A stretch of DNA of 64,000 nt from Enorma burkinafasonensis. GTDB lineage: Bacteria > Actinomycetota > Coriobacteriia > Coriobacteriales > Coriobacteriaceae. A program made the translations under genes and the position numbers. This document shows positions 1 through 64,000 of this stretch, in pieces (position 1 is the first letter of the stretch; each line of letters begins with the position of its first letter). The DNA is taken from NCBI RefSeq assembly GCF_902150035.1, contig NZ_LR597504.1, positions 1 through 64,000 of the forward strand, in the 5' to 3' direction. A model generated the notes under the pieces. The model worked only from the letters and a program-made list of their open reading frames with translations, was not told where the DNA came from and did no database searches.

Positions 1-18
1 GGTCGGGGGCGAGCGGGC

Positions 19-1560
19 CTACGCGTGGACCGTGCGGGCGCGGTCCACGGCGGCATGCCAGCCGGCGAGGCACGCCGCGCGGCACTCGTCGGCCATCGCC
101 GGCTCGAAACGCTTCGCGACGTCGCGGTTCTGCCTGATCTCCTCGCGGTCCTCCCAGAAGCCCACGGCAAGGCCGGCGAGGTAAGCGGCGCCGAGCGCCG
201 TCGTCTCGACCGAGGCGGACTGGATGACGGGGATCCCCAGCAGGTCCGCCTGGAACTGCATGATGAAGTCGTTGCGCGAGGCGCCCCCGTCGACGCTCAG
301 CTCCTCGAGGCGCACACCGGCGTCGGCCTCCATCGCGCGGAGCACGTCGAAGCTCTGGTACGCCATGGACTCGCAGGCGGCACGGACGATACTCGCGCGG
401 TCGGAGGCGCCCGTGAGGCCGCAGATGAGCCCCTGCGCAGTGGGGTCCCACCACGGCGCGCCCAGGCCGCTGAACGCCGGCACCAGGTAGCAGCCGCCGT
501 TATCCTCGCGCGAGCGCGCGATGTCGGCGGTCTCGGACGCCTTCGAGATGATGCCCAGCTTGTCGCGGAGCCACTGGATGACCGACCCCGCGTGGAAGAT
601 CGACCCCTCGAGGGCGTAGCTCACCGTGCCGCCCTCCGCGATGCCGATGGTCGAGACCAGGCCGTTTCTCGACTCGACCACGGTGTCGCCCGTGTTCATG
701 AGCAAAAAGCAACCGGTGCCGTAGGTGTTCTTGGCCTGGCCGGGATCGAAGCAGCAGTGCCCGAACAGCGACGCCTGCTGGTCGCCCGCCACGCCGGCGA
801 TGAGCGGCGCGTGCGTCATGACCTCGTGCGAGATGCGGCCGTACTCGCACGAGCTGCTCCGGACCTCGGGCAGCATGCACCGCGGGATGTCGAGGAGCTC
901 GAGCAGCTCGTCGTCCCAGGTGCAGGTATGGATGTTGAAGAGCATCGTGCGGCTCGCGTTGGTGTAGTCGGTCGCGAAGACCGCGCCGCCCGTGAGGTTG
1001 TAGATGAGCCAGGTGTCGACCGTGCCGAACATGAGGCGGCCCGCCTCGGCGAGCTCGCGGGCGCCGCTCACGTTGTCGAGGATCCAGGCAAGCTTGGTGG
1101 CCGAGAAGTAGGCGTCGGGCGTGAGGCCGGTCTTCTGGCGGATGAGGTCGGTGCAGCCCTCGTCGACGAGGCGCTGGGCGAGCGGGGCGGTGCGGCGGCA
1201 CTGCCAGCCGATGGCGTTGTAGATGGGCTGGCCGCTGTCGCGGTCCCAGACGATGGTGGTCTCGCGCTGGTTGGAGATGCCCACCGCGGCGATGCTGTCG
1301 GAATGGATGCCGCTCTTGAACTGGACCTCCATCATGACCGCGATCTGCGAGGCCAGGATCTCCATCGGGTCCTGCTCGACCCAGCCCGGCTCGGGGTAGG
1401 TGCACTTGAGCGAGCGCGACGACTGCGCGACGATGCAGCCGTACTCGTCGACGATGACGGCGCGCACCGACGTGGTGCCGCTGTCGAGCGCCATGATGTA
1501 CGACCCGCCGAACGAGTACACGTTGTCCACCAGGTTGAGGTCCTTCAAGGAGAGCGCCAT
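19..1560 (-). CDS. glpK: Glycerol kinase
   Basis: ATP-dependent phosphorylation of glycerol to sn-glycerol 3-phosphate in the cytoplasm. The 513-residue product has the FGGY-kinase phosphate-1 motif as DSGTTS near residue 26, GWQCRRTA, the TDYTNASRT segment, the adenine-loop region VAGDQQASLFGH, and the C-terminal DGGASRNDF motif. Length fits the family, with about 18 extra residues before the first strand. The open frame continues upstream, but the ATG at 1560 places the conserved N-terminus correctly and follows the tsaC stop by 13 bases with a weak AGAAAG ribosome site, so coupling to tsaC is likely. The stop lies 18 bases from the window edge, so the downstream neighbour is unknown. Confidence 0.93.
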   Translation of the reverse strand: MALSLKDLNLVDNVYSFGGSYIMALDSGTTSVRAVIVDEYGCIVAQSSRSLKCTYPEPGWVEQDPMEILASQIAVMMEVQFKSGIHSDSIAAVGISNQRETTIVWDRDSGQPIYNAIGWQCRRTAPLAQRLVDEGCTDLIRQKTGLTPDAYFSATKLAWILDNVSGARELAEAGRLMFGTVDTWLIYNLTGGAVFATDYTNASRTMLFNIHTCTWDDELLELLDIPRCMLPEVRSSSCEYGRISHEVMTHAPLIAGVAGDQQASLFGHCCFDPGQAKNTYGTGCFLLMNTGDTVVESRNGLVSTIGIAEGGTVSYALEGSIFHAGSVIQWLRDKLGIISKASETADIARSREDNGGCYLVPAFSGLGAPWWDPTAQGLICGLTGASDRASIVRAACESMAYQSFDVLRAMEADAGVRLEELSVDGGASRNDFIMQFQADLLGIPVIQSASVETTALGAAYLAGLAVGFWEDREEIRQNRDVAKRFEPAMADECRAACLAGWHAAVDRARTVHA

Positions 1561-1573
1561 CGTTTCCCGCTTT

Positions 1574-2323
1574 CTAGTAGGTATCCCGCGCGCGTCGCGT
1601 CTGGGCGGCGAGCGCGGAGCGCGCGACGCGCTCGAGGTCTTCGATCGGTAGGGCGCCGCGGCGGATGACCTTGAACGTCCCGTCCACGCACGACACGATG
1701 GTCGAGGCGTCGCGGCACGGGGTCGCGCCCGCGTCGAGGGCCACGTCGACGCCGTCCAAGACCGCCTCCTCGACATCGGCGAAGGCAGCGGGCGCCGGCG
1801 CCCCGTGGGTGTTCGCGCTCGTGCAGGCGAGCGGGCAGCCGCACGCCCTGATGAGGGCCTGCACCGCCGGCGAGGCCGATGCCCTGAGCGCGACGGTGCC
1901 GTCGGCCGCCTGCATGTAGGCGGGCACGGAGGGCTTGGCGCGCACGATGAGCGTGAGCGCACCAGGCCAGAACGCCTCGGCGAGCGCACGGGTCGCGGGA
2001 TCGACGTCGATGCCGTAGCTATCGAGGCTCGAGGCGTCTGCGACGAGCCACGGCACGGTCTGGGCGAGGTCGCGCCGCTTCACCGTGAAGATCCGCCGGT
2101 AGCCCGTCGCGGGGGCGGGCAGGGCGGCGCCGTTGACGCGCGGGGCCCGGGGCGCGGCGTCCATCTCAACCTGTCCGTCGACCAGGGGGCCGACCGCGGC
2201 GGCGAGCCCGTAGACGGTCTCGGTCGGGATGAGCGCGAGGCCTCCCGCGGCGAGCTCGCGCGCGACCTCCTGTATCGCGAGGCCGGAGGGAATCCCCTCC
2301 CCTATGCGGTATATCGTCTGCAT
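1574..2323 (-). CDS. tsaC: L-threonylcarbamoyladenylate synthase (TsaC/Sua5/YrdC family)
   Basis: Makes threonylcarbamoyl-AMP from threonine, bicarbonate and ATP for the t6A37 tRNA modification. The 249-residue protein has the YrdC-domain start IPTETVYGLAA, a KRRDL segment for the usual KR motif, FWPGALTLIV, and PLACTSANTHG. It lacks the C-terminal Sua5 domain, so it is the short bacterial type, with an Ala-rich insert around residues 55-70. The ATG at 2323 gives a standard N-terminus. It follows prmC on the same strand with a 161-base gap; prfA, prmC and tsaC is a common bacterial order that gathers translation genes. Confidence 0.88.
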   Translation of the reverse strand: MQTIYRIGEGIPSGLAIQEVARELAAGGLALIPTETVYGLAAAVGPLVDGQVEMDAAPRAPRVNGAALPAPATGYRRIFTVKRRDLAQTVPWLVADASSLDSYGIDVDPATRALAEAFWPGALTLIVRAKPSVPAYMQAADGTVALRASASPAVQALIRACGCPLACTSANTHGAPAPAAFADVEEAVLDGVDVALDAGATPCRDASTIVSCVDGTFKVIRRGALPIEDLERVARSALAAQTRRARDTY

Positions 2324-2484
2324 CGCGCGCGGCGCACCCTTCCGAAAATCCGTTCCCTATGGCTGAGCGTTCGAAGTATTCTCTCACGGCTCCAGGCGTT
2401 TTCGCCCCGCGGCGGCAGGCGAGGCCGCAGACGGGGATATGTCTCCGGTGGAAGGGGTGTTGTGTGGCGGAAACGTGATGCGCG

Positions 2485-3606
2485 CTACAGGCGCGCGGGC
2501 GTGCGCGCCAGCACGAAGCGCGAGCGGCCCGTCAGGTCGGGCATGATCTCGACCTCATCCATACCGGCCTGGCGGCAGAGCGCCGCGGCGGCCTCGAGGG
2601 AGTCCTCGAAGAGCTCGCAGGCGAAAAGCGCCCCGGGTTTGAGCATGGCGGGCGCCGCCGCGAGCAGGCGACGGAACACGTTGAGGCCGTCGGCACCCCC
2701 GTCGAGCGCGAGGTCGGGCTCGTGCTTGCCCACCTCATCGGGCAGCGTGCCCATCACCGAGGTGGGGATGTAGGGCGGGTTGGACACGAGCGCGTCGAAC
2801 GTGCCCGCTTCCTCGGCGGTCACCGGCGCGACGAGGTCGCCGAGCCTGAAGTCGACCGTTTCGGGGTCGATGCCCAGCTGGGCACGGTTGCGCTCGGCGA
2901 GGGAGACCGCCCGCTCGCTGATGTCGGTGGCGATGCAGCGGACGCGCCCGGGGCGCTCGGACGCGAGCGCGAGCGAGATGCAGCCCGTTCCGCAACCGAC
3001 CTCGAGCACGCGGACCTCGGCCGGGGCGATGGCGTCGTCCTCTCGGGTCATCTCGTCCTGCGCGACGGATTGCGCATCGTCCGTATCCGGGGCGGCCGGC
3101 GCGTCCCCCTCCGGGGCGACGTCTTCGCCGGCATCCGCGGCGCCCTCCGCCCCGGCCTCCGCCGCCGCGGCGGCGCGCTCGGCCTCGCGGGCCCGCTCGA
3201 CCTCGGCGTTCCACGGGAGCTCGGTGCGCTCGCGCGCGGGCTTGGCCATATCCGGGATCGTGCGCGCCAGGCGGTCGAGCACGAGCTCCACGAGCATCTC
3301 GGTCTCGGGGCGGGGGATCAGCACGCCCGGCTCGCAGGCGACCGTGAGCGACCTGAAGGGCGCCTCGCCGATGATGTACTGCAGCGGCTCGCCCTTGGCG
3401 CGGCGCACGACCCCATCGTGCATGAAGGCGAGCTCCTCGGGCGTGAGGGGCCTATCGAAGCTCGTGTATATGCCCACGCGGTCAAGGCCGGTCGCCGCCC
3501 CCATGAGCCAGTCCGCCGAGACGCGGGGGTGCTCCACCCCCTTGCTCGCCAAGAACTCGACCGTCCACTTGATGCACCGCTCGATCGTCCAGGTCTCGTC
3601 AGCCAT
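2485..3606 (-). CDS. prmC: Release factor glutamine methyltransferase, with a long acidic insert
   Basis: Methylates the glutamine of the GGQ motif of release factors, using S-adenosylmethionine. The 373-residue product has the N-terminal helical domain (GEPLQYIIGEAPF, PRPETEMLVE), motif I LEVGCGTGC at residues 201-209 and the catalytic NPPY at 276-279. The family is usually about 280 residues; the excess is an Ala/Glu/Asp-rich, apparently disordered stretch at about 113-195, between the two domains. The open frame extends upstream, but the ATG at 3606 has AGGAAGGGG before it and begins a typical PrmC N-terminus. It lies 247 bases downstream of prfA, whose product is its substrate. Confidence 0.92.
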   Translation of the reverse strand: MADETWTIERCIKWTVEFLASKGVEHPRVSADWLMGAATGLDRVGIYTSFDRPLTPEELAFMHDGVVRRAKGEPLQYIIGEAPFRSLTVACEPGVLIPRPETEMLVELVLDRLARTIPDMAKPARERTELPWNAEVERAREAERAAAAAEAGAEGAADAGEDVAPEGDAPAAPDTDDAQSVAQDEMTREDDAIAPAEVRVLEVGCGTGCISLALASERPGRVRCIATDISERAVSLAERNRAQLGIDPETVDFRLGDLVAPVTAEEAGTFDALVSNPPYIPTSVMGTLPDEVGKHEPDLALDGGADGLNVFRRLLAAAPAMLKPGALFACELFEDSLEAAAALCRQAGMDEVEIMPDLTGRSRFVLARTPARL

Positions 3607-3853
3607 GTCGGCCCCTTCCTCGCTGCGCTGGCGGGCGCGCCTTCCGTGCCACCATGGTCGCGGTCCCATCCAACGGGAATGCCGCGTCATCTGACCCAGA
3701 CCTCTCCGAAACCAAACGGGGCGCTTCCCCCTATCTGGCCGGCGCAGGTGAGGGCATCCGCTGTGTGGCATGCGGTGCGCACGGCCCGCGGGAGCCGGCG
3801 GCAAAACTCGTCAATATCCCACAAATCGCGCGCGGTCCCGCCGCGCCCGGCCC

Positions 3854-4921
3854 TTAGACCGCCTGGGCGAGCTTCTCCGCGCGGTCGGCGGCGGCGAGCG
3901 CGTCGATCACGGTGCCCAGCTGATCGCCCAGAAGCACGCCGTTGTAGGTGGAGTTGAAGCCGATACGGTGGTCGGTCACGCGGTCCTGCGGCTGGTTGTA
4001 GGTGCGGATCTTCTCGGAGCGGTTGCCGTGGCCGATCTGGCTCTGGCGCTCGGCGCCGAGCTCCGCCTGCTGCTTCTCGAGCTCCATCTCGTACAGACGG
4101 GCGCGCAGCATCTGCATGCAGACCTCGCGGTTCTGGATCTGCGAGCGCTGCTCCTGGGACTGCACCACGGTGTTGGTGGGCAGGTGGGTGATGCGCACCG
4201 CGGAGTACGTGGTGTTCACGCACTGGCCGCCGGGGCCGGACGCGCAGTAGGTGTCGATGCGCAGGTCGGACTGGTCGATGTGGATGTCGATCTCGTCGGC
4301 CTCGGGCAGCACGGCGACCGTCGCCGTCGAGGTCTGGATGCGGCCCTGGCTCTCGGTCTTGGGCACGCGCTGCACGCGGTGCACGCCGCTCTCGTACTTC
4401 ATGACGGAGTAGACCTTGTCGCCCGAGACCTTGAACTCGATGGACTTGAAGCCGCCGGCATCCGACGGGCTCGAGTCGAGCACCTCCATCTTCCAGCCCT
4501 TGGCCTCGATGAAGTGCTGGTACATCTTGAACAGGTCGCCCGCGAAGATGGCCGCCTCGTCGCCGCCGGCGGCGGAACGGATCTCGACGATGGTGTTCTT
4601 CTCGTCCATGGGGTCGCCGGGGATGAGCAGGAACTTGATGTCCTCCTCGAGCTGGGGCAGCTTGGCCTCGTTCTCGGAGATATCGGCCTGCAGCAGCTCC
4701 TTCTCGTCGACGTCGGACGCCTCGCGCAGCATCTCCTTAGCGGCCTCGATGTCGTCGAGGGCACCCAGGTACTCGCGGGCCTTCGCGATGAGTTCGGACT
4801 GGTGCGCGTACTCCTTGTTAAGGCGCGTGAACTCCTTGATGTCGGAGGCGACGGACGGGTCGGAGAGCTTCTTCTCGAGCTCCTCGTAGGCGGCGATGAG
4901 TTTCTCTAGCTTGTCGCGCAT
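3854..4921 (-). CDS. prfA: Peptide chain release factor 1
   Basis: Terminates translation at UAA and UAG. The 355-residue protein carries the tripeptide anticodon motif P-x-T as PKT at residues 187-189, which marks RF1 rather than RF2 (SPF), and the catalytic GGQ at 231-233 in the context SGPGGQCVN. Length is normal. The ATG at 4921 is preceded by AGAAGGAA. The 5' region is unusual: a promoter-like element and an eight-codon open frame ending in UAG lie about 100-180 bases upstream and are listed separately. PrmC, which modifies this GGQ, is encoded just downstream. Confidence 0.96.
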   Translation of the reverse strand: MRDKLEKLIAAYEELEKKLSDPSVASDIKEFTRLNKEYAHQSELIAKAREYLGALDDIEAAKEMLREASDVDEKELLQADISENEAKLPQLEEDIKFLLIPGDPMDEKNTIVEIRSAAGGDEAAIFAGDLFKMYQHFIEAKGWKMEVLDSSPSDAGGFKSIEFKVSGDKVYSVMKYESGVHRVQRVPKTESQGRIQTSTATVAVLPEADEIDIHIDQSDLRIDTYCASGPGGQCVNTTYSAVRITHLPTNTVVQSQEQRSQIQNREVCMQMLRARLYEMELEKQQAELGAERQSQIGHGNRSEKIRTYNQPQDRVTDHRIGFNSTYNGVLLGDQLGTVIDALAAADRAEKLAQAV

Positions 4922-5020
4922 GATGGTTCCTTCTCTTGGGGGCGCAGCGCGCCGGGTTCGACAGGTGAGGGGCCGGGCGGCGCGGTGCCGCTCGACGGGT
5001 GATGGCGGGGTGTCCCCCAG

Positions 5021-5047
5021 CTAGAGCATATCGAACCGAGAATACAT
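5021..5047 (-). CDS. Possible eight-residue leader peptide upstream of prfA
   Basis: An ATG at 5047 on the minus strand opens an eight-codon frame (MYSRFDML) that ends in TAG at 5021-5023. It has its own good Shine-Dalgarno-like AAAGG at 5054-5058, six bases before the ATG, and lies downstream of a promoter-like sequence, so it would sit in the prfA leader. GC-rich segments able to form hairpins separate it from prfA. The stop codon is one that RF1 reads. Translation and a regulatory role are inferred; so short a frame could be chance. Confidence 0.35.
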   Translation of the reverse strand: MYSRFDML

Positions 5048-5071
5048 GCGCGTCCTTTCTTCCGGCACTTA

Positions 5072-5099
5072 ATCATACCCGGAGCGGCGGGACGGGCAA
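5072..5099 (-). promoter_or_regulatory. Probable prfA promoter
   Basis: On the minus strand, TTGCCC (5094-5099) and TATGAT (5072-5077) are separated by 16 bases, a reasonable sigma-70-type pair. Transcription would begin near 5065 and give a leader of about 145 bases before prfA, containing the mini frame at 5021-5047. The rest of the 379-base gap from 4922 to 5300 holds GC-rich sequence, a TATGAT at 5244-5249 that may serve the plus-strand phosphatase gene, and no further gene that I can see. Confidence 0.45.
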
Positions 5100-5300
5100 G
5101 CGGCAAGGCGCCGCCGGGGCATCTCCCCACATGTTCACCTCAGACGCGCGCGGCGATTCCCGGCCGGGCACCCGCGCCCGCGACACATCGAGACGCCCGT
5201 ACCGGGCCGTGGCGGCGCCGTTTCCCCGCCTACCGAAGACGGCTATGATATGAGCCGACTTGCTACCGGTAACTTAAGTATTAGTAAAGGCTTGGATTCC

Positions 5301-5807
5301 ATGCACCGCATCCTCTTCGTCTGCCATGGCAATATATGCCGCTCCACCATGGCCCAGTCCGTCATGGCCGAACTCGTCCGCCGCGCCGGGCGCGAAGCCG
5401 AGTTCGAGATCGACTCCGCAGCCGCCACGCGCGAGGCGCTCGGCTGCACGCCGCACCATGGGACCGTCGCGGAGCTCGGGCGGCGCGGGGTGCCGGTCGT
5501 CCCCCATCGCGCCCGCCAGATCCAGGCGGACGAGTACGCGGACTGGGACCTCATCATCGGGATGGACGATGAGAACATGGACGACCTGGAGCGCATCCTG
5601 CGCCGGAGCCCCGCATGGCGGCTCGACGGCGGCGCGCGCGTGCGCAAGCTGCTCTCGTTCGTCGGGGACGGGGCGCTCGACCCCGCCCCGCGCGATAGGG
5701 CCGGCCGCGTGCGCGACGTGGCCGACCCCTGGTACACCGGTGACTTCGACGCCACCTACCGCGATGTGCTCGCCGGCTGCGAGGCGCTGCTCGCCGAGCT
5801 CTCGTAG
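5301..5807 (+). CDS. Low-molecular-weight protein tyrosine phosphatase
   Basis: A 168-residue enzyme of the arsenate-reductase-like phosphatase family. The P-loop is CHGNICRS with Cys8 and Arg14, and the general-acid loop is DPWYTGDF at 142-149. Length matches the family. The frame is open from an ATG at 5250, but the ATG at 5301 directly precedes the first strand and has AAAGG at 5286-5290, so I chose it. In other bacteria such enzymes act on phosphotyrosine in polysaccharide export or signalling; the substrate here cannot be told. It stands alone and converges on the epimerase gene, with a repeat-like element between them. Confidence 0.9.
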   Translation: MHRILFVCHGNICRSTMAQSVMAELVRRAGREAEFEIDSAAATREALGCTPHHGTVAELGRRGVPVVPHRARQIQADEYADWDLIIGMDDENMDDLERILRRSPAWRLDGGARVRKLLSFVGDGALDPAPRDRAGRVRDVADPWYTGDFDATYRDVLAGCEALLAELS

Positions 5808-5831
5808 CGCCGGTCGCAGTACGGAAAGCGT

Positions 5832-5942
5832 TAAGTGCACCAAAAACAACGTTGGGTGCAAACTCCCTGGGGATTCTCGGGCAGCGTTTCCGAATTCCCC
5901 TGCGGGTTTGCACCCAACGCGTTTTGGACTGCACCTAACTTG
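5832..5942. repeat. Intergenic imperfect palindrome of about 110 bp
   Basis: The gap between the convergent phosphatase and epimerase genes is almost filled by one long imperfect inverted repeat. Its core arms are perfect: CGTTGGGTGCAAAC at 5850-5863 and its reverse complement at 5906-5919. Pairing extends outward through TGCAC and CAAAA tracts and inward through CCC-GGGGA-TC-CGG tracts, leaving a loop of roughly 10 bases. This is far longer than a simple terminator and resembles a miniature inverted-repeat or REP-type element, although it could also stop transcription from both sides. There is no adjacent transposase. Confidence 0.75.
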
Positions 5943-6014
5943 GAAAGCAAAGCGCAAAGCGGAGCTCGCGCCCAGCCCGCAAAAGCTCGCCGCGGCGTCC
6001 TGCCGGGCGCGCCG

Positions 6015-6899
6015 CTACAGCAGCGTCACCGTGAACGAGCGCTCGTCCACCGCGCCGGGCTCGAGCAGCGTGATGTCGCGCTTGTGCTCGAAGACGTCGT
6101 CCTCGCTCGTGAGCGTCGAGTGACCCGTCCAGGGCTCGAGCGCGACGAACGGCGCGTCGCCGGCGGCGGACCAGATGCCGATGTACTTGAAGCCGGCGAA
6201 GTCGATCTTCACGCCGTGGCCGGAGACGCGGCTGCGCAGCGTGAGCGTGCTACCCGGCACGTCGGTGAGCATCACGGCGTCGTCGGCGAAGAGCTCGTGG
6301 GTGATGGGCAGCACGTCGGCGTCGTCGATGACCGTGGCGGCGGTGTCGTAGGTGAGCAGGCCGCCCTCGGCGATCTTGGGCGCGATGCACGTCCACGGCT
6401 CCTCGAACGCGAGCTCGTAGTCGGCGAAGCGCTCGTTGGCGGTGCCCGGCGCCGGCACGTTGAACGCGGGATGTCCGCCCACGGAGAAGGGCAGCACCAC
6501 GTCGCCGGTGTTCTCCACGCGGAAGGTCTGGGTGAGGCTCGCCGGCCCGGTGAGCGCATAGGTCATGTTGAGCTTGAACGCGTACGGGTAGGCGGCGCGC
6601 GTCTCGGCGGAGTCCGTGAGCTCGAGGGTCACCGCGTCGGCGCGCTCATCGACCACGCGGTGCTCGTAGTCGCGCGCAAGGCCGTGGCGGCCGAACGCGA
6701 CCGGGCCCTCGGCGGACACGGCCTTGCCGTCGCGGATGGACCCCACGATGGGGAAGAGGATCGGCGCCTGCTTGGCCCACCAGCGCGGGTCCGCCTGCCA
6801 TAGGTACTCGTTGCCGTCCAGGCTGAGGCTTGTGAGCTGGGCGCCGAGATGGTCGATGGCGGCCGAGAGGCCCCCGCGGGAGATGGTCGTGGTGGACAT
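6015..6899 (-). CDS. Aldose 1-epimerase family protein (GalM/LacX-like)
   Basis: A 294-residue cytoplasmic beta-sandwich enzyme that probably interconverts alpha and beta anomers of an aldose. The motifs IGSIRDG-like PIVGSIRDG, FGRHGLAR (substrate-binding Arg/His region) and VGGHPAFNVP (the GHPAFN signature with the catalytic His) place it in the LacX/YeaD-like branch, which is shorter than classical GalM. ATG at 6899 is preceded by AAGGAG. No sugar catabolic genes adjoin it, so the substrate is unknown. Confidence 0.85.
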   Translation of the reverse strand: MSTTTISRGGLSAAIDHLGAQLTSLSLDGNEYLWQADPRWWAKQAPILFPIVGSIRDGKAVSAEGPVAFGRHGLARDYEHRVVDERADAVTLELTDSAETRAAYPYAFKLNMTYALTGPASLTQTFRVENTGDVVLPFSVGGHPAFNVPAPGTANERFADYELAFEEPWTCIAPKIAEGGLLTYDTAATVIDDADVLPITHELFADDAVMLTDVPGSTLTLRSRVSGHGVKIDFAGFKYIGIWSAAGDAPFVALEPWTGHSTLTSEDDVFEHKRDITLLEPGAVDERSFTVTLL

Positions 6900-7026
6900 G
6901 CGGACTCCTTAGAACGTATGGCTTGCGGCGGGCGGCGGGGCCCGCATGTCCCATCGTAGCGCTCCGGGGCACCGCGCCCCGCGACGCCTCGGCGACCGGG
7001 CCGGATGGGCCCCGCGGGCGCCCGGC

Positions 7027-7779
7027 CTAGTCGTCGAGGTACCGGGAAAGGAACTCGCGGGTGCGCGCGTGCTCGGGCTCGGTGAACATCTTCTGCGGCG
7101 AGCCCTTCTCGGCGATCACGCCCCCGTCCATGAAGACCACCTCGTCCGAGACGTTCTTCGCGAACGACATCTCGTGCGTGACCACCACCATGGTCATGCC
7201 GCCGCGCGCGAGGTTGCGCATGACCTCGAGCACCTCGCCCACGATCTCGGGGTCGAGCGCGCTCGTGGGCTCGTCGAAGAGCATCAGGTCGGGGTTCATG
7301 CAGAGCGCCCGCGCGATGGCGACACGCTGCTTCTGCCCGCCCGAGAGCGTGCTCACCGACGCGTCGGCGAACTCGGCGAGGCCCACCGACTCCAGATGGC
7401 CGCGGGCGACGCGCTCCGCCTCGTCCTTCTGCATCTTCTTCAGGGTCACGGGCGCGAGCGTGCAGTTGTCGAGCACGTTCATGTTGTTGAAGAGGTTGAA
7501 GCCCTGGAACACCATGCCGATGCTCTCGCGCAGCTTGTTGACGTTCACGTGCGCCGCGGCGAGGTCCTCGCCGTGGAACCACACGTGCCCGGCGTCGGGC
7601 GTCTCGAGCAGGTTGATGCAGCGCAGAAGCGTCGACTTGCCCGAACCGCTGGGGCCGATCACCGTCACCACCTGGCCGGGCATGACCTCAAGGTCGATGT
7701 TGCGCAGCACCTCGTGGCTCCCGAACGACTTGCGCAGGCCCTCGATGCGCACCATGGGCTCCATCGTCGTATCCATCAT
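7027..7779 (-). CDS. Polar amino-acid ABC transporter ATP-binding protein (GlnQ-like)
   Basis: The 250-residue ATPase of an importer. Walker [11 protein letters not shown]-loop in VFQGFNLF, signature LSGGQKQR, Walker [10 protein letters not shown] and the switch His in VVTHEMSF are all intact and typical of the PAAT family. Its start lies three bases after the permease stop (TAG-AGC-ATG), so translation is probably coupled; no strong ribosome site is seen. With the two genes upstream it forms a binding protein-permease-ATPase operon. Confidence 0.93.
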
Positions 7780-7782
7780 GCT

Positions 7783-8997
7783 CTACGCCCCCATCGTGTC
7801 GGCGGCCGCGGCGGCGGCCTCGGTGTTCACCGTGGAATCTGACATGCCGGTGACCCCGGCCCCGCGCCCGCCCAGACGGCGCGACAGCTTGTTGAGCAGC
7901 CATGTCGCCACCATGGTGAGGACCAGGTAGGCAACCGCGGCGATCATGTTGGCCTGCAGCTGCTGCCAGTAGATGCCCGCGACGGTGTTCGTCGCGAACA
8001 TGAGGTCGAAGGTGCCGATGACCGAGAGCACCGACGAGTCCTTGATGTTGATGACGAGCTCGTTGGAGAGGCCGGGAATCGCGAACTTGATGCCCTGCGG
8101 GAACACGACCTTGCGCATGGCCTGCCACTGGGAGAGGCCGAGCGAGCGTGCCGCCTCGGTCTGGCCCACGTCGACCGACTCGATGCCGCCGCGCAGCACC
8201 TCCATCATGTAGGCGGTCGAGTTGATGGAGATGGTCACGAGGCCCGCCGTGAAGGCCGACCAGACCGCGTTGACCTCGCTCGTCCCCATGCCGGAGCCGC
8301 GCAGGACGCCGATCACGCCGTAGTAGATGATGCCCGCCTGGACCATCATCGGCGTGCCGCGGATCACGGTGCTGTAGACCTTGGCGAACCAGGTGCCCAC
8401 GATCTTGAGAAAGCGGACCAGGTCGTTATCGGGCCTGTCCACGGTCTGGATGCGGCAGAACACGAGCAGGAGCGCGAGGAAGAACGCGATCACGGTGCCG
8501 AGCACGGCGAGCTCGACGGTGGTCGCGATGCCCGTGAGGAACATGTCGCGGCCGTGCCAGAGCATGTAGAGGATGCTCTGGAGCGCGTCGGCGGGCCGGC
8601 TCTCGACCGTGGTGGCGACGGCCCACGCGGAGGCGAGCCCCATCGCGATGCGGTCGACGACGAGGACCGCCGTGATGGCCCACACGAGGTAGGACCCCCA
8701 GCGCAGGAGCCGGCGCACCGGCGGCCGCGTGAAGGGCGAGCGCTCGGCGTAGCGATCGCGGAGCGAGAGCTTCACGACCAGGGCGACAGCGCTCAGGCCG
8801 ACCCATGCGGCGAGCAGCCAGTACATGACCACCTCGACCGGGTAGGCGTAGTACATGAAGCTGAACCAGGGACGCGGGCTGCTCGAGAGCAGCATGCCCA
8901 GGCAGGCGACGGCGCTCGTGGCGAGCAGGACGTAGCGGTGATCATCGAGCACGAAGGACGCGAGGCGACCCCGTCTCGAGGTAGCGGTGGTTGTCAT
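7783..8997 (-). CDS. Amino-acid ABC transporter permease with an extra N-terminal membrane domain
   Basis: A 404-residue inner-membrane permease of the HisM/GlnP type. The C-terminal part has the family fold, with TTVELAVLGTVIAFFLALLL, VIRGTPMMVQ and the EAA loop EAARSLGLSQWQAMRKVVFPQG region that docks the ATPase. Family members are usually about 220-240 residues; here about 150 N-terminal residues carry roughly three or four further membrane segments (for example around residues 22-38, 56-75 and 103-120). ATG at 8997 follows AAGGGG. A substrate cannot be assigned beyond a polar amino acid. Confidence 0.9.
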   Translation of the reverse strand: MTTTATSRRGRLASFVLDDHRYVLLATSAVACLGMLLSSSPRPWFSFMYYAYPVEVVMYWLLAAWVGLSAVALVVKLSLRDRYAERSPFTRPPVRRLLRWGSYLVWAITAVLVVDRIAMGLASAWAVATTVESRPADALQSILYMLWHGRDMFLTGIATTVELAVLGTVIAFFLALLLVFCRIQTVDRPDNDLVRFLKIVGTWFAKVYSTVIRGTPMMVQAGIIYYGVIGVLRGSGMGTSEVNAVWSAFTAGLVTISINSTAYMMEVLRGGIESVDVGQTEAARSLGLSQWQAMRKVVFPQGIKFAIPGLSNELVINIKDSSVLSVIGTFDLMFATNTVAGIYWQQLQANMIAAVAYLVLTMVATWLLNKLSRRLGGRGAGVTGMSDSTVNTEAAAAAADTMGA

Positions 8998-9026
8998 GGA
9001 AAACCCCTTTGTTCGAAAAGGCCGGC

Positions 9027-9950
9027 CTAGGCGGGCTGGCGGTCCATGCAGGCCGTCCAGAGTTCCTGGCGCTCGTCGTCGGAGATCGTGGCGATGGCGT
9101 CGTTGATGCGCTCGAGGATCTCCGGCTGGCCCAGGGCGATCGCGGCGTTATCGGGCATGGGCGTGCCCTCGAAGCGGTCGGTCATGTCGAGCTGCACGAA
9201 GTTGGGGTACATCTCGAGGAGCTTGGGCACACTGAGCTCGGAATAGGTGATGGCGTCGCACGAGCCGCTCGCAAGGTTCTCCACGACGAGCGGGATCGTG
9301 TCCGCCGGCGTCATGTGCACGCAGCCGGGGATCTGCTCGATCACGTCGTCGTACATGGTCGACACCTGCCCCAGGATGTAGGCGCCCTTAAGGTCGGCGA
9401 ACGTGGTCGCGCCCACGTAGGGCGAGTCGTCGCGCACGATGAGGGCGACGTCGTCATCGAGGTAGGAATCGGAGAAGTCGGCCGACTTGGCGCGCTCCTC
9501 GGTGACCGACATGCCCGCGCAGACGATGTCGATCTGACCGTTGTTCAAGGCGTCGATAAGGCCCGAGAAATCAAGCTTGACCGCCACGGGCTCCATGTCG
9601 AGCGCCTCGGCGATGACCTTGGCGACCTGGACGTCGTAGCCGTCGGCGTAGGCGCCCGAGACGTTCTCGATGGGGATGGTGAACTCGCTCGGCTCGGCGG
9701 TCTGCCAGTTGAACGGCGCGTATGCCGCCTCCATGCCGACACGGAGCGTGACGCCGTCGCCGAGCACGCCCGAAGATGCGCCGCCCGTGGCTTCCGGGGC
9801 CATGCCCACGCGCGCGTCGGGCGCCGCGGGGCCGCAACCGGGAAGTACGGCCATGCCTCCCATCCCTACGATGAAGCCCGAGAGCTTCAGCAATCTGCGC
9901 CGTGTGTATAGCGCAGGTCCGTCCTGCGAATCACGTGAGGTGGTTCCCAT
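9027..9950 (-). CDS. Amino-acid ABC transporter substrate-binding lipoprotein
   Basis: A 307-residue extracellular binding protein of the SBP_bac_3 family. The N-terminus has a twin-arginine-like RRRLLK, a hydrophobic stretch and the lipobox LPGC at roughly residues 35-38, so it is probably lipid-anchored. The mature part reads LRVGMEAAYAPFNW, VAKVIAEALDMEPV, IDIVCAGMSVTEERAKSADFS, all standard for the family. The frame is open further upstream, but the ATG at 9950 is preceded by AGGAAGGAAC and starts just before the signal peptide. It leads the importer operon. Confidence 0.92.
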   Translation of the reverse strand: MGTTSRDSQDGPALYTRRRLLKLSGFIVGMGGMAVLPGCGPAAPDARVGMAPEATGGASSGVLGDGVTLRVGMEAAYAPFNWQTAEPSEFTIPIENVSGAYADGYDVQVAKVIAEALDMEPVAVKLDFSGLIDALNNGQIDIVCAGMSVTEERAKSADFSDSYLDDDVALIVRDDSPYVGATTFADLKGAYILGQVSTMYDDVIEQIPGCVHMTPADTIPLVVENLASGSCDAITYSELSVPKLLEMYPNFVQLDMTDRFEGTPMPDNAAIALGQPEILERINDAIATISDDERQELWTACMDRQPA

Positions 9951-10312
9951 GGCTGTTCCTTCCTGTTGTTCAAACCCCTTCCGTACGCGCAACCGGAGGG
10001 GACCCATTCCCCTCCCCCTTGCAACCTAATGCGAGAAAGTTCCGCGTACATGCGGCATCATACACCGGACGTGCATACCATCTCAGGAGATTTACCGATT
10101 TGATACATTTTGGCCTTAACTAATCCTGATTATTTTTCCGGTCGATTCATCTATCGGTATATTCGGCCGACCCTGCGGGTTTACCGCACGGCCCTCCCGA
10201 CACCGTTCCGTGAATCATTTGCAACCTAATGGTTCGGTACCTTGACACTGAGATCCACCGTAGTAATCTGCTTACGTTCACGAATCGCAACCGTATAGGG
10301 AAGGAGGGCTCC
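9951..10312. promoter_or_regulatory. Divergent control region between the importer and the marR-exporter operon
   Basis: A 362-base gap, notably AT-rich around 10087-10170, between divergent operons. The 13-base sequence TTGCAACCTAATG occurs twice in direct orientation, at 10019-10031 and 10219-10231. The second copy extends into the dyad AACC-TAAT-GGTT (10223-10234), just before TTGACA at 10242-10247, a good -35 for marR; the -10 is poor (TAATCT at 10264-10269). MarR proteins commonly bind short dyads overlapping their own promoter, so this is a candidate operator. No gene is evident in the gap. Confidence 0.45.
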
Positions 10313-10810
10313 ATGAGCATGCACGGGGACGACGACCCTTCGCACAGGCAGGGTCATGACGAGACGCCGGATGCGGGCGCGCCCGAGGTCGACGAGAGCG
10401 ACCTGCTGGCGCGGCGCCTGATCGCGGGCCTCGGGTTCTGCGGGCACTACCTGCATTTCCATGGAGGCGGGCGCTCGGGCAAGGCGCCCATCATCTGCCT
10501 CATCGCCAAGCACGGCGGCGAGATGTCCCAGCAGGAGCTCGGCTCGTACTTCGAGCTCAAGCCGGGGTCGCTGTCGGAGGTGCTCGCCAAGATCGAGACC
10601 TCGGGCCTCATCGAGCGCACGCGCAACCCCGAGGACCGCAGGCAGCTCACCATCCGCCTCACCGAGAAGGGCCTCGAGGAGGCCGCACGCGACCAGGAGG
10701 GCCGCGACCGCTTCCGCCGGGAGGCGTTCGACAACCTCACCATCGAGGAGCGCGAGCAGCTCGCCGGCATCCTCGATAAGATCCGCAACCGTTGGGAGGA
10801 ACTTGCATGA
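10313..10810 (+). CDS. MarR-family transcriptional regulator
   Basis: A 165-residue winged-helix repressor or sensor. The central part reads ICLIAKHGGEMSQQELGSYFELKPGSLSEVLAKIETSGLIERTRNPEDRRQLTIRLTEKG, in which MSQQELG-PGSLSEVLAKIE is the recognition helix-turn-helix and NPEDRRQ is the family wing. The ATG at 10313 follows a perfect AAGGAGG five bases upstream. The stop overlaps the start of the next gene (ATGA), so it is cotranslated with an ABC exporter pair, the usual MarR-ABC-ABC arrangement in which the regulator responds to a toxic compound and controls its export. The inducer is unknown. Confidence 0.9.
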   Translation: MSMHGDDDPSHRQGHDETPDAGAPEVDESDLLARRLIAGLGFCGHYLHFHGGGRSGKAPIICLIAKHGGEMSQQELGSYFELKPGSLSEVLAKIETSGLIERTRNPEDRRQLTIRLTEKGLEEAARDQEGRDRFRREAFDNLTIEEREQLAGILDKIRNRWEELA

Positions 10811-12609
10811 TCAAAACGCTCATGGCGAGCATCCGTGAGTACCGCAAGGCCGCCATCGCGACGCCCATCATCGTGTTGGGCGAGGTCGTCATGGAGGTCG
10901 CGATCCCGTTCGTGACCGCACGGCTCATCAACACGATCCAGGCCGGGGCGACGCTCGGCGAGCTCATGCCCTACGCCGGCGTGCTCGTGTGCATGGCGCT
11001 CGCGTCGCTGGCCTTCGGCATCGGCGCCGGTATCACCTGTAGCCAGGCCAGCTGCGGCTTCGCGAAGAACCTGCGTCACGACGTCTTCGCCGCGGTGCAG
11101 CGCTTCAGCTTCGCCAACATCGACCAGTTCTCGAGCTCCTCGCTCGTGACGCGCCTCACCACGGACGTCACGAACGTGCAGCTCGCCTACATGATGATCA
11201 TCCGCACCGCCGTGCGCTGCCCGATGCTGCTCATCTGCGGCATCATCATGGCGTTCATCATGGCAGGCCCCCTGGCCGTCGTGTTCGTGATCATCGTGCC
11301 CCTGCTCGGCTTCGGCCTCTTCAAGGTCGTGCGCACCGTGCACCCCATCTTCCGTGCCGTGTTCCGCAAGTACGATGCCCTGAACGAGTCCATCGAGGAG
11401 AACGTCACCGGCATGCGCGACGTGAAGAGCTACGTGCGCCAGGAGTACGAGAAGCAGAAGTTCGGCCGCGCGGCGCAGGACGTGTGCGCCGACTTCACCC
11501 GTGCCGAGAAGATCCTCGCCCTCAACAACCCCATGATGAACTTCTCCGTGAACACGGTGTTCGTCGTGGTCATCCAGTTCGGCAGCTACCTCATCATCAC
11601 GAGCCGCGGCACCCTCATGAACGTCGGCCAGATGAGCGCCCTCACCACCTACGGCTTCATGATCCTCATGGCCCTCATGATGGTGTCGATGGTCTTCGCC
11701 ATGATCACCATGGCGCAGGAGTCGGCCGAGCGCATCGTCGAGGTCATCGAGACCGAGCCCACCATCAAGAACCCGGAGCACCCGGTCACCTACATGAAGG
11801 ACGGCTCGATCGACTTCGACAACGTGACGTTCAAGTACTCCGAGAAGGCCGAGCACCGCGCGCTCGCCGAGATCGACCTGCACATCGCAAGCGGCGAGAC
11901 CCTCGGCATCATGGGCGGCACCGGTTCGGCCAAGACCTCGCTCGTGAACCTCATCAGCCGCCTGTACGACGTGACGGAGGGCTCCCTCAAGGTCGGCGGC
12001 GTGGACGTGCGCGACTACGACCTCGAGTACCTGCGCAACAACGTCGCCGTGGTGCTGCAGAAGAACGTGCTGTTCTCGGGCACCATCAAGGAGAACCTGC
12101 GCTGGGGCAAGGAGGACGCCACCGACGACGAGATCAAGGAGGTCTGCGAGCTCGCGCAGGCCGATGAGTTCGTCCAGGGCTTCCCCAAGAAGTACGACAC
12201 CTACATCGAGCAGGGCGGCACGAACGTCTCCGGTGGCCAGAAGCAGCGCCTGTGCATCGCCCGCGCGCTGCTCAAGCACCCGAAGGTCCTCATCCTCGAC
12301 GACTCGACGAGCGCCGTCGACACCAAGACCGACGCGCTCATCCGCGAGGGTCTGGCACAGTACCTGCCCGAGACCACCAAGATCATCATCGCGCAGCGCA
12401 CGAGCTCCGTGGAGCACGCCGACCGCATCCTCGTGCTCGACAACGGCCACATCGCCGGGCTCGGCACGCACGATGAGCTCATGAAGACCTGCGACATCTA
12501 CCGCGACACCTACGAGAGCCAGAACCGCATGAGCGAGGAGGCCGCTCCCGCAGAGGCCCCCGCGCAAGATGCCGCAACCCAGGAAGGAGGTGTCGCCGAT
12601 GTCCGCTAA
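10807..12609 (+). CDS. Heterodimeric ABC exporter, subunit with degenerate ATP site
   Basis: A 600-residue half-transporter: six membrane helices (about residues 1-310) and an ATPase domain. The Walker A reads GGTGSAKT with Ala375 where Gly is usual, and the residue after the Walker B Asp is Asp499 instead of the catalytic Glu (LILDDSTS). The signature is VSGGQKQR. Heterodimeric exporters such as BmrCD and TM287/288 typically have one such degenerate site, so this is not evidence of a broken gene. It starts at the ATGA overlap with marR, with GGGAGGAAC before it, and overlaps the partner gene by 11 bases. Confidence 0.92.
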   Translation: MIKTLMASIREYRKAAIATPIIVLGEVVMEVAIPFVTARLINTIQAGATLGELMPYAGVLVCMALASLAFGIGAGITCSQASCGFAKNLRHDVFAAVQRFSFANIDQFSSSSLVTRLTTDVTNVQLAYMMIIRTAVRCPMLLICGIIMAFIMAGPLAVVFVIIVPLLGFGLFKVVRTVHPIFRAVFRKYDALNESIEENVTGMRDVKSYVRQEYEKQKFGRAAQDVCADFTRAEKILALNNPMMNFSVNTVFVVVIQFGSYLIITSRGTLMNVGQMSALTTYGFMILMALMMVSMVFAMITMAQESAERIVEVIETEPTIKNPEHPVTYMKDGSIDFDNVTFKYSEKAEHRALAEIDLHIASGETLGIMGGTGSAKTSLVNLISRLYDVTEGSLKVGGVDVRDYDLEYLRNNVAVVLQKNVLFSGTIKENLRWGKEDATDDEIKEVCELAQADEFVQGFPKKYDTYIEQGGTNVSGGQKQRLCIARALLKHPKVLILDDSTSAVDTKTDALIREGLAQYLPETTKIIIAQRTSSVEHADRILVLDNGHIAGLGTHDELMKTCDIYRDTYESQNRMSEEAAPAEAPAQDAATQEGGVADVR

Positions 12610-14566
12610 TAACGCACGCGAACAGTACGAGGCCAACCGCCAGAACGTCGCCGGGCGCAGCAAGCAGCCGGCCAGGCGCACGGGCGCCCGCGGCAAGACG
12701 CTCATCCGCCTGCTGCGCACCCTGTTCTCGTTCTATCCCAAGCTCCTGCCGCTCGTCTTCTGCTGCCTGGTGGTCAACTCCATCCTCTCGGCCCTGCCCG
12801 CGACCTTCATGCAGCGGGCCCTCGAGATCGTGACCGCCACGTGGGAGTCGGGTGACTGGGCGAGCGCCGCCGGTCCCATCCACGGCATCGTGATCACCCT
12901 CATCTGCATCTACGCCGTGTCGCTCACGCTCAGCTTCACGTGGAACCGCGTCATGGCCGTCGTCACGCAGGGCTCGCTCGAGAAGTTCCGCGAGGAGGTC
13001 TTCGACCACATGCAGGACCTGCCCATCCGCTTCTTCGACACGCGCCAGCGCGGCGACATCATGAGCCACTACACCAACGACATCGACGCGCTGCGCCAGA
13101 TGATCGGCCAGTCGCTGCCCAACATCACGCTCACGATCGTGACCTGCATCTCCGTGATCTGCGTCATGCTGTACTACAGCGTGTGGATGTGCATCATCAT
13201 CGTGGCGGGCGTGCTGTTCATGTCGTATGTGACCAAGCAGCTCGGCGGCCGCTCCGCGAAGAACTTCGTGGCGCAGCAGCGCGAGATCGGCATCGTCGAG
13301 GGCCATGTCGAGGAGATCATGAACGGCCAGCGCGTCGTGAAGGTCTTCTGCCACGAGGACGCGGCGCAGGAGGACTTCGACGTGCGCAACGAGGCGCTCT
13401 TCCAGGCGGCCCGCGCGGCGAACATGTACTCCAACACGCTCGGCCCCATCCTCATGAACCTCGGCAACCTCATGTACGTGGTGGTCGCGGTCGTGGGCGG
13501 CGTGTTCATCGAGCTCGGCGTGCCCAACCTCTCGGTCTCCGGCCTCGCGTTCTCCATCGCGGTCACGGTGCCGTTCCTCAACATGACCAAGCAGTTCGCG
13601 GGCCAGATCGGCCAGATCTCGCAGCAGATCAACGCCGTGATCATGGGCCTCGCCGGCGCCGAGCGCATCTTCGAGCTCCTGGACGAGGAGCCCGAGACCG
13701 ACGAGGGCTACGTGACGCTCGTCAACACCAAGATCGAGAACGGCGAGCTCGTCGAGGTCCCCGTGAGCCAGCACACCGGCCGCTGGGCCTGGAAGCACCC
13801 GCACCACGACGGCACGGTCGAGCTCGTGCCGCTCAAGGGCGACGTGCGCCTGAACCACGTCGACTTCGGCTACGAGCCCGGGCACACGGTGCTCCACGAC
13901 GTGAGCGTGTGGGCCGAGCCCGGCCAGAAGATCGCCTTCGTGGGCGCCACCGGCGCGGGCAAGACGACGATCACGAACCTCATCAACCGCTTCTACGACA
14001 TCGCCGACGGCAAGATCCGCTACGACGGCATCAACATCAACAAGATCAAGAAGGACGACCTGCGCCGCTCGCTCGGCATGGTGCTCCAGGACGTGAACCT
14101 GTTCACCGGCACCGTCATGGACAACATCCGCTACGGCCGGCTCGACGCCACGGACGAGGAGTGTATCGCCGCCGCGAAGCTCGCCGGAGCGCACGGCTTC
14201 ATCGAGCGCCTGCCCGAGGGCTACCAGACGATGCTCACCGACAACGGCTCTAACCTCAGCCAGGGCCAGCGCCAGCTGCTCTCGATCTCGCGCGCCGCGG
14301 TGGCCGACCCGCCGGTCATGATCCTCGACGAGGCGACCTCGTCGATCGACACGCGCACCGAGGCGATCGTGCAGAAGGGCATGGACGCGCTCATGAACGG
14401 GCGCACCACGTTCGTCATCGCGCACCGTCTCTCCACCGTGCGCAACTCCGACGCGATCATCGTGCTCGACCACGGCCGCATCATCGAGCGCGGCAGCCAC
14501 GACGAGCTCATCGCCAAGCGCGGCGTGTACTACCAGCTCTACACCGGCGCCTTCGAGTTGGAGTAG
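12599..14566 (+). CDS. Heterodimeric ABC exporter, catalytic subunit
   Basis: A 655-residue half-transporter and partner of the preceding gene. It has an N-terminal cytoplasmic stretch of about 45 residues, six membrane helices, then an ATPase domain with Walker A GATGAGKTT, signature LSQGQRQ and a complete Walker B MILDEATSSID with Glu578. Between the membrane and ATPase domains lies an insert of about 35 residues (near 380-415) rich in acidic and aromatic residues. The ATG at 12599 lies inside the end of the previous gene and follows AGGAAGGAGG, which supports coupling. Likely drug or peptide export. Confidence 0.92.
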   Translation: MSANNAREQYEANRQNVAGRSKQPARRTGARGKTLIRLLRTLFSFYPKLLPLVFCCLVVNSILSALPATFMQRALEIVTATWESGDWASAAGPIHGIVITLICIYAVSLTLSFTWNRVMAVVTQGSLEKFREEVFDHMQDLPIRFFDTRQRGDIMSHYTNDIDALRQMIGQSLPNITLTIVTCISVICVMLYYSVWMCIIIVAGVLFMSYVTKQLGGRSAKNFVAQQREIGIVEGHVEEIMNGQRVVKVFCHEDAAQEDFDVRNEALFQAARAANMYSNTLGPILMNLGNLMYVVVAVVGGVFIELGVPNLSVSGLAFSIAVTVPFLNMTKQFAGQIGQISQQINAVIMGLAGAERIFELLDEEPETDEGYVTLVNTKIENGELVEVPVSQHTGRWAWKHPHHDGTVELVPLKGDVRLNHVDFGYEPGHTVLHDVSVWAEPGQKIAFVGATGAGKTTITNLINRFYDIADGKIRYDGININKIKKDDLRRSLGMVLQDVNLFTGTVMDNIRYGRLDATDEECIAAAKLAGAHGFIERLPEGYQTMLTDNGSNLSQGQRQLLSISRAAVADPPVMILDEATSSIDTRTEAIVQKGMDALMNGRTTFVIAHRLSTVRNSDAIIVLDHGRIIERGSHDELIAKRGVYYQLYTGAFELE

Positions 14567-14604
14567 CCGAGCGCAAGCTACGGCACCCGCATAGGTCCGG
14601 ACGC

Positions 14605-14642
14605 CAGGGGCTCGCATGCCAGCCATGCGGGCCCCTGTTCTT
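14605..14642 (+). terminator. Rho-independent terminator of the marR-ABC operon
   Basis: Arms CAGGGGCTCGCATG (14605-14618) and CATGCGGGCCCCTG (14624-14637) pair with one mismatch around a five-base loop and are followed by TTCTTA. It lies about 40 bases after the exporter stop. Confidence 0.8.
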
Positions 14643-14744
14643 ATGTCGGGCGCGCCTTCGACGGCGCCTCGTCACGCGCCCTCGCCGTGCCGACACCTCC
14701 TCGTCACGTGCGCTCGTCGCACCGACACGGCCTGCCGTGCGCAC

Positions 14745-15722
14745 CTAGCCGGCCAGCGGGACGCCCGCCTGGGTGAGCAGCTTGAACAGGTATTCGGGGT
14801 CCTCCGCCTCGGCATACGAGAAGCGCACCACCGTAGCTCCCGTCAGGTTGAGGTGCGCCTCGCGGCGTCGCTCGCGAGTAAGGCGCCGCACCGCCTCGTC
14901 GACGCCCGCCGCGAAACCATCCCGGTACTTCACGAAGCCGTCGAGCTCCCCGATGATTATGCGACCGTCGGGGAGCAGCCAGAACATATCGACCCGCGCC
15001 GAGACGTTGGGGTTCATGGGGTCTGTGACCTCGACTTGAAGCTCGGGGATCATGAGGCCGAGGTCGATGATCGTAGCCCGCGCGACCGACTCGCCCCCGT
15101 TCTCCGCCCTGCCGTCGCAGTAGCGGAGCACCCTGCGCGCGGTCGAGATCCCGATCCTGCCCTTTCCGTAGACGGCGACATAGGCCTCGAGCTGCGCGCG
15201 GGATACGAGCCGCCAATGAAGCGCCGAGTCCACGATGGCGAGACCGTACCTGAACGGCGCCTGGCACATGCAGTCGAGCAGGGTCCTCAGCAGCGAGGTC
15301 ACGCGCAGATCCTGCACGGCAACCGGTACGTCCTCCTCCACGAGATGGAATTGCACCAGTCCACGGTGCTCTCCGCGCCACTGGTTTCGTCGCGCCGCGA
15401 CGTGGACCTCGTTGAGCAGCGCGTATGAAACCTGAAGTCCATAGACGAGCGCTGCCGAATATGAGCAGAACACGTAGTGGGGGTGCATGGTTCCAAGCGT
15501 TCGGATGGCAGCAAGGGAGCGCTCGCGCGGGGACAGCTCGCTGTGGCGGGCGGCCTGCATGTACAGTCCCCTGCACGGCGAGACCATCAGCCCCTTGGCT
15601 ACCCTCCGCTCCATCGCGTACAGGTCCGCCCTTGATGCGGCGACGATGAAGAGCCCTTTCTCCTCGGCCTCGCGGGCCATCTGCTCGACGCGCGCGTCGG
15701 CGGATCCGACTATGAGCCCCAT
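14745..15722 (-). CDS. AbiEi-like protein with a nuclease-like C-terminal domain
   Basis: A 325-residue protein. The N-terminal 60 residues look like the winged-helix AbiEi antitoxin domain (ADLYAMERRVAKGLMVSPCRGLYM). The C-terminus (about 210-320) fits a Vsr/DUF559-type PD-(D/E)xK fold, with Glu212 in GGESVARA, Asp245 in ARVDMFW, and GELDGFVKY with Glu259, Asp261 and Lys265. The frame is open from a TTG at 15737, but the ATG at 15722 has GGGGAGGA before it. No AbiEii nucleotidyltransferase partner adjoins it. Such fusions recur in actinobacteria without a known function; a defence role or a domesticated regulator are both possible. Confidence 0.72.
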   Translation of the reverse strand: MGLIVGSADARVEQMAREAEEKGLFIVAASRADLYAMERRVAKGLMVSPCRGLYMQAARHSELSPRERSLAAIRTLGTMHPHYVFCSYSAALVYGLQVSYALLNEVHVAARRNQWRGEHRGLVQFHLVEEDVPVAVQDLRVTSLLRTLLDCMCQAPFRYGLAIVDSALHWRLVSRAQLEAYVAVYGKGRIGISTARRVLRYCDGRAENGGESVARATIIDLGLMIPELQVEVTDPMNPNVSARVDMFWLLPDGRIIIGELDGFVKYRDGFAAGVDEAVRRLTRERRREAHLNLTGATVVRFSYAEAEDPEYLFKLLTQAGVPLAG

Positions 15723-15977
15723 TGCCGTCCTCCCCAAACGAACGAGACGCTCCGTAGGGGAACCCTAACCGAACCAGGCCTTACATGTCTCAAACGAGCA
15801 TCTTTCCGAAAGGTAACAGGCGGGGCCAGAGGGCCGCACGCGAAACGGCAATCGGTAGACGGCGCATGATCGGGCTTCAGCGGAGCGCGCTGGGGCGCCC
15901 GGGACGTCTGAATATATAAATATAAAAAAGAGAATTGGATCGCCCGTCGGCTGCCTCCGCGCCCTGCGCCGGCGGCA

Positions 15978-16090
15978 TTTCAATCCTGTGTATGAAAAAG
16001 AAATCCTGTTGGTGCTATATGCACATCGACCGTGACGATTGATGTGGATATAGCTCCAACAGGATCGATTCGCCATACAGAGGATTGAAA
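15978..16090. repeat. Intergenic imperfect palindrome of 113 bp
   Basis: TTTCAATCCT at 15978-15987 is the exact reverse complement of 16081-16090, and pairing continues inward: CCTGTTGG-GCTATAT-CACATC on the left (about 16005-16027) against GATGTG-ATATAGC-CCAACAGG on the right (about 16041-16063). The element is less GC-rich than the genes around it, has no transposase and fills the part of the 438-base gap nearest the HAD gene. The rest of the gap (15723-15977) holds an AT-rich tract near 15907-15935 and nothing else that I can identify. The sequence is unrelated to the palindrome at 5832-5942. Confidence 0.75.
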
Positions 16091-16160
16091 ACGCCCGGCA
16101 AACGAGGGGCCTGCCGGTGAACGAACCCAAGGGGCCGCTCGGGCGGCTGCGGCGTGGCGC

Positions 16161-16991
16161 CTAGATCAGCGCGAAGTGCCTGAGGGCATCCACCACGCCA
16201 TCGTGCTCGACGCGGCCGGTCACATAGGAGGCCGCCTCCTTCACGGGGTCGAGCGCATTGCCCATCGCGACGAAGGTATCGACCGCGGCGGCCATGGGCA
16301 GGTCGTTGCCCGAGTCCCCGAACGCGAAGGCACAGGAAGGGGCCGCGTCGTAGTGCTCGAGGATGCCGCGCACGCCGAACCCCTTGTCGACGCCGCAGCG
16401 GGTCATCTCGAACGCGCCGCCGCCCAAATCGAACAAGTCGAAATGGGCATCGAGCTCGTCGCGCACAGGGGCGAGCTTCGCAAGCTCGCGCTCGGGGATA
16501 CAGATCTTGTTGAAGCGCATGTCGCTCACGCGCGCCATGCCCTCGGCGTCCGTGGCGCGCGGCGCGGGGTAGATCGACTCGACGGTGCCGCCCGGGACGG
16601 TGAACATGACGCTGTTGCGCGTGCCCTCGAACATCGCGTTGGAAGCGCATGATGCGATCAGCTCGATGGTGCGGGCAAGCAGGTCGGCGGGGATGACCTC
16701 GTCGCGGACGACCTCACCCTCGAGGTAGAGGCAGGCGCCACCCGAGGCGATGATGCCCGTGGGCTCGAGCTCGCGCAGCGGCTCGGACACCATGCAGAGC
16801 GGGCGGCCGGTGCTGATGAACGTATGGTGCCCCTGCGCCTTGAGGGTGCGGAACGCCTCGTAGACCGCATCGGTCGGCCGCGCCTTGGCGACCGTCTCCT
16901 CCACCTCGACATCGGGGCGGTGCCAGATGAGGGTCCCGTCGATATCGAAGAAGAGATATGCCTGGCCGCCCGCGACGTCGTGGCTCTCCAT
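16161..16991 (-). CDS. HAD-superfamily phosphatase, Cof type
   Basis: A 276-residue member of the Cof/IIB subfamily. Motif I is FFDIDGTL, with the nucleophile and acid Asp residues; motif II is ISTGRP; motif III is the Lys in VDKGFGV; and motif IV is FGDSGNDLPM. The C2-type cap lies between motifs II and III. Such enzymes hydrolyse sugar phosphates, nucleotides or flavin and pyridoxal phosphates; the substrate cannot be read from sequence. The ATG at 16991 has AGGTGA before it; a second ATG at 17009 is an alternative. It diverges from rlmKL, about 136 bases away. Confidence 0.88.
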   Translation of the reverse strand: MESHDVAGGQAYLFFDIDGTLIWHRPDVEVEETVAKARPTDAVYEAFRTLKAQGHHTFISTGRPLCMVSEPLRELEPTGIIASGGACLYLEGEVVRDEVIPADLLARTIELIASCASNAMFEGTRNSVMFTVPGGTVESIYPAPRATDAEGMARVSDMRFNKICIPERELAKLAPVRDELDAHFDLFDLGGGAFEMTRCGVDKGFGVRGILEHYDAAPSCAFAFGDSGNDLPMAAAVDTFVAMGNALDPVKEAASYVTGRVEHDGVVDALRHFALI

Positions 16992-17127
16992 CGATTCACC
17001 TGCACGCATGCTGCTCACGAAAACCTGCCTTCCAAAACGCGAACGCCCAGTATTATGCCACGAGCCGCGCCCGTTTCCGACGCAGGGAGCCCCACGTATA
17101 ATGGTGCGAACGCGGAGGAGGCCGCGA

Positions 17128-19395
17128 ATGAAGGGTGGGTCCATGGAATTCTTTGCAAGCTGCCCCAGCGGGTTCGAGCGAGCGCTCGCCGAGGAGCTCA
17201 AGCGGCTCGGCTGCCGGCGGGCGCGCCCGCTCATCGGCCGTGTCGCCTTCGAGGGCGAGCAGGAAGACGCCTATCGGGCCTGCCTCCGCTCGCGCCTCGC
17301 CAGCCGCATCAACATGGCCGTCGACCGCATCCCCTGCGCGACGGCGGATGACCTCTACGACGGGATGTACGCGATCCCCTGGGAGCGCCTGATCAGGAGG
17401 AGTGCGACGGTGCAGGTCAGCGCGCAGGGCGCCAACCAGGAGCTCCGCAACACGCGCTTCATAGGCCAGTGCGCGAAGGACGGACTGGTGGACCGCATGC
17501 TCGACGAAGCGGGAGCCAAGCCCGCCACGGCACCCAAGGACGCGGACGTCCACGTGATCGTGACGGTGCGCGGGGAGCGCGCCGCCGTGAGCCTGGACCT
17601 CTGCGGGGAGCCGCTGTTCAGGCGCTGGCGCGGGCAGGCTGCCGGAACACGGCGGCTGCGACCGGATTACGCGGCGCTCGTCCTCGCCGAGGCGGGCCTG
17701 CCGCAGCTGCGCCGGACGGCTGAGGAGGGCGGCCCGGCGCCGCTCGTCATCTGCGCGCCCGGAACCTCGCCGACGCTTGTCCTCGAGGCGGCAGCCGAGC
17801 TCGCAGGCATCCGGGCCGCGGCGCACCGGCATCACTGGGGCTTCCAGAAGCTCCTCGATTACGACGCCGCCGCGTGGGCCCGCCTCTCCGAAGAGGCGGG
17901 CGCGCACGCGGGTGGCCGGCGCGGACGCATCCTGCTGCTCGATACCGCGCCGGCAGAGCTCGCCGAGCTCCAGGCTGCGCTCGACGGCATCGGGGCGCGT
18001 CGCTACGTCGAGGCGGTGGCAGCCCGGCCTGATGCTCTCGACCGCGCGCTTCGCCGCCATGTCGATGAGGAGGAGCGCCGAGGCGGCCAGATACCGCCCG
18101 CGGTCGTGGTCGGCGACCTCACCGACGAGGCGCCGGCTCGCCTTGCCCAGACGGTCGGCCACATCCTGCTCGCCGAGCAGGGTTGCCGAGACGCGGGCAT
18201 GCACGCCGTCACCGCGCTTGTCGGCGCCGACGTCTGCGCGGCGCTCGCCGAGGGCCGCGAGGTACGTGCGCAGCGCACGATCCCTCTGGGCAGCGATGAG
18301 GTGAGCCTCTGCGTCCTCGAGGCAGATGAGGCCGACGAGCGGGAGCTCGCGACGGTCGATGTCGCTTCCGGACGGCCCCTGCCCGTGCTGCTTCCCGAAT
18401 CGGAGCAGTTCGCCCGCCGGCTCGTCAAGGTGGCGCGGCTGCGGCGGCGCTGGGCCGAACGCGAGGGCGTTACCTGCTACCGCGTCTACGATGCCGATCT
18501 CCCCGACTACGCGGCCGCGATCGACCTGTACGTAGGGAGCCCCCAGACGCCCGGCAGGTGGCTCGTCGTCGCCGAGTACGCCGCGCCGCGCACCGTCGAG
18601 GCGTCGCTCGCCCAGGCGCGCATGCTCGACATGCTCGCCATCGCGCCGCGCGTCCTCGATGTCGACCCGCGCGAGGTGCACGCCAAGACGCGCATGCGCT
18701 CGCGCGGCGGATCGCAGTACGCGCAGGGCGCGGGACGCGGCGGCGAGCGCAAGCGGGATCGGCGCGCGCTGCCGCGCATCCATGAGGGGGGCCTCACCTT
18801 CATCGTGAACTTCGACGACTACCTCGACACGGGCATCTTCCTCGACCACCGCGTGACCCGCGGCCTCGTGCGCTCCTGCGCGCGGGAGGCGGATACGTTC
18901 CTCAACCTGTTCGCCTACACGGGGACCGCCACGTGCTACGCCGCGCACGGCGGGGCGCACCGGACCGTGACGGTGGATCTGTCGAACACCTATCTGGAAT
19001 GGGCGCGCGACAACATGCGCGAGAACGGCTTCTCGGGGCCGGACCACCGCTTCATCAGGGCGGACGTGCTCTCGTGGATCGAGCGGCAGCGCACGCGTCC
19101 CGAGCGTTGGGACCTCATCTTCTGCGACCCGCCGACGTTCTCGAACTCCGCCAAGATGGCGGGGCGCACCTTCGACGTCCAGCGCGACCACGTCGAGCTC
19201 GTGAGCGCGCTCGCCGACCTGCTGACGCCCGGGGGCCGCGCGGTGTTCTCGTGCAACCTGAGGAGGTTCAGACCGGATGTCGACGAGCTGAGGCGCCGGG
19301 GCGTGAACCTCATCGACATCACCGAGCGCACCATCCCCGAGGATTTCGCGCGCAACCAGCGCATCCACCACTGCTATATCGTGGAGCGCGCCTAG
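17128..19395 (+). CDS. rlmK: RlmKL-type 23S rRNA methyltransferase with a degenerate RlmL half
   Basis: The 755-residue protein has the full RlmKL layout: a ferredoxin-like/THUMP N-terminus (RNTRFIGQCAKDGLVD), an RlmL region, then RlmK. The C-terminal half is intact: YRVYDADLPDY, NLFAYTGTAT from residue 593, VDLSNTYLEWA, and CDPPTFSNS with D667. It should make m7G2069 (E. coli numbering). In the RlmL half, the SAM motif DPMCGSGT is replaced by CAPGTSPT (from residue 209) and no NPPY follows; the equivalent position near 329-334 reads GDLTDE. Flanking landmarks such as HHWGF are kept, so this domain seems to be a scaffold without catalysis. The ATG at 17128 follows GGAGGAG. Confidence 0.88.
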   Translation: MKGGSMEFFASCPSGFERALAEELKRLGCRRARPLIGRVAFEGEQEDAYRACLRSRLASRINMAVDRIPCATADDLYDGMYAIPWERLIRRSATVQVSAQGANQELRNTRFIGQCAKDGLVDRMLDEAGAKPATAPKDADVHVIVTVRGERAAVSLDLCGEPLFRRWRGQAAGTRRLRPDYAALVLAEAGLPQLRRTAEEGGPAPLVICAPGTSPTLVLEAAAELAGIRAAAHRHHWGFQKLLDYDAAAWARLSEEAGAHAGGRRGRILLLDTAPAELAELQAALDGIGARRYVEAVAARPDALDRALRRHVDEEERRGGQIPPAVVVGDLTDEAPARLAQTVGHILLAEQGCRDAGMHAVTALVGADVCAALAEGREVRAQRTIPLGSDEVSLCVLEADEADERELATVDVASGRPLPVLLPESEQFARRLVKVARLRRRWAEREGVTCYRVYDADLPDYAAAIDLYVGSPQTPGRWLVVAEYAAPRTVEASLAQARMLDMLAIAPRVLDVDPREVHAKTRMRSRGGSQYAQGAGRGGERKRDRRALPRIHEGGLTFIVNFDDYLDTGIFLDHRVTRGLVRSCAREADTFLNLFAYTGTATCYAAHGGAHRTVTVDLSNTYLEWARDNMRENGFSGPDHRFIRADVLSWIERQRTRPERWDLIFCDPPTFSNSAKMAGRTFDVQRDHVELVSALADLLTPGGRAVFSCNLRRFRPDVDELRRRGVNLIDITERTIPEDFARNQRIHHCYIVERA

Positions 19396-19401
19396 CGAAG
19401 A

Positions 19402-19438
19402 CCCCGCGACCCTGCCGCCGGGCGGGAGGTTCGCGGGG
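19402..19438. terminator. Hairpin between convergent rlmKL and transaldolase genes
   Basis: CCCCGCGA (19402-19409) pairs with TCGCGGGG (19431-19438), with further pairing inside (CCCTGCCG against CGGGCGGGAGG). There is no clear T-run, so it may act as a weak bidirectional terminator. Confidence 0.5.
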
Positions 19439-19475
19439 CCATCGAGCTGCGAAGCTACCGGCGCTGGGCGCCTTC

Positions 19476-20159
19476 TCACGCGCCGGCGGAGACCTTCTGC
19501 CAGTCGGCCTTGAAGCCGGCCAGGCCGCGGTCGGTCAGCGGGTGGTGCACGCACTTCTTGAGGGCGGCGAAGGGAACGGTCGCGATGTCCGCACCCATGA
19601 GCGCCGCCTGGGTGACGTGATGGGGCGTGCGGATGGAGGCGGCGATGATCTCGACCGTGTCGTCGACGTTTCTGCCCTCCCAATCGTAGTTCCCGATGCA
19701 GGCGACCACCTCGGCGAGCTGGCTCAGGCCGTCCTCGGCGATGTCGTCGAAGCGGCCCACGAACGGCGAGATGTAGCGCGCGCCGGCGTTCGCGGCGAGA
19801 AGCGCCTGCGGAGCCGTGAACACGAGCGTCATATTGACGCGCACGCCCTCGCTGGCGAGCTGGCGCGTCGCCGCGAGACCAGCCTCGCACACCGGGATCT
19901 TCACGACTATGTTGGGCGCGAGGGCGGCGAGGCGGCGCCCCTCGGCGACCAGGCCCTCGACGTCCTCGGACGTGGCCTCGGCCGAAACGGGCAGCCCTGC
20001 GCAGAGCTCGGCGATCTTAACCATATGGTCCTCGAAGTCGGCGAGCTTGCCGCCGATCTTGGCGTAGAGGCTCGGGTTGGTCGTGACGCCCGAAAGGCAT
20101 CCCCAGCTTTTCGCCTCGGCGATCTCGTCCAGGTCGGCGGTATCGATGAAGAACTTCAT
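19476..20159 (-). CDS. Transaldolase, small (TalC/FSA) type
   Basis: A 227-residue aldolase of the transaldolase/fructose-6-phosphate aldolase subfamily. MKFFIDTADLDEI, GVTTNPS, the Schiff-base Lys87 in VVKIPV, VNMTLVFTAPQALLAA and the ISPFVGRFDD segment are all present. It transfers dihydroxyacetone units in the non-oxidative pentose phosphate pathway, or cleaves fructose 6-phosphate; sequence alone does not separate the two. The ATG at 20159 follows GGAGGG seven bases upstream; an in-frame GTG at 20174 is less likely. It diverges from kup. Confidence 0.92.
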   Translation of the reverse strand: MKFFIDTADLDEIAEAKSWGCLSGVTTNPSLYAKIGGKLADFEDHMVKIAELCAGLPVSAEATSEDVEGLVAEGRRLAALAPNIVVKIPVCEAGLAATRQLASEGVRVNMTLVFTAPQALLAANAGARYISPFVGRFDDIAEDGLSQLAEVVACIGNYDWEGRNVDDTVEIIAASIRTPHHVTQAALMGADIATVPFAALKKCVHHPLTDRGLAGFKADWQKVSAGA

Positions 20160-20349
20160 AGCCGTTCCCTCCACCTATGCTAAGCAGGTACTTTGCGGTT
20201 CAACCCGGCTTTGAGCTTACCACAGACCGCGGCTGCGGGCGCCCGCGTCTTCAGGCACCCGAGTGCGCAGGTCCGCGAACGGTACCGCCCGGCAGCGCCG
20301 CCGGACGGGACCGGGGCGGCACGCGGCGCAAAGGGCGCCTCGAGAGCTG

Positions 20350-20478
20350 GTGCAACTTGTACGCGCAGGCGCTATAATGACGTGCCATGGCGGGGCCCTC
20401 CCGCCTGCTATCCGCCGGTTTAGCTGCACTAAAGCCGTGCGGGGAGCACTCACGTCACGCCCAGGGAGAACCTCAACG
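20350..20478 (+). promoter_or_regulatory. kup promoter and leader with a possible leader peptide
   Basis: A consensus -10 TATAAT lies at 20373-20378, with a weak -35 (GTGCAA, 20350-20355) 17 bases upstream. Transcription would start at about 20385, almost exactly at an ATG (20386) that opens a 31-codon frame whose TGA overlaps the kup start (ATGA at 20479-20482). If real, it would be a leaderless, translationally coupled leader peptide. The leader is too short and lacks the conserved blocks of a ydaO-type c-di-AMP riboswitch. The remaining gap from 20160 to 20349 shows nothing recognisable. Confidence 0.45.
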
Positions 20479-22650
20479 ATGACAGATCAAGACAAGCAGA
20501 GCCCGTCTGAGCTAGACGAGCCCCAAGACACCGACGGCGTCGCCGCGCCAACGGAGCCCCGCGAGTCCCTGCTGCGCCAGGACCGCAAGAAGACCAAGGG
20601 CAGCACGCCCGTCCGTCCCTTCAAGACCATCCAGGGCGCATCGCATCCCGATGCCCACACCATCCCGGTGAGCCTCGCCGCCATGCTCGTGACGATCGGC
20701 GTGGTCTACGGCGACATCGGCACGTCGCCCATGTACGTCACCAAGGCGCTCCTCGCCGGCAACGGCGGCATCATGAGCGTCACCGAGGAGTTCGTGCTCG
20801 GCGCGCTCTCCCTCGTCATCTGGACGGTCACGCTGCTCACCACCGTCAAGTACGTGCTCATCTCACTCAAGGCCGACAACCACGGCGAGGGCGGCATCTT
20901 CGCGCTCTACAGCATCGTGCGCCGTTTCGGGAAGTGGCTCATCATCCCGGCCATGCTCGGCGGCTCCGCGCTGCTCGCCGACGGCGTGCTCACGCCCGCG
21001 GTGACCATCACCACCGCCGTCGAGGGCCTGCGCACCATCCCCGAGATGCACGCGCTCATCGGCGACAACCAGATGAACGTCGTCGTCATCACGCTCATCA
21101 TCGTCTGCATCCTGTTCGCGGTGCAGCGGGCGGGCACCTCGAAGATCGGCCGCGCCTTCGGCCCGGTCATGACCTTCTGGTTCCTGTTCCTCGGCGGCGT
21201 GGGCCTCGTCTTCGTGTTCATGGCGCCCCAGATCCTGCTCGCCATCAACCCGATCTACGGCATCCAATTCCTGTTCTCCGCGAACAACCACGCGGGCATC
21301 ATGATCTTGGGCAGCTGCTTTCTTGCCACGACCGGCGCGGAGGCCCTGTACTCCGACATGGGCCACGTGGGTCGCGGCAACATCTACGCCACCTGGCCGT
21401 TCGTCAAGGCCTGCCTCATCCTGAACTACCTGGGCCAGGGCGCGTGGCTGCTCGCCAACGCCGGCAACGCGAGCCTCGTGGACATCGCCGACCTGAACCC
21501 GTTCTTCCAGATGCTCCCCGACATGATGCGCCCCTTCGGCGTGGTGCTCTCGGCGCTCGCCGCCATCATCGCCTCCCAGGCGCTCATCACCGGTGCGTTC
21601 TCGCTCGTCTCCGAGGCGAGCCGCCTCGACCTGATGCCGCACCTCCAGGTCTTCTACCCCGCCGAGACCAAGGGCCAGCTCTACATCCCGCTGGTCAACA
21701 AGGTCATGTGGGTGGGCTGCATCGTCGTCGTGCTGCTCTTCCAGTCCTCGGCGCACATGGAGGCGGCCTACGGCCTGGCCATCACCATCACGATGCTGTG
21801 CACCACCATCCTGCTGTTCATCTACCTGCATAAGGTGCGCAAGCTCAAGCTCTTCCCGTTCATCTTCGTCGCGTTCTTCGTGGCGCTCGAGGGCTTCTTC
21901 TTCGGCTCGTCGCTCACCAAGTTCTTCCACGGCGGCTACTTCACCATCCTGCTCGCCGCGCTTATCATGGCCATCATGCTGTGCTGGTACGCCGGCACCT
22001 CCGTCGAGCGCCGCCAGGCCACGCTCCTGCCGCTGCGCCGCTACCTCAACCAGCTCGACCGCCTGCGCGACGACACGACCTACGACCTCGTGTGCGACAA
22101 CCTGGTCTACCTGACCAACGGCACCAACACCGACTACCTCGACCGCGACATCCTCTACTCGATCCTCGACAAGCACCCCAAGCGCGCCAAGGCGTGGTGG
22201 TTCCTGAACGTCGAGGTCATGGAGGACCCCTACACCTTCGCCTACTCCGTCGAGGACTTCGGCACGGACTACGTGTTCCGCGTCCACCTGTTCCTGGGCT
22301 ACAAGGTCGACCAGCGCGTGAACGCCTACCTGCGCCAGATCGTGCAGGACCTCTCGGCCACCGGCGAGCTGCCGCCGCAGTCGCATGACTACTCGGTCTA
22401 CAAGCACCCCGGTCCCATCGGCTCGTTCCAGTTCTGCATGCTGCGCAAGACCCTCGCGCCCGAGTCCGACGTGCACAGCCGCGAGCGCACCGCGATCGGC
22501 CTCAAGTACGCCATCCGCAGCTTCGCCGGCTCGCCCGCGCAGTGGTACGGCCTCGAGAACTCGAGTGTGTTCGTGGAGTACGTGCCCCTGTTCACCAAGT
22601 TCAAGAGCGTGAACAAGATGGTGCGCATCGCCCCCGACGAGCGCCCGTAG
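20479..22650 (+). CDS. kup: Kup-family potassium uptake transporter
   Basis: A 723-residue K+/H+ symporter of the KUP/HAK/KT family. An acidic cytoplasmic N-terminus of about 65 residues precedes twelve predicted membrane helices. Family signatures are GVVYGDIGTSPMYV, NHGEGGIFALYS, LADGVLTPAVTI, TTGAEALYSDMGHVG and a soluble C-terminal domain after about residue 510. The ATG at 20479 follows GGGAGAA; the frame is open upstream, but the ATG gives the right N-terminus. Monocistronic, with a terminator downstream. Confidence 0.94.
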   Translation: MTDQDKQSPSELDEPQDTDGVAAPTEPRESLLRQDRKKTKGSTPVRPFKTIQGASHPDAHTIPVSLAAMLVTIGVVYGDIGTSPMYVTKALLAGNGGIMSVTEEFVLGALSLVIWTVTLLTTVKYVLISLKADNHGEGGIFALYSIVRRFGKWLIIPAMLGGSALLADGVLTPAVTITTAVEGLRTIPEMHALIGDNQMNVVVITLIIVCILFAVQRAGTSKIGRAFGPVMTFWFLFLGGVGLVFVFMAPQILLAINPIYGIQFLFSANNHAGIMILGSCFLATTGAEALYSDMGHVGRGNIYATWPFVKACLILNYLGQGAWLLANAGNASLVDIADLNPFFQMLPDMMRPFGVVLSALAAIIASQALITGAFSLVSEASRLDLMPHLQVFYPAETKGQLYIPLVNKVMWVGCIVVVLLFQSSAHMEAAYGLAITITMLCTTILLFIYLHKVRKLKLFPFIFVAFFVALEGFFFGSSLTKFFHGGYFTILLAALIMAIMLCWYAGTSVERRQATLLPLRRYLNQLDRLRDDTTYDLVCDNLVYLTNGTNTDYLDRDILYSILDKHPKRAKAWWFLNVEVMEDPYTFAYSVEDFGTDYVFRVHLFLGYKVDQRVNAYLRQIVQDLSATGELPPQSHDYSVYKHPGPIGSFQFCMLRKTLAPESDVHSRERTAIGLKYAIRSFAGSPAQWYGLENSSVFVEYVPLFTKFKSVNKMVRIAPDERP

Positions 22651-22697
22651 CGCCCGCGCCGCGCACCCGCGATAGCTCCCCGACCGTGCCTTGCAAG

Positions 22698-22730
22698 ACG
22701 GCCCGCCCTCGCTTGAGGGTGGGCCGTTCC
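22698..22730 (+). terminator. Rho-independent terminator of kup
   Basis: ACGGCCCGCCCTC (22698-22710) pairs with GAGGGTGGGCCGT (22715-22727) around a four-base loop and is followed by TCCC. The stem is strong although the T-run is short. Confidence 0.75.
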
Positions 22731-22890
22731 CATGTGCAGAAACTGGGAATCCGCGCAGGTGAGGCTCGCGGTCGATAGAATCTCGACAATGACGGGGTAC
22801 CATAATCACTCGTGTGAACGTCAACGCCGCGTGAGAGGTCCGTCAGGGTTCTGTAAACACCCCGGCCCCGCGGGTCCATAAGGAGCCATC

Positions 22891-25113
22891 ATGCTCGTTT
22901 CCGCCATCTCCTTCGTCGCCGCCGCGGCCAGCGTGCTGCTGGGTATCCGGGAGCTCAAGGGGCAGTCTGCCGAGGGCACCGCGCTGCCGCTCCGCCGCAG
23001 CAGCGTGGTCTGGGCCGTCCTGCTTGTCGCCCTCCAGCTGTTCATCGGCATCTGGGCGGCGCTCGGCCTCGTGCAGGAGGACCCCGTGTCCGCCGTCATC
23101 GTCAACGCGGCGATCACGGGCGCGGTCTTCCTCGCGTGCGCGCGGCCCCGCCTCTACGCGCCGGTGCGCGCCCTGGTCGCGGAAGGCGGGCGCTGGCCCC
23201 ATCCCCAGGCCGCCTGCGCCATAGTCACGGTCGTCGGCGGCGTGTTCGCGACCCTCGCGCTCGAGATCCCCAGCAACCACGACCTCCTGTGGATGTACCC
23301 GCTCTGCCTGCTGCTCGAGATCGTGCTCGTGGCATCGGTCGTCTCCGGCCTGTTCTACCTCACCCAGCGCCGCGGCGGGGCGTCCGCGGTCGCCGCCTTC
23401 GCGTTCTTCGCCGTCGGCATCGCCGAGTACTTCGTGATCCTCTTCAAGTCGCAGCCCATCCAGCCGGGCGACCTCACGGCCATCGCGACGGCCGCGGCGG
23501 TCGGCGGCGGCTACACCTTCACCCTGAGCGCCTACTGCCTCTACGGCATGATGTTCCTCGCGCTCGCGTGGCTCTCGCTCGCCTACGCCGTCGTGCTGCG
23601 TCCCGAGCGCGCCGAGCGCACGCGCAAGACGCGCCTCGTCAACTTCGCCGTGGGCGTGCTCTGCCTGGCGTTCATCGCCTGCCACGTGACGGTCATCGAC
23701 TACTACAACGTCCTGCGCATCCAGGTCTACACCTGGCGCCCGCTCGAGAGCTACTACCGTCAGGGGTTCCTGCCGAGCTTCATCTCGAGCGCGCAGACCA
23801 TCCAGCCCCGCATGCCCGAGGGCTACAGTGCAGACGAGGCGGAGGAGCTTATCGAGAGCTACGCCGCGTCCTTCGACGAGGGCGCCGGCGCGAGCGAGGA
23901 GCGCACCGCAGCGACCGAGCAGTTCGACACCGAGAACCCGTCGGTGATCGTCGTCATGAACGAGACGTTCTCCGACCTGTCGATGTACCAGAACCTGCAC
24001 GCCGGCTACGAGGGCCCCGAGGAGTTCAACAGCATCTCGAACGCGGTGCAGCGCGGACAGCTCTACGTGAGCGCCTACGGCGGCGGCACCTGCAACACCG
24101 AGTTCGAGTTCCTCACCGGCAACTCGATGGCCTACCTCGGCAACGGCGTGTACCCCTACACGATCTACAACCTCACGCACGCCGAGAACCTCGCCGCGCA
24201 GTTCGGCGAGCTCGGCTACACCACGACCGCCATGCACCCCAACCACGCGACCAACTGGAACCGCGAGAACGTCTACAGCGACTTCGGGTTCGACGAGTTC
24301 CTCTCCATCGAGGACTTCCAGGGCGCCGACACGCTGCGTGGCATGGTGACCGACGAGGCGACCTACGACAAGATCCTCGAGATGCTCGAGACCGATGACG
24401 ACCCGCAGTTCATCTTCGACGTCACGATGCAGAACCACTCGGGCTACACCACCGGCCTTCTGCCCATGAGCATGCGCTCGAACTACCTCATCGACGGCGT
24501 GTACGACGCCGAGGTGAACGAGTACCTCTCGCTCATCGAGGAGTCCGACCGCGCGCTCGGCGAGTTCCTCGATGCGCTCGAGGACGTCGACCGGCCGGTC
24601 GTCGTCGTGTTCTTCGGCGACCACCAACCCTTCTTCCCGTCCGATTACAACGACGCCTGGTTCACCGACGAGGACGACGCGACCCACAGCGAGCGCCTGT
24701 ACCAGACGGAGTATGTCATCTGGGCGAACTACGACATCGAGGGCCGCGCGCAGGAGAGCGACGAGGTCGACCTCTCGACGAACTACCTCGGCGCCACGCT
24801 GATGGAGCTCATCGGCGCGCCCATGAGAGACTACCAGAAGGCGCAGATGGCGCTCCGTGCCGAGATGCCCGCGATCAACTCCGTGGGCTTCGAGGACGCG
24901 GACGGCGTGTGGCACCTGACGGAATCCGCCGACGACGACGCCACCGCCCAGCCCGAGGCCTACGCCGCCGCGCTCAAGGCGCGCCAGGACCTCGCGATGA
25001 TGCAGTACCTGAAGCTCTTCGACCACGGCGACAGCGTCTACACCAAGACGCTCCAGGGCGCCGCGAACGAGACCGATCCCAACCTCGCCCCGGGCACGAC
25101 CCAGATCAAGTAG
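22891..25113 (+). CDS. LTA synthase-family membrane phosphoglycerol transferase
   Basis: A 740-residue membrane enzyme of the LtaS/sulfatase-like family. Seven or so hydrophobic segments lie in the first 270 residues, followed by an extracellular alkaline-phosphatase-fold domain. Landmarks are VIVVMNETFSD (metal-binding Glu), GGGTCNTEFEFLTGN (Thr nucleophile), MHPNHATNWNRE and FFGDHQPFF (metal-binding Asp and His). It probably transfers glycerol phosphate from phosphatidylglycerol to a cell-surface polymer; whether that is lipoteichoic acid or another glycan cannot be told. The ATG at 22891 follows AAGGAG. The 240-base gap before it contains the kup terminator. Confidence 0.88.
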   Translation: MLVSAISFVAAAASVLLGIRELKGQSAEGTALPLRRSSVVWAVLLVALQLFIGIWAALGLVQEDPVSAVIVNAAITGAVFLACARPRLYAPVRALVAEGGRWPHPQAACAIVTVVGGVFATLALEIPSNHDLLWMYPLCLLLEIVLVASVVSGLFYLTQRRGGASAVAAFAFFAVGIAEYFVILFKSQPIQPGDLTAIATAAAVGGGYTFTLSAYCLYGMMFLALAWLSLAYAVVLRPERAERTRKTRLVNFAVGVLCLAFIACHVTVIDYYNVLRIQVYTWRPLESYYRQGFLPSFISSAQTIQPRMPEGYSADEAEELIESYAASFDEGAGASEERTAATEQFDTENPSVIVVMNETFSDLSMYQNLHAGYEGPEEFNSISNAVQRGQLYVSAYGGGTCNTEFEFLTGNSMAYLGNGVYPYTIYNLTHAENLAAQFGELGYTTTAMHPNHATNWNRENVYSDFGFDEFLSIEDFQGADTLRGMVTDEATYDKILEMLETDDDPQFIFDVTMQNHSGYTTGLLPMSMRSNYLIDGVYDAEVNEYLSLIEESDRALGEFLDALEDVDRPVVVVFFGDHQPFFPSDYNDAWFTDEDDATHSERLYQTEYVIWANYDIEGRAQESDEVDLSTNYLGATLMELIGAPMRDYQKAQMALRAEMPAINSVGFEDADGVWHLTESADDDATAQPEAYAAALKARQDLAMMQYLKLFDHGDSVYTKTLQGAANETDPNLAPGTTQIK

Positions 25114-25162
25114 CGAGGGCAGGCAAGCCGGCGGGCAGCCGGGAATCGACCCCGCACCATGC

Positions 25163-25198
25163 ACCGCGCGTCGCGCCATCCGGCCGGCGCGCGGTTCC
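25163..25198. terminator. Hairpin between convergent LTA-synthase-like and phosphatase genes
   Basis: ACCGCGCG (25163-25170) and CGCGCGGT (25188-25195) form a stem with additional GC-rich pairing inside, followed by TCCTT. It is placed to stop plus-strand transcription just before the stop of the minus-strand gene. Confidence 0.6.
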
Positions 25199-25969
25199 TT
25201 ATCGGACGGCCCCGCGCAGGCGTGCGGCCAGGCGGTCGAGCAGGTCCGCATCGCAGCGGACGTGCCCGGCGAGGTAGCGCCGGGCGCTGCCGTAGGTCTC
25301 ATGCAGGTAGGCCACGGTGCGCTCCATCTCCTCCGGGGCGGCGACGAACAGGCTCCGGGGCACCCTGCGGCGCAGCAGCGCCGTCGCCGCAGCGCGCTGG
25401 AGGCGCATGCTCGGCGTGAGGTAGGTCCCGGTCGCCGCGTAGTCATAGACGATGCGCTCGTCGTCCACGCCCGCAAGGCCCAGGAGCAGCATCGCGATCA
25501 CCCCGGTGCGGTCCTTGCCCGCCCGGCAGTGGAAGAGCATGCAGCCCGGGGCGTCGAGCGCCTCGAAGACGGCGCGCATCTCGTCGGTCGCGTCGTCGAG
25601 CAGCGAGCGGTACACGTCGAACATGCACGCGGGCAGCTGCGCGCGCAGGCCGCTCGAGTTGAGCTGGTCGAGCATGGGGATGTGGAGGTAGTCGACCCCC
25701 TCATGGTGCCCGCCCGAGAAGGGGTCGCGGCTGTGGCGCACCTCGAAGGCGCTGCGGACATCGATGACGCGCACGAGGCCGTACTCCCGCAGGCGCGCGA
25801 TGTCGCGTGCGGAGAGGCTGCGCAGCGAGTCGCCGCGCAGAAACGAGCCGAAGGCGGTCGTGCCGCCCGTGCCGTCTTCGGCGGTATACGGATAGCCGCC
25901 GAGGTCGCGCACGTTGCGCGCGCCATCGAGCGCGAGGCGCCGCGGCGGCTGGTCCACACGGTCCTCCAT
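25199..25969 (-). CDS. Tyrosine-protein phosphatase (PtpB-like, Tyr_phosphatase_3 family)
   Basis: A 256-residue phosphatase. The P-loop is HCRAGKDRTG (C-x5-R), and the N-terminus has NVRDLGGYPYT, FLRGDSLRSLS and VIDVRSAFEV, as in the MPtpB-like family that acts on phosphotyrosine and sometimes phosphoinositides. The start is uncertain: the ATG at 25969 is 11 bases from GGGAGG, while in-frame GTG codons lie at 25975 and 25981. It is divergent from the murE-like gene. Its role here is unknown, but this is the second tyrosine phosphatase in the window. Confidence 0.85.
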   Translation of the reverse strand: MEDRVDQPPRRLALDGARNVRDLGGYPYTAEDGTGGTTAFGSFLRGDSLRSLSARDIARLREYGLVRVIDVRSAFEVRHSRDPFSGGHHEGVDYLHIPMLDQLNSSGLRAQLPACMFDVYRSLLDDATDEMRAVFEALDAPGCMLFHCRAGKDRTGVIAMLLLGLAGVDDERIVYDYAATGTYLTPSMRLQRAAATALLRRRVPRSLFVAAPEEMERTVAYLHETYGSARRYLAGHVRCDADLLDRLAARLRGAVR

Positions 25970-26135
25970 GCCCACCGGCACCTCCCTTGAGTTCGCTCGA
26001 CTTGTCGCGAAAGGGCGCAGGCGCGCGCTCCCGCCCGCCTGCGCTTCGCTGGGAGCTTATTATAGTGTGATGCGCACAGCGCATTGTCTGCCATATGTCA
26101 GCCGACGGTAAGGCGCGACACCCAAGGAGGCTCCC

Positions 26136-27710
26136 GTGACATCCCCGTCCCATTCGCACGAAGGCGCGCATGAGCCGCTTCCCGCAGCCTCCCTCGAGGC
26201 GCTCGCCCTCGAGCTCGAGGCGCATGGCGTCACCGCCCGTATCGAGCCCGAGAACGCCGGCATCACCGCCGTGCGCGGCATGACCGTCGACTCGCGCGAG
26301 GTCGAGCCGGGAAACCTCTTCGTGTGCAAGGGCGCGGCCTTCAAGCCCGCGTTTGTCGCCTCCGCGGCGGATGCCGGGGCAGCCGCGTACCTCAGCGCCG
26401 ACGCCCCCGAGCTCACCGCGGAGCTCGAAGCCGCCGCGCCGGGACTCCCCCGCATCGTCGCAGGCGACGTGCGCCGGGCCATGGCGTGGGCTGCGCCCGC
26501 CGTCTACGGCCATCCCGAGCGCGCGCTTTCCATCGTGGGCCTCACCGGGACGAAGGGCAAGTCCACGGCCGCCTACATGCTGCGCTCGATCCTTACCGCC
26601 GCCGGCGAGGAACCCTCGATCATGGGCTCCATCGAGACCGATGACGGCGTGGAGCGCTTCGAGAGCCACAACACCACGCCCGAGGCGCCCGAGCTCTGGC
26701 GCCACCTGCGCAACACCGTCGACGCGAGCCGCCGCCACATGGTCATGGAGGTGTCGAGCCAGGGACTCAAGTACGACCGCATGCTCGGCGTGCCGCTCCA
26801 TATCGGCGTCTTCCTGAACATCGGCCGCGACCACATCTCCGGTGTCGAGCACCCGTCCTTCGAGGACTACTTCGCAAGCAAACTCAAGATCTTCGCCCAG
26901 AGCGAGATCGCGGTCGTGAACCTCGCGAGCGACCATGCAGACGAGATACTCGAGGCCGCTCGCGGGGCGGGCTCGCTCGTCACCTTCTCGCCCGTGGCCG
27001 ACGCGCAAGCCGACTTCCATGCCGAGAACGTGACCTCGACGGGTATCGGCCTCACCTTCGACCTTGTCGAGCGCGGCCGAGGCGAGGCCACCGAGGTGTC
27101 GCAGCATATCGAGCTCGGAATCCCCGGCCTCTTCAACGTGGAGAACGCCCTCGCCGCCATCGTCTGCGCGCGTCTGTTGGGTGTGGGCTACGATGCCATC
27201 CGGCGCGGCCTTGGGCACCTGCGCGTACCCGGCCGCATGGAGGTCGTGGCCACGCCCGACCGGCGTATCATCGCGCTTATCGACTACGCCCACAACGAGC
27301 TCTCCTACCAGGCGCTCTTCTCGTCTGTCGAGCGCGAGTACCCCGGGCGGCGCATCATCGCCGTGTTCGGCGCGCCGGGCGGCAAGGCGCAGGAGCGCCG
27401 CGAGGCGCTGCCGCGCGTGGCGGGCGCCTATGCCGACCTCATCATCTACACCGAGGAGGACCCGGCGCACGAGCGGGTGGAGGACATCTGCGCCGAGCTC
27501 GCAGCGCATACCCCCGCAGGCGTTGACCACCGCATCGTCTGCGACCGCGAGCAGGCCATCGCGGAAGCCTTCGCCGACGCCCGCGCGCATGAGGGCGAGA
27601 GCGTGGTGCTCCTGCTTGCCAAGGGCGACGAGACGCGCCAGCACCGCGGCGACGAGTACCCCGAGGTCAAAAGCGACCTCGCTCTCGCCCGGGAGATCCT
27701 CGCCCCCTAG
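26136..27710 (+). CDS. murE: MurE-like UDP-N-acetylmuramyl peptide ligase
   Basis: A 524-residue Mur ligase. The N-terminal domain has MTVDSREVEPGNLFVCKGA; the ATP loop is GLTGTKGKST; the centre has SHNTTPEAPELW, MEVSSQGLKYDR and NIGRDHIS; and the C-terminal domain begins at about residue 355. In MurE the amino-acid-selecting motif is DNPR for meso-diaminopimelate and DNPA-like for lysine; here the position reads EDPA, and the usual GKGHE is AKGDETRQ. That points away from a DAP-adding enzyme and perhaps to a lysine- or ornithine-adding one, or to a paralogue. The GTG start at 26136 follows AAGGAGG five bases upstream; a TATAGT at 26061-26066 may be its -10. Confidence 0.85.
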   Translation: MTSPSHSHEGAHEPLPAASLEALALELEAHGVTARIEPENAGITAVRGMTVDSREVEPGNLFVCKGAAFKPAFVASAADAGAAAYLSADAPELTAELEAAAPGLPRIVAGDVRRAMAWAAPAVYGHPERALSIVGLTGTKGKSTAAYMLRSILTAAGEEPSIMGSIETDDGVERFESHNTTPEAPELWRHLRNTVDASRRHMVMEVSSQGLKYDRMLGVPLHIGVFLNIGRDHISGVEHPSFEDYFASKLKIFAQSEIAVVNLASDHADEILEAARGAGSLVTFSPVADAQADFHAENVTSTGIGLTFDLVERGRGEATEVSQHIELGIPGLFNVENALAAIVCARLLGVGYDAIRRGLGHLRVPGRMEVVATPDRRIIALIDYAHNELSYQALFSSVEREYPGRRIIAVFGAPGGKAQERREALPRVAGAYADLIIYTEEDPAHERVEDICAELAAHTPAGVDHRIVCDREQAIAEAFADARAHEGESVVLLLAKGDETRQHRGDEYPEVKSDLALAREILAP

Positions 27711-27752
27711 GGCAGAGCCCATCCCGCGCGGGTTGCGACCCTCCACTCACGA

Positions 27753-27790
27753 AAGGCGGCGCCGGCCACAAGGGTCGACGCCGCCTTGCA
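27753..27790. terminator. Hairpin between convergent murE-like and ech genes
   Basis: AAGGCGGCG (27753-27761) is the reverse complement of CGCCGCCTT (27779-27787) across a 17-base loop. It sits between convergent transcripts; the A-run on one side and T-run on the other allow bidirectional action. Confidence 0.65.
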
Positions 27791-27833
27791 TTCGATGCGA
27801 GCCCGTTGCGCCGGGCGCGCGGACTGTCCTCGC

Positions 27834-28346
27834 CTACTCGCCGGCCTGCTCGGCCGCCTTCGCCGCCTTCTTGGCGGCGGCCGCCTTGCGCGCGGCCTCG
27901 ACGCGGGCCTGCTGCTCGGGCGTGAGCTCGCGCTTGGGCTTCGCGGGGGCCGCGGCGGCGCCCTCGCCCTTCGCGGCGGGCTTCGCGGGCTTGGCGGGCA
28001 TGTCCTTGTGCATGGTCACCACGGTGAGCTCGCAGGTGGGCTCGGTGGGCCAGAGCTCCATCGAGAGGCAGTTCTTAGGGCATTCGTGCGTGCAGCTCGC
28101 GCACTGGATGCAGCGGTAGGGGTCCACCGTCCAGTCGCCGCCCTTGCGGTCCACCGTGATGGCGCCGACCGGGCAGACGCGCTGGCACATGCCGCACAGG
28201 ATGCACGCGTCGATGTCGTTCACCAGGTGCCCGCGCATGTTCGGGAAGAGCTTCTCGAAATCGCGCTTCTCATACGGGTAGCGAACCGTCGCCGGCTTGC
28301 TGAACAGCGAGCGGAGCGTCAGTTTTCCCAGCTTGAAGGTTCCCAT
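27834..28346 (-). CDS. echF: Ech-type hydrogenase, NuoI-like 2[4Fe-4S] ferredoxin subunit
   Basis: A 170-residue subunit with two CxxCxxCxxxCP clusters: Cys48, 51, 54, 58 and Cys79, 82, 85, 89. It would pass electrons from reduced ferredoxin to the small subunit. Residues after about 115 form an Ala/Lys/Pro-rich tail ending in TPEQQARVEAARKAAAAKKA and a few more residues, which strongly resembles the tail of the EchD-like subunit. It is the last gene of the AB-C-D-E-F operon, with six bases between it and echE. The subunit order equals that of methanosarcinal ech operons. Confidence 0.9.
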   Translation of the reverse strand: MGTFKLGKLTLRSLFSKPATVRYPYEKRDFEKLFPNMRGHLVNDIDACILCGMCQRVCPVGAITVDRKGGDWTVDPYRCIQCASCTHECPKNCLSMELWPTEPTCELTVVTMHKDMPAKPAKPAAKGEGAAAAPAKPKRELTPEQQARVEAARKAAAAKKAAKAAEQAGE

Positions 28347-28352
28347 GCTCGC

Positions 28353-29441
28353 CTACCTTTCCGTGCAGCTGATGCACGGGTCGATCGTCAGGATGATCAT
28401 CGGCACGTCGGCCAAATCGACGCCTTGGAGCGCCCGCACAAGACCGCCCAGGTTCTGCGACGTCGGCGTGCGCAGGCGGAAGCGATCGAGGTACTTGGTG
28501 CCGTTGCCGCGCACGTAGTAGAACGCCTCGCCGCGCGGCTGCTCGATGAGGACGTGGCTCTGGCCCTCGGGCACGACCTTCGCCTTGGGCTTGCCGCCGA
28601 TGCCGTCGTGCGGCATCTTCGAGACGAGCTCCTTGATGATGTCGATGGCCTGGTAGACCTCCTCGCAGCGCACCTTGCAGCGGGCGTAGCAGTCGCACTC
28701 GTCGGAGATGATCGGCTCGAAGTGGTCGAGGTCGCCGTAGGCGCCGTAGCCGGTCGTGCGCATGTCGTGCTCCACGCCGGAGCCCTTCGCGAACGGGCCG
28801 ACCATCGAGAGCTCGAGCGCGTCCTCGAAGGAGATGACGCCCACGCCGCAGAGGCGGTCCTTGACCGAGGAGTCGCCGAGCATGGTGTCGACGATGGTAC
28901 GGTAGTCGCGCTTGATGCCATCGAGCTGGTCGCAGATGGCCTTGAGCTCGGAGTCCTCGATGTCGTGCGCCATGCCGCCCACGATCATGATCGAGAGGAT
29001 GATGCGGCCGCCGCACGTGCGCTGGAAGATGTCGAGCACGGTCTCGCGCAGGCGCCAGCAGTGGTTGAAGAGCGACTCGAAGCCGAAGGCGTCGGCGAGA
29101 AGCCCGAGCCAGAGCAGATGCGAGTGGACGCGCGAGAGCTCCTCGAGGATGGTGCGCAGGTACTCGACGCGTCGCGGCATCTCAAGGCCGAGCAGCTTCT
29201 CGGTCGCGCTCACGTAGCCCCAGCCGTGGCCCACGCTGCAGATGCCGCAGGTGCGCTCGGCGACGTAGACGAACTGGTTGAAGTCGCGCTTCTCGACGAG
29301 CTTCTCGAGACCGCGGTGGATGAAGCCGATCTGCGGGATGGCCTCGACCACGTGCTCGTCCTGCACGACGAGGTCGAGATGGATCGGCTCGGGCAGCACC
29401 GGGTGCTGCGGGCCGAAGGGGATAACCGAACGGGTTGCCAT
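28353..29441 (-). CDS. echE: Ech-type [NiFe]-hydrogenase large subunit
   Basis: A 362-residue NuoD-like catalytic subunit. The four nickel-binding cysteines are present: RTCGIC (Cys65, Cys68) near the N-terminus and DPCISC (Cys356, Cys359) at the C-terminus, which separates it from complex I NuoD. The protein ends three residues after the last Cys, so there is no cleavable C-terminal extension, as in some Ech/CooH enzymes. It should reduce protons to H2 or oxidise H2 on the cytoplasmic side of the membrane arm. The start at 29441 is two bases from the echD stop. Confidence 0.93.
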   Translation of the reverse strand: MATRSVIPFGPQHPVLPEPIHLDLVVQDEHVVEAIPQIGFIHRGLEKLVEKRDFNQFVYVAERTCGICSVGHGWGYVSATEKLLGLEMPRRVEYLRTILEELSRVHSHLLWLGLLADAFGFESLFNHCWRLRETVLDIFQRTCGGRIILSIMIVGGMAHDIEDSELKAICDQLDGIKRDYRTIVDTMLGDSSVKDRLCGVGVISFEDALELSMVGPFAKGSGVEHDMRTTGYGAYGDLDHFEPIISDECDCYARCKVRCEEVYQAIDIIKELVSKMPHDGIGGKPKAKVVPEGQSHVLIEQPRGEAFYYVRGNGTKYLDRFRLRTPTSQNLGGLVRALQGVDLADVPMIILTIDPCISCTER

Positions 29442-29443
29442 CG

Positions 29444-30106
29444 CTACTCACCATCCTTCGCTGCGGCCTTGGCCGCCTTGGCGGCGAGTGCCGCGCGGAC
29501 CTTAGCGGCCTTCTCGGGATCCATCGCCGCGAGCTTGGCCTCCATCTTGGCGGCGCGGTCGTCCGCGGCGGCAGCGGCCGGGTCGGCCTTGTCGGCCACG
29601 GCGCCCGCGCGCTCGCCCGCGTCGGCTGCAGCGGCCTTGGCGCCGGCGGCGGAGTCGGCCTCGGCGGCCTGGGCCTCCTCGGCCGCTTTGCGCGCCTTCG
29701 CGGCCGCGGCGGCCTTCTGCTTGGCCATCTTCTCGCGCTCGGCCTTGAGCTCGGGCGTGATGACGGTCATGGGCTCCTCGGAGGCGACGTTGAAGAAGTT
29801 GCCGCCGAAGTCGAGCTTCATGTTGATGAAGCGCACGCCGTAGAGGTCGTGCGTCTCGTTCTCGTAGCTGAACGCCGCGAAGTACAGCCCCTGGATCGAG
29901 GGGACCTCGGAGCTCTTGTCGATGCCGTACACGCAGAGGTTGAGCGCATTGTCGCACGTCTCATCGTAGAAGGTGTAGACGAGATCGATGCCCGCCGCGG
30001 TGGTCTCCGCGCACATCTGGATGAAGCGCATGCCCTGGTGCTTGAGCGACTGCACGCGGCCGAGCAGCTCGCCCAGGGGGATCTCGGTGAATTCGGTGGT
30101 GTACAT
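29444..30106 (-). CDS. echD: Ech-type hydrogenase, NuoC-like subunit with Ala/Lys-rich tail
   Basis: A 220-residue homologue of the 30-kDa complex I subunit. The folded part is residues 1 to about 125 (VYTFYDETCDNALNLCVYGID, FSYENETHDLYGVRFINM). The remaining 95 residues are Ala/Lys/Glu-rich and contain DPEKAAKVRAALAAKAAKAA near the end, closely matching the tail of EchF. The folded domain alone accounts for an ordinary EchD. The ATG at 30106 follows TAGGAGG, and a 5' extension of the frame is not needed. It links the small and large subunits. Confidence 0.88.
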   Translation of the reverse strand: MYTTEFTEIPLGELLGRVQSLKHQGMRFIQMCAETTAAGIDLVYTFYDETCDNALNLCVYGIDKSSEVPSIQGLYFAAFSYENETHDLYGVRFINMKLDFGGNFFNVASEEPMTVITPELKAEREKMAKQKAAAAAKARKAAEEAQAAEADSAAGAKAAAADAGERAGAVADKADPAAAAADDRAAKMEAKLAAMDPEKAAKVRAALAAKAAKAAAKDGE

Positions 30107-30114
30107 CCGCCCTC

Positions 30115-30552
30115 CTACTTCTGGGACTCGGCGAGCTTGGCCGCCTTCTGGTCCAGGATCTCGACGGCCTTGAGCACGGCGTCGATGATGGTCTCGGGTC
30201 GCACTGCGCAGCCCGGTGCGTACACATCGACGGGGATCGCCTTGTCGACGCCGCCGATCATGTTGTAGCAGTCGCGGAACACGCCACCCGTACAGGCGCA
30301 GATGCCGCACGCCACCACGACCTTGGGCTCGAGCATCTGGTCGTAGATGTGCTTGACCACGTTGATGTTCTGGTGGTTGATGCCGCCGGTCACCAGGAAG
30401 ATGTCGGCGTGCTTGGGGTTGCCCGTGTTGATGATGCCGAAGCGCTCGATATCGTAGAGCGGCATCATGGAATCGAGCACCTCGATGTCGCATCCGTTGC
30501 AGCTCGACCCATCGTAATGGATGAGCCACGGCGATTTCGAAGAGTATGCCAT
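30115..30552 (-). CDS. echC: Ech-type [NiFe]-hydrogenase small subunit (NuoB-like)
   Basis: A 145-residue subunit carrying the proximal [4Fe-4S] cluster. The ligands are in SSCNGCDIEV (Cys18, Cys21), ACGICACTGG and APGCAVRPE. It is shorter than ordinary hydrogenase small subunits because the medial and distal clusters are missing, as is normal for group 4 enzymes. The ATG at 30552 has AGGAAG eight bases before it; the in-frame GTG at 30561 is too close to that site. It lies between echAB and echD, with gaps of 12 and 8 bases. Confidence 0.92.
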   Translation of the reverse strand: MAYSSKSPWLIHYDGSSCNGCDIEVLDSMMPLYDIERFGIINTGNPKHADIFLVTGGINHQNINVVKHIYDQMLEPKVVVACGICACTGGVFRDCYNMIGGVDKAIPVDVYAPGCAVRPETIIDAVLKAVEILDQKAAKLAESQK

Positions 30553-30564
30553 GTCACTCACTTC

Positions 30565-33450
30565 CTAGATGAACGGCGTGATGAGCACGTAGAACAGGTT
30601 CACGACGCCCACGACGAGCGCCACGAGCCACGCGAGCTTGAGGCAGCTCTGCCACTTCATGCGCGCGAAGTTGTTGTCGATGAACACCTCGAAGAACCAC
30701 GTGGCGGCGACCACGACGGCGGCGAGCGCGAGCGAGGCGGGGTTGCCCCAGACGAAGAACATGCCCACCCACAGGAGGAACAGCACGCTCTCGCACCAGT
30801 GCATAATCTCGACCTTCGCGAGCGTGCGGCCGCTCATCTCGGTCGTGATGCCCTTGACGAGCTCCTGGTGCGCGTGGTGGCTGTAGGAGAGGTCGAACGG
30901 GCTCTTGCGCAGCTTGATGGTGAGGATGAACAGCAGACCGCAGAAGATGGGGATGAGCGTCAGGATGATGGGCGCGTCGAGCTGGAGAAGCGACGCCACA
31001 TCGAACGACTGCGTGGCCGTGAAGAAGCCCACCGACATGATGAGCAGCATCGGCTCGTAGGACATGACCTGCAGGCACTCGCGGTCGGCACCCGTGTCGG
31101 CGAAGGGACTGCGCGCCGAGTACGCCGCGATGACCACGAAGAGCGTGGCGAGCGTCACGAGGAAGATGCACATGAGCAGGTTGGAGCCCGAGACGAACAT
31201 GCCGCCCGCGAGGATGCAGAAGATGAGGGCGCAGGTGACATAGGCCTCGTCGACCGCGTTGACGCTCGCGTCCTCCTTGCCCAGGAGCTTGCGCACGTCG
31301 TAGTACGGCTGCAGCAGGCGCGGTCCCACGCGGCCCTGCATGTGGGCGCTCACCTTGCGGTCGAGGCCATCGAGCAGGCAGCCCACGACAGGCGCGCAGA
31401 TGCCGAAGCCCACGATGCCCGCGATGAGGCCCGGGAGCCCCGGGCCCACCAGCTGCACGACGCGCTCGACGTAGAACGAGCCGGCGATGAGCACGTCGTT
31501 CTCGAAGATGAAGCACGCGGCGAAGGCCATGATGTCAACCGCGGTGCAGATGATGAGGCCCGCCGTGGTGATGGCGTGCTCGGGGAAGATGTCCTCCATG
31601 TACCAGTTGCGCTTGGTGGAGGTCATGGTGCGGCCCATGGCGCCGTGGAAGCGGCGGCTGTCCGGGTCGGTGCAGGTGCCGCCCAGGTAGACCTCGACAC
31701 GGCGCTTACTCGTCGCGCGACCCCACGGCGTAAGCAGCACGATCGCGATGAACGCCACGATGACGACCATGATGACCATGTTGTCGACGCCGATGAACTG
31801 CGGGTTACGGTTGAATACGAACTCGAGGTAGGGCGAGACCACCTGCGTCGAGATGATCGGCAGGCCCAGGCAGCAGCCGAGCAGGAGCACCGCGATGAAG
31901 CCGATGGCGAACCACTCGGACTTGTGCACGCCGCCCTCGACGTTGTCGGCCTTCTGGTGCACACCGGCGAGCTTGCCGAGCCACTTGGCCCAGAAGAAGA
32001 ACGTCGCGGCGGAGCCGAAGGCGAGCAGGATCAAGAAGAGCACGTTGCCGGTCTCGGCGAACGAGACGAGCGTGGCCCACTTGGAGATGAGCATGCCGAA
32101 GGGCGCCACGAACATGCCGAGGATGCCGAGCATCATGAAGCGCGTGAGGCGCGGCAGGCGGCTGAAGAGGCCGTCCATGTCCTCGATGTTGCGGCTGCCG
32201 ATGCGGTGCTCGACCGTGCCCACGCACAGGAACAGGATCGACTTGGACACCGTATGGAAGATGATGAGGAAGATGGCCGCCCAGACCGCCTCGGCCGTGC
32301 CCACGCCCGCGCAGGCCGCGATGAGGCCGAGGTTCGCGATCGTGGAGTAGGCGAGCACGCGCTTGGCGTTGCTCTGCGAGATGGCCATGAACGAGCAGAG
32401 CACGAAGGTGACGCCGCCCACGGTGACCACCATCGCGGAGGCCGCCGGGTAGACCATGTACAGGGGCGCGAGCTTCACGAGCAGGAACACGCCCGCCTTG
32501 ACCATCGTGGAGGAGTGCAGAAGCGCACTCGTGGGGGTCGGCGCGACCATGGCGCCCAGAAGCCAGCTGTGGAAGGGCATCTGAGCGGCCTTGGTGAGGC
32601 CGGCGACCGAGAGCAGCAGCACGGGGAAGATGAGCAGCGCCGCGTCGGCGGAGTACGAGACCGCGACGAGCGCGGAGAGCGACAGCTCGATCCCGGCGTG
32701 GTGCACCATGATGAGCGCCAGCAGAAACGCCAGCCCGCCGATCATGTTGAGGTTGATCTGGCGGAAGGAGTTCCTGATGGCCTCGGGCGTGCGGGTGTAG
32801 CCGATCATCAGGAAGGAGCACACCGTGGTGATCTCCCAGCCGGTGAACAGCCACTCGAGGTTGTCGGAGAGCACGATGACGAACATCGCCGACAGGAAGA
32901 GGAACATGAGCGCGCTGAAGAAGTGGCGGCGGTCGACGGCGGCGGTGCCGACCTTCTTAGCTGCCTCGTCCTCGTGGTGCTGGAAGTCCTTCATGTAGCC
33001 GAGCGCGTAGATGCAGATGGCGCTACCCACGAGCCCGACGATGAGGACCATGATGACCGACAGCTGGTCGAGGTAGAGCGGGCGCTCGATCATGTGCTCC
33101 GCGCCGGCCGAGAGCGCCAGGTTCGAGAAGTACACGATCCCGACGGTCTGCACCAGGCCGAGCGCGAGCGCGCACCGGTTGCGGTAGCGCACGGCGTTCA
33201 GGAGGATGACTGCGCAGAGCACGATATCGATGGCCGTGAAGACGCAGCTCGCGATATAGCTCGTCTGCTGCGGGACGGCGAAGCTCTCGTACCCTCCCAT
33301 CAGATACGTGCAGGCGAATACCACGGACGTGACCCCGATCACGGCCGCCGCGGCGATGGTGATCGCCTGACGCTGCGCATCGCTGCGGAACAGCATGAGC
33401 AGCACGGCCGCGACAAGCGGCACGGCGACGAGCGTCGCTATGAGACCCAT
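30565..33450 (-). CDS. echA: Fused Ech-type membrane arm: antiporter-like EchA joined to NuoH-like EchB
   Basis: A 961-residue membrane protein that joins two subunits usually made separately. Residues 1 to about 650 are a NuoL/MrpD-type proton-translocating module (LSDNLEWLFTGWEITTVCSFLMIGYTR region, LLHSSTMVKAGVFLLVKLAPL, ILAYSTIANLGL-like VLAYSTIANLG). From about residue 670 it is NuoH/EchB-like (VSAHMQGRVGPRLLQPYYD, near residues 700-720, and LRKSPFDLSYSHHAHQELVKG). There is no stop or frameshift between the halves. The ATG at 33450 follows GGAAGGGGAGA. A TACAAT (33524-33529 on the minus strand) and a GC-rich hairpin at about 33472-33495 lie in the 116-base gap before it. Confidence 0.88.
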   Translation of the reverse strand: MGLIATLVAVPLVAAVLLMLFRSDAQRQAITIAAAAVIGVTSVVFACTYLMGGYESFAVPQQTSYIASCVFTAIDIVLCAVILLNAVRYRNRCALALGLVQTVGIVYFSNLALSAGAEHMIERPLYLDQLSVIMVLIVGLVGSAICIYALGYMKDFQHHEDEAAKKVGTAAVDRRHFFSALMFLFLSAMFVIVLSDNLEWLFTGWEITTVCSFLMIGYTRTPEAIRNSFRQINLNMIGGLAFLLALIMVHHAGIELSLSALVAVSYSADAALLIFPVLLLSVAGLTKAAQMPFHSWLLGAMVAPTPTSALLHSSTMVKAGVFLLVKLAPLYMVYPAASAMVVTVGGVTFVLCSFMAISQSNAKRVLAYSTIANLGLIAACAGVGTAEAVWAAIFLIIFHTVSKSILFLCVGTVEHRIGSRNIEDMDGLFSRLPRLTRFMMLGILGMFVAPFGMLISKWATLVSFAETGNVLFLILLAFGSAATFFFWAKWLGKLAGVHQKADNVEGGVHKSEWFAIGFIAVLLLGCCLGLPIISTQVVSPYLEFVFNRNPQFIGVDNMVIMVVIVAFIAIVLLTPWGRATSKRRVEVYLGGTCTDPDSRRFHGAMGRTMTSTKRNWYMEDIFPEHAITTAGLIICTAVDIMAFAACFIFENDVLIAGSFYVERVVQLVGPGLPGLIAGIVGFGICAPVVGCLLDGLDRKVSAHMQGRVGPRLLQPYYDVRKLLGKEDASVNAVDEAYVTCALIFCILAGGMFVSGSNLLMCIFLVTLATLFVVIAAYSARSPFADTGADRECLQVMSYEPMLLIMSVGFFTATQSFDVASLLQLDAPIILTLIPIFCGLLFILTIKLRKSPFDLSYSHHAHQELVKGITTEMSGRTLAKVEIMHWCESVLFLLWVGMFFVWGNPASLALAAVVVAATWFFEVFIDNNFARMKWQSCLKLAWLVALVVGVVNLFYVLITPFI

Positions 33451-33566
33451 ACGTCTCCCCTTCCGGTATCGGGCACCCCCGCCCAAGGCGAGGGTGCTAT
33501 CCGGCAAGAATTACCATCGTGAAATTGTACACCCGAAGCGTCGAGGGGGCGGGCCTGATACGCAGG

Positions 33567-34751
33567 TTAGGCGCGCGCGTCCTCGATGATCTGCGCCACC
33601 TGCTCCTGGAGCTCGGCGAGGTTCTCCGCGCTGGGGATCCACTGCTGCGCCACCACCGGGCACGCCATGTTGAACTTCATGTTCTCCATCTCGGCGTAGA
33701 CCTGCTTGGGTCCGAGCGGCGCCCAGCCGTAGGAACCGAACGCGATGCCGATGCGCTGCTCGTTTCTGGGCGAGAGGCCGCGCAGGTAGGTGAGGAAGCT
33801 CGCCATGGTGGGCATCATGTTGGAGTTGAGCGTCGGCGAGCCGCACGCCACGTAGTGCGCGTCGCAGAGGTAGAGCATGATGTCCGAGATATGCGTGTTC
33901 TTGACGTCGATGAGCTGCGCCGAGACGCCTTCCTTGATGAACGCGTCGCAGATCTCGCGCGCCATGCTCTCGGTCGAGTGCCACATGGAGTCATAGACCA
34001 CGACGGCCTTCTCCTCCGTCTGGTAGGTGCTCCACGCCTGGTACCTCTCGAGGATCTCGGGGATGTGGCTGCGCCACATCACGCCGTGTGAGGGGGCGAT
34101 GAGCTTGATGTCGAGCCCGGCGAGCGCGCCCATGGCCTTCTGGACCTGGGCGCCATAGGGCCACACGATGTTGGCGTAGTACTTCTTGGCCTGCTTCATG
34201 ACCTCGCAGAGGTCGTTCTCGTCATCAAAGCGCTTGGTGGTGGCGAAGTGCTGGCCGAACGCATCGTTTGAGAAGAGGATGCCGTCCTCGGGGCACCAGG
34301 TGACCATGTTGTCGGGCCAGTGCACCATGGGCGTCTGCACGAAGTGGAGGGTGCGCTCGCCGATCGAGATGGAGTCGCCGGTCTTGACGCCCTCGACCTC
34401 GATGCCGAAGTGCGCGCGGATCTCGTTCACGCCGGCGGGGGCGCTCGCCACGATGCGCGCGGTCGGCGCGAGCTCGTGGATCTTGGGCAGGCTGCCGGAA
34501 TGGTCCATCTCCACATGGTTGGTGACGACTAGCCCGATCTTCGCGGGGTCGACCACCTGGCTGATGCGCTGGATGAACTCGTCGGTGAAGGTCGACTTGG
34601 CGGTATCGATGAGGGTCACCGTCTCGTCCATGATGAGATAGGCGTTGTAGGTGATACCGCGCTCGGTGGTGTAGCCGTGGAACGAGCGCTCGTTCCAGTC
34701 GATGCCGCCGACCCACCAGACCTTGGGCGAAACCTCTATGGCGTTGAGCAT
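33567..34751 (-). CDS. fprA: Flavodiiron protein (FprA family)
   Basis: A 394-residue soluble A-type flavoprotein. A metallo-beta-lactamase-like domain holds the di-iron ligands His79, Glu81, Asp83, His84, His144, Asp163 and His222, all in the expected spacing. A flavodoxin domain follows (VVYDSMWHSTESMA from about residue 252). It reduces O2 to water and/or NO to N2O, which protects anaerobes. There is no C-terminal rubredoxin, so it needs a separate donor. The ATG at 34751 follows GAGAGGAAA; the frame extends only to a GTG at 34766. It lies just upstream of the ech operon on the same strand. Confidence 0.93.
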   Translation of the reverse strand: MLNAIEVSPKVWWVGGIDWNERSFHGYTTERGITYNAYLIMDETVTLIDTAKSTFTDEFIQRISQVVDPAKIGLVVTNHVEMDHSGSLPKIHELAPTARIVASAPAGVNEIRAHFGIEVEGVKTGDSISIGERTLHFVQTPMVHWPDNMVTWCPEDGILFSNDAFGQHFATTKRFDDENDLCEVMKQAKKYYANIVWPYGAQVQKAMGALAGLDIKLIAPSHGVMWRSHIPEILERYQAWSTYQTEEKAVVVYDSMWHSTESMAREICDAFIKEGVSAQLIDVKNTHISDIMLYLCDAHYVACGSPTLNSNMMPTMASFLTYLRGLSPRNEQRIGIAFGSYGWAPLGPKQVYAEMENMKFNMACPVVAQQWIPSAENLAELQEQVAQIIEDARA

Positions 34752-34850
34752 TGCGTTTCCTCTCACGTTCAGTTATCCAAGCCGCGCCGCCGGGGCGCGC
34801 GCGGCACCATACCTATGGTACTCGATGGGACGTCACCTGTCCCGTAAATG

Positions 34851-35270
34851 CTACTTAACCGAAGATATATCATGCCCCGTACCTTCGTCGCCGCCACGCG
34901 GCCGGGGCCCGCGCGGGCGCTCGACGAGCGCCTCCGCCCCGCCGGCGCGGTACTTTCGGCACCAGAGTCTGACCGTCGACTCGCTGGGAACGCCGTAGGC
35001 GACCATGACCTCGCGCAGCGTCTTGCCGCGGTCGACATGGTCGCGGGCGGCGGCTACCTTGACCTCGAGGTCGAAGGACGCACGCCGCGGGCCGCGGGCG
35101 AGAAGCGCCTCCTCGCCGCCCACCGCGTACGTGCGCGCCCAGGCGCGGGCCGTGACCTCGGGGACGGCGAGCTCGCGGGCGACCGTGCGGTAGCCATGGC
35201 CCTCCGCGAAGAGCCCGGCGGCTGCGCGCCGCTGCGCGTCGGCGTATCCGCTCCCCTTCGGCCGCGCCAT
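34851..35270 (-). CDS. Orphan IS3 OrfA-like double helix-turn-helix protein
   Basis: A 139-residue basic protein with two helix-turn-helix units: residues about 13-50 (YRTVARELAVPEVTARAW) and about 76-108 (LREVMVAYGVPSESTVRLW). This is the pattern of the OrfA (InsE/helix-turn-helix) half of IS3-family transposases. No OrfB integrase follows: the next frame downstream is fprA, 99 bases away, and no terminal inverted repeats are evident. The ATG at 35270 has GGGAGG before it, so it may still be translated. It is either a remnant or a domesticated DNA-binding protein. Confidence 0.7.
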   Translation of the reverse strand: MARPKGSGYADAQRRAAAGLFAEGHGYRTVARELAVPEVTARAWARTYAVGGEEALLARGPRRASFDLEVKVAAARDHVDRGKTLREVMVAYGVPSESTVRLWCRKYRAGGAEALVERPRGPRPRGGDEGTGHDISSVK

Positions 35271-35349
35271 CCGGTCGCCTCCCCTCTCCCTGCGCTCCCG
35301 CCGCCTGACCGATCCGCCCCGAGGGTGCGGTGCAGACCCCGGCGTCGCG

Positions 35350-36441
35350 CTAGAACCCGCGCGCGTGCTCCTCCGTAAGGGCGCCCGCGGTCGCCACCGC
35401 GATGCGCGCCGCGGCCTCGATATCCGAGAGCATGCAGATCGCGGCTCCCGCGTGGATGTAGCGGCAGGGCACCCCCGCCACGACGCAGGGCACGCCGTGC
35501 ATCTGGAGCGGGCCGCCGTTGTTGCCGCCGCCCGCGCGGACCGACGTCTGGCACACGATGCCCTGCTCGGCGGCCACGGAGAGGACGAAGCGCTGGTAGC
35601 GCGGGTTCGTGATGATGCTCACATCGAAGTAGCGAAACATCGGTCCCTGCCCGAGCGCGGTCTGCACTTCGTCCGCGGGCACGAAGGTGTCGTCGGCGGG
35701 GCAGCCCTCGAACGCGAAGGCAAGCTGTGGCCTCACCCGGCGCGCGACCTCCTCGATACCGCGCTCGCCGACCTCTTCCTGCGCCGACACGCAGCCCACC
35801 ACATCGAAGGCGAGGTCGTCGCGGCGGCTGAGCTCGCGCAGGGCGAGAAGCATCGCCGTGATGCCCGCGCGGCAGTCGAACGCCTTGCCCACGGCCACAT
35901 CGCGCGCGGCATCGTATGAGTAATGCGTCGCGGGGACGACCGGCTCCCCAATACCCGCACCGAACCGCTCTATGGCGTCGCGCTTCGAGGTCGCCCCGAT
36001 ATCGAGCAGAACCTCGCCCGCGGCATCCTGTCCGGCCGCGGTGAAGTGCGGCGGGCGCACCCCCATCACGCCGCGCACCCACGAGCCGTCGGCCATGCGC
36101 ACGTACACGTCTTGGCCGCCCATAGTCCCCTTGGTGAAGCGGCCGAGCTCGACGAAGGTCATGGCGCCGTTGTCCTTGATGGCGCGCACCATGGCGCCCA
36201 CCTCGTCGCCGTGGGCGTCGAGCAGAAGCACCGGACGGGTGCCGGTGGCGTTGGCGGGCGTGATCGTGACGTTCAGCAGGGAGTCGACCTCGACCGTGGC
36301 CCAGCCGGAGCAGAATTCCCGCACGATCCGGACGACCTCGTCCTCGAACCCGGACGGGGCCTTCGCCTCCGATAGGCGCCCGAGCAGCGCCGAGACCTCC
36401 TCGCGGTCGATGCGCCATCCCGTGCCCGTATGCGTGTCCAT
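35350..36441 (-). CDS. M42-family metallo-aminopeptidase
   Basis: A 363-residue cytoplasmic di-metal peptidase of the glutamyl aminopeptidase/TET family. Metal and catalytic residues are visible in LLDAHGDEVGAM, KAFDCRAG, SAQEEVGERG (catalytic Glu), and the C-terminal RYIHAGA. Such enzymes form large self-compartmentalised complexes that trim peptides. The ATG at 36441 has GGGAG seven bases upstream; the preceding in-frame GTG is less likely. It is not evidently tied to its neighbours. Confidence 0.9.
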   Translation of the reverse strand: MDTHTGTGWRIDREEVSALLGRLSEAKAPSGFEDEVVRIVREFCSGWATVEVDSLLNVTITPANATGTRPVLLLDAHGDEVGAMVRAIKDNGAMTFVELGRFTKGTMGGQDVYVRMADGSWVRGVMGVRPPHFTAAGQDAAGEVLLDIGATSKRDAIERFGAGIGEPVVPATHYSYDAARDVAVGKAFDCRAGITAMLLALRELSRRDDLAFDVVGCVSAQEEVGERGIEEVARRVRPQLAFAFEGCPADDTFVPADEVQTALGQGPMFRYFDVSIITNPRYQRFVLSVAAEQGIVCQTSVRAGGGNNGGPLQMHGVPCVVAGVPCRYIHAGAAICMLSDIEAAARIAVATAGALTEEHARGF

Positions 36442-36525
36442 CACCGGCTCCCTTCTCGAGTTCCGCCCCGATGATAGCTCAGCCGGCGCCGCGGGCCCGC
36501 GACGCCGGTCCCGGTGACACCGATA

Positions 36526-39816
<3,291 letters not shown>

Positions 39817-39852
39817 GGTTTCCCTCTTCCTATGCGTGATTTCGGAAAAACC

Positions 39853-40022
39853 AGCCGCACAGTTCAGATATGAACGATTTTTTCTAACTCGAGAGGCCTG
39901 AGCGGGTCATAGAGCTCGTATTCATCGCTATCACCCAACAGTTTCCCGCGGTTTTTCCGCCTCGCGTTTCCGAGACATCGGCCGCTCGGCGCGCGGGCAA
40001 TGCATATCTGAACTACACGGCT
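39853..40022. repeat. Element of about 170 bp with inverted-repeat ends, between carA and carB
   Basis: Arms of 20 bases, AGCCGCACAGTTCAGATATG at 39853-39872 and its near-perfect reverse complement at 40003-40022 (GTTCAGATATG matches exactly), enclose about 130 bases that are richer in A+T than the flanking genes. The element has no open frame resembling a transposase. It separates two genes that are usually adjacent. Its layout suggests a miniature inverted-repeat element or a structured RNA region in the car transcript. Confidence 0.7.
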
Positions 40023-40047
40023 ACTATCGATCGATTTCGGATTCGAT

Positions 40048-41466
40048 TCAGCGCGCTGCCGGCGCGGCACCGCAATTCCAGCCCGCGAGGCGGCTCGCGG
40101 CGATGTCGATATCCAGATAGTCCGTCCTGCCATCCATGAGGCGCGTGAACGCGCGGAACAGATAGCACGCATCAGTCGGCCCCGGTGACGCCTCGGGATG
40201 GTACTGCACGGAGAAGGCGGGGATGTCGAGGAGCTGCATGCCCTCGACGGTGCCGTCGTTGAGGTTCACGTGGGTGAGCCCGATCCTGCCGAAACGCGGG
40301 TTCTCGACCACGGGCGCGACGCCGAGCTCCACCCATCGGCGCAGGTCGGCACCGGGGTGTTCCGCCACGCCCCCGCTGAGCTCGGGCACGAGCGGCCCCA
40401 GGCTCGCGAAGTCGAGGCTGAAGCCGTGGTTCTGCGCGGTGATCTCGACGCGGCGGGTGAGCAGGTTCATCACGGGCTGGTTGCCGCCGCGGTGCCCGTA
40501 CTTGAGCTTCTCCATGCGTCCGCCTGCGGCGAGTGCGATCATCTGATGGCCCAGGCAGATGCCGAAGACGGGGACCTCGCCCAAGAGCTTCGCCACCTCG
40601 CGGTAGGTCTCCCCCACCGACGAGGGGTCGCCCGGGCCGTTAGAGAGAAAGACCCCGTCGGGGCGGCGCGCGAGCACTTCGGATGCCGGGGTGTCCCAGG
40701 GGACGAGCTCGACCACGCAGCCTGCGCGCACCAGCCCCTCGAGGATGCCCCGCTTGATGCCGCAATCGTAGGCGACGACCCGGTACTGCTTCCCGTCGGG
40801 CGCCGGGCCGCGGGCGAAGTCATGGCTTTCGGGGAGGTCGGCGGGACCGTAGGTGCACGGGCTCGTGCGGCTCACCGTCTCTACCAGGTTCACGCCCACC
40901 AGGTCCGGTGCGGCGGCCATGCGCGCACGCAGCTCCGCCTCGTCGAATACCTCCGTGGTGATGATGCCCTCCTGGGCGCCGGCCTCGCGCAGGTGCCGTA
41001 CGAGCGCGCGCGTGTCCACACCCTCGATGGCGACCACACCCTGCCGCTCGAGATAGGCGGTGAGACTCTCGGTCGACCGCCAGTTCGACGGGGTGGAAAC
41101 GACATCGTGCGCGACAAGGCCCCTGAGTGCGGGCGCCGCATCGACGCCCTTGCCGACAGGGCCCTGGTCGTCCTCGGCGTCGATCCCGTAGTTGCCGATC
41201 TGCGGATAGGTCATGGTGACGATCTGGCCCGCATACGAGGGGTCGGTGATGACCTCGAAGTATCCCTCAACGGAGGTGTTGAAGCAGACCTCGCCGACCG
41301 CGGTGCCCCGTGCGCCGGCCGCGCGACCGCGAAGCAGCAACCCGTCCTCGAGCATGAGCAGCCCCGGTACCGCGGTGCCCTTGGACGTGCCCGCGAGCAT
41401 GCGCTCGGCGAGCGGGCTTCCCGTCGCTGCCGTATCGGACCCGACGGGGTTCTCGAACAGTGCCAT
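40048..41466 (-). CDS. carA: Carbamoyl-phosphate synthase small (glutaminase) chain
   Basis: The 472-residue glutamine amidotransferase subunit delivers ammonia to CarB. The N-terminal CPSase domain reads LLMLEDGLLLRG and CFNTSVEGYFEVITDPSYAGQIV; the class I glutaminase domain has the nucleophile in FGICLGHQ and the His-Glu pair in QYHPEASPGP. About 36 residues precede the usual N-terminus. The ATG at 41466 is chosen because AAAGGAGAG lies just before it. A consensus -10 and a dyad precede it. Confidence 0.95.
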   Translation of the reverse strand: MALFENPVGSDTAATGSPLAERMLAGTSKGTAVPGLLMLEDGLLLRGRAAGARGTAVGEVCFNTSVEGYFEVITDPSYAGQIVTMTYPQIGNYGIDAEDDQGPVGKGVDAAPALRGLVAHDVVSTPSNWRSTESLTAYLERQGVVAIEGVDTRALVRHLREAGAQEGIITTEVFDEAELRARMAAAPDLVGVNLVETVSRTSPCTYGPADLPESHDFARGPAPDGKQYRVVAYDCGIKRGILEGLVRAGCVVELVPWDTPASEVLARRPDGVFLSNGPGDPSSVGETYREVAKLLGEVPVFGICLGHQMIALAAGGRMEKLKYGHRGGNQPVMNLLTRRVEITAQNHGFSLDFASLGPLVPELSGGVAEHPGADLRRWVELGVAPVVENPRFGRIGLTHVNLNDGTVEGMQLLDIPAFSVQYHPEASPGPTDACYLFRAFTRLMDGRTDYLDIDIAASRLAGWNCGAAPAAR

Positions 41467-41521
41467 CTTCTCTCCTTTCCGGCCTCGCGGGACCGGGCTT
41501 AAAGGTTTATAGGCTCATGGC

Positions 41522-41556
41522 ATTATAGCGACAAGTTCTCATAAACTCGCGAGAAC
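41522..41556 (-). promoter_or_regulatory. carA promoter with an overlapping dyad
   Basis: On the minus strand a perfect TATAAT (41522-41527) lies about 50 bases before the carA start. No good -35 hexamer is present at 16-18 bases; instead that region is covered by the dyad GTTCTC (41535-41540) and GAGAAC (41551-41556), ten bases apart. This suggests an activator or repressor site over the -35. The rest of the 307-base gap to 41773 holds a GC-rich dyad near 41613-41637 and no gene. Confidence 0.5.
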
Positions 41557-41773
41557 ATACGGATTCGTAACAATTTGCCGCTATCTATATGCAATTTCGG
41601 AACCATACGGCGGCCGCTGGCGGCTCAAGCTGCCGGCCATAAGGAAAACGCAAGTGCGGTCCTGTGGCAGCAGCGTGTTTCCGCTCGGTTTCATCCTGGC
41701 GCACGCGGGAAAACGTACTATCCTTGGTCCTTGTACGCTGGTCCATAAGTCCGCGGATGAAAGAAGGAATCCC

Positions 41774-42667
41774 ATGTCCAACCGAATCAGCACCGCTCTG
41801 CCGCCCCTCTACACGCGCGAAGGGGCCTACATCCCCCGTGTCGCCGCCGTCCACGACATGTGCGGCTACGGCAAATGCTCGCTCGGCATCGCCATCCCCG
41901 TCCTCTCGGCGGCGGGCGTCGACGTCTGCCCCGTCCCCACGGCCCTCTTCTCGGCCCATACCAAGTTCCCGGTGTTCTACATGCACGACACGACGAGCAT
42001 GCTCGATGAGTATCTCGACGCCTGGCAGCAGGAGGGCATCGACCTCGACGGCGTGTACTCGGGCTTCCTCGGGTCCGCCGAGCAGGTCGTGGTCATCCAG
42101 CGCCTCTATCGCGAGTACCCCGAAGCGCTCCGCATCGTCGACCCCGTCATGGGCGACGGCGGCTCCAAGTACCCCACCTACACCGACGAGATGTGCGAGG
42201 CCATGAAGGGGCTCGTCGACGGTGCCGACATCCTGACCCCCAACCTCACCGAGGCCTCGATCCTCACCGGCATCCCCTACCAAGGCCAGGACGTCGACGT
42301 GGCGTTCATCCAGCGCAACGTCGACGCGCTTATCTCCATGGGCGCGAAGTCGGTGGTCATCAAGGGCATCGTCCATGAGGGCGAGCAGATCATCAGGAAC
42401 TACCTGGCCACGGCATCGGTGGATGACGGCAAGGTCGTCGAGATCTCGAGCGAGCTTCTGCCCTACATGCTCCACGGCACCGGCGACCTCTTCGCGAGCG
42501 GCCTCACCGCGGCGGTCTACACCGGTCGCGAGCTCGACGAGGCGGTCGAGTTCGCCGGCACGCTCGTGCGCGACGCCATGGCCATCACCTGCGAGCAGCC
42601 CGACTACGAGGTCCGCGGCGTGAGCTTCGAGCCGGTCCTCGGCGATGTGACGGCGCTTCTCCCCTAG
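41774..42667 (+). CDS. pdxY: Pyridoxal/pyridoxamine kinase
   Basis: A 297-residue ribokinase-family enzyme that phosphorylates B6 vitamers for pyridoxal phosphate salvage. VHDMCGYGKCSLGIAIPVLSAAGV and the PVPTALFSAHT region match the PdxK/PdxY N-terminus. DPVMGDGG, LTPNLTEASILTG and HGTGDLFAS (anion hole and catalytic Asp) complete it. The frame is open from upstream, but the ATG at 41774 has AAGAAGGA before it and the right N-terminus. It is divergent from carA and convergent with the next gene, seven bases away. Confidence 0.9.
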   Translation: MSNRISTALPPLYTREGAYIPRVAAVHDMCGYGKCSLGIAIPVLSAAGVDVCPVPTALFSAHTKFPVFYMHDTTSMLDEYLDAWQQEGIDLDGVYSGFLGSAEQVVVIQRLYREYPEALRIVDPVMGDGGSKYPTYTDEMCEAMKGLVDGADILTPNLTEASILTGIPYQGQDVDVAFIQRNVDALISMGAKSVVIKGIVHEGEQIIRNYLATASVDDGKVVEISSELLPYMLHGTGDLFASGLTAAVYTGRELDEAVEFAGTLVRDAMAITCEQPDYEVRGVSFEPVLGDVTALLP

Positions 42668-42673
42668 CGGGGC

Positions 42674-43663
42674 CTACTCGTCCGCGGCGCTCCGGGCGGG
42701 CGCATCGTCTTCCAGCACGTCGGCGAGCGACCTGTCGGGGGTTCCTCCCCGATAGGCCTCGCTGCCCATGAGCTCGCGCTCCATCTCGAGCTCGCGCTCC
42801 TGCGCCTCGATGTCGGTCTGGTCGACACCGGGCGTCTCGATGATCGAGGACACGGAGTTCACCTGCTCCTGGATGCGTTTGGCGACCTCTTCGTCCATGC
42901 CGACGATGCGCAGCTCCCAGCCGATGTTGCTCGACTCGCCCGAGCGGCTCTTGGTCCAGATGAACGAGAACATCTCGCGCTCGGCAGCGACATCGGGGGC
43001 CGCGGAGATGAACGAGTCGCCCACGATGTTCCCGTCCCCGTCCACCCGCGCCGAGACGTTGTAGACCACGCGGTAGATGTTGTCGTTCAGAAGCGCGTTG
43101 GTGGCGAGAGCCGACGATTCGAGCTGGCTGTTCGAGAACAGCTCGAGCTCGTTCGACGACTCAGTCGAGACGACGTCGACCTCGACGACGCCGGTGCGCT
43201 CATCAGCCTCGACGACGGTGAAGTCCTCCGGGAACTGCGTAAAGCCGTTGCCCCATTCCACGCCGCCGTCGAGCGCGCGGCTCACCGTCTCGACGTTCAC
43301 CGATTCGGAGAGGTTCGCGGTGTTCAGGCGGCGGATGACGCCGTAGCCGATCTGCATGCCCACCACGAGCACGATGACGCCCACGATGAGGATGATGCCG
43401 AAGCGGGAGATGGTGCTGCCGACGGTCGAGCCGGAAGGGTCCTCATCCGAGAGCGGGTCGATGTTCCGCCGCTTGCGGGAGCGCCGGTCCTCTTCGCGGA
43501 GCTCCTCGAGCGCCTTCTCGTCGCCGGCGCGGCGGGCGGCGCGCCATGCCCCGAGCCGCCGCTCGCGGTCGCGCGCGCGGACGGGGTCGACGAGACCGGA
43601 CGCATCGATCTCCGAGAACAGCTCGGCGACCTCTTCCGGTGTCATCTTGTCGTCTTTGCGCAT
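42674..43663 (-). CDS. Unknown single-pass membrane protein
   Basis: A 329-residue protein that I do not recognise. Residues 1-85 are charged and cytoplasmic in character, with many Arg and Glu. One strong membrane segment lies at about residues 90-110 (FGIILIVGVIVLVVGMQIGY). The following region of about 170 residues looks like a folded extracytoplasmic domain rich in beta-strand (VEADERTGVVEVDVVSTESS). The end is acidic and probably flexible. The ATG at 43663 follows AAGGA. It lies 20 bases after an ABC exporter gene on the same strand, so they are probably cotranscribed. Confidence 0.75.
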   Translation of the reverse strand: MRKDDKMTPEEVAELFSEIDASGLVDPVRARDRERRLGAWRAARRAGDEKALEELREEDRRSRKRRNIDPLSDEDPSGSTVGSTISRFGIILIVGVIVLVVGMQIGYGVIRRLNTANLSESVNVETVSRALDGGVEWGNGFTQFPEDFTVVEADERTGVVEVDVVSTESSNELELFSNSQLESSALATNALLNDNIYRVVYNVSARVDGDGNIVGDSFISAAPDVAAEREMFSFIWTKSRSGESSNIGWELRIVGMDEEVAKRIQEQVNSVSSIIETPGVDQTDIEAQERELEMERELMGSEAYRGGTPDRSLADVLEDDAPARSAADE

Positions 43664-43683
43664 GGCGGTCCTTATCGGGGATG

Positions 43684-45528
43684 CTAGGCGATCTGAGGTG
43701 CCGCGCCGCCCTCACGCAGGGGCTCGCGGGTGCCCTCGAACTGCATTCGATAGTACCGGGCGTACGTGCCCCCACGGGCGAGAAGCTCGTCGTGCGTGCC
43801 GCGTTCCACAACTCGACCACGCTCCACGGTGGCGATCTCGTCCGCGTTCTTGATGGTCGAGAGGCGGTGCGCGATGATGATCGTCGTGCGGTCGCGGGCC
43901 AGGCGCTCAAGCGATTCCTGAACCGCCTCCTCGCTCTCGTTGTCCAGCGCCGAGGTGGCCTCGTCGAGGATGAGGATCGAGGGGTCCTTGAGGAAGACGC
44001 GCGCGATGGCGATGCGCTGCTTCTGCCCACCCGAGAGGCGGCTGCCGCGCTCGCCCACCACCGTGTCGTAGCCATCGGGCAGGCTCTCGATGAAGGCGTC
44101 GATGTTGGCCTCGTGCGCGGCGCGCGCGATCTCCGCCTTCGTCGCGCCCGGCCGACCGTAGGCGATGTTCTCGCCGATCGTGCCGTCGAAGAGGTAGACG
44201 TCCTGCTGCACGAGGCCGATCGCCCGGCGCAGGCTCTCCTGCGTCACCGTGCGCACGTCCTGCCCGTCGATGGAGATGGAGCCCGCCTGCACATCGTAGA
44301 AGCGCGGGAGCAGCGAGCAGGTCGTGGTCTTGCCGCCGCCCGACGGGCCCACGAGCGCGATGGTCTCGCCCGGGCGGATCGAGAGGTTCAGGTGGTCGAT
44401 GACCGGACGGCCCTCCCGGCCGGAGCCGAGCTCCTCGTCGTCGTAGGTGAAGCACACGTCGGTGTACTCGATGGCGCCCGCGGTGACCTCAAGGGGACTG
44501 GCGTCCGGTGCGTCCTCGATATCCGGCGCGGTCAGGATGACCTCGTCCATGCGCTTGAAGCCGGCGATGGCCTTCTGGATGTTCTCGGTCGAGTTCACGA
44601 GCGTCTCGATGGGCGTGGTGAAGAGGCTGATGTAGAGCGCGAAGGTCGCCATGTCGACTGCGCTCATCTGCCCCCGCGCGACGAGCGCGCCGCCGAGCAC
44701 GACGATGATGGTGAACAGCGCCCCGGTCATGAGGGCGCTCGTGGCCTGGTAGGCGCCCATGGCATGGTACTGGTCGACCTTCGAGGCGAGGTAGCGCGCG
44801 TTCGAGCGGCGGAACTTGAAGCGCTCGGCATCCTCGTTCGCGAACGACTTCACCACGCGCATGCCCGCGAGCGAGTCCTGCAACTGGGAGTTGACCTCCG
44901 CGATCTTGCGGCGGTTGTCGGCGAACACCGCGCGCATGCGCAGGTTCTGCCGCACCATCACGGCAACGAAGAAGAGCGTCACGGCGCACATCACGCCCGC
45001 GAGCGCGGGCGAGATCGTGAAGAGGATCACGAACGCGCCGACGATCTCGACGCCGCAGATGATGATCCACTCAGGCACGTGGTGCGCAGCCTCGCAGATG
45101 TCGAAGAGGTCGTTCACCACGCGGCTCATCATGTCGCCCGAGTTGACCCGGTCAAAGTAGCTGAAACTGAAGCGCTCGTACTGGTCGAAGAGGTCCTGGC
45201 GCATCATCGACTCCATCCGCGCGCCCATGATGTGTCCTTGCGCGGAGACGAAGTACCTGCATGCGCAGCGTATGAGGTACATGATGACGAGCCCTGCGGC
45301 GACCATGCCGAGCGAGGCGAGGATGCGGGTCGGCCCCTCGGTGAAGAGCCCTCCGGTCAGGTTGCGCAGGATGACCGGGAACGCCAAGTCGATGCCGGCG
45401 ATGACGAGCGCGCAGGCGGTATCGGCGATGAGCAGGTGCTTCTGCGGCCCGTAGTAGGCGAAAAACCTCCCCAGCATCGTGGCGCGGCGCTTCCCGCCGT
45501 TCGCGTTCCGCATGTCTCGAGATCCCAT
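43684..45528 (-). CDS. ABC exporter, homodimer-type half-transporter
   Basis: A 614-residue protein with six membrane helices (about residues 18-320) and an ATPase domain. Walker A GPSGGGKTT, Q-loop VQQDVYLF, signature LSGGQKQR, Walker B ILILDEATSALD with the catalytic Glu, and the switch His in IIAHRLST are all canonical, so it can work as a homodimer, unlike the pair at 10.8-14.6 kb. The ATG at 45528 follows AGAGGAA. It leads a two-gene unit with the unknown membrane protein. Substrate unknown (lipid or drug export are possible). Confidence 0.9.
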   Translation of the reverse strand: MGSRDMRNANGGKRRATMLGRFFAYYGPQKHLLIADTACALVIAGIDLAFPVILRNLTGGLFTEGPTRILASLGMVAAGLVIMYLIRCACRYFVSAQGHIMGARMESMMRQDLFDQYERFSFSYFDRVNSGDMMSRVVNDLFDICEAAHHVPEWIIICGVEIVGAFVILFTISPALAGVMCAVTLFFVAVMVRQNLRMRAVFADNRRKIAEVNSQLQDSLAGMRVVKSFANEDAERFKFRRSNARYLASKVDQYHAMGAYQATSALMTGALFTIIVVLGGALVARGQMSAVDMATFALYISLFTTPIETLVNSTENIQKAIAGFKRMDEVILTAPDIEDAPDASPLEVTAGAIEYTDVCFTYDDEELGSGREGRPVIDHLNLSIRPGETIALVGPSGGGKTTTCSLLPRFYDVQAGSISIDGQDVRTVTQESLRRAIGLVQQDVYLFDGTIGENIAYGRPGATKAEIARAAHEANIDAFIESLPDGYDTVVGERGSRLSGGQKQRIAIARVFLKDPSILILDEATSALDNESEEAVQESLERLARDRTTIIIAHRLSTIKNADEIATVERGRVVERGTHDELLARGGTYARYYRMQFEGTREPLREGGAAPQIA

Positions 45529-45592
45529 CGTTCCTCTTTTCGCCGACGTCGACGCCTTGTTCCCTACCCGTTTGGGTCTCTCAGTCTAGCAC

Positions 45593-45684
45593 GTATGTAA
45601 ATGAGCATATCCCACTGTATAGGTCCCCTGTTTTGGGTACCATTACATACCGTTCTTGCGAGGACGGGGGTCCACCCCGCAAGA
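45593..45684. repeat. Inverted repeat and hairpin upstream of the bifunctional-nuclease gene
   Basis: GTATGTAA (45593-45600) and TTACATAC (45643-45650) are exact reverse complements 42 bases apart. They are followed by a hairpin-forming stretch at 45656-45684, in which CTTGC pairs with GCAAG and GGGGT with ACCCC. They lie in the divergent gap between the ABC exporter and the plus-strand gene. The function is unknown; a leader structure or a small repeat are both possible. Confidence 0.4.
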
Positions 45685-45723
45685 GCAAGCCAACTCGAAA
45701 CCGCATTATCTGGGAGGTGCCAT

Positions 45724-46239
45724 ATGATTCGCGTTGACATCGAGACCATCATCATGGCCTCCGGTCCCGTACCCTCCGTCATCGTGCTCCGCGAGCGTTC
45801 CCATGCCGACGGCAGCGAGGCGCCCCTACGGACGCTCTCCATCCAGACCGGCTCGTTCGAGGCGGCGGCCATCAGCCGCGGCATCGACGGCTCGAAGTCC
45901 GCCCGCCCCATCACGCACGACCTGTTCGTAGACGCGCTCCAGGCCCTCGACGTGAAGGTCGAGCGCATCGAGATCAGCCGCGTCGACGCGCCGGTCTTCT
46001 TCTCCAAGGTCGTGCTCGTCCGCCGCGACGAGGACGACGCGGTGCACGAGGTCGCGCTCGACGCCCGCCCGAGCGACGCCATCGCCCTCGCGGTGCGCTG
46101 CAACACTCCCATCTACGTCGAGGACGATGTCATGAACCGCGCGGGCACCATCTCCTTCCGCACCGAGCAGGCCGCAAGCGACGAGGAGGTCGAGCGCTTC
46201 GACCGCTTCGTCCAGTCCCTCTCGCCCGACGACTTCTAG
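45724..46239 (+). CDS. Bifunctional nuclease (BFN/DUF151) family protein
   Basis: A 171-residue protein of the BFN family, first described in plants as a dual RNase/DNase and widespread in actinobacteria and thermophiles. VSVDARPSDAIALAVR-like LDARPSDAIALAVRCNTPIYV is the defining segment (residues about 118-137), with an acidic C-terminus of the UVR-like linker type. The frame opens 123 bases upstream, but the ATG at 45724 follows GGGAGGTG and gives the family N-terminus. It stands alone between divergent and convergent neighbours. The cellular role in bacteria is poorly known. Confidence 0.8.
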   Translation: MIRVDIETIIMASGPVPSVIVLRERSHADGSEAPLRTLSIQTGSFEAAAISRGIDGSKSARPITHDLFVDALQALDVKVERIEISRVDAPVFFSKVVLVRRDEDDAVHEVALDARPSDAIALAVRCNTPIYVEDDVMNRAGTISFRTEQAASDEEVERFDRFVQSLSPDDF

Positions 46240-46303
46240 GCGACTGGGAGACGTCGCGCCGCCGCTACACCTAAGGTGCCGGTGCCCTCCATACTCGTAA
46301 CGC

Positions 46304-46342
46304 AAAGCGGCCCGATCCCTCTCGGAACCGGGCCGCTTTTCC
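46304..46342. terminator. Rho-independent terminator between the BFN gene and gyrA
   Basis: AAAGCGGCCCG (46304-46314) pairs perfectly with CGGGCCGCTTT (46329-46339) across a 14-base loop and continues into TTTCC. It can end transcription of the plus-strand gene; the A-run on the opposite side may let it serve gyrA too. Confidence 0.85.
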
Positions 46343-46358
46343 TTAGTATCCCTATGGG

Positions 46359-49118
46359 CTACTCGTCCATCAGGTCCTCGAGCGCCTCATCGGAGGCACC
46401 GATATCCACGCGGTCGTCATCGACCGGCGCCTCGACCTCGCCGAGGTTGAGCACGCCCTGGTTCTCGGGCGGCGTCTGCGCCTTCGGCTTCTTCTTGGCG
46501 CTCGTCATGCGCGCCACGGCGGTCACGCGGTCGCCGTCGGCGACCGAGAGGATTTTCACGCCCTGCGTGGCGCGGCCGGTCTTGGAGATATCCGTGCTCT
46601 TCACGCGGATGACCGTGGCGCCCTCGGTGATGATGAACAGCTCGTGCTGCGGGCCGACCGTCTTCATGGCGGCGAGTTGGCCCTTGCGGGCGGTCATCTG
46701 GATGGTGTAGACGCCCTGGCCGCCGCGGTTCTGGCACGGGTAGTCGGCCACCGGCGTGCGCTTGCCGAAGCCGAGCTCGGTGATCACGAAGAGGTCGCCC
46801 TTGCCGTTCGAGATCTCCATGCCGAGCACCGAGGCGCCGTCCTTCACGGTGATGCCGCGCACGCCCGAGGTGTCGCGTCCGGTCGCGCGCACCTGGTCCT
46901 CCTCGAACACGATCGCCTTGCCGGCCGTGGTGGCCATGATCACCTTGTCACCCTCGCGGACGCGACGCACGTCGAGCAGGGCGTCGCCGGCCTTGAGGTT
47001 GATGGCGATGATGCCGTCGCGGCGGCTGCGGTCGTACGCGCTCATGACGGTCTTCTTGACCATGCCGCTCTTGGTGGCGAACAGCAGGTACTCGTCGTCG
47101 GGGAACTCGCGGCAGGAGATGACGCTCGCGATCTTCTCGCCCTCCTCGAAGGGCAGCAGGTTCACGATCGCGGTGCCGCGCGCCTGGCGCGTGCCCACGG
47201 GCAGCTCGTGCACCTTCAGGCGGTACACCTTGCCGCGGTTGGAGAAGAACAGCACGAACTCGTGGGTCGAGGCGATGAACATCTCGGAGATGACGTCGTC
47301 CTCCTTGAGGTTGACGCCCGACACCCCCTTGCCGCCGCGGCGCTGGGAGCGGTAGGTCGCCACCGGGATGCGCTTCACGTAGCCGGTGTGGGTGATCGTG
47401 ACCACCATGTCCTCGTCGGCGATGAGGTCCTCCACGTCGAGGTCGCGCTCGGCGGCGGCGATCTCGGTGCGGCGCTTGTCGCCGTACTTCTTGGCGATCT
47501 CGCGCATCTCCTCCTTGATGACGCCGAGGATCTTCTCCTCGTGCGCGAGCAGGTCCTCGTAGTAGGCGATCGCGCGGCGGAGCCCGGCGAGCTCCTCCTC
47601 GATCTTGTCGCGCTCGAGGCCCGTGAGGCGACGCAGGCGCATCTCGAGGATGGCCTGGGTCTGCTCGGGCGTGAACCCGAAGCGCTCGATCAGGCGCTGG
47701 CTGGCCTCGGTATCGGTCTGCGAGGAGCGGATGATCCGGATGACCTCGTCGATGTGGTCGAGCGCGAGCAGGTAACCCTCGAGGATGTGGGCGCGGGCCT
47801 GGGCCTTCTTGAGGTCGTAGCGCGTGCGGCGCGTGACGACGTCGACCTGGTGGTCGATGTAGCAGCGCAGCATCTCGGGCAGCGACAGGCACTTGGGCAC
47901 GCCGCCCACGAGGGCGAGGTTGTTCACGCCGAAGGTCGTCTGCAGCGAGGTGAACTTGTACAGGTTGTTGAGCACGACCTGCGGGATGACGCCCTTCTTG
48001 AGCTCGATGACGAGGCGGATGCCCTTGCTCGTGGACTCGTCGCGCATGTCGGAGATGCCCTCGATGCGCTTCTCGTTGACGAGCTGGGCGATCTTCTCCT
48101 GCAGGGTGCCCTTGTTCACCTGGTAGGGGATCTCGGTGAAGACGAGGCGGTTGCGGCCGGTCTTGGTCGACTCGACATGGGCCTTGGCGCGCACCGTGAT
48201 GGAGCCGCGGCCGGTCTCGTACGCCTGGCGGATGCCGTCCGAGCCCATGATGAGGGCGCCCGTGGGGAAGTCGGGGCCCGGCATGATCTGCATGAGCTCC
48301 TCGACGGTCGCGTCGGGGTGGTCGATGAGGTGGCAGGTCGCCTCGACCGCCTCGACCATGTTATGCGGCGGGATGTTGGTGGCCATGCCGACCGCGATGC
48401 CCGACGAGCCGTTCACCAGGAGGTTGGGGAAGCGCGCCGGGAGCACCTGGGGCTCGGCCAGGGACTCGTCGTAGTTGGGCTGCCAGTCGACCGTGTCCTT
48501 CTGCAGGTCGCGCAGAAGCTCCATGGCGGGACGGGCGAGGCGGCTCTCGGTGTAGCGCATGGCCGCGGCGCCGTCGCCGTCGATGTTGCCGAAGTTGCCG
48601 TGTCCGTCGATGAGCGGCGTGCGCATGCTGAACCACTGCGCGAGGCGCACCATCGTGTCGTAGACCGCGGAGTCGCCATGGGGATGGTACTTGCCGATGA
48701 CCTCACCGACCGTCCAGGCGCTCTTCTTGTGCGGACGGTTGGGGTAGATGCCCGACTCGTTCATCGCGTAGAGGATGCGGCGGTGCACCGGCTTCAGGCC
48801 GTCGCGCACGTCCGGCAGGGCGCGCGCGGTGATGACCGACATCGAGTACTCGATGAAGCTCTGGCGCATCTCGCGGCCGAACTCGCTGATCTGGAGCGAA
48901 CCGCCGTTGACGTCCACGCCGGCGCTCTCGCCGCGGGTCACCTCGCCGAAGCTCTCCTCGAGTTCCTCACCGTCATCCTCGTCCTCGGCGTCCTCGTCGT
49001 CCTCGACGTAGACGTCGGCGCCCTCGTCATCCGCCTCGGCGCGGGCGAGCAGGCGCTTCAGGTCCTCGGGTAGGCCCTCGGTGTCCTCGGAGCCTCGCAT
49101 CTCGTTGTCTTCTGCCAC
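46359..49118 (-). CDS. gyrA: DNA gyrase subunit A, with an acidic N-terminal extension
   Basis: The 919-residue DNA-cleaving subunit of gyrase. The catalytic Tyr is in AAAMRYTE; the quinolone-resistance region reads [20 protein letters not shown] with wild-type Ser and Asp; and the GyrA box QRRGGKG starts the C-terminal wrapping domain. Compared with E. coli, about 75 residues precede the usual start ([19 protein letters not shown]), and roughly residues 30-60 are almost all Asp and Glu. The GTG at 49118 has AAGGAG eight bases upstream, so the extension is probably translated. It lies 14 bases after gyrB. Confidence 0.96.
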
Positions 49119-49132
49119 GTGCTACTCCTTAG

Positions 49133-51157
49133 TTACGCGTCCAGGAAGCGGGCGTCGTGCGCGTGCTTCTCGATATACTCGCGGCGGTACTCGACCTGGT
49201 TGCCCATGAGCTCGCGCACGGCGCGGTCGGCCATGGCGGCGTCCTCGATGGTCACGCGCTGGAGGATGCGCGTCTTGGGGTCCATGGTGGTCGAGGCGAG
49301 CTGCTTGGGGTCCATCTCGCCCAGGCCCTTGTAGCGCTGCACGGTGTAGCCGCGGCGCTTCTTGGTGACCTTGCCGGCCGCCGCCTCGTCCTCGCCGTCA
49401 TCGGGGTTGAGGCCCAGGCTCTTGATGGTGTCGCGCAGGATCTCCTCCTCGGGCTGGCGGCCATTGGGGTAGACGTAGTGGATCTTGTTGCGCACCTTCA
49501 CGCCAAAGATGGGCGGGCAGGCCACATAGACGTAGCCGGCATCGATGAGCGGCCTCATGTACTTGTAGAAGAACGTGAGGAGCAGGATGCGGATGTGCGC
49601 GCCGTCGACGTCGGCATCGGTCATGATGATGATCTTGTGGTAGCGCGCCTTCGTGATGTCGAAGTCGCCACCCTCACCGGAGCTCGTCGTCACGCCGCAG
49701 CCGATGGCGGTGATGAGCGACTGGATGGTGTCCGAGCTGAACGCGCGGTGGTCGCCCACGCGCTCGACGTTCAGGATCTTGCCGCGCAGGGGCAGGATCG
49801 CCTGGATGTCGCGGCGGCGGCCGTCCTTGGCGGAGCCGCCTGCCGAGTCGCCCTCGACGATGAAGAGCTCAGTCATCTCGGCGTCACGGACCGAGCAGTC
49901 GGCGAGCTTGCCGGGAAGCGAGGCGGTCTCGAGCAGGCTCTTGCGGCGAGTCGCCTCGCGGGCCTTGGAGGCGGCGGTGCGGGCCTTGGAGGCCTGCTGG
50001 GCCTTCTTCACGATCTCGCGGGCGGCCTTGGGGTGCTCCTCGAGGTACTCGGCGAGCCCCTCGGAAACCACCTTGCGCACCAGGGTGCGCATGAACGAGC
50101 TGCCGAGCTTGGCCTTGGTCTGTCCCTCGAACTGCGGGTCGGCGAGCTTCACGGAGATGACCGCGGCGAGGCCCTCGCGGACGTCATCGCCCGTGAGGTT
50201 GGAGTCCTTCTCTTTGAGGATATTCTGCTTGCGCGCGTAGTCGTTGATGACCGTGGTGAGCGCGGCGCGGAAACCCTCGAGGTGCATGCCGCCGTCGGGC
50301 GTGTAGATGTCGTTCGCGAAGCTCATGACGTTGCCGGAATAGCTGGTATTCCACTGCATCGCGACCTCGACCTCGCCGATCTTGTCGGTCGGCGCGCCCT
50401 CCTCGCTCTTGCCGGAGAGGTAGATGGGGCGCTTGAGGCCGTCGGGGATCTCCTTGCCCTCGTTCAGGAACTTCACGAAGTCGATGATGCCGCCCTCGTA
50501 GCAGAACTCGTCGACGCGGGGCATGAGCTCGCGCTCGTCCTTGAGGACGATCTTCAGGTTGCGGTTCAGGAAGGCGGTCTCCTGCAGGCGGTTGCGGAGC
50601 GTCTCATAGTCGTAGACGGTCGTCTCGAAGATCTCGTCGTCGGGCCAGAAGGTCGTCGTGGTACCGGTGGTCTTCGCGGTACCGATCTCCTTCATCTTCA
50701 TCGTGGTCTTGCCGCGGCTGAACTGCATCTCGTAGATCTTGCCGTCGCGCTTGACCTGGACGTCCATCTTCTTGGAGAGGGCGTTCACGACGGAGACGCC
50801 CACGCCGTGCAGGCCGCCCGACACCTTGTAGGCGTTGTTGTCGAACTTGCCGCCCGCGTGCAGGACGGTCATGACCACCTCGAGGGTGGGGATCTTCTTG
50901 ACCGGGTGCTTGGCGACCGGGATGCCGCGGCCGTTGTCGACCACGGTGATCGAGTTGTCCGGGTGCACGGTCACCTCGATCTTGGTGCAGAATCCCGCCA
51001 TGGCCTCGTCGACGGAGTTGTCGACGATCTCCCATACGAGATGGTGCAGGCCGCTCGCGCTGGTCGATCCGATGTACATGCCGGGGCGCTTGCGCACCGC
51101 CTCGAGACCCTCAAGGATCTTGATGTCGCTTGCGCCGTAGTCGTTCGTTTTCGCCAC
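49133..51157 (-). CDS. gyrB: DNA gyrase subunit B
   Basis: The 674-residue ATPase subunit. It has the GHKL ATPase motifs (IVDNSVDEAMAG, DNGRGIPV, GGLHGVGVSVVNALS), the transducer domain, and the TOPRIM domain FIVEGDSAGGSAKDGR with the DADVDGAHIR metal site. Length is a little above average. The GTG at 51157 is preceded by a perfect AAAGGAGA. It follows dciA by 118 bases. Confidence 0.97.
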   Translation of the reverse strand: MAKTNDYGASDIKILEGLEAVRKRPGMYIGSTSASGLHHLVWEIVDNSVDEAMAGFCTKIEVTVHPDNSITVVDNGRGIPVAKHPVKKIPTLEVVMTVLHAGGKFDNNAYKVSGGLHGVGVSVVNALSKKMDVQVKRDGKIYEMQFSRGKTTMKMKEIGTAKTTGTTTTFWPDDEIFETTVYDYETLRNRLQETAFLNRNLKIVLKDERELMPRVDEFCYEGGIIDFVKFLNEGKEIPDGLKRPIYLSGKSEEGAPTDKIGEVEVAMQWNTSYSGNVMSFANDIYTPDGGMHLEGFRAALTTVINDYARKQNILKEKDSNLTGDDVREGLAAVISVKLADPQFEGQTKAKLGSSFMRTLVRKVVSEGLAEYLEEHPKAAREIVKKAQQASKARTAASKAREATRRKSLLETASLPGKLADCSVRDAEMTELFIVEGDSAGGSAKDGRRRDIQAILPLRGKILNVERVGDHRAFSSDTIQSLITAIGCGVTTSSGEGGDFDITKARYHKIIIMTDADVDGAHIRILLLTFFYKYMRPLIDAGYVYVACPPIFGVKVRNKIHYVYPNGRQPEEEILRDTIKSLGLNPDDGEDEAAAGKVTKKRRGYTVQRYKGLGEMDPKQLASTTMDPKTRILQRVTIEDAAMADRAVRELMGNQVEYRREYIEKHAHDARFLDA

Positions 51158-51275
51158 GTTTCTCCTTTGCGAAAGATAAAGGCACAGAACCTTACCAATG
51201 ATAGCTGATTGGAGACGACGCTCTTATCTCATTTTATGGCTCTACAAGGCCACCAGATTGCCTGTAAGGCTCATT

Positions 51276-51827
51276 TCAGCCTTCTTGACCCTTTTTCCAC
51301 TCCATACTCGATTTCATGGCCTTTTTCAGAGCCTCCCTCAACTTATCGTCGACGATGGGGCTCACGTCGCGGTCGAGTTTGTCCTCCTCTTCGGTGGTGA
51401 GCGGCGTGCGGCGGGGAACGGGGGGCACGATCGGCGTCGTGGCGCGGTTTGCGTACGGGCGGGCCTCGTAGCCCTTCCTCGACGTCTTGAACACGAAGCC
51501 CTCGAGGCTCACGCCCGCGCGCTCCATCCGGGCGCGGATGATCTCGCGGAGCATCATGAGCTCCTGGGTCCACACGGCATCGTCGGTGTAGACGAGCAGT
51601 TTGTTGGATTCGGGAAGGTACCTGAGCCCGGTGACGTGCGCCCCCTCGCGCGTGTTTTGGCAGACGCTGTTCCAGGCGTGGTAGACCTCGCGCGAGCGCT
51701 CGGCCGCGCGATACCGCTCGCGCTCCTCGGGGGTCGCCCGGTCGAGGATCTCGCGTCGGGTGCGGTCGAGGTACTCACCCACCGCGATCGTGCGGCGGTC
51801 GCGGTTCCTATCCGATCTGCTCCTCAC
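51276..51827 (-). CDS. dciA: DciA-like DUF721 protein
   Basis: A 183-residue protein between recF and gyrB, the usual place of DUF721 genes in actinobacteria. DciA recruits or loads the replicative helicase in bacteria that lack DnaC or DnaI. The core at about residues 45-110 (VYHAWNSVCQNTREGAHVTGLRYLPESNKLLVYTDDAVWTQELMML) fits the domain; the C-terminal part is charged and probably disordered. It begins with GTG at 51827, overlapping recF by 20 bases, so translation is coupled. Confidence 0.8.
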   Translation of the reverse strand: MRSRSDRNRDRRTIAVGEYLDRTRREILDRATPEERERYRAAERSREVYHAWNSVCQNTREGAHVTGLRYLPESNKLLVYTDDAVWTQELMMLREIIRARMERAGVSLEGFVFKTSRKGYEARPYANRATTPIVPPVPRRTPLTTEEEDKLDRDVSPIVDDKLREALKKAMKSSMEWKKGQEG

Positions 51828-52950
51828 CGATCCTCACCACCTTCGCCTCGTCAACCACGCGCTCGGTGAAGTAGCCGAGGTTGGTCGTCGTTATCACCGT
51901 CTGCACGTCGTGCTCCACGCATTGCAGGAAGGCATCGCGCCGCGCGGCGTCGAGCTCGCTCATGACGTCGTCGAGCAGAAGCAGCGGCGGGCGGTCGAGG
52001 ATGTCGCGCGTCACCTCGACCTCGGCCATCTTCCAGGCGAGCACGATGGAGCGCTGCTGCCCCTGGGAGGCGAAGGTGCGCGCGGCGCGCCCCGCGACCG
52101 TGAAGAGCACCTCGTCGCGATGGGGGCCGCTCAGGGTCACGCCCCGTCTCATCTCCTCGTCCGCGCGGGCCCGGAATGCCTCCGCGATGCGCGTGCGGAT
52201 CGCATCGATCGCCTCGTGGCGGTCGGCGGCGGAAAGCTCTTGGAGCCATGGCCCCGCCGCGGCGTCCTCATCCATCCAGGAGGGTAGGTAGCTGACCTCG
52301 ATGGCCTCACCGCCCGCGATCTGGCCGTAGGCGGCGAGCAGGTGGTCGCGAATGCGCGCGAGGAGCGCGATGCGGTGCACGGTGAGCGCGGCGCCGAGCG
52401 CGGCGAGCGACTCGTTCCAGGTCTCAAGCAGCTCAGGGGTGCAGAAGCGCTCCTTGAGCAGGGCGTTTCTCTGCTCGAGCGCGCGCTCGTAGGTTCCCAC
52501 GAGCTGGGCGTAGCCCTCGTTCAGCTGCACGCCGAAGGAATCCAGCGCCTCGCGCCGTACCCTCGCGCCGCGTTTCACCATATCCAGGTCATCAGGGCAG
52601 AAGAGGACCGACGGGACCACGCCCCTAACGCCCGCGGCACGGCAGCGCTTGCCGTTCCGCGAGAAGCTGCGCTTGCCCGCCTCGACGGTACAGCCGAGGT
52701 CGATCACGCGTCCTTCGCCCTCCAGAGCGAGTTCGATACGGCAGCGCTCGGCTCCCTCGCGCACCAAGTCGGAGGGAGCGGGCTTTCTGAACGACCTTCC
52801 CGAGGTGAGGATCTGGAGCGCCTCGACGAGGTTGGTCTTCCCCACCGCGTTCCTGCCGACCAGGACCGTGAGGTTCGGGTCGAGGTCGAGCGTGTAGGAG
52901 GGGAAGTTCCGGTAGTCGGCCACCTCGAGCGTGTGGGCGAGGATGCTCAT
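51808..52950 (-). CDS. recF: DNA replication and repair protein RecF
   Basis: A 380-residue SMC-like ATPase that helps RecOR load RecA at gaps. Walker A is VGRNAVGKTN, the signature region is TLSGPHRDEV with FASQGQQRS, and Walker B is LLLLDDVMSELD. No clear ribosome site precedes the ATG at 52950, which lies 24 bases after the dnaN stop, so it may rely on coupling. The standard dnaA-dnaN-recF order is kept. Confidence 0.95.
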   Translation of the reverse strand: MSILAHTLEVADYRNFPSYTLDLDPNLTVLVGRNAVGKTNLVEALQILTSGRSFRKPAPSDLVREGAERCRIELALEGEGRVIDLGCTVEAGKRSFSRNGKRCRAAGVRGVVPSVLFCPDDLDMVKRGARVRREALDSFGVQLNEGYAQLVGTYERALEQRNALLKERFCTPELLETWNESLAALGAALTVHRIALLARIRDHLLAAYGQIAGGEAIEVSYLPSWMDEDAAAGPWLQELSAADRHEAIDAIRTRIAEAFRARADEEMRRGVTLSGPHRDEVLFTVAGRAARTFASQGQQRSIVLAWKMAEVEVTRDILDRPPLLLLDDVMSELDAARRDAFLQCVEHDVQTVITTTNLGYFTERVVDEAKVVRIGEEQIG

Positions 52951-52974
52951 CGCGCGGACTGGACGGGGTCGGCG

Positions 52975-54078
52975 CTAGAGGCGCATGGGCATGACGAGAT
53001 AGAGGTAGTTCACCTTGTCATACGATTTGAACACGCCCGCGCCCGAATAGCTCTTGAGTTCGAGCACCACTTCCTTGTCGTGCCCGAGCACGTTCAGGCA
53101 ATCCGAGATGTAGTGGTAGTTGAAGGCGATGGCGCCGCTCTCGCCCTCGGCCTCGACATCGAGGGTCTCCGTCGCGGCGTCCTGGTCAGAGGAGAGCGTG
53201 GACAGGCTGAGCGTGCCGGCGTCGGTGTCGATATCGAACTTCACCGTCGGGCTCGTGGTCGCGACCACGGCGACGCGCTTCAGGGCGGCCGACAGCGCGT
53301 CAGCGTCGATCTTCACGGTCGTCACGCAGGAGTCGGGCAGGAGCTGGCGGTAGTTGGGGTAGACGCCCTCGAGACGGCGCGACACGTAGCAGGTGTTGCC
53401 CGACTCGAACACCACCTGGCTATCGGTGGCCCCGATGACGATCGAGGGGGAGGAGGACATGATGGACAGGCCGTCGTTCATGGCAGACGCCGGGATGTTG
53501 AGCTCAAAGCTGCCCTCGAGCGAGGACGTCTCGACCTGCGTGTCGCAGACCGCCAGACGGTAGGAGTCGGTCGCCACCAGGCGGATGGTGTTGTTCTCGA
53601 CGCGCATGTGGATGCCGCCCAGGATGGGACGGGCCTTGTCGTTCGAGGTCACGCGCCACACGCGGGAGACCATGTCGGAGAGCACGCCCACGGGTAGCTC
53701 GACCGAGGCCTCGATCGCGTAGGCGGGGAAGTCGGGGAAGTCGACCGGGTCGAGGGCGTTCAGGCGGAACGAGCTCTTCTCGCAGGAGATGAGGACCTGG
53801 CGCTCGGCGGTCTCGAAGCGCACAGCGGCGTCGGGCAGGGTCTTGGCGATGTTGGTGAGCATCTTGCACGGCAGCACGATCTCGCCGGGCTCGTCCACAC
53901 GGGCGGCGATGCGGTGGCGGATGTTGATGGTGAAGTTGGACGTCTGGAATTCCAGCACGCCGTCCTGCGCCTTGATGAGCACGCCCGAGAGGATGGGGAG
54001 CGTGGAAGCGCTGGCTACACCTTTGGAGACGATGGCGAGCGCATCGGCGAGTGACTCTTGGCTGACGACGAAGTTCAT
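52975..54078 (-). CDS. dnaN: DNA polymerase III sliding clamp (beta subunit)
   Basis: A 367-residue processivity clamp with three repeated domains. MNFVVSQESLADALAIVSKGVASASTLPILSGVLI is the typical first domain, and it ends in YLVMPMRL, the conserved C-terminal MPMR/L motif in the protein-binding pocket. The frame opens upstream, but the ATG at 54078 has AAAGAAAGGAAG before it. It follows dnaA with a 238-base gap that contains origin-like sequence. Confidence 0.96.
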   Translation of the reverse strand: MNFVVSQESLADALAIVSKGVASASTLPILSGVLIKAQDGVLEFQTSNFTINIRHRIAARVDEPGEIVLPCKMLTNIAKTLPDAAVRFETAERQVLISCEKSSFRLNALDPVDFPDFPAYAIEASVELPVGVLSDMVSRVWRVTSNDKARPILGGIHMRVENNTIRLVATDSYRLAVCDTQVETSSLEGSFELNIPASAMNDGLSIMSSSPSIVIGATDSQVVFESGNTCYVSRRLEGVYPNYRQLLPDSCVTTVKIDADALSAALKRVAVVATTSPTVKFDIDTDAGTLSLSTLSSDQDAATETLDVEAEGESGAIAFNYHYISDCLNVLGHDKEVVLELKSYSGAGVFKSYDKVNYLYLVMPMRL

Positions 54079-54316
54079 TGCGCTTCCTTTCTTATTATCT
54101 ATAGGTATATATGTATTCAATCATAATAATAAGGACGTTGAGTCTGTGGATTACAGGTAAACACGCAGGTTGTTTACGGTGTCTTTTTCGACACCTATCT
54201 GTTGGGAACCGGTAAGGTTTTGGGGAGAACTTCGCTGCCCCGGGCGTTATCCCTCGGTTGCACCTCCTTTTCCACGACCCTTCCTCATCATCTGCACGGG
54301 TTATCAACACCGGGCG
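54079..54316. other. dnaA-dnaN gap: candidate origin segment with AT-rich tract and DnaA-box-like sites
   Basis: A very AT-rich stretch lies at 54085-54132. DnaA-box-like nonamers are TGTGGATTA (54145-54153) and TTATCAACA (54301-54309), each 8 of 9 to consensus, and TTTTCCACG near 54268 is weaker. A perfect dyad GTAAACA/TGTTTAC (54157-54163, 54171-54177) and a hairpin GGTGTC/GACACC (54178-54183, 54190-54195) also occur; the hairpin may terminate dnaA. In many actinobacteria the origin lies in this interval. Confidence 0.55.
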
Positions 54317-55945
54317 CTACGAGCTCAAGCGGATCTTGTTGCGCAGTTGCTGCAAATCCTCGCACAGCGCGCGGTCCTCCTTGAGCTTCTTCTCGATAAC
54401 CTTGATGGAATTGAGGACCGTCGAGTGGTCGCGGCCGCCGAACTCGGCCCCGACGGCGACTGCGGTCATCTCGCACATGTCCATCGCGAGGTAGACCGCG
54501 ACGTGGCGCGCGTGCGCGATGTTCGCCGTCCTCCTCGGCCCGATGAGGTCCTCGTGGCTCACGTGGAAGAACTTCTCGACGGCCGCCTGCACGGTGTCGA
54601 TGTGGATCTTCTTGTGCGCCGTGTCGAAGTACTCGTTGGCGATGCGGTCGATATCCTCGCCCGTGAGCTCGGCTCCCGCCTGCTCCCGCTCGAAGGAGAC
54701 CCCGGCGCACCGCTCGCAGAAGCTCTCGAGCTCGCGGATGTTGGTGCCCGAGACGTCCGCCATGTGCCTGAGCTGCGCGTCGGTGAGCTGCCCTCCGCCG
54801 ACGTTCAGCGAGTTCAGCAGCGACCCCGCCTCGACGCCGGCGAGCGCGTCCGAGCCGTTCAGGATGGTGTTCTCGTAGTAGCGCTTCAAGATCATGTACT
54901 TCATCTCGAAGCCGGGCTCCGAGACGAGGCAAAGCATCCCGGCGTTGAACCTGCTGGTCAGGCGCTCGTCCATTCCCAGGTTCTTGGGCGCCCGGTCGGA
55001 TGCGATGGCGACCTTCTTGTTGTTCCTGATGAACTCGTCCATCAGCGTGAAGAAGTTCTCGATGCTCTGGGTCTTGCCGATGATGTTCTGGATGTCGTCG
55101 ATGATGAGCACGTCGGCGTCGTGGTAGTCGCGCAGGATGACCCCGGCCTTGCTCTTCTGCACCGCGAGCTCGCTGATGTAGTCCTCGACGTAGGTCTGGG
55201 AGTTCGCGTATTTCACCCGGAGATGGGGGCTGTGCTCGTTCAGGTAGTTGGAGATCGCGAGGAGCAGGTGCGTCTTGCCGAGGCCCGATTTGCCGTAGAT
55301 GAACAGCGACGTGCAGCTGCCCGGCTCGTCGGCGAGCGCGGCGAAGCGCACGGCGGACATGTAGGCGTGCTTGTTCTCGTCGCCGTAGACGAAGTTCTCG
55401 AACGTGAACTTAGAGTGGATGCCCACCGCCGGCGCCGGCTCGGCTGCGGTGGGCACGGCGCGCTTGTCGGGCTCCGCCTCATCCCGCTTCATGATCCCCG
55501 TCAACTTCTGGAAATCATCGAGGGTGATGGTGTTGCGCACCTTGACCTTCGACTGCTCGGCCCCATCGTCGTCATGGCGGCTCGGTATGATCACGGCGGG
55601 GATGGGGGCGTGCACGACCGGCTCGCCTGCATCCTCGCTCTTCGCCGGGGTTTCACGGGAAACATGTTCGGGCGCGTCCGCCGACCGTTCCGTTAGGCCC
55701 TGGTCGACCTTCACGATGAGGGAGAGCGGGCAGAAGGCGATGTCCTCGAGGTAGCGCTCGATCACCTCGCGCTGCTTCATGAGGTACGAATAGGCGAAGC
55801 GCGAGGGTGCCTGGATGGTTAGCGCCTCATCGGAGAGCTCCACGGGGATAGACTGCGCCAGCATGTTGATAAGCCGGGCGTCCCGCCCGTCGCGCTGGCA
55901 GAACGAGATGGTGTCATCGAGGATGATCTTGGCTTCCGTGTCCAT
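54317..55945 (-). CDS. dnaA: Chromosomal replication initiator DnaA
   Basis: A 542-residue AAA+ initiator. Domain I (residues 1 to about 80) is divergent; a linker to about residue 175 is rich in Ala, Glu and Pro; domain III has Walker A YGKSGLGKTH and Walker B VLIIDDIQ; and domain IV has the DNA-binding signature GAEFGGRDHSTV. The linker includes the residues VSRET (95-99), which are encoded by a parS-like palindrome listed separately. The ATG at 55945 has AGAAGGA before it. It lies 31 bases downstream of the GHKL/winged-helix gene. Confidence 0.96.
   Translation of the reverse strand: MDTEAKIILDDTISFCQRDGRDARLINMLAQSIPVELSDEALTIQAPSRFAYSYLMKQREVIERYLEDIAFCPLSLIVKVDQGLTERSADAPEHVSRETPAKSEDAGEPVVHAPIPAVIIPSRHDDDGAEQSKVKVRNTITLDDFQKLTGIMKRDEAEPDKRAVPTAAEPAPAVGIHSKFTFENFVYGDENKHAYMSAVRFAALADEPGSCTSLFIYGKSGLGKTHLLLAISNYLNEHSPHLRVKYANSQTYVEDYISELAVQKSKAGVILRDYHDADVLIIDDIQNIIGKTQSIENFFTLMDEFIRNNKKVAIASDRAPKNLGMDERLTSRFNAGMLCLVSEPGFEMKYMILKRYYENTILNGSDALAGVEAGSLLNSLNVGGGQLTDAQLRHMADVSGTNIRELESFCERCAGVSFEREQAGAELTGEDIDRIANEYFDTAHKKIHIDTVQAAVEKFFHVSHEDLIGPRRTANIAHARHVAVYLAMDMCEMTAVAVGAEFGGRDHSTVLNSIKVIEKKLKEDRALCEDLQQLRNKIRLSS
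55649..55664. other. parS-like site inside dnaA
   Basis: GGTTTCACGGGAAACA matches 14 of 16 bases of the parS consensus TGTTTCACGTGAAACA; the differences are the first base and one central base. It lies in the non-conserved DnaA linker, about 5 kb from the three strong parS sites. Whether ParB binds it is unknown. Confidence 0.5.
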
Positions 55946-55976
55946 CCGTCCTTCTCCCCCTTCGAGCAGACCTCCT

Positions 55977-57191
55977 TTACGCGTTGTCCTTGAGCCAGGA
56001 CTCCCCGAGGGAGGTCAGCGTGTACTTGCGCCCGTGCTTCACCACGAAGCCTTGCTCACCAAGTTTAGCAAGCACGCGCGACCAGGTAGGAACCGACTGC
56101 CCGAACGCCTGGGAGAGCTCACCAGGCCCCCCTGACCCATGAACCCCCAGGTAATCGAGGGCATTCATATCCCTCTCGTCGATATAGGGCTGCTCTCGGC
56201 GCATCGGCGCGCCCTGCATGGGGGTCGCGATATGCGCTGGTTGGGATGGGTATTGTGGATATGTGGAAAACTCATGGTTCTGCTGTGGAAAACTTTGCCC
56301 ATATCCCGGTTGAAAGGGCTGTGCGGGGGGATAGCCCGGCATGCCGTATCCGCTGGGGTTCTGCGCGAAAGCGCCCGCCGCACCCTGTTGGGGGTAGGGG
56401 TACTCCCCCATGTACGGGTAGGGATAGGCCTGGCCGGGCTGCTGGGGGTACGGCGCGGCCATCCCGTAGGAGGGGATCCCGGGTCGGTATCCCGCACCAG
56501 CCGGGGCGGCGGCTCCCGTGGCGGCGGCGCCTGGGCTTGCTGTCTGCGAGGTGAACGATGTGCCCCGCACCGCCGCGCCGCGGGCGCTGTTCGCCTCGAT
56601 CTCCTGCACCCTGGCGGCATCGACACTCACCGTGACGACCGTTCCCGAGCCGAGGTTGTCCTCGATCGATACGGCCCCGCCGGCGTTCTCGAGGTACTGC
56701 TGCACCATCGGCAGACCGGCGCCCGTGCCCCTGATGTAGCGCTTCATGGAGCGGTTCGCGGAGGTCACGCCGAATTCGAAGGCGCGCTCCTTGTCGTCGA
56801 TGCCCGGCCCTTGGTCGGCGAAGCGCACCGTGTTCCCCCCGTCGAGGATCGAGACGATCGGCTCGGTGAAGTTCGCGTGTATGAAGTTCTCCACGAGCTC
56901 CCTGATCACCATGAGGGAGATCGAGCCGCCGAGCTCCTTCATGCTCCTATAGACCGTGTTGGTGATCTCCTCGAGGTAGGAACGGGGGTCATTCGGCTGC
57001 ACGACGATCACGCGCGGCGTCGAGAGCATGTCGTCGTAGATGGCGATCCTCGTGGCGAAGACGGTGCCGTTCCCAGCGCCATCCTGCCCCACCGCACCGT
57101 CTTCGGCGGAGGGGTCGGGGGTACCGGTAATGTGCCTGTTGTCGGGGGCGGGGTCGCCGGAATCCACGAAGGGGTAGAAATCGTCTGCCAT
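55977..57191 (-). CDS. GHKL ATPase with a Tyr/Pro/Gly-rich linker and C-terminal winged helix
   Basis: A 404-residue protein that I cannot match to a named family. Residues about 75-195 form a histidine-kinase-like ATPase: N box ELVENFIHAN (Glu98 to Asn106), G1 DQGPG at 126-130, G2 RGTGAGL near 154-160. No phosphoacceptor histidine region, sensor or membrane segment is present, so it is closer to anti-sigma ATPases such as SpoIIAB than to sensors. Residues about 215-330 are low-complexity (Pro, Tyr, Gly, Gln). Residues about 340-404 look like a winged helix (SQAFGQSVPTWSRVLAKLGEQGFVVKHGRKYTLTSLG). The ATG at 57191 has no clear ribosome site. It lies between an origin-like region and dnaA. Confidence 0.8.
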   Translation of the reverse strand: MADDFYPFVDSGDPAPDNRHITGTPDPSAEDGAVGQDGAGNGTVFATRIAIYDDMLSTPRVIVVQPNDPRSYLEEITNTVYRSMKELGGSISLMVIRELVENFIHANFTEPIVSILDGGNTVRFADQGPGIDDKERAFEFGVTSANRSMKRYIRGTGAGLPMVQQYLENAGGAVSIEDNLGSGTVVTVSVDAARVQEIEANSARGAAVRGTSFTSQTASPGAAATGAAAPAGAGYRPGIPSYGMAAPYPQQPGQAYPYPYMGEYPYPQQGAAGAFAQNPSGYGMPGYPPAQPFQPGYGQSFPQQNHEFSTYPQYPSQPAHIATPMQGAPMRREQPYIDERDMNALDYLGVHGSGGPGELSQAFGQSVPTWSRVLAKLGEQGFVVKHGRKYTLTSLGESWLKDNA

Positions 57192-57458
57192 GGTCGTCCG
57201 TTTCACGCATGCCGAAAGCGGCGGGGTGCCGTAGTCGCCGTTTAGGAGAATAGTAGCGCACCTTGCACCTTGTGAAACTTTCCACATGTTTTCAAATCGT
57301 GTTGAAAACTGAAACAACGAGATGAAAAGTTATCCACACGAGAGAACAACCTGTGGAAAGCTAGATGAAACGGAGTGAAAGTAACGGGTCTGCTGCGCGT
57401 TCCGGAACTGTTGAATGGAAAATTGCCGCAGGAACTTATGATTCCTCGCTGCTCTTTA
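57192..57458. other. Candidate origin segment between the GHKL gene and rpmH
   Basis: The point from which both gene trains diverge. A perfect DnaA box TTATCCACA lies at 57330-57338, with CTTTCCACA at 57278-57286 and TGTGGAAAG at 57352-57360 as weaker, oppositely oriented copies. The sequence is locally rich in A (GAAAAC, GAAACAACGA, GATGAAAAG). No gene is seen. Together with the dnaA-dnaN gap it could make a bipartite origin. Confidence 0.6.
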
Positions 57459-57488
57459 TTGACATCCACGCACCTTGTTCCATACAAT
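57459..57488 (+). promoter_or_regulatory. rpmH promoter
   Basis: Consensus TTGACA (57459-57464) and TACAAT (57483-57488) are separated by 18 bases, about 56 bases before the rpmH start. A strong sigma-70-type promoter, as expected for the rpmH-rnpA operon. Confidence 0.8.
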
Positions 57489-57544
57489 CTTGAAGCTCAA
57501 GTGCCTAATGTGTATTCCTAAAACGCACCAGGAGGATAGTCATC

Positions 57545-57679
57545 ATGAAGCGTACGTATCAGCCGAACAAGCGCAAGCGTGCCAAGACCCACGGTTTCCG
57601 CGCCCGCATGGCCACCAAGGGCGGCCGCGCCGTCCTCGCTCGCCGTCGCGCCAAGGGCCGCAAGCGCCTTACCGTCTAG
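57545..57679 (+). CDS. rpmH: 50S ribosomal protein L34
   Basis: A 44-residue, highly basic protein starting [19 protein letters not shown] and ending KGRKRLTV, the full L34 sequence pattern. The ATG at 57545 follows CAGGAGGA. It lies directly upstream of rnpA, as in nearly all bacteria, and under the strong promoter at 57459-57488. Confidence 0.97.
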
Positions 57680-57697
57680 GATTTTTGTGCCCCGCGC

Positions 57698-58027
57698 ATG
57701 AGAACCCTAAAATCCCGGTCGGATTTCGAGCGTGTCTTCACGCAGGGGAAGCGCTACAACCATCCCCTGATCCGCTTGGTAATATGTGATGCAGAGAGCG
57801 AAGGCGATCCTGGTCGGGTCGCCTTCGCTGCACCTAAGCGGCTCGGCAACGCCGTCGTCCGCAACAGGTCCAAGCGGGTATTGCGTGAAGCCGCCCGCGC
57901 CTGCGCGATTCCGTATCCCGGGAAAGACCTGATCCTCTTCGCCACGGCCGCCACGCGCACCGCCTCTCCCGTCGAGATGCGCACCGCGCTCATGGGGCTC
58001 TGCAAGCGGGCTGGTCTCGATGGGTAG
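57698..58027 (+). CDS. rnpA: Ribonuclease P protein component
   Basis: A 109-residue basic protein that helps RNase P RNA bind and cleave pre-t[16 protein letters not shown] and the RNR motif in [18 protein letters not shown] are diagnostic. It starts 18 bases after rpmH and overlaps yidD by eight bases. Confidence 0.95.
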
Positions 58028-58250
58028 CCTGCGCGGAATCGTGCGACGGGTTCTCGTCGCACCCATCAGGTTCTACCAGCGCTGCATTTCGCCCTTGCTT
58101 CCCGCTGCATGCATCTACCGGCCCACCTGCTCGCAATATGCCATCCAGGCGATCGAGCGGTACGGTGCGGTGAAGGGGCTGCTGCTGGCGGCGAGGCGCA
58201 TTCTGCGTTGTAATCCATTTCATAGCGGCGGGTATGACCCGGTGCCGTAA
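58020..58250 (+). CDS. yidD: Membrane protein insertion efficiency factor YidD
   Basis: A 76-residue protein with the family core [32 protein letters not shown] and the [13 protein letters not shown] ending. It probably sits at the inner membrane face and aids YidC-dependent insertion. It overlaps rnpA and precedes yidC by 24 bases. Confidence 0.93.
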
Positions 58251-58274
58251 CGACACATACGGAGGACTGTATAT

Positions 58275-59045
58275 ATGTGGGATTGGATCGTTAACATTCT
58301 CTACCAGATCCTGGCGTTCATCCAGGGATTCGCCGTCGACTGGGGTCTGTCGATCATCATTCTGACGGTGATCGTGCGTCTCGTGCTCACGCCCCTGCTG
58401 CTCAAGTCGACTAAGTCGACCGCCCGCATGCAGGTGCTCCAGCCCAAGATGATGGAGATCCAGCAGCGCTATGCGGACGATCCGCAGCGCCAGGCTGAGG
58501 AGATGCAGAAGTTCTACTCCGAGAACAAGTTCAACCCGCTCGGTGGCTGCCTGCCGCTCCTCATCCAGATGCCGATCCTTCTGGCGCTCTTCACGCTCCT
58601 GCGTACCCTGCCCGAGCGTTTCCCCGGCACGGACTTCATGTTCTACAACATCCTGCCGGACCTCACCACCACGCCCGCCGCTGAGTGGGCCGCGGGTATC
58701 GCCACGGCGGTCCCGTATCTCATTTCCCTCGTCCTGTTCGCGGTGCTCACGCTGATCCCGACGCTCTACCAGTCCATGAACCAGACGGGCCAGCAGGCGT
58801 CCTCCATGCGCACCATGTCCGTCGTCATGGCGCTCATGATGCTCTGGATCGGTTGGAGCCTGCCCGCCGGCGTGCTGCTCTATTATGATGTGTCCACGCT
58901 GTGGCAGGTCATCCAGCAGCTCTTCGTCACGCGCCGCGTGATCGAGAAGGCCAAGGCCGAGGAGGAGGAGCGTCTCGCGAACGCCCCCGTCGAGGTCGAC
59001 GTCGTCCGCCGCGAGCGCAAGGCTCGCCCGCACAAGAAGAACTAG
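58275..59045 (+). CDS. yidC: Membrane protein insertase YidC
   Basis: A 256-residue short YidC/Oxa1 protein with no large periplasmic domain. Membrane segments lie at about residues 23-45, 95-112, 145-165 and 180-200. The hydrophilic-groove Arg is in TVIVRLVLTPL, and the coiled cytoplasmic hairpin reads MQVLQPKMMEIQQRYADDPQR. The C-terminus is basic, as needed for ribosome contact. ATG at 58275 follows GGAGG. It is followed by jag, its common partner. Confidence 0.94.
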   Translation: MWDWIVNILYQILAFIQGFAVDWGLSIIILTVIVRLVLTPLLLKSTKSTARMQVLQPKMMEIQQRYADDPQRQAEEMQKFYSENKFNPLGGCLPLLIQMPILLALFTLLRTLPERFPGTDFMFYNILPDLTTTPAAEWAAGIATAVPYLISLVLFAVLTLIPTLYQSMNQTGQQASSMRTMSVVMALMMLWIGWSLPAGVLLYYDVSTLWQVIQQLFVTRRVIEKAKAEEEERLANAPVEVDVVRRERKARPHKKN

Positions 59046-59060
59046 CGATAGCGCAACTAA

Positions 59061-59081
59061 TTAGGTACCTAAATAATTAGG
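59061..59081. repeat. Repeated palindromic motif, copy 1
   Basis: ATTAGGTACCTAAATAATTAG, containing the perfect 12-base palindrome TTAGGTACCTAA (59062-59073), lies just before jag and runs into its ribosome-binding GGAG. A 19-of-21 match occurs at 62595-62615. Function unknown; it could be a regulator site or affect jag translation. Confidence 0.5.
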
Positions 59082-59090
59082 AGCAAGCCA

Positions 59091-59681
59091 ATGTCTGAGC
59101 AGGAACTTTCTGATATGGAGCATGAAGCCGTCGAGGCGGATATCGCTGAGGAGGCTTCCTACGAAGGGCAGTATCCTGAGCTCGCCGCTCACTATAAGTC
59201 CGGCGAGGAGCTGACCGACAGCGAGCTCGATACCATCGCTGACATCGCCATCAACGTCCTCAGGGATATCCTTGGCTACTATGGTGTCGACAGCGCGCCT
59301 ATCGATGAGTATGTCGGTGACGAGGGTGAGCTTATCCTCGATGTCACCGCCGGCGATCTTGCGGTCCTTATCGGCCGCCATGGTAAGACGCTTGAGTCGC
59401 TGCAGACGATGTTCTCGCTTATCGTCAGCCGCAAGCTCGGCTTCCGTTATCCTGTCGTCGTCGATATCGAGGGGTACAAGAGCCGCCGCAACGACAAGGT
59501 CGTCTCTATGGCCAAGTCCGCTGCATCGCGCGCGGCGCGCCAGCATGGTTCCGTTACGCTTCCTCCTATGACGGCTTATGAGCGCCGTCTTGTTCACATC
59601 GCCCTCAGGGATAACGCCTCCGTGGAAACCCACTCCGAAGGTGTCGATCCTGAACGTCGTGTTGTCATCACGGCTCTATAG
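59091..59681 (+). CDS. khpB: RNA-binding protein KhpB (Jag/EloR)
   Basis: A 196-residue protein with a KH domain (AVLIGRHGKTLESLQ, near residues 90-105) and a C-terminal R3H domain (TAYERRLVHIALRD). The N-terminal 45 residues are acidic; they stand in place of the usual Jag-N domain and lack its obvious pattern. In other bacteria KhpB pairs with KhpA and affects cell elongation and RNA stability. It follows yidC by 45 bases, as is common, with the palindromic motif in between. Confidence 0.88.
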   Translation: MSEQELSDMEHEAVEADIAEEASYEGQYPELAAHYKSGEELTDSELDTIADIAINVLRDILGYYGVDSAPIDEYVGDEGELILDVTAGDLAVLIGRHGKTLESLQTMFSLIVSRKLGFRYPVVVDIEGYKSRRNDKVVSMAKSAASRAARQHGSVTLPPMTAYERRLVHIALRDNASVETHSEGVDPERRVVITAL

Positions 59682-59703
59682 TCGAAGTGCAACAGGTACT
59701 ATC

Positions 59704-59735
59704 AAAGGGCACGGGATTCCGTGCCCTTTTTTGTC
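59704..59735 (+). terminator. Rho-independent terminator after jag
   Basis: AAAGGGCACGG (59704-59714) pairs perfectly with CCGTGCCCTTT (59719-59729) around GATT and is followed by a T-run. It should end the rpmH-jag transcript. Confidence 0.92.
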
Positions 59736-59776
59736 AAAAGTTCCCGTCTCGTTAGTTTCTGTCATTAGGACTCAAG

Positions 59777-60520
59777 ATGAACGCTTCCCTTATAGCTGAA
59801 CTCGATAGAGATTCATGTCTGGATCGGTTGCAGTCATATTGCGATGAGTTCCAGATTAACCTGAGCAATGAGCAGATCGGTCGTTGTCTCGATCACCTCT
59901 CTCTTGTCATCCAGGCGAACGAGAAGATGAATCTCACGCGCATCCTCAATGTAGACGATGCCCTGGTTCTGCACATTCTCGATTCGCTCCTGCTCCTTGA
60001 ACCTCTTGAGGCTTCTCCTGAAGGGAGATTCCTCGATATGGGTACCGGTGCCGGCTTCCCAGGGATTCCGCTTGCTATCGCCTCGGGCAGGCCTGGGATT
60101 CTTCTCGATTCTGTTGGCAAGAAGGTCAATGCCGTTCAATCGTTTGTCGACGCTCTTGGTATAGACGGTGTTGATGCGGTTCATGACCGAATCGAGCACT
60201 ATGCCCTTTCTAATGGCGGATCGTTCTCCTGTGTCGTTGCGCGCGCCTTGGCTTCTCTCCCGGTCCTAGTCGAGTATGCGTCTCCCTATTTGGAACTCGG
60301 TGGACTCTTTGTTGTGACCAAAGGGAGACCTGATGAGGATGAGTTGGTCTCAGGTTATTCTGCAGCTGAAGTATGCGGACTGGATCTCATCGACACAATG
60401 AGTATCGAGCTCCCCCACGCTCTCGGCCATCGTGAAATTCTGGTGTTCGAGAAGATCGAGAGGCCTCACGTCAAGCTTCCTCGCGCGGTAGGTTTAGCTA
60501 AGAAGTCACCTATCAGGTAG
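59777..60520 (+). CDS. rsmG: 16S rRNA (guanine-527-N7) methyltransferase RsmG
   Basis: A 247-residue SAM-dependent enzyme. MNLTRI, the motif I FLDMGTGAGFPGIPLAI and VVARALASLP are typical; the start at 59777 gives a normal N-terminus. It follows the jag terminator, so it has its own promoter (not identified). Codon use is visibly less GC-rich than in gyrA or carB, a trend that runs through parA and parB. Confidence 0.94.
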   Translation: MNASLIAELDRDSCLDRLQSYCDEFQINLSNEQIGRCLDHLSLVIQANEKMNLTRILNVDDALVLHILDSLLLLEPLEASPEGRFLDMGTGAGFPGIPLAIASGRPGILLDSVGKKVNAVQSFVDALGIDGVDAVHDRIEHYALSNGGSFSCVVARALASLPVLVEYASPYLELGGLFVVTKGRPDEDELVSGYSAAEVCGLDLIDTMSIELPHALGHREILVFEKIERPHVKLPRAVGLAKKSPIR

Positions 60521-60536
60521 TGCCTGCTCGACCCTA

Positions 60537-60552
60537 TGTTTCACGTGAAACA
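60537..60552. other. parS site 1 within a 28-bp perfect palindrome
   Basis: Perfect TGTTTCACGTGAAACA. It is embedded in a longer perfect palindrome, ACCCTA and TAGGGT extending it to 60531-60558, followed by CTTTTC. The longer structure would also work as an intrinsic terminator for rsmG, 10 bases after its stop. Confidence 0.9.
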
Positions 60553-60581
60553 TAGGGTCTTTTCAATTCTGCTTGCAACAT

Positions 60582-60597
60582 TGTTTCACGTGAAACA
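60582..60597. other. parS site 2
   Basis: Perfect TGTTTCACGTGAAACA in the rsmG-parA gap, the centromere-like binding site for ParB. Confidence 0.92.
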
Positions 60598-60618
60598 TAA
60601 TAGATTCAGATCGTGATA

Positions 60619-60634
60619 GGTTTCACGTGAAACA
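60619..60634. other. parS site 3
   Basis: GGTTTCACGTGAAACA, 15 of 16 to consensus with the central palindrome intact, 49 bases before the parA start. Confidence 0.88.
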
Positions 60635-60682
60635 ATCGATAGCCACGTAGTCGGAACAGCCCAAACGTACAAAGGAGGCAAC

Positions 60683-61471
60683 GTGGATAATCAAGCGCAA
60701 GAATCTCGTAATCCACGCATCATATCGATTATCAACCAAAAGGGCGGAGTCGGTAAGTCGACAACAGCAGTCAATCTGGCCGCGGCACTCGGAAATCTCG
60801 GCAAGAATGTTCTCATTGTCGACTTCGATCCTCAGGGGAATAGCACCAGTGGATTTGGAATCGAGAAAGAGGAACTTGAGCAATGTGTATATGATGCATT
60901 GCTCAACGATGTTCCGGCGGAAGACTTACTGATTGAGACGAATAGTAAGAATGTATCGGTCATTCCTGCGACGATTCAACTTGCAGGTGCCGAAATCGAA
61001 CTCGTTTCAGCAATGGCACGCGAGACTCGACTTAAAGAGCTTCTCGAGCCGATTGAGCAGAACTATGATTTCGTATTGATTGACTGCCCGCCGTCTCTCG
61101 GGTTGCTGACGATCAATGCATTGACCGCAGCGGACAGCGTGCTGATCCCGATCCAGTGTGAATACTATGCCCTCGAGGGCGTCACTAAGCTACTTGAGTC
61201 CATGCGCATGGTGAAAAGCAGGATCAACAAGGGTCTCGATGTCTACGGTGTCCTGCTGACAATGTACGACTCCCGTACCTCGCTCGCGAATCAAGTCGTC
61301 GATGAGGTAAAGGGGTACTTCGGCGACAAGGTCTTTGAAACGCTCATCCCACGTACTGTAAAGATTTCGGAAGCGCCTTCGTTCGGTATGCCGGTTATCG
61401 ACTATGCCCCCCAGAACAAGGGTGCTCAGGCATATATGGAACTCGCAAACGAGGTGATCGATCGTGCCTAG
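60683..61471 (+). CDS. parA: Chromosome partitioning ATPase ParA (Soj)
   Basis: A 262-residue deviant Walker A ATPase, QKGGVGKST with the signature Lys20 and the P-loop Lys25, then DFDPQGN and the DCPPSLGLLT switch region. It forms a DNA-bound gradient that moves ParB-parS complexes. The GTG at 60683 follows AAAGGAGG. It overlaps parB by eight bases. The length and short N-terminus mark it as chromosomal, not plasmid type. Confidence 0.96.
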   Translation: MDNQAQESRNPRIISIINQKGGVGKSTTAVNLAAALGNLGKNVLIVDFDPQGNSTSGFGIEKEELEQCVYDALLNDVPAEDLLIETNSKNVSVIPATIQLAGAEIELVSAMARETRLKELLEPIEQNYDFVLIDCPPSLGLLTINALTAADSVLIPIQCEYYALEGVTKLLESMRMVKSRINKGLDVYGVLLTMYDSRTSLANQVVDEVKGYFGDKVFETLIPRTVKISEAPSFGMPVIDYAPQNKGAQAYMELANEVIDRA

Positions 61472-62327
61472 CCAGAAGAAGAGGGCGGGACTTGGAAAAG
61501 GTCTCAATGCCTTGATGCAGGAAGCTCAGTACGAAACCGGAAATCACGGATCAGAAACAAAGCTCCCGATCGAAGAGATTCATCCCAATCCGAACCAACC
61601 CCGAGTGCATTTCGACGAGAAGGAGCTGAACGAACTTAGCGAGTCAATCAGACAGCACGGCGTCCTGCAGCCCCTTCTCGTAAGGAAAGACGAGAAGGGA
61701 TATCAGATCATCGCTGGCGAGCGGCGGTATCAAGCTTCGAAGATCGCTGAACTGACTGAGCTACCGGTGATCATCAAAGATGTGAGCGATGAGGAGGTTC
61801 TCGCCCTTGCTTTGATCGAGAACCTGCAGAGGTCGGACCTCAATCCGATCGAAGAGGCTAAAGGGTACAGGCAGCTCATCGACCAGAGTGGGATGACCCA
61901 GGAGGCACTTGCGAAGGCAGTTTCGAAATCACGTTCCGCAATCACGAATGCCTTAAGGCTTCTCGATCTCCCACAGGAAGTCCAAGAGATGATCTTCAAC
62001 GGAAGCCTGACTGCGGGACACGCGCGTGCGATTCTTGCAGTCCCCTATGAAGAGGCACGGGTGAAACTTGCACAGAAGGTTGTGGAAGAAGGACTGTCGG
62101 TTCGTGCGACAGAAAAGCTCGCCCCGCTGTTTTCTGTCAATGAGCCGGTAAAGACACCGCGCCCCGTCACACCTCAGTCCTATAAGAGGGCGGCTAAGGT
62201 GTTGAGGCAGACACTGAACACCAACGTCCGCGTGAAGAACACGAGGGGAAAGAACAAGATCGAGATCGAGTTCAGGGATGAAGAGCAGCTGGCAGATATT
62301 CTCAACCACTTCATAGGTGAGGACTAG
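61464..62327 (+). CDS. parB: Chromosome partitioning CTPase ParB (Spo0J)
   Basis: A 287-residue clamp that loads at parS. The N-terminal CTP-binding region has NPNQPR and AGERRYQA; the helix-turn-helix lies at about residues 150-175 (TQEALAKAVSKSRSAITNALRLL); and the C-terminal dimerisation domain is at the end. The GTG at 61464 overlaps parA. Three strong parS sites lie just upstream of the operon. Confidence 0.96.
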   Translation: MPSQKKRAGLGKGLNALMQEAQYETGNHGSETKLPIEEIHPNPNQPRVHFDEKELNELSESIRQHGVLQPLLVRKDEKGYQIIAGERRYQASKIAELTELPVIIKDVSDEEVLALALIENLQRSDLNPIEEAKGYRQLIDQSGMTQEALAKAVSKSRSAITNALRLLDLPQEVQEMIFNGSLTAGHARAILAVPYEEARVKLAQKVVEEGLSVRATEKLAPLFSVNEPVKTPRPVTPQSYKRAAKVLRQTLNTNVRVKNTRGKNKIEIEFRDEEQLADILNHFIGED

Positions 62328-62330
62328 ATT

Positions 62331-62591
62331 ATGAATGCGATGCAGAAGATCACGAGTCTGGTTCTGACAGGTGTCGGAATAGCCGCCGGAGCATATTTCG
62401 GTTACAGGATTCTCAGCGATTCGGAACGACGTGATCGGATCGTGAGAAGTGTGACTGATGTTTTCGAGACCTCGCGCAAGAAGGCAAAGGTGATGTCTGA
62501 GGATATCGCCTTGAGGACGGCGCAGATGACGAAGAACCCAAAAGTGAACCAGGACTGGGTTGCACAGCAATGGGAAAGCGTGGGATATTAG
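62331..62591 (+). CDS. Small membrane protein downstream of parB (YtxH-like)
   Basis: An 86-residue protein with one N-terminal membrane segment (about residues 8-27, LVLTGVGIAAGAYFGYRIL) and a charged helical remainder. It resembles YtxH-like small proteins only in layout. It starts three bases after the parB stop with GGTGAGGA upstream, so it is a third cistron of parAB. I assign no function. Confidence 0.65.
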   Translation: MNAMQKITSLVLTGVGIAAGAYFGYRILSDSERRDRIVRSVTDVFETSRKKAKVMSEDIALRTAQMTKNPKVNQDWVAQQWESVGY

Positions 62592-62594
62592 TCG

Positions 62595-62615
62595 ATTAGG
62601 TACCTAACTAACTAG
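62595..62615. repeat. Repeated palindromic motif, copy 2
   Basis: ATTAGGTACCTAACTAACTAG with the perfect palindrome TTAGGTACCTAA (62596-62607), matching the copy before jag at 19 of 21 positions. It lies directly before a parS-like sequence. Confidence 0.5.
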
Positions 62616-62631
62616 TGTTTCACGTGAATCG
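62616..62631. other. parS-like site downstream of the parAB unit
   Basis: TGTTTCACGTGAATCG keeps the central TTTCACGTGAA and matches 14 of 16 bases of parS. It is weaker than the three sites upstream of parA. Confidence 0.55.
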
Positions 62632-62733
62632 TTGGGAAATCACCTGGCTGTGAATGGAAGTTGAAGCTTCCGCGACGCTGAACGCGCAGGTATAGTCAAC
62701 AGGCGCTGACCGCTTCCTCATGAAAGGACGAAC

Positions 62734-63048
62734 ATGGATATCAAGGCGATTATCGATCAGGTGACCGAGCACCTTGGCAACAGCCCTGAGGCTCTCAAGG
62801 ACTTCATCGCGGACCCCGCGTCGGCGATCGAGGGCATCACCGGTCATCAACTCGAGGGGGACGATCTCTCCGGCGTCGTGGATGGTATCAAGGAGGGCGT
62901 CATGGGCGGCGGTTTCCACCTCCCCGAGGGTATCGATCAGGGGGGCCTCGACCTGTCCGGTATCGCCGGCGGTCTGACCGACGCGCTCGGCGACTCGCCG
63001 CTCTCCGGCATCGCGGAGGGTCTGGGCGGTCTGTTTGGCAAGAAGTAG
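62734..63048 (+). CDS. Small Gly/Asp-rich protein of unknown function
   Basis: A 104-residue protein. The first 30 residues (IIDQVTEHLGNSPEALKDFI) look helical; the rest is rich in Gly, Leu, Asp and Ile with short repeats of the form SGIAGGL and SGIAEGLGG. No membrane segment or signal peptide is present. The ATG at 62734 follows AAAGGA. A strong terminator follows. I do not recognise the family. Confidence 0.65.
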   Translation: MDIKAIIDQVTEHLGNSPEALKDFIADPASAIEGITGHQLEGDDLSGVVDGIKEGVMGGGFHLPEGIDQGGLDLSGIAGGLTDALGDSPLSGIAEGLGGLFGKK

Positions 63049-63067
63049 TCCCGAGGGCAAAAGAAAA

Positions 63068-63130
63068 CCGGCGCCCCGTGAGAAGGCGCCGGAATAACCG
63101 AAAGGGGTGTCGGGTGACCGCGCCCCTTTT
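63068..63130. terminator. Two hairpins between the small unknown gene and rlmN
   Basis: CCGGCGCC (63068-63075) pairs with GGCGCCGG (63085-63092). Then AAAGGGG (63101-63107) pairs with CCCCTTT (63123-63129), followed by TATTT. The first hairpin probably serves the plus-strand gene; the second can serve rlmN, whose stop it overlaps. Confidence 0.7.
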
Positions 63131-64000
63131 ATTTGTGGAAGCCGACCTTACGCTGCTTGAGCTGGCCGCATGCGGCGTCGATATCGGCTCCGCGCGAGTT
63201 GCGGATGGTCGCCTCGACACCGCGCTGCTGCAGGAGCCGCTGCAGGAGCTCGACCTTCTTCTCAGGTGAGGGCCTGAACGGGCTGTCGGGAATCTCGTTG
63301 AGCTGGATGAGGTTGACGTGGCAGAGGGTACCCTCGCAGAAGCTGCAGAGCGCCTCCATCTCAGGGCGCGTGTCGTTGATCCCCTCGATCATAGCGAACT
63401 CATAGGTGGGCCTGCGACCGGTCTTCTCGGTATATACCTGCAGCGCCTCATGGAGCCGCGGAAGCGTGTACTTCTTGACGCCGGGCATCAGCTGGTTGCG
63501 TGTGCTCTGGATGGCGGAGTGGAGCGAGACCGCCAAGGTGAACTGCTCGGGAAGCTGCGCGAAAGAGCGAATACGGGGGATGATGCCGCAGGTCGAGACC
63601 GTCAGGTGCCTGGCGCCGATATTGAGCCCGTCCTCGGAGTTGAGGATGCGCAGTGCACGTACCGTCTCATCGTAGTTGGCGAACGGCTCGCCCTGGCCCA
63701 TGAACACCACGCTCGTGACGCGCTCGCCGAAATCGCGCGAGACGTGGGACACCTGGTCGACCATCTCCTGGGCGGTAAGTGACCTGGTGAGGCCCGCGAT
63801 GCCTGTCGCGCAGAAGGCGCATCCCATGTTGCACCCGGCCTGCGTGGAGATGCATACGGCGAGGCGGTTGCGCGAGGGCATACCGACCGTCTCGACTGAG
63901 ACGCCGTCAGGGAACTGCAACAGATATTTGCGCGAACCGTCCCGAGAGACCTGCTTCACCAGCTCGGTGGGGGTGCCGAAGCTGTACCGCTCGGCAAGGG
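63129..64000 (-). CDS. rlmN: 23S rRNA (adenine-2503-C2) methyltransferase RlmN, 5' end outside the window
   Basis: A radical-SAM methyltransferase for A2503 of 23S rRNA (and A37 of some tRNAs). The cluster-binding CxxxCxxC is in AGCNMGCAFCATG, GQGEP follows, and the catalytic C-terminal Cys is in GADIDAACGQL. The frame stays open through position 64000 with family-like sequence (RYSFGTPTELVKQ), so the true start lies beyond the window; about 290 residues are visible of an expected 340 or more. Confidence 0.94.
   Translation of the reverse strand, partial: LAERYSFGTPTELVKQVSRDGSRKYLLQFPDGVSVETVGMPSRNRLAVCISTQAGCNMGCAFCATGIAGLTRSLTAQEMVDQVSHVSRDFGERVTSVVFMGQGEPFANYDETVRALRILNSEDGLNIGARHLTVSTCGIIPRIRSFAQLPEQFTLAVSLHSAIQSTRNQLMPGVKKYTLPRLHEALQVYTEKTGRRPTYEFAMIEGINDTRPEMEALCSFCEGTLCHVNLIQLNEIPDSPFRPSPEKKVELLQRLLQQRGVEATIRNSRGADIDAACGQLKQRKVGFHK

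Follow-up and report, generated by a model that had tools for sequence, protein, structure and literature searches.

A single-copy GHKL ATPase with a C-terminal winged helix, encoded between rpmH and dnaA, is a candidate replication regulator in Coriobacteriia and other Actinomycetota

The window analyzed here is a stretch of 64,000 nucleotides from a gut actinobacterium, a Collinsella-related member of the Coriobacteriaceae. An unnamed gene, designated X, occupies positions 55977..57191 on the minus strand and encodes a 404-residue protein from an ATG start, an assignment backed by an N-terminal FYPFV peptide that is conserved among homologues. The dnaA gene (54317..55945, minus strand) begins 31 bp downstream of X on the same strand; this spacing was given in an earlier note on this DNA, and the shared strand is added here. 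Across homologous loci the distance between X and dnaA is usually below 100 bp, which fits an operon, and the two genes probably form one. The order continues on the 3′ side of dnaA with dnaN, recF, a short open reading frame, and gyrB. Upstream of X, and divergent from it, are rpmH (57545..57679, plus strand), rnpA, yidC, jag, rsmG, parA, and parB. The rpmH gene has a promoter-like site, TTGACA-18-TACAAT, at 57459..57488 on the plus strand (11/12 matches).

The X-dnaA pair is flanked on each side by DnaA boxes or box-like sites, as the description of the surroundings as origin-like in the earlier note anticipated, and these sites place X between what appear to be the two halves of a bipartite oriC. 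A perfect DnaA box is defined here as TTWTCCACA. The rpmH-X gap (57192..57544; GC 0.47), which resembles oriC1, contains one such box, TTATCCACA (57330-57338), together with the DnaA-box sites CTTTCCACA (57278-57286, plus strand, and 57352-57360, minus strand) and TTTTCAACA (57300-57308, minus strand). The dnaA-dnaN gap (54079..54316), which resembles oriC2, contains box-like sites only, including GTAATCCACA (54145-54154, minus strand), and an AT-rich, trio-like stretch (54091-54133, minus strand) that is weaker than in relatives. Among outer members of the class and in other classes, perfect boxes occur at 3.1-3.6 per kb in the rpmH-X gap and at 4.0-6.7 per kb in the dnaA-dnaN gap; dnaA itself carries 0-0.09 per kb (0.03-0.09 where there are any). 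The variants TTTTCAACA and TTTTCGACA recur between rpmH and X in loci of the Coriobacteriaceae and Atopobiaceae, and this repetition suggests that the DnaA-box consensus is shifted in these two families.

In Bacillus subtilis and Clostridioides difficile, oriC is bipartite: boxes cluster between rpmH and dnaA and again between dnaA and dnaN, and the DnaA-trio/DUE is located in the latter interval (PMC7561715). In related Coriobacteriaceae and Atopobiaceae, an AT-rich stretch before dnaN is accompanied by trio-like repeats, for example TTATTACTATTATTAG, as in the C. difficile origin (PMC7561715). The arrangement described here differs from that of B. subtilis and C. difficile in having a conserved gene, X, between oriC1 and dnaA. 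In some Coriobacteriaceae it differs further, as part of the box cluster falls within the X coding sequence.

The X protein comprises a GHKL domain, a linker, and a C-terminal winged helix. The GHKL domain, delineated from the HATPase_c match and the AlphaFold model, spans residues 46-205 (56577..57056, minus strand) and includes a conserved N-terminal extension of the form RIAxYDD...PRV. Pfam assigns HATPase_c to residues 95-192 (E 2.6e-12), and pLDDT is mostly 70-97 across the domain, indicating a confident fold. The earlier note had read the N, G1, and G2 boxes of histidine-kinase-like ATPases in this region, and alignment of 89 non-redundant homologues bears this out: E98, N102, and H105 of the N box, D126, G128, and G130 of the G1 box (D126-x-G128-x-G130), and G155 and G159 of the G2 box are invariant in 89/89, and G157 is identical in 88/89. 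Comparison of the GHKL coding sequence of the window with that of a homologous locus (L091) identifies 59 codons with synonymous and 9 with non-synonymous changes, reflecting purifying selection. Codon counts for the winged helix were left out, as indels near the C-terminus put them out of register in most pairs.

The linker (about residues 213-335; 56187..56555, minus strand) is rich in Tyr, Pro, Gly, and Gln and differs strongly in length among homologues. It is predicted to be disordered, with pLDDT below 50 across most of residues 213-325. The winged helix that follows (residues 338-404; 55980..56180, minus strand) is MarR/TrmB-like by AlphaFold, Foldseek, and Pfam. Its pLDDT is 97-98 over residues 341-400, and Foldseek pairs it with MarR proteins at an rmsd of 1.2-2.2 Å. 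Pfam winged-helix matches at residues 343-398 are weak, and MarR (PF01047) exceeds its gathering cut-off in one homologue only (L026). Both the linker and the winged helix had been proposed from the DNA before these predictions. At the other end of the protein, the conserved N-terminal peptide (57147-57191, minus strand) reads FYPFV within the order and is MKxFY-like in outer lineages; it is possibly a docking motif.

The closest structural and sequence matches to the GHKL part of X are the catalytic (CA) domains of histidine kinases such as EnvZ, HK853, and CpxA, which share its ATP-binding fold and its N, G1, and G2 boxes. In contrast to these kinases, X has no DHp domain or phosphoacceptor, no sensor, and no membrane part; no response regulator partner was seen, and a winged helix is added. 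Pfam searches of X and eight homologues returned no HisKA-type or sensor-domain match, in agreement with the earlier reading, and the AlphaFold model of X contains no DHp hairpin. A histidine kinase identity, considered for X, was rejected because the DHp domain and phosphoacceptor are missing. The GHKL domain does not fall into a particular subfamily, which leaves ATP hydrolysis and binding alone equally compatible with it, and no NCBIfam model is near its cut-off for X among the matches listed (25 of 51).

The earlier note knew of no named family with this architecture. This holds for Pfam and NCBIfam, but not for the combination as such, since Schlafen-AlbA_2/HATPase_c_4 regulators likewise end in a winged helix placed after a GHKL-type domain. 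Examples are DIP2311 (PDB 3lmm), which covers the query best by TM-score when folds are searched with full-length X (TMq 0.31), and a protein encoded elsewhere in the same genome as X (L192, 1162-2595, minus strand; G000:C11). The latter has an Ala/Pro-rich stretch between its GHKL-type domain and its winged helix, comparable to the linker of X. These regulators begin with an AlbA_2 domain and contain HATPase_c_4; X lacks both, matches HATPase_c, and is fixed at the origin. X is therefore not a member of this group. The architecture thus has a partial precedent, and what is unusual is the deeply conserved genomic address of X. No paper on X was found in the literature searched.

SpoIIAB/RsbW anti-sigma kinases are small, soluble GHKL ATPases without a phosphoacceptor, and to our knowledge no member of that family has a winged helix. 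X could by analogy be a partner-switching kinase or anti-sigma-like ATPase that acts on a partner by phosphorylation or sequestration and is targeted by its winged helix. Its soluble, stand-alone GHKL domain, free of DHp and phosphoacceptor and with a conserved ATP site, would suit this role, as would the SpoIIAB-like order of its elements. Against this, HATPase_c_2 is absent at E≤1 in Pfam and absent among the NCBIfam matches listed (25 of 51), and the 50 best fold matches, mostly histidine-kinase catalytic domains, include no SpoIIAB structure. Direct assignment to the SpoIIAB type was rejected for want of a profile or top fold match, leaving this part of the earlier note without specific support. 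The genes mapped in the conserved neighbourhood of X (dnaA, dnaN, recF, gyrB, rpmH, rnpA, yidC, jag, rsmG, and parAB) fill most of the fetched stretches; these are replication and RNP genes with no sigma or STAS gene among them, the mapping having covered that gene set within ~5 kb. A partner switch is accordingly an improbable function for X.

Strong matches to X are present in 25/30 relatives. In these 25 loci and the window (L001-L026), X adjoins both dnaA and rpmH, apart from two loci (L016 and L025) that each lose one neighbour to a contig end. Across the class, X is found in 172/200 genomes and in 161/173 good genomes, with one copy in each. The order rpmH-X-dnaA is retained in 20/20 loci fetched from the class outside the order, one of which (L070) has a contig that stops before dnaA. 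X further occurs in 93 genomes of the phylum sample that belong to other classes of Actinomycetota (best E ~1e-94 to 1e-18), where the same order is found in 20/20 fetched loci as far as the contigs reach. The rpmH gene is beside X in 45/46 class loci and 19/20 non-class loci, and the remainder end at a contig edge. X is thus a one-copy gene whose place is almost always between rpmH and dnaA. The earlier note had set a lack of conservation beside dnaA in related genomes as its refutation test; synteny was instead found class-wide and beyond, and the distribution of X well past the class was not part of that note. Conservation of this breadth, with synteny, excludes a chance origin of the observation.

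Sixteen genomes appear to be without X. In 12 of these the assembly also lacks dnaA, which indicates assembly gaps, and in one more dnaA is cut at a contig edge. The other three (G082, G036, and G180; loci L204, L205, and L206) represent real losses, in which rpmH and dnaA are retained and the remaining gap holds no clear gene. X has therefore been lost at least three times, and retention of dnaA in these genomes indicates that X is not universally needed. It is also missing from many other Actinomycetota genomes of the phylum sample, including one of 9.2 Mb. Pairwise distances of X and DnaA are correlated within the order (Spearman 0.90), among other classes (0.78), and in the outer class sample (0.36), a pattern mostly consistent with vertical inheritance in place. 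A foreign or recently acquired origin of X was ruled out by this correlation and the wide synteny. Plasmid carriage was also considered and rejected: tblastn gave only short, partial matches, none covering 80% of X, and where annotated these are mostly histidine kinases.

The DNA that encodes the disordered linker contains DnaA boxes, a feature that the earlier note did not describe. In the window, two perfect boxes, both TTTTCCACA, lie on the minus strand at 56284..56292 and 56262..56270, 22 bp apart, and the second reads in frame as Phe-Ser-Thr. A third, box-like site, ATATCCACA (56254..56262, minus strand), directly follows the pair. Across 22 non-redundant Coriobacteriaceae loci, 9.5 kb of linker DNA holds 18 perfect boxes; the expectation is 0.06 by codon permutation (largest value 2 in 1000 runs) and 0.34 by synonymous recoding (largest value 3). 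These boxes are distributed over 10/22 loci, eight of which have them as a same-strand pair 22 bp apart (the window, 56254-56292, minus strand, and L004, L005, L015, L017, L095, L099, and L100). The FST tripeptides of the linkers use TTT in 11/11 cases, TCC in 10/11, and ACA in 11/11; ACA is a minority Thr codon in X genes (81/555). The exact pair is present in 12/41 Coriobacteriaceae genomes, with a single occurrence in each, as against 0 for a reversed control pattern, and every pair that can be compared with X coordinates is within X.

Of the six perfect boxes in the 2.2 Mb genome of the window, the linker holds two and the rpmH-X gap a third; another two lie upstream of dnaB, and the last is elsewhere. 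The dnaB boxes are 33 bp apart just upstream of the gene, between it and an rplI-like gene (L208, 2512-2553; G000:C19:21711-21752). Pairs ~32-34 bp apart are present in other Coriobacteriaceae genomes, recorded as positions only (for example G008:C15:50278/50311 and G006:C2:30228/30261).

Only some Coriobacteriaceae have perfect boxes in the linker; the linkers of other lineages have none. The rpmH-X gap is ~300-350 bp in Coriobacteriaceae as compared to ~720 bp in the outer class, and this shortening raises the possibility that part of the DnaA-box array may have moved into the X gene in some members of the family. An excess of boxes over either expectation, and a pair that is unique in each genome that has it, would also be anticipated if X had an unrelated function and stayed at the origin through linkage, its place being kept by origin elements within the X-dnaA DNA. 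Yet lineages other than some Coriobacteriaceae keep X in place without linker boxes, and the X protein is itself strongly conserved, making such a passenger the least probable of the explanations considered.

When aligned within each of three groups, the rpmH-X gap consists mainly of DnaA-box-like repeats and promoter or ribosome-site blocks. No conserved non-DnaA operator was found there, and a separate operator for X was rejected on this basis. These alignments bear on the main rival explanation, in which X is a local, ATP-gated autorepressor of the dnaA operon that takes no direct part in orisome assembly. Several features suit a repressor: X is the first gene of the presumed X-dnaA unit and divergent from rpmH, the gap contains promoter-like sites, and the winged helix is of the MarR/TrmB-like type. 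Nevertheless, the gap is dominated by repeats that resemble DnaA boxes, and no separate palindromic operator stands out. Autorepression confined to the dnaA operon is therefore doubtful, if less so than the partner switch or the origin-held passenger.

Taken together, the data favour X as a regulator that binds DNA in an ATP-dependent manner, acts on the dnaA operon and/or oriC, and is encoded in cis within the bipartite origin, a reading to which we give a probability of about 0.5. It is favoured by the conservation of ATP-site residues across 89 homologues, by the confident MarR-type winged helix, and by the single-copy placement of X between rpmH and dnaA in all examined loci with long enough contigs. 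Further support comes from the absence of dnaA from most assemblies without X, the purifying selection, the flanking DnaA boxes, and the correlation of X and DnaA distances. The proposal in the earlier note of a nucleotide-responsive DNA-binding protein tied to initiation thus stands as the best-supported reading. Both outcomes that the note had named as refuting it, no conservation beside dnaA and a C-terminus with no winged helix, were contradicted by the genomes and the predicted structure; binding of DNA and response to ATP would follow from the domain content.

If X functions as such a regulator, the mechanism would involve: binding of ATP by the GHKL domain, with binding (or hydrolysis) altering the dimer state; relay of this change through the flexible linker to the C-terminal winged helix; and binding of the winged helix to DNA in the rpmH-X/oriC1 region. 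In this way the nucleotide or metabolic state of the cell would, through X, modulate how the X-dnaA operon is transcribed and/or how DnaA assembles at oriC. Such a scheme presupposes co-transcription with dnaA, switching driven by ATP, and DNA binding at the origin with an effect on initiation, and ATPase activity and a partner for X would likewise be presumed. The conserved place beside dnaA could instead reflect operon inertia. A more specific and more tentative proposal is that X is a dedicated ATP-responsive initiation regulator, derived from an early Actinomycetota ancestor and missing in many lineages of the phylum, which would bind oriC via its winged helix and work with DnaA, the box array having partly moved into X in some Coriobacteriaceae.

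From one phylum to another, different regulators control chromosome initiation, and we know of few in Actinomycetota outside Actinomycetia. Here, a single-copy protein whose ATP site is conserved, and whose gene keeps its place between the apparent halves of oriC across many lineages, deep branches of the phylum among them, provides a concrete, testable case, and X is a good candidate for a replication regulator that has so far been overlooked. The DnaA boxes in the DNA of the disordered linker suggest that protein-coding DNA serves as part of the origin. X itself would be a candidate for a direct link between the energy state of the cell and the initiation of replication.
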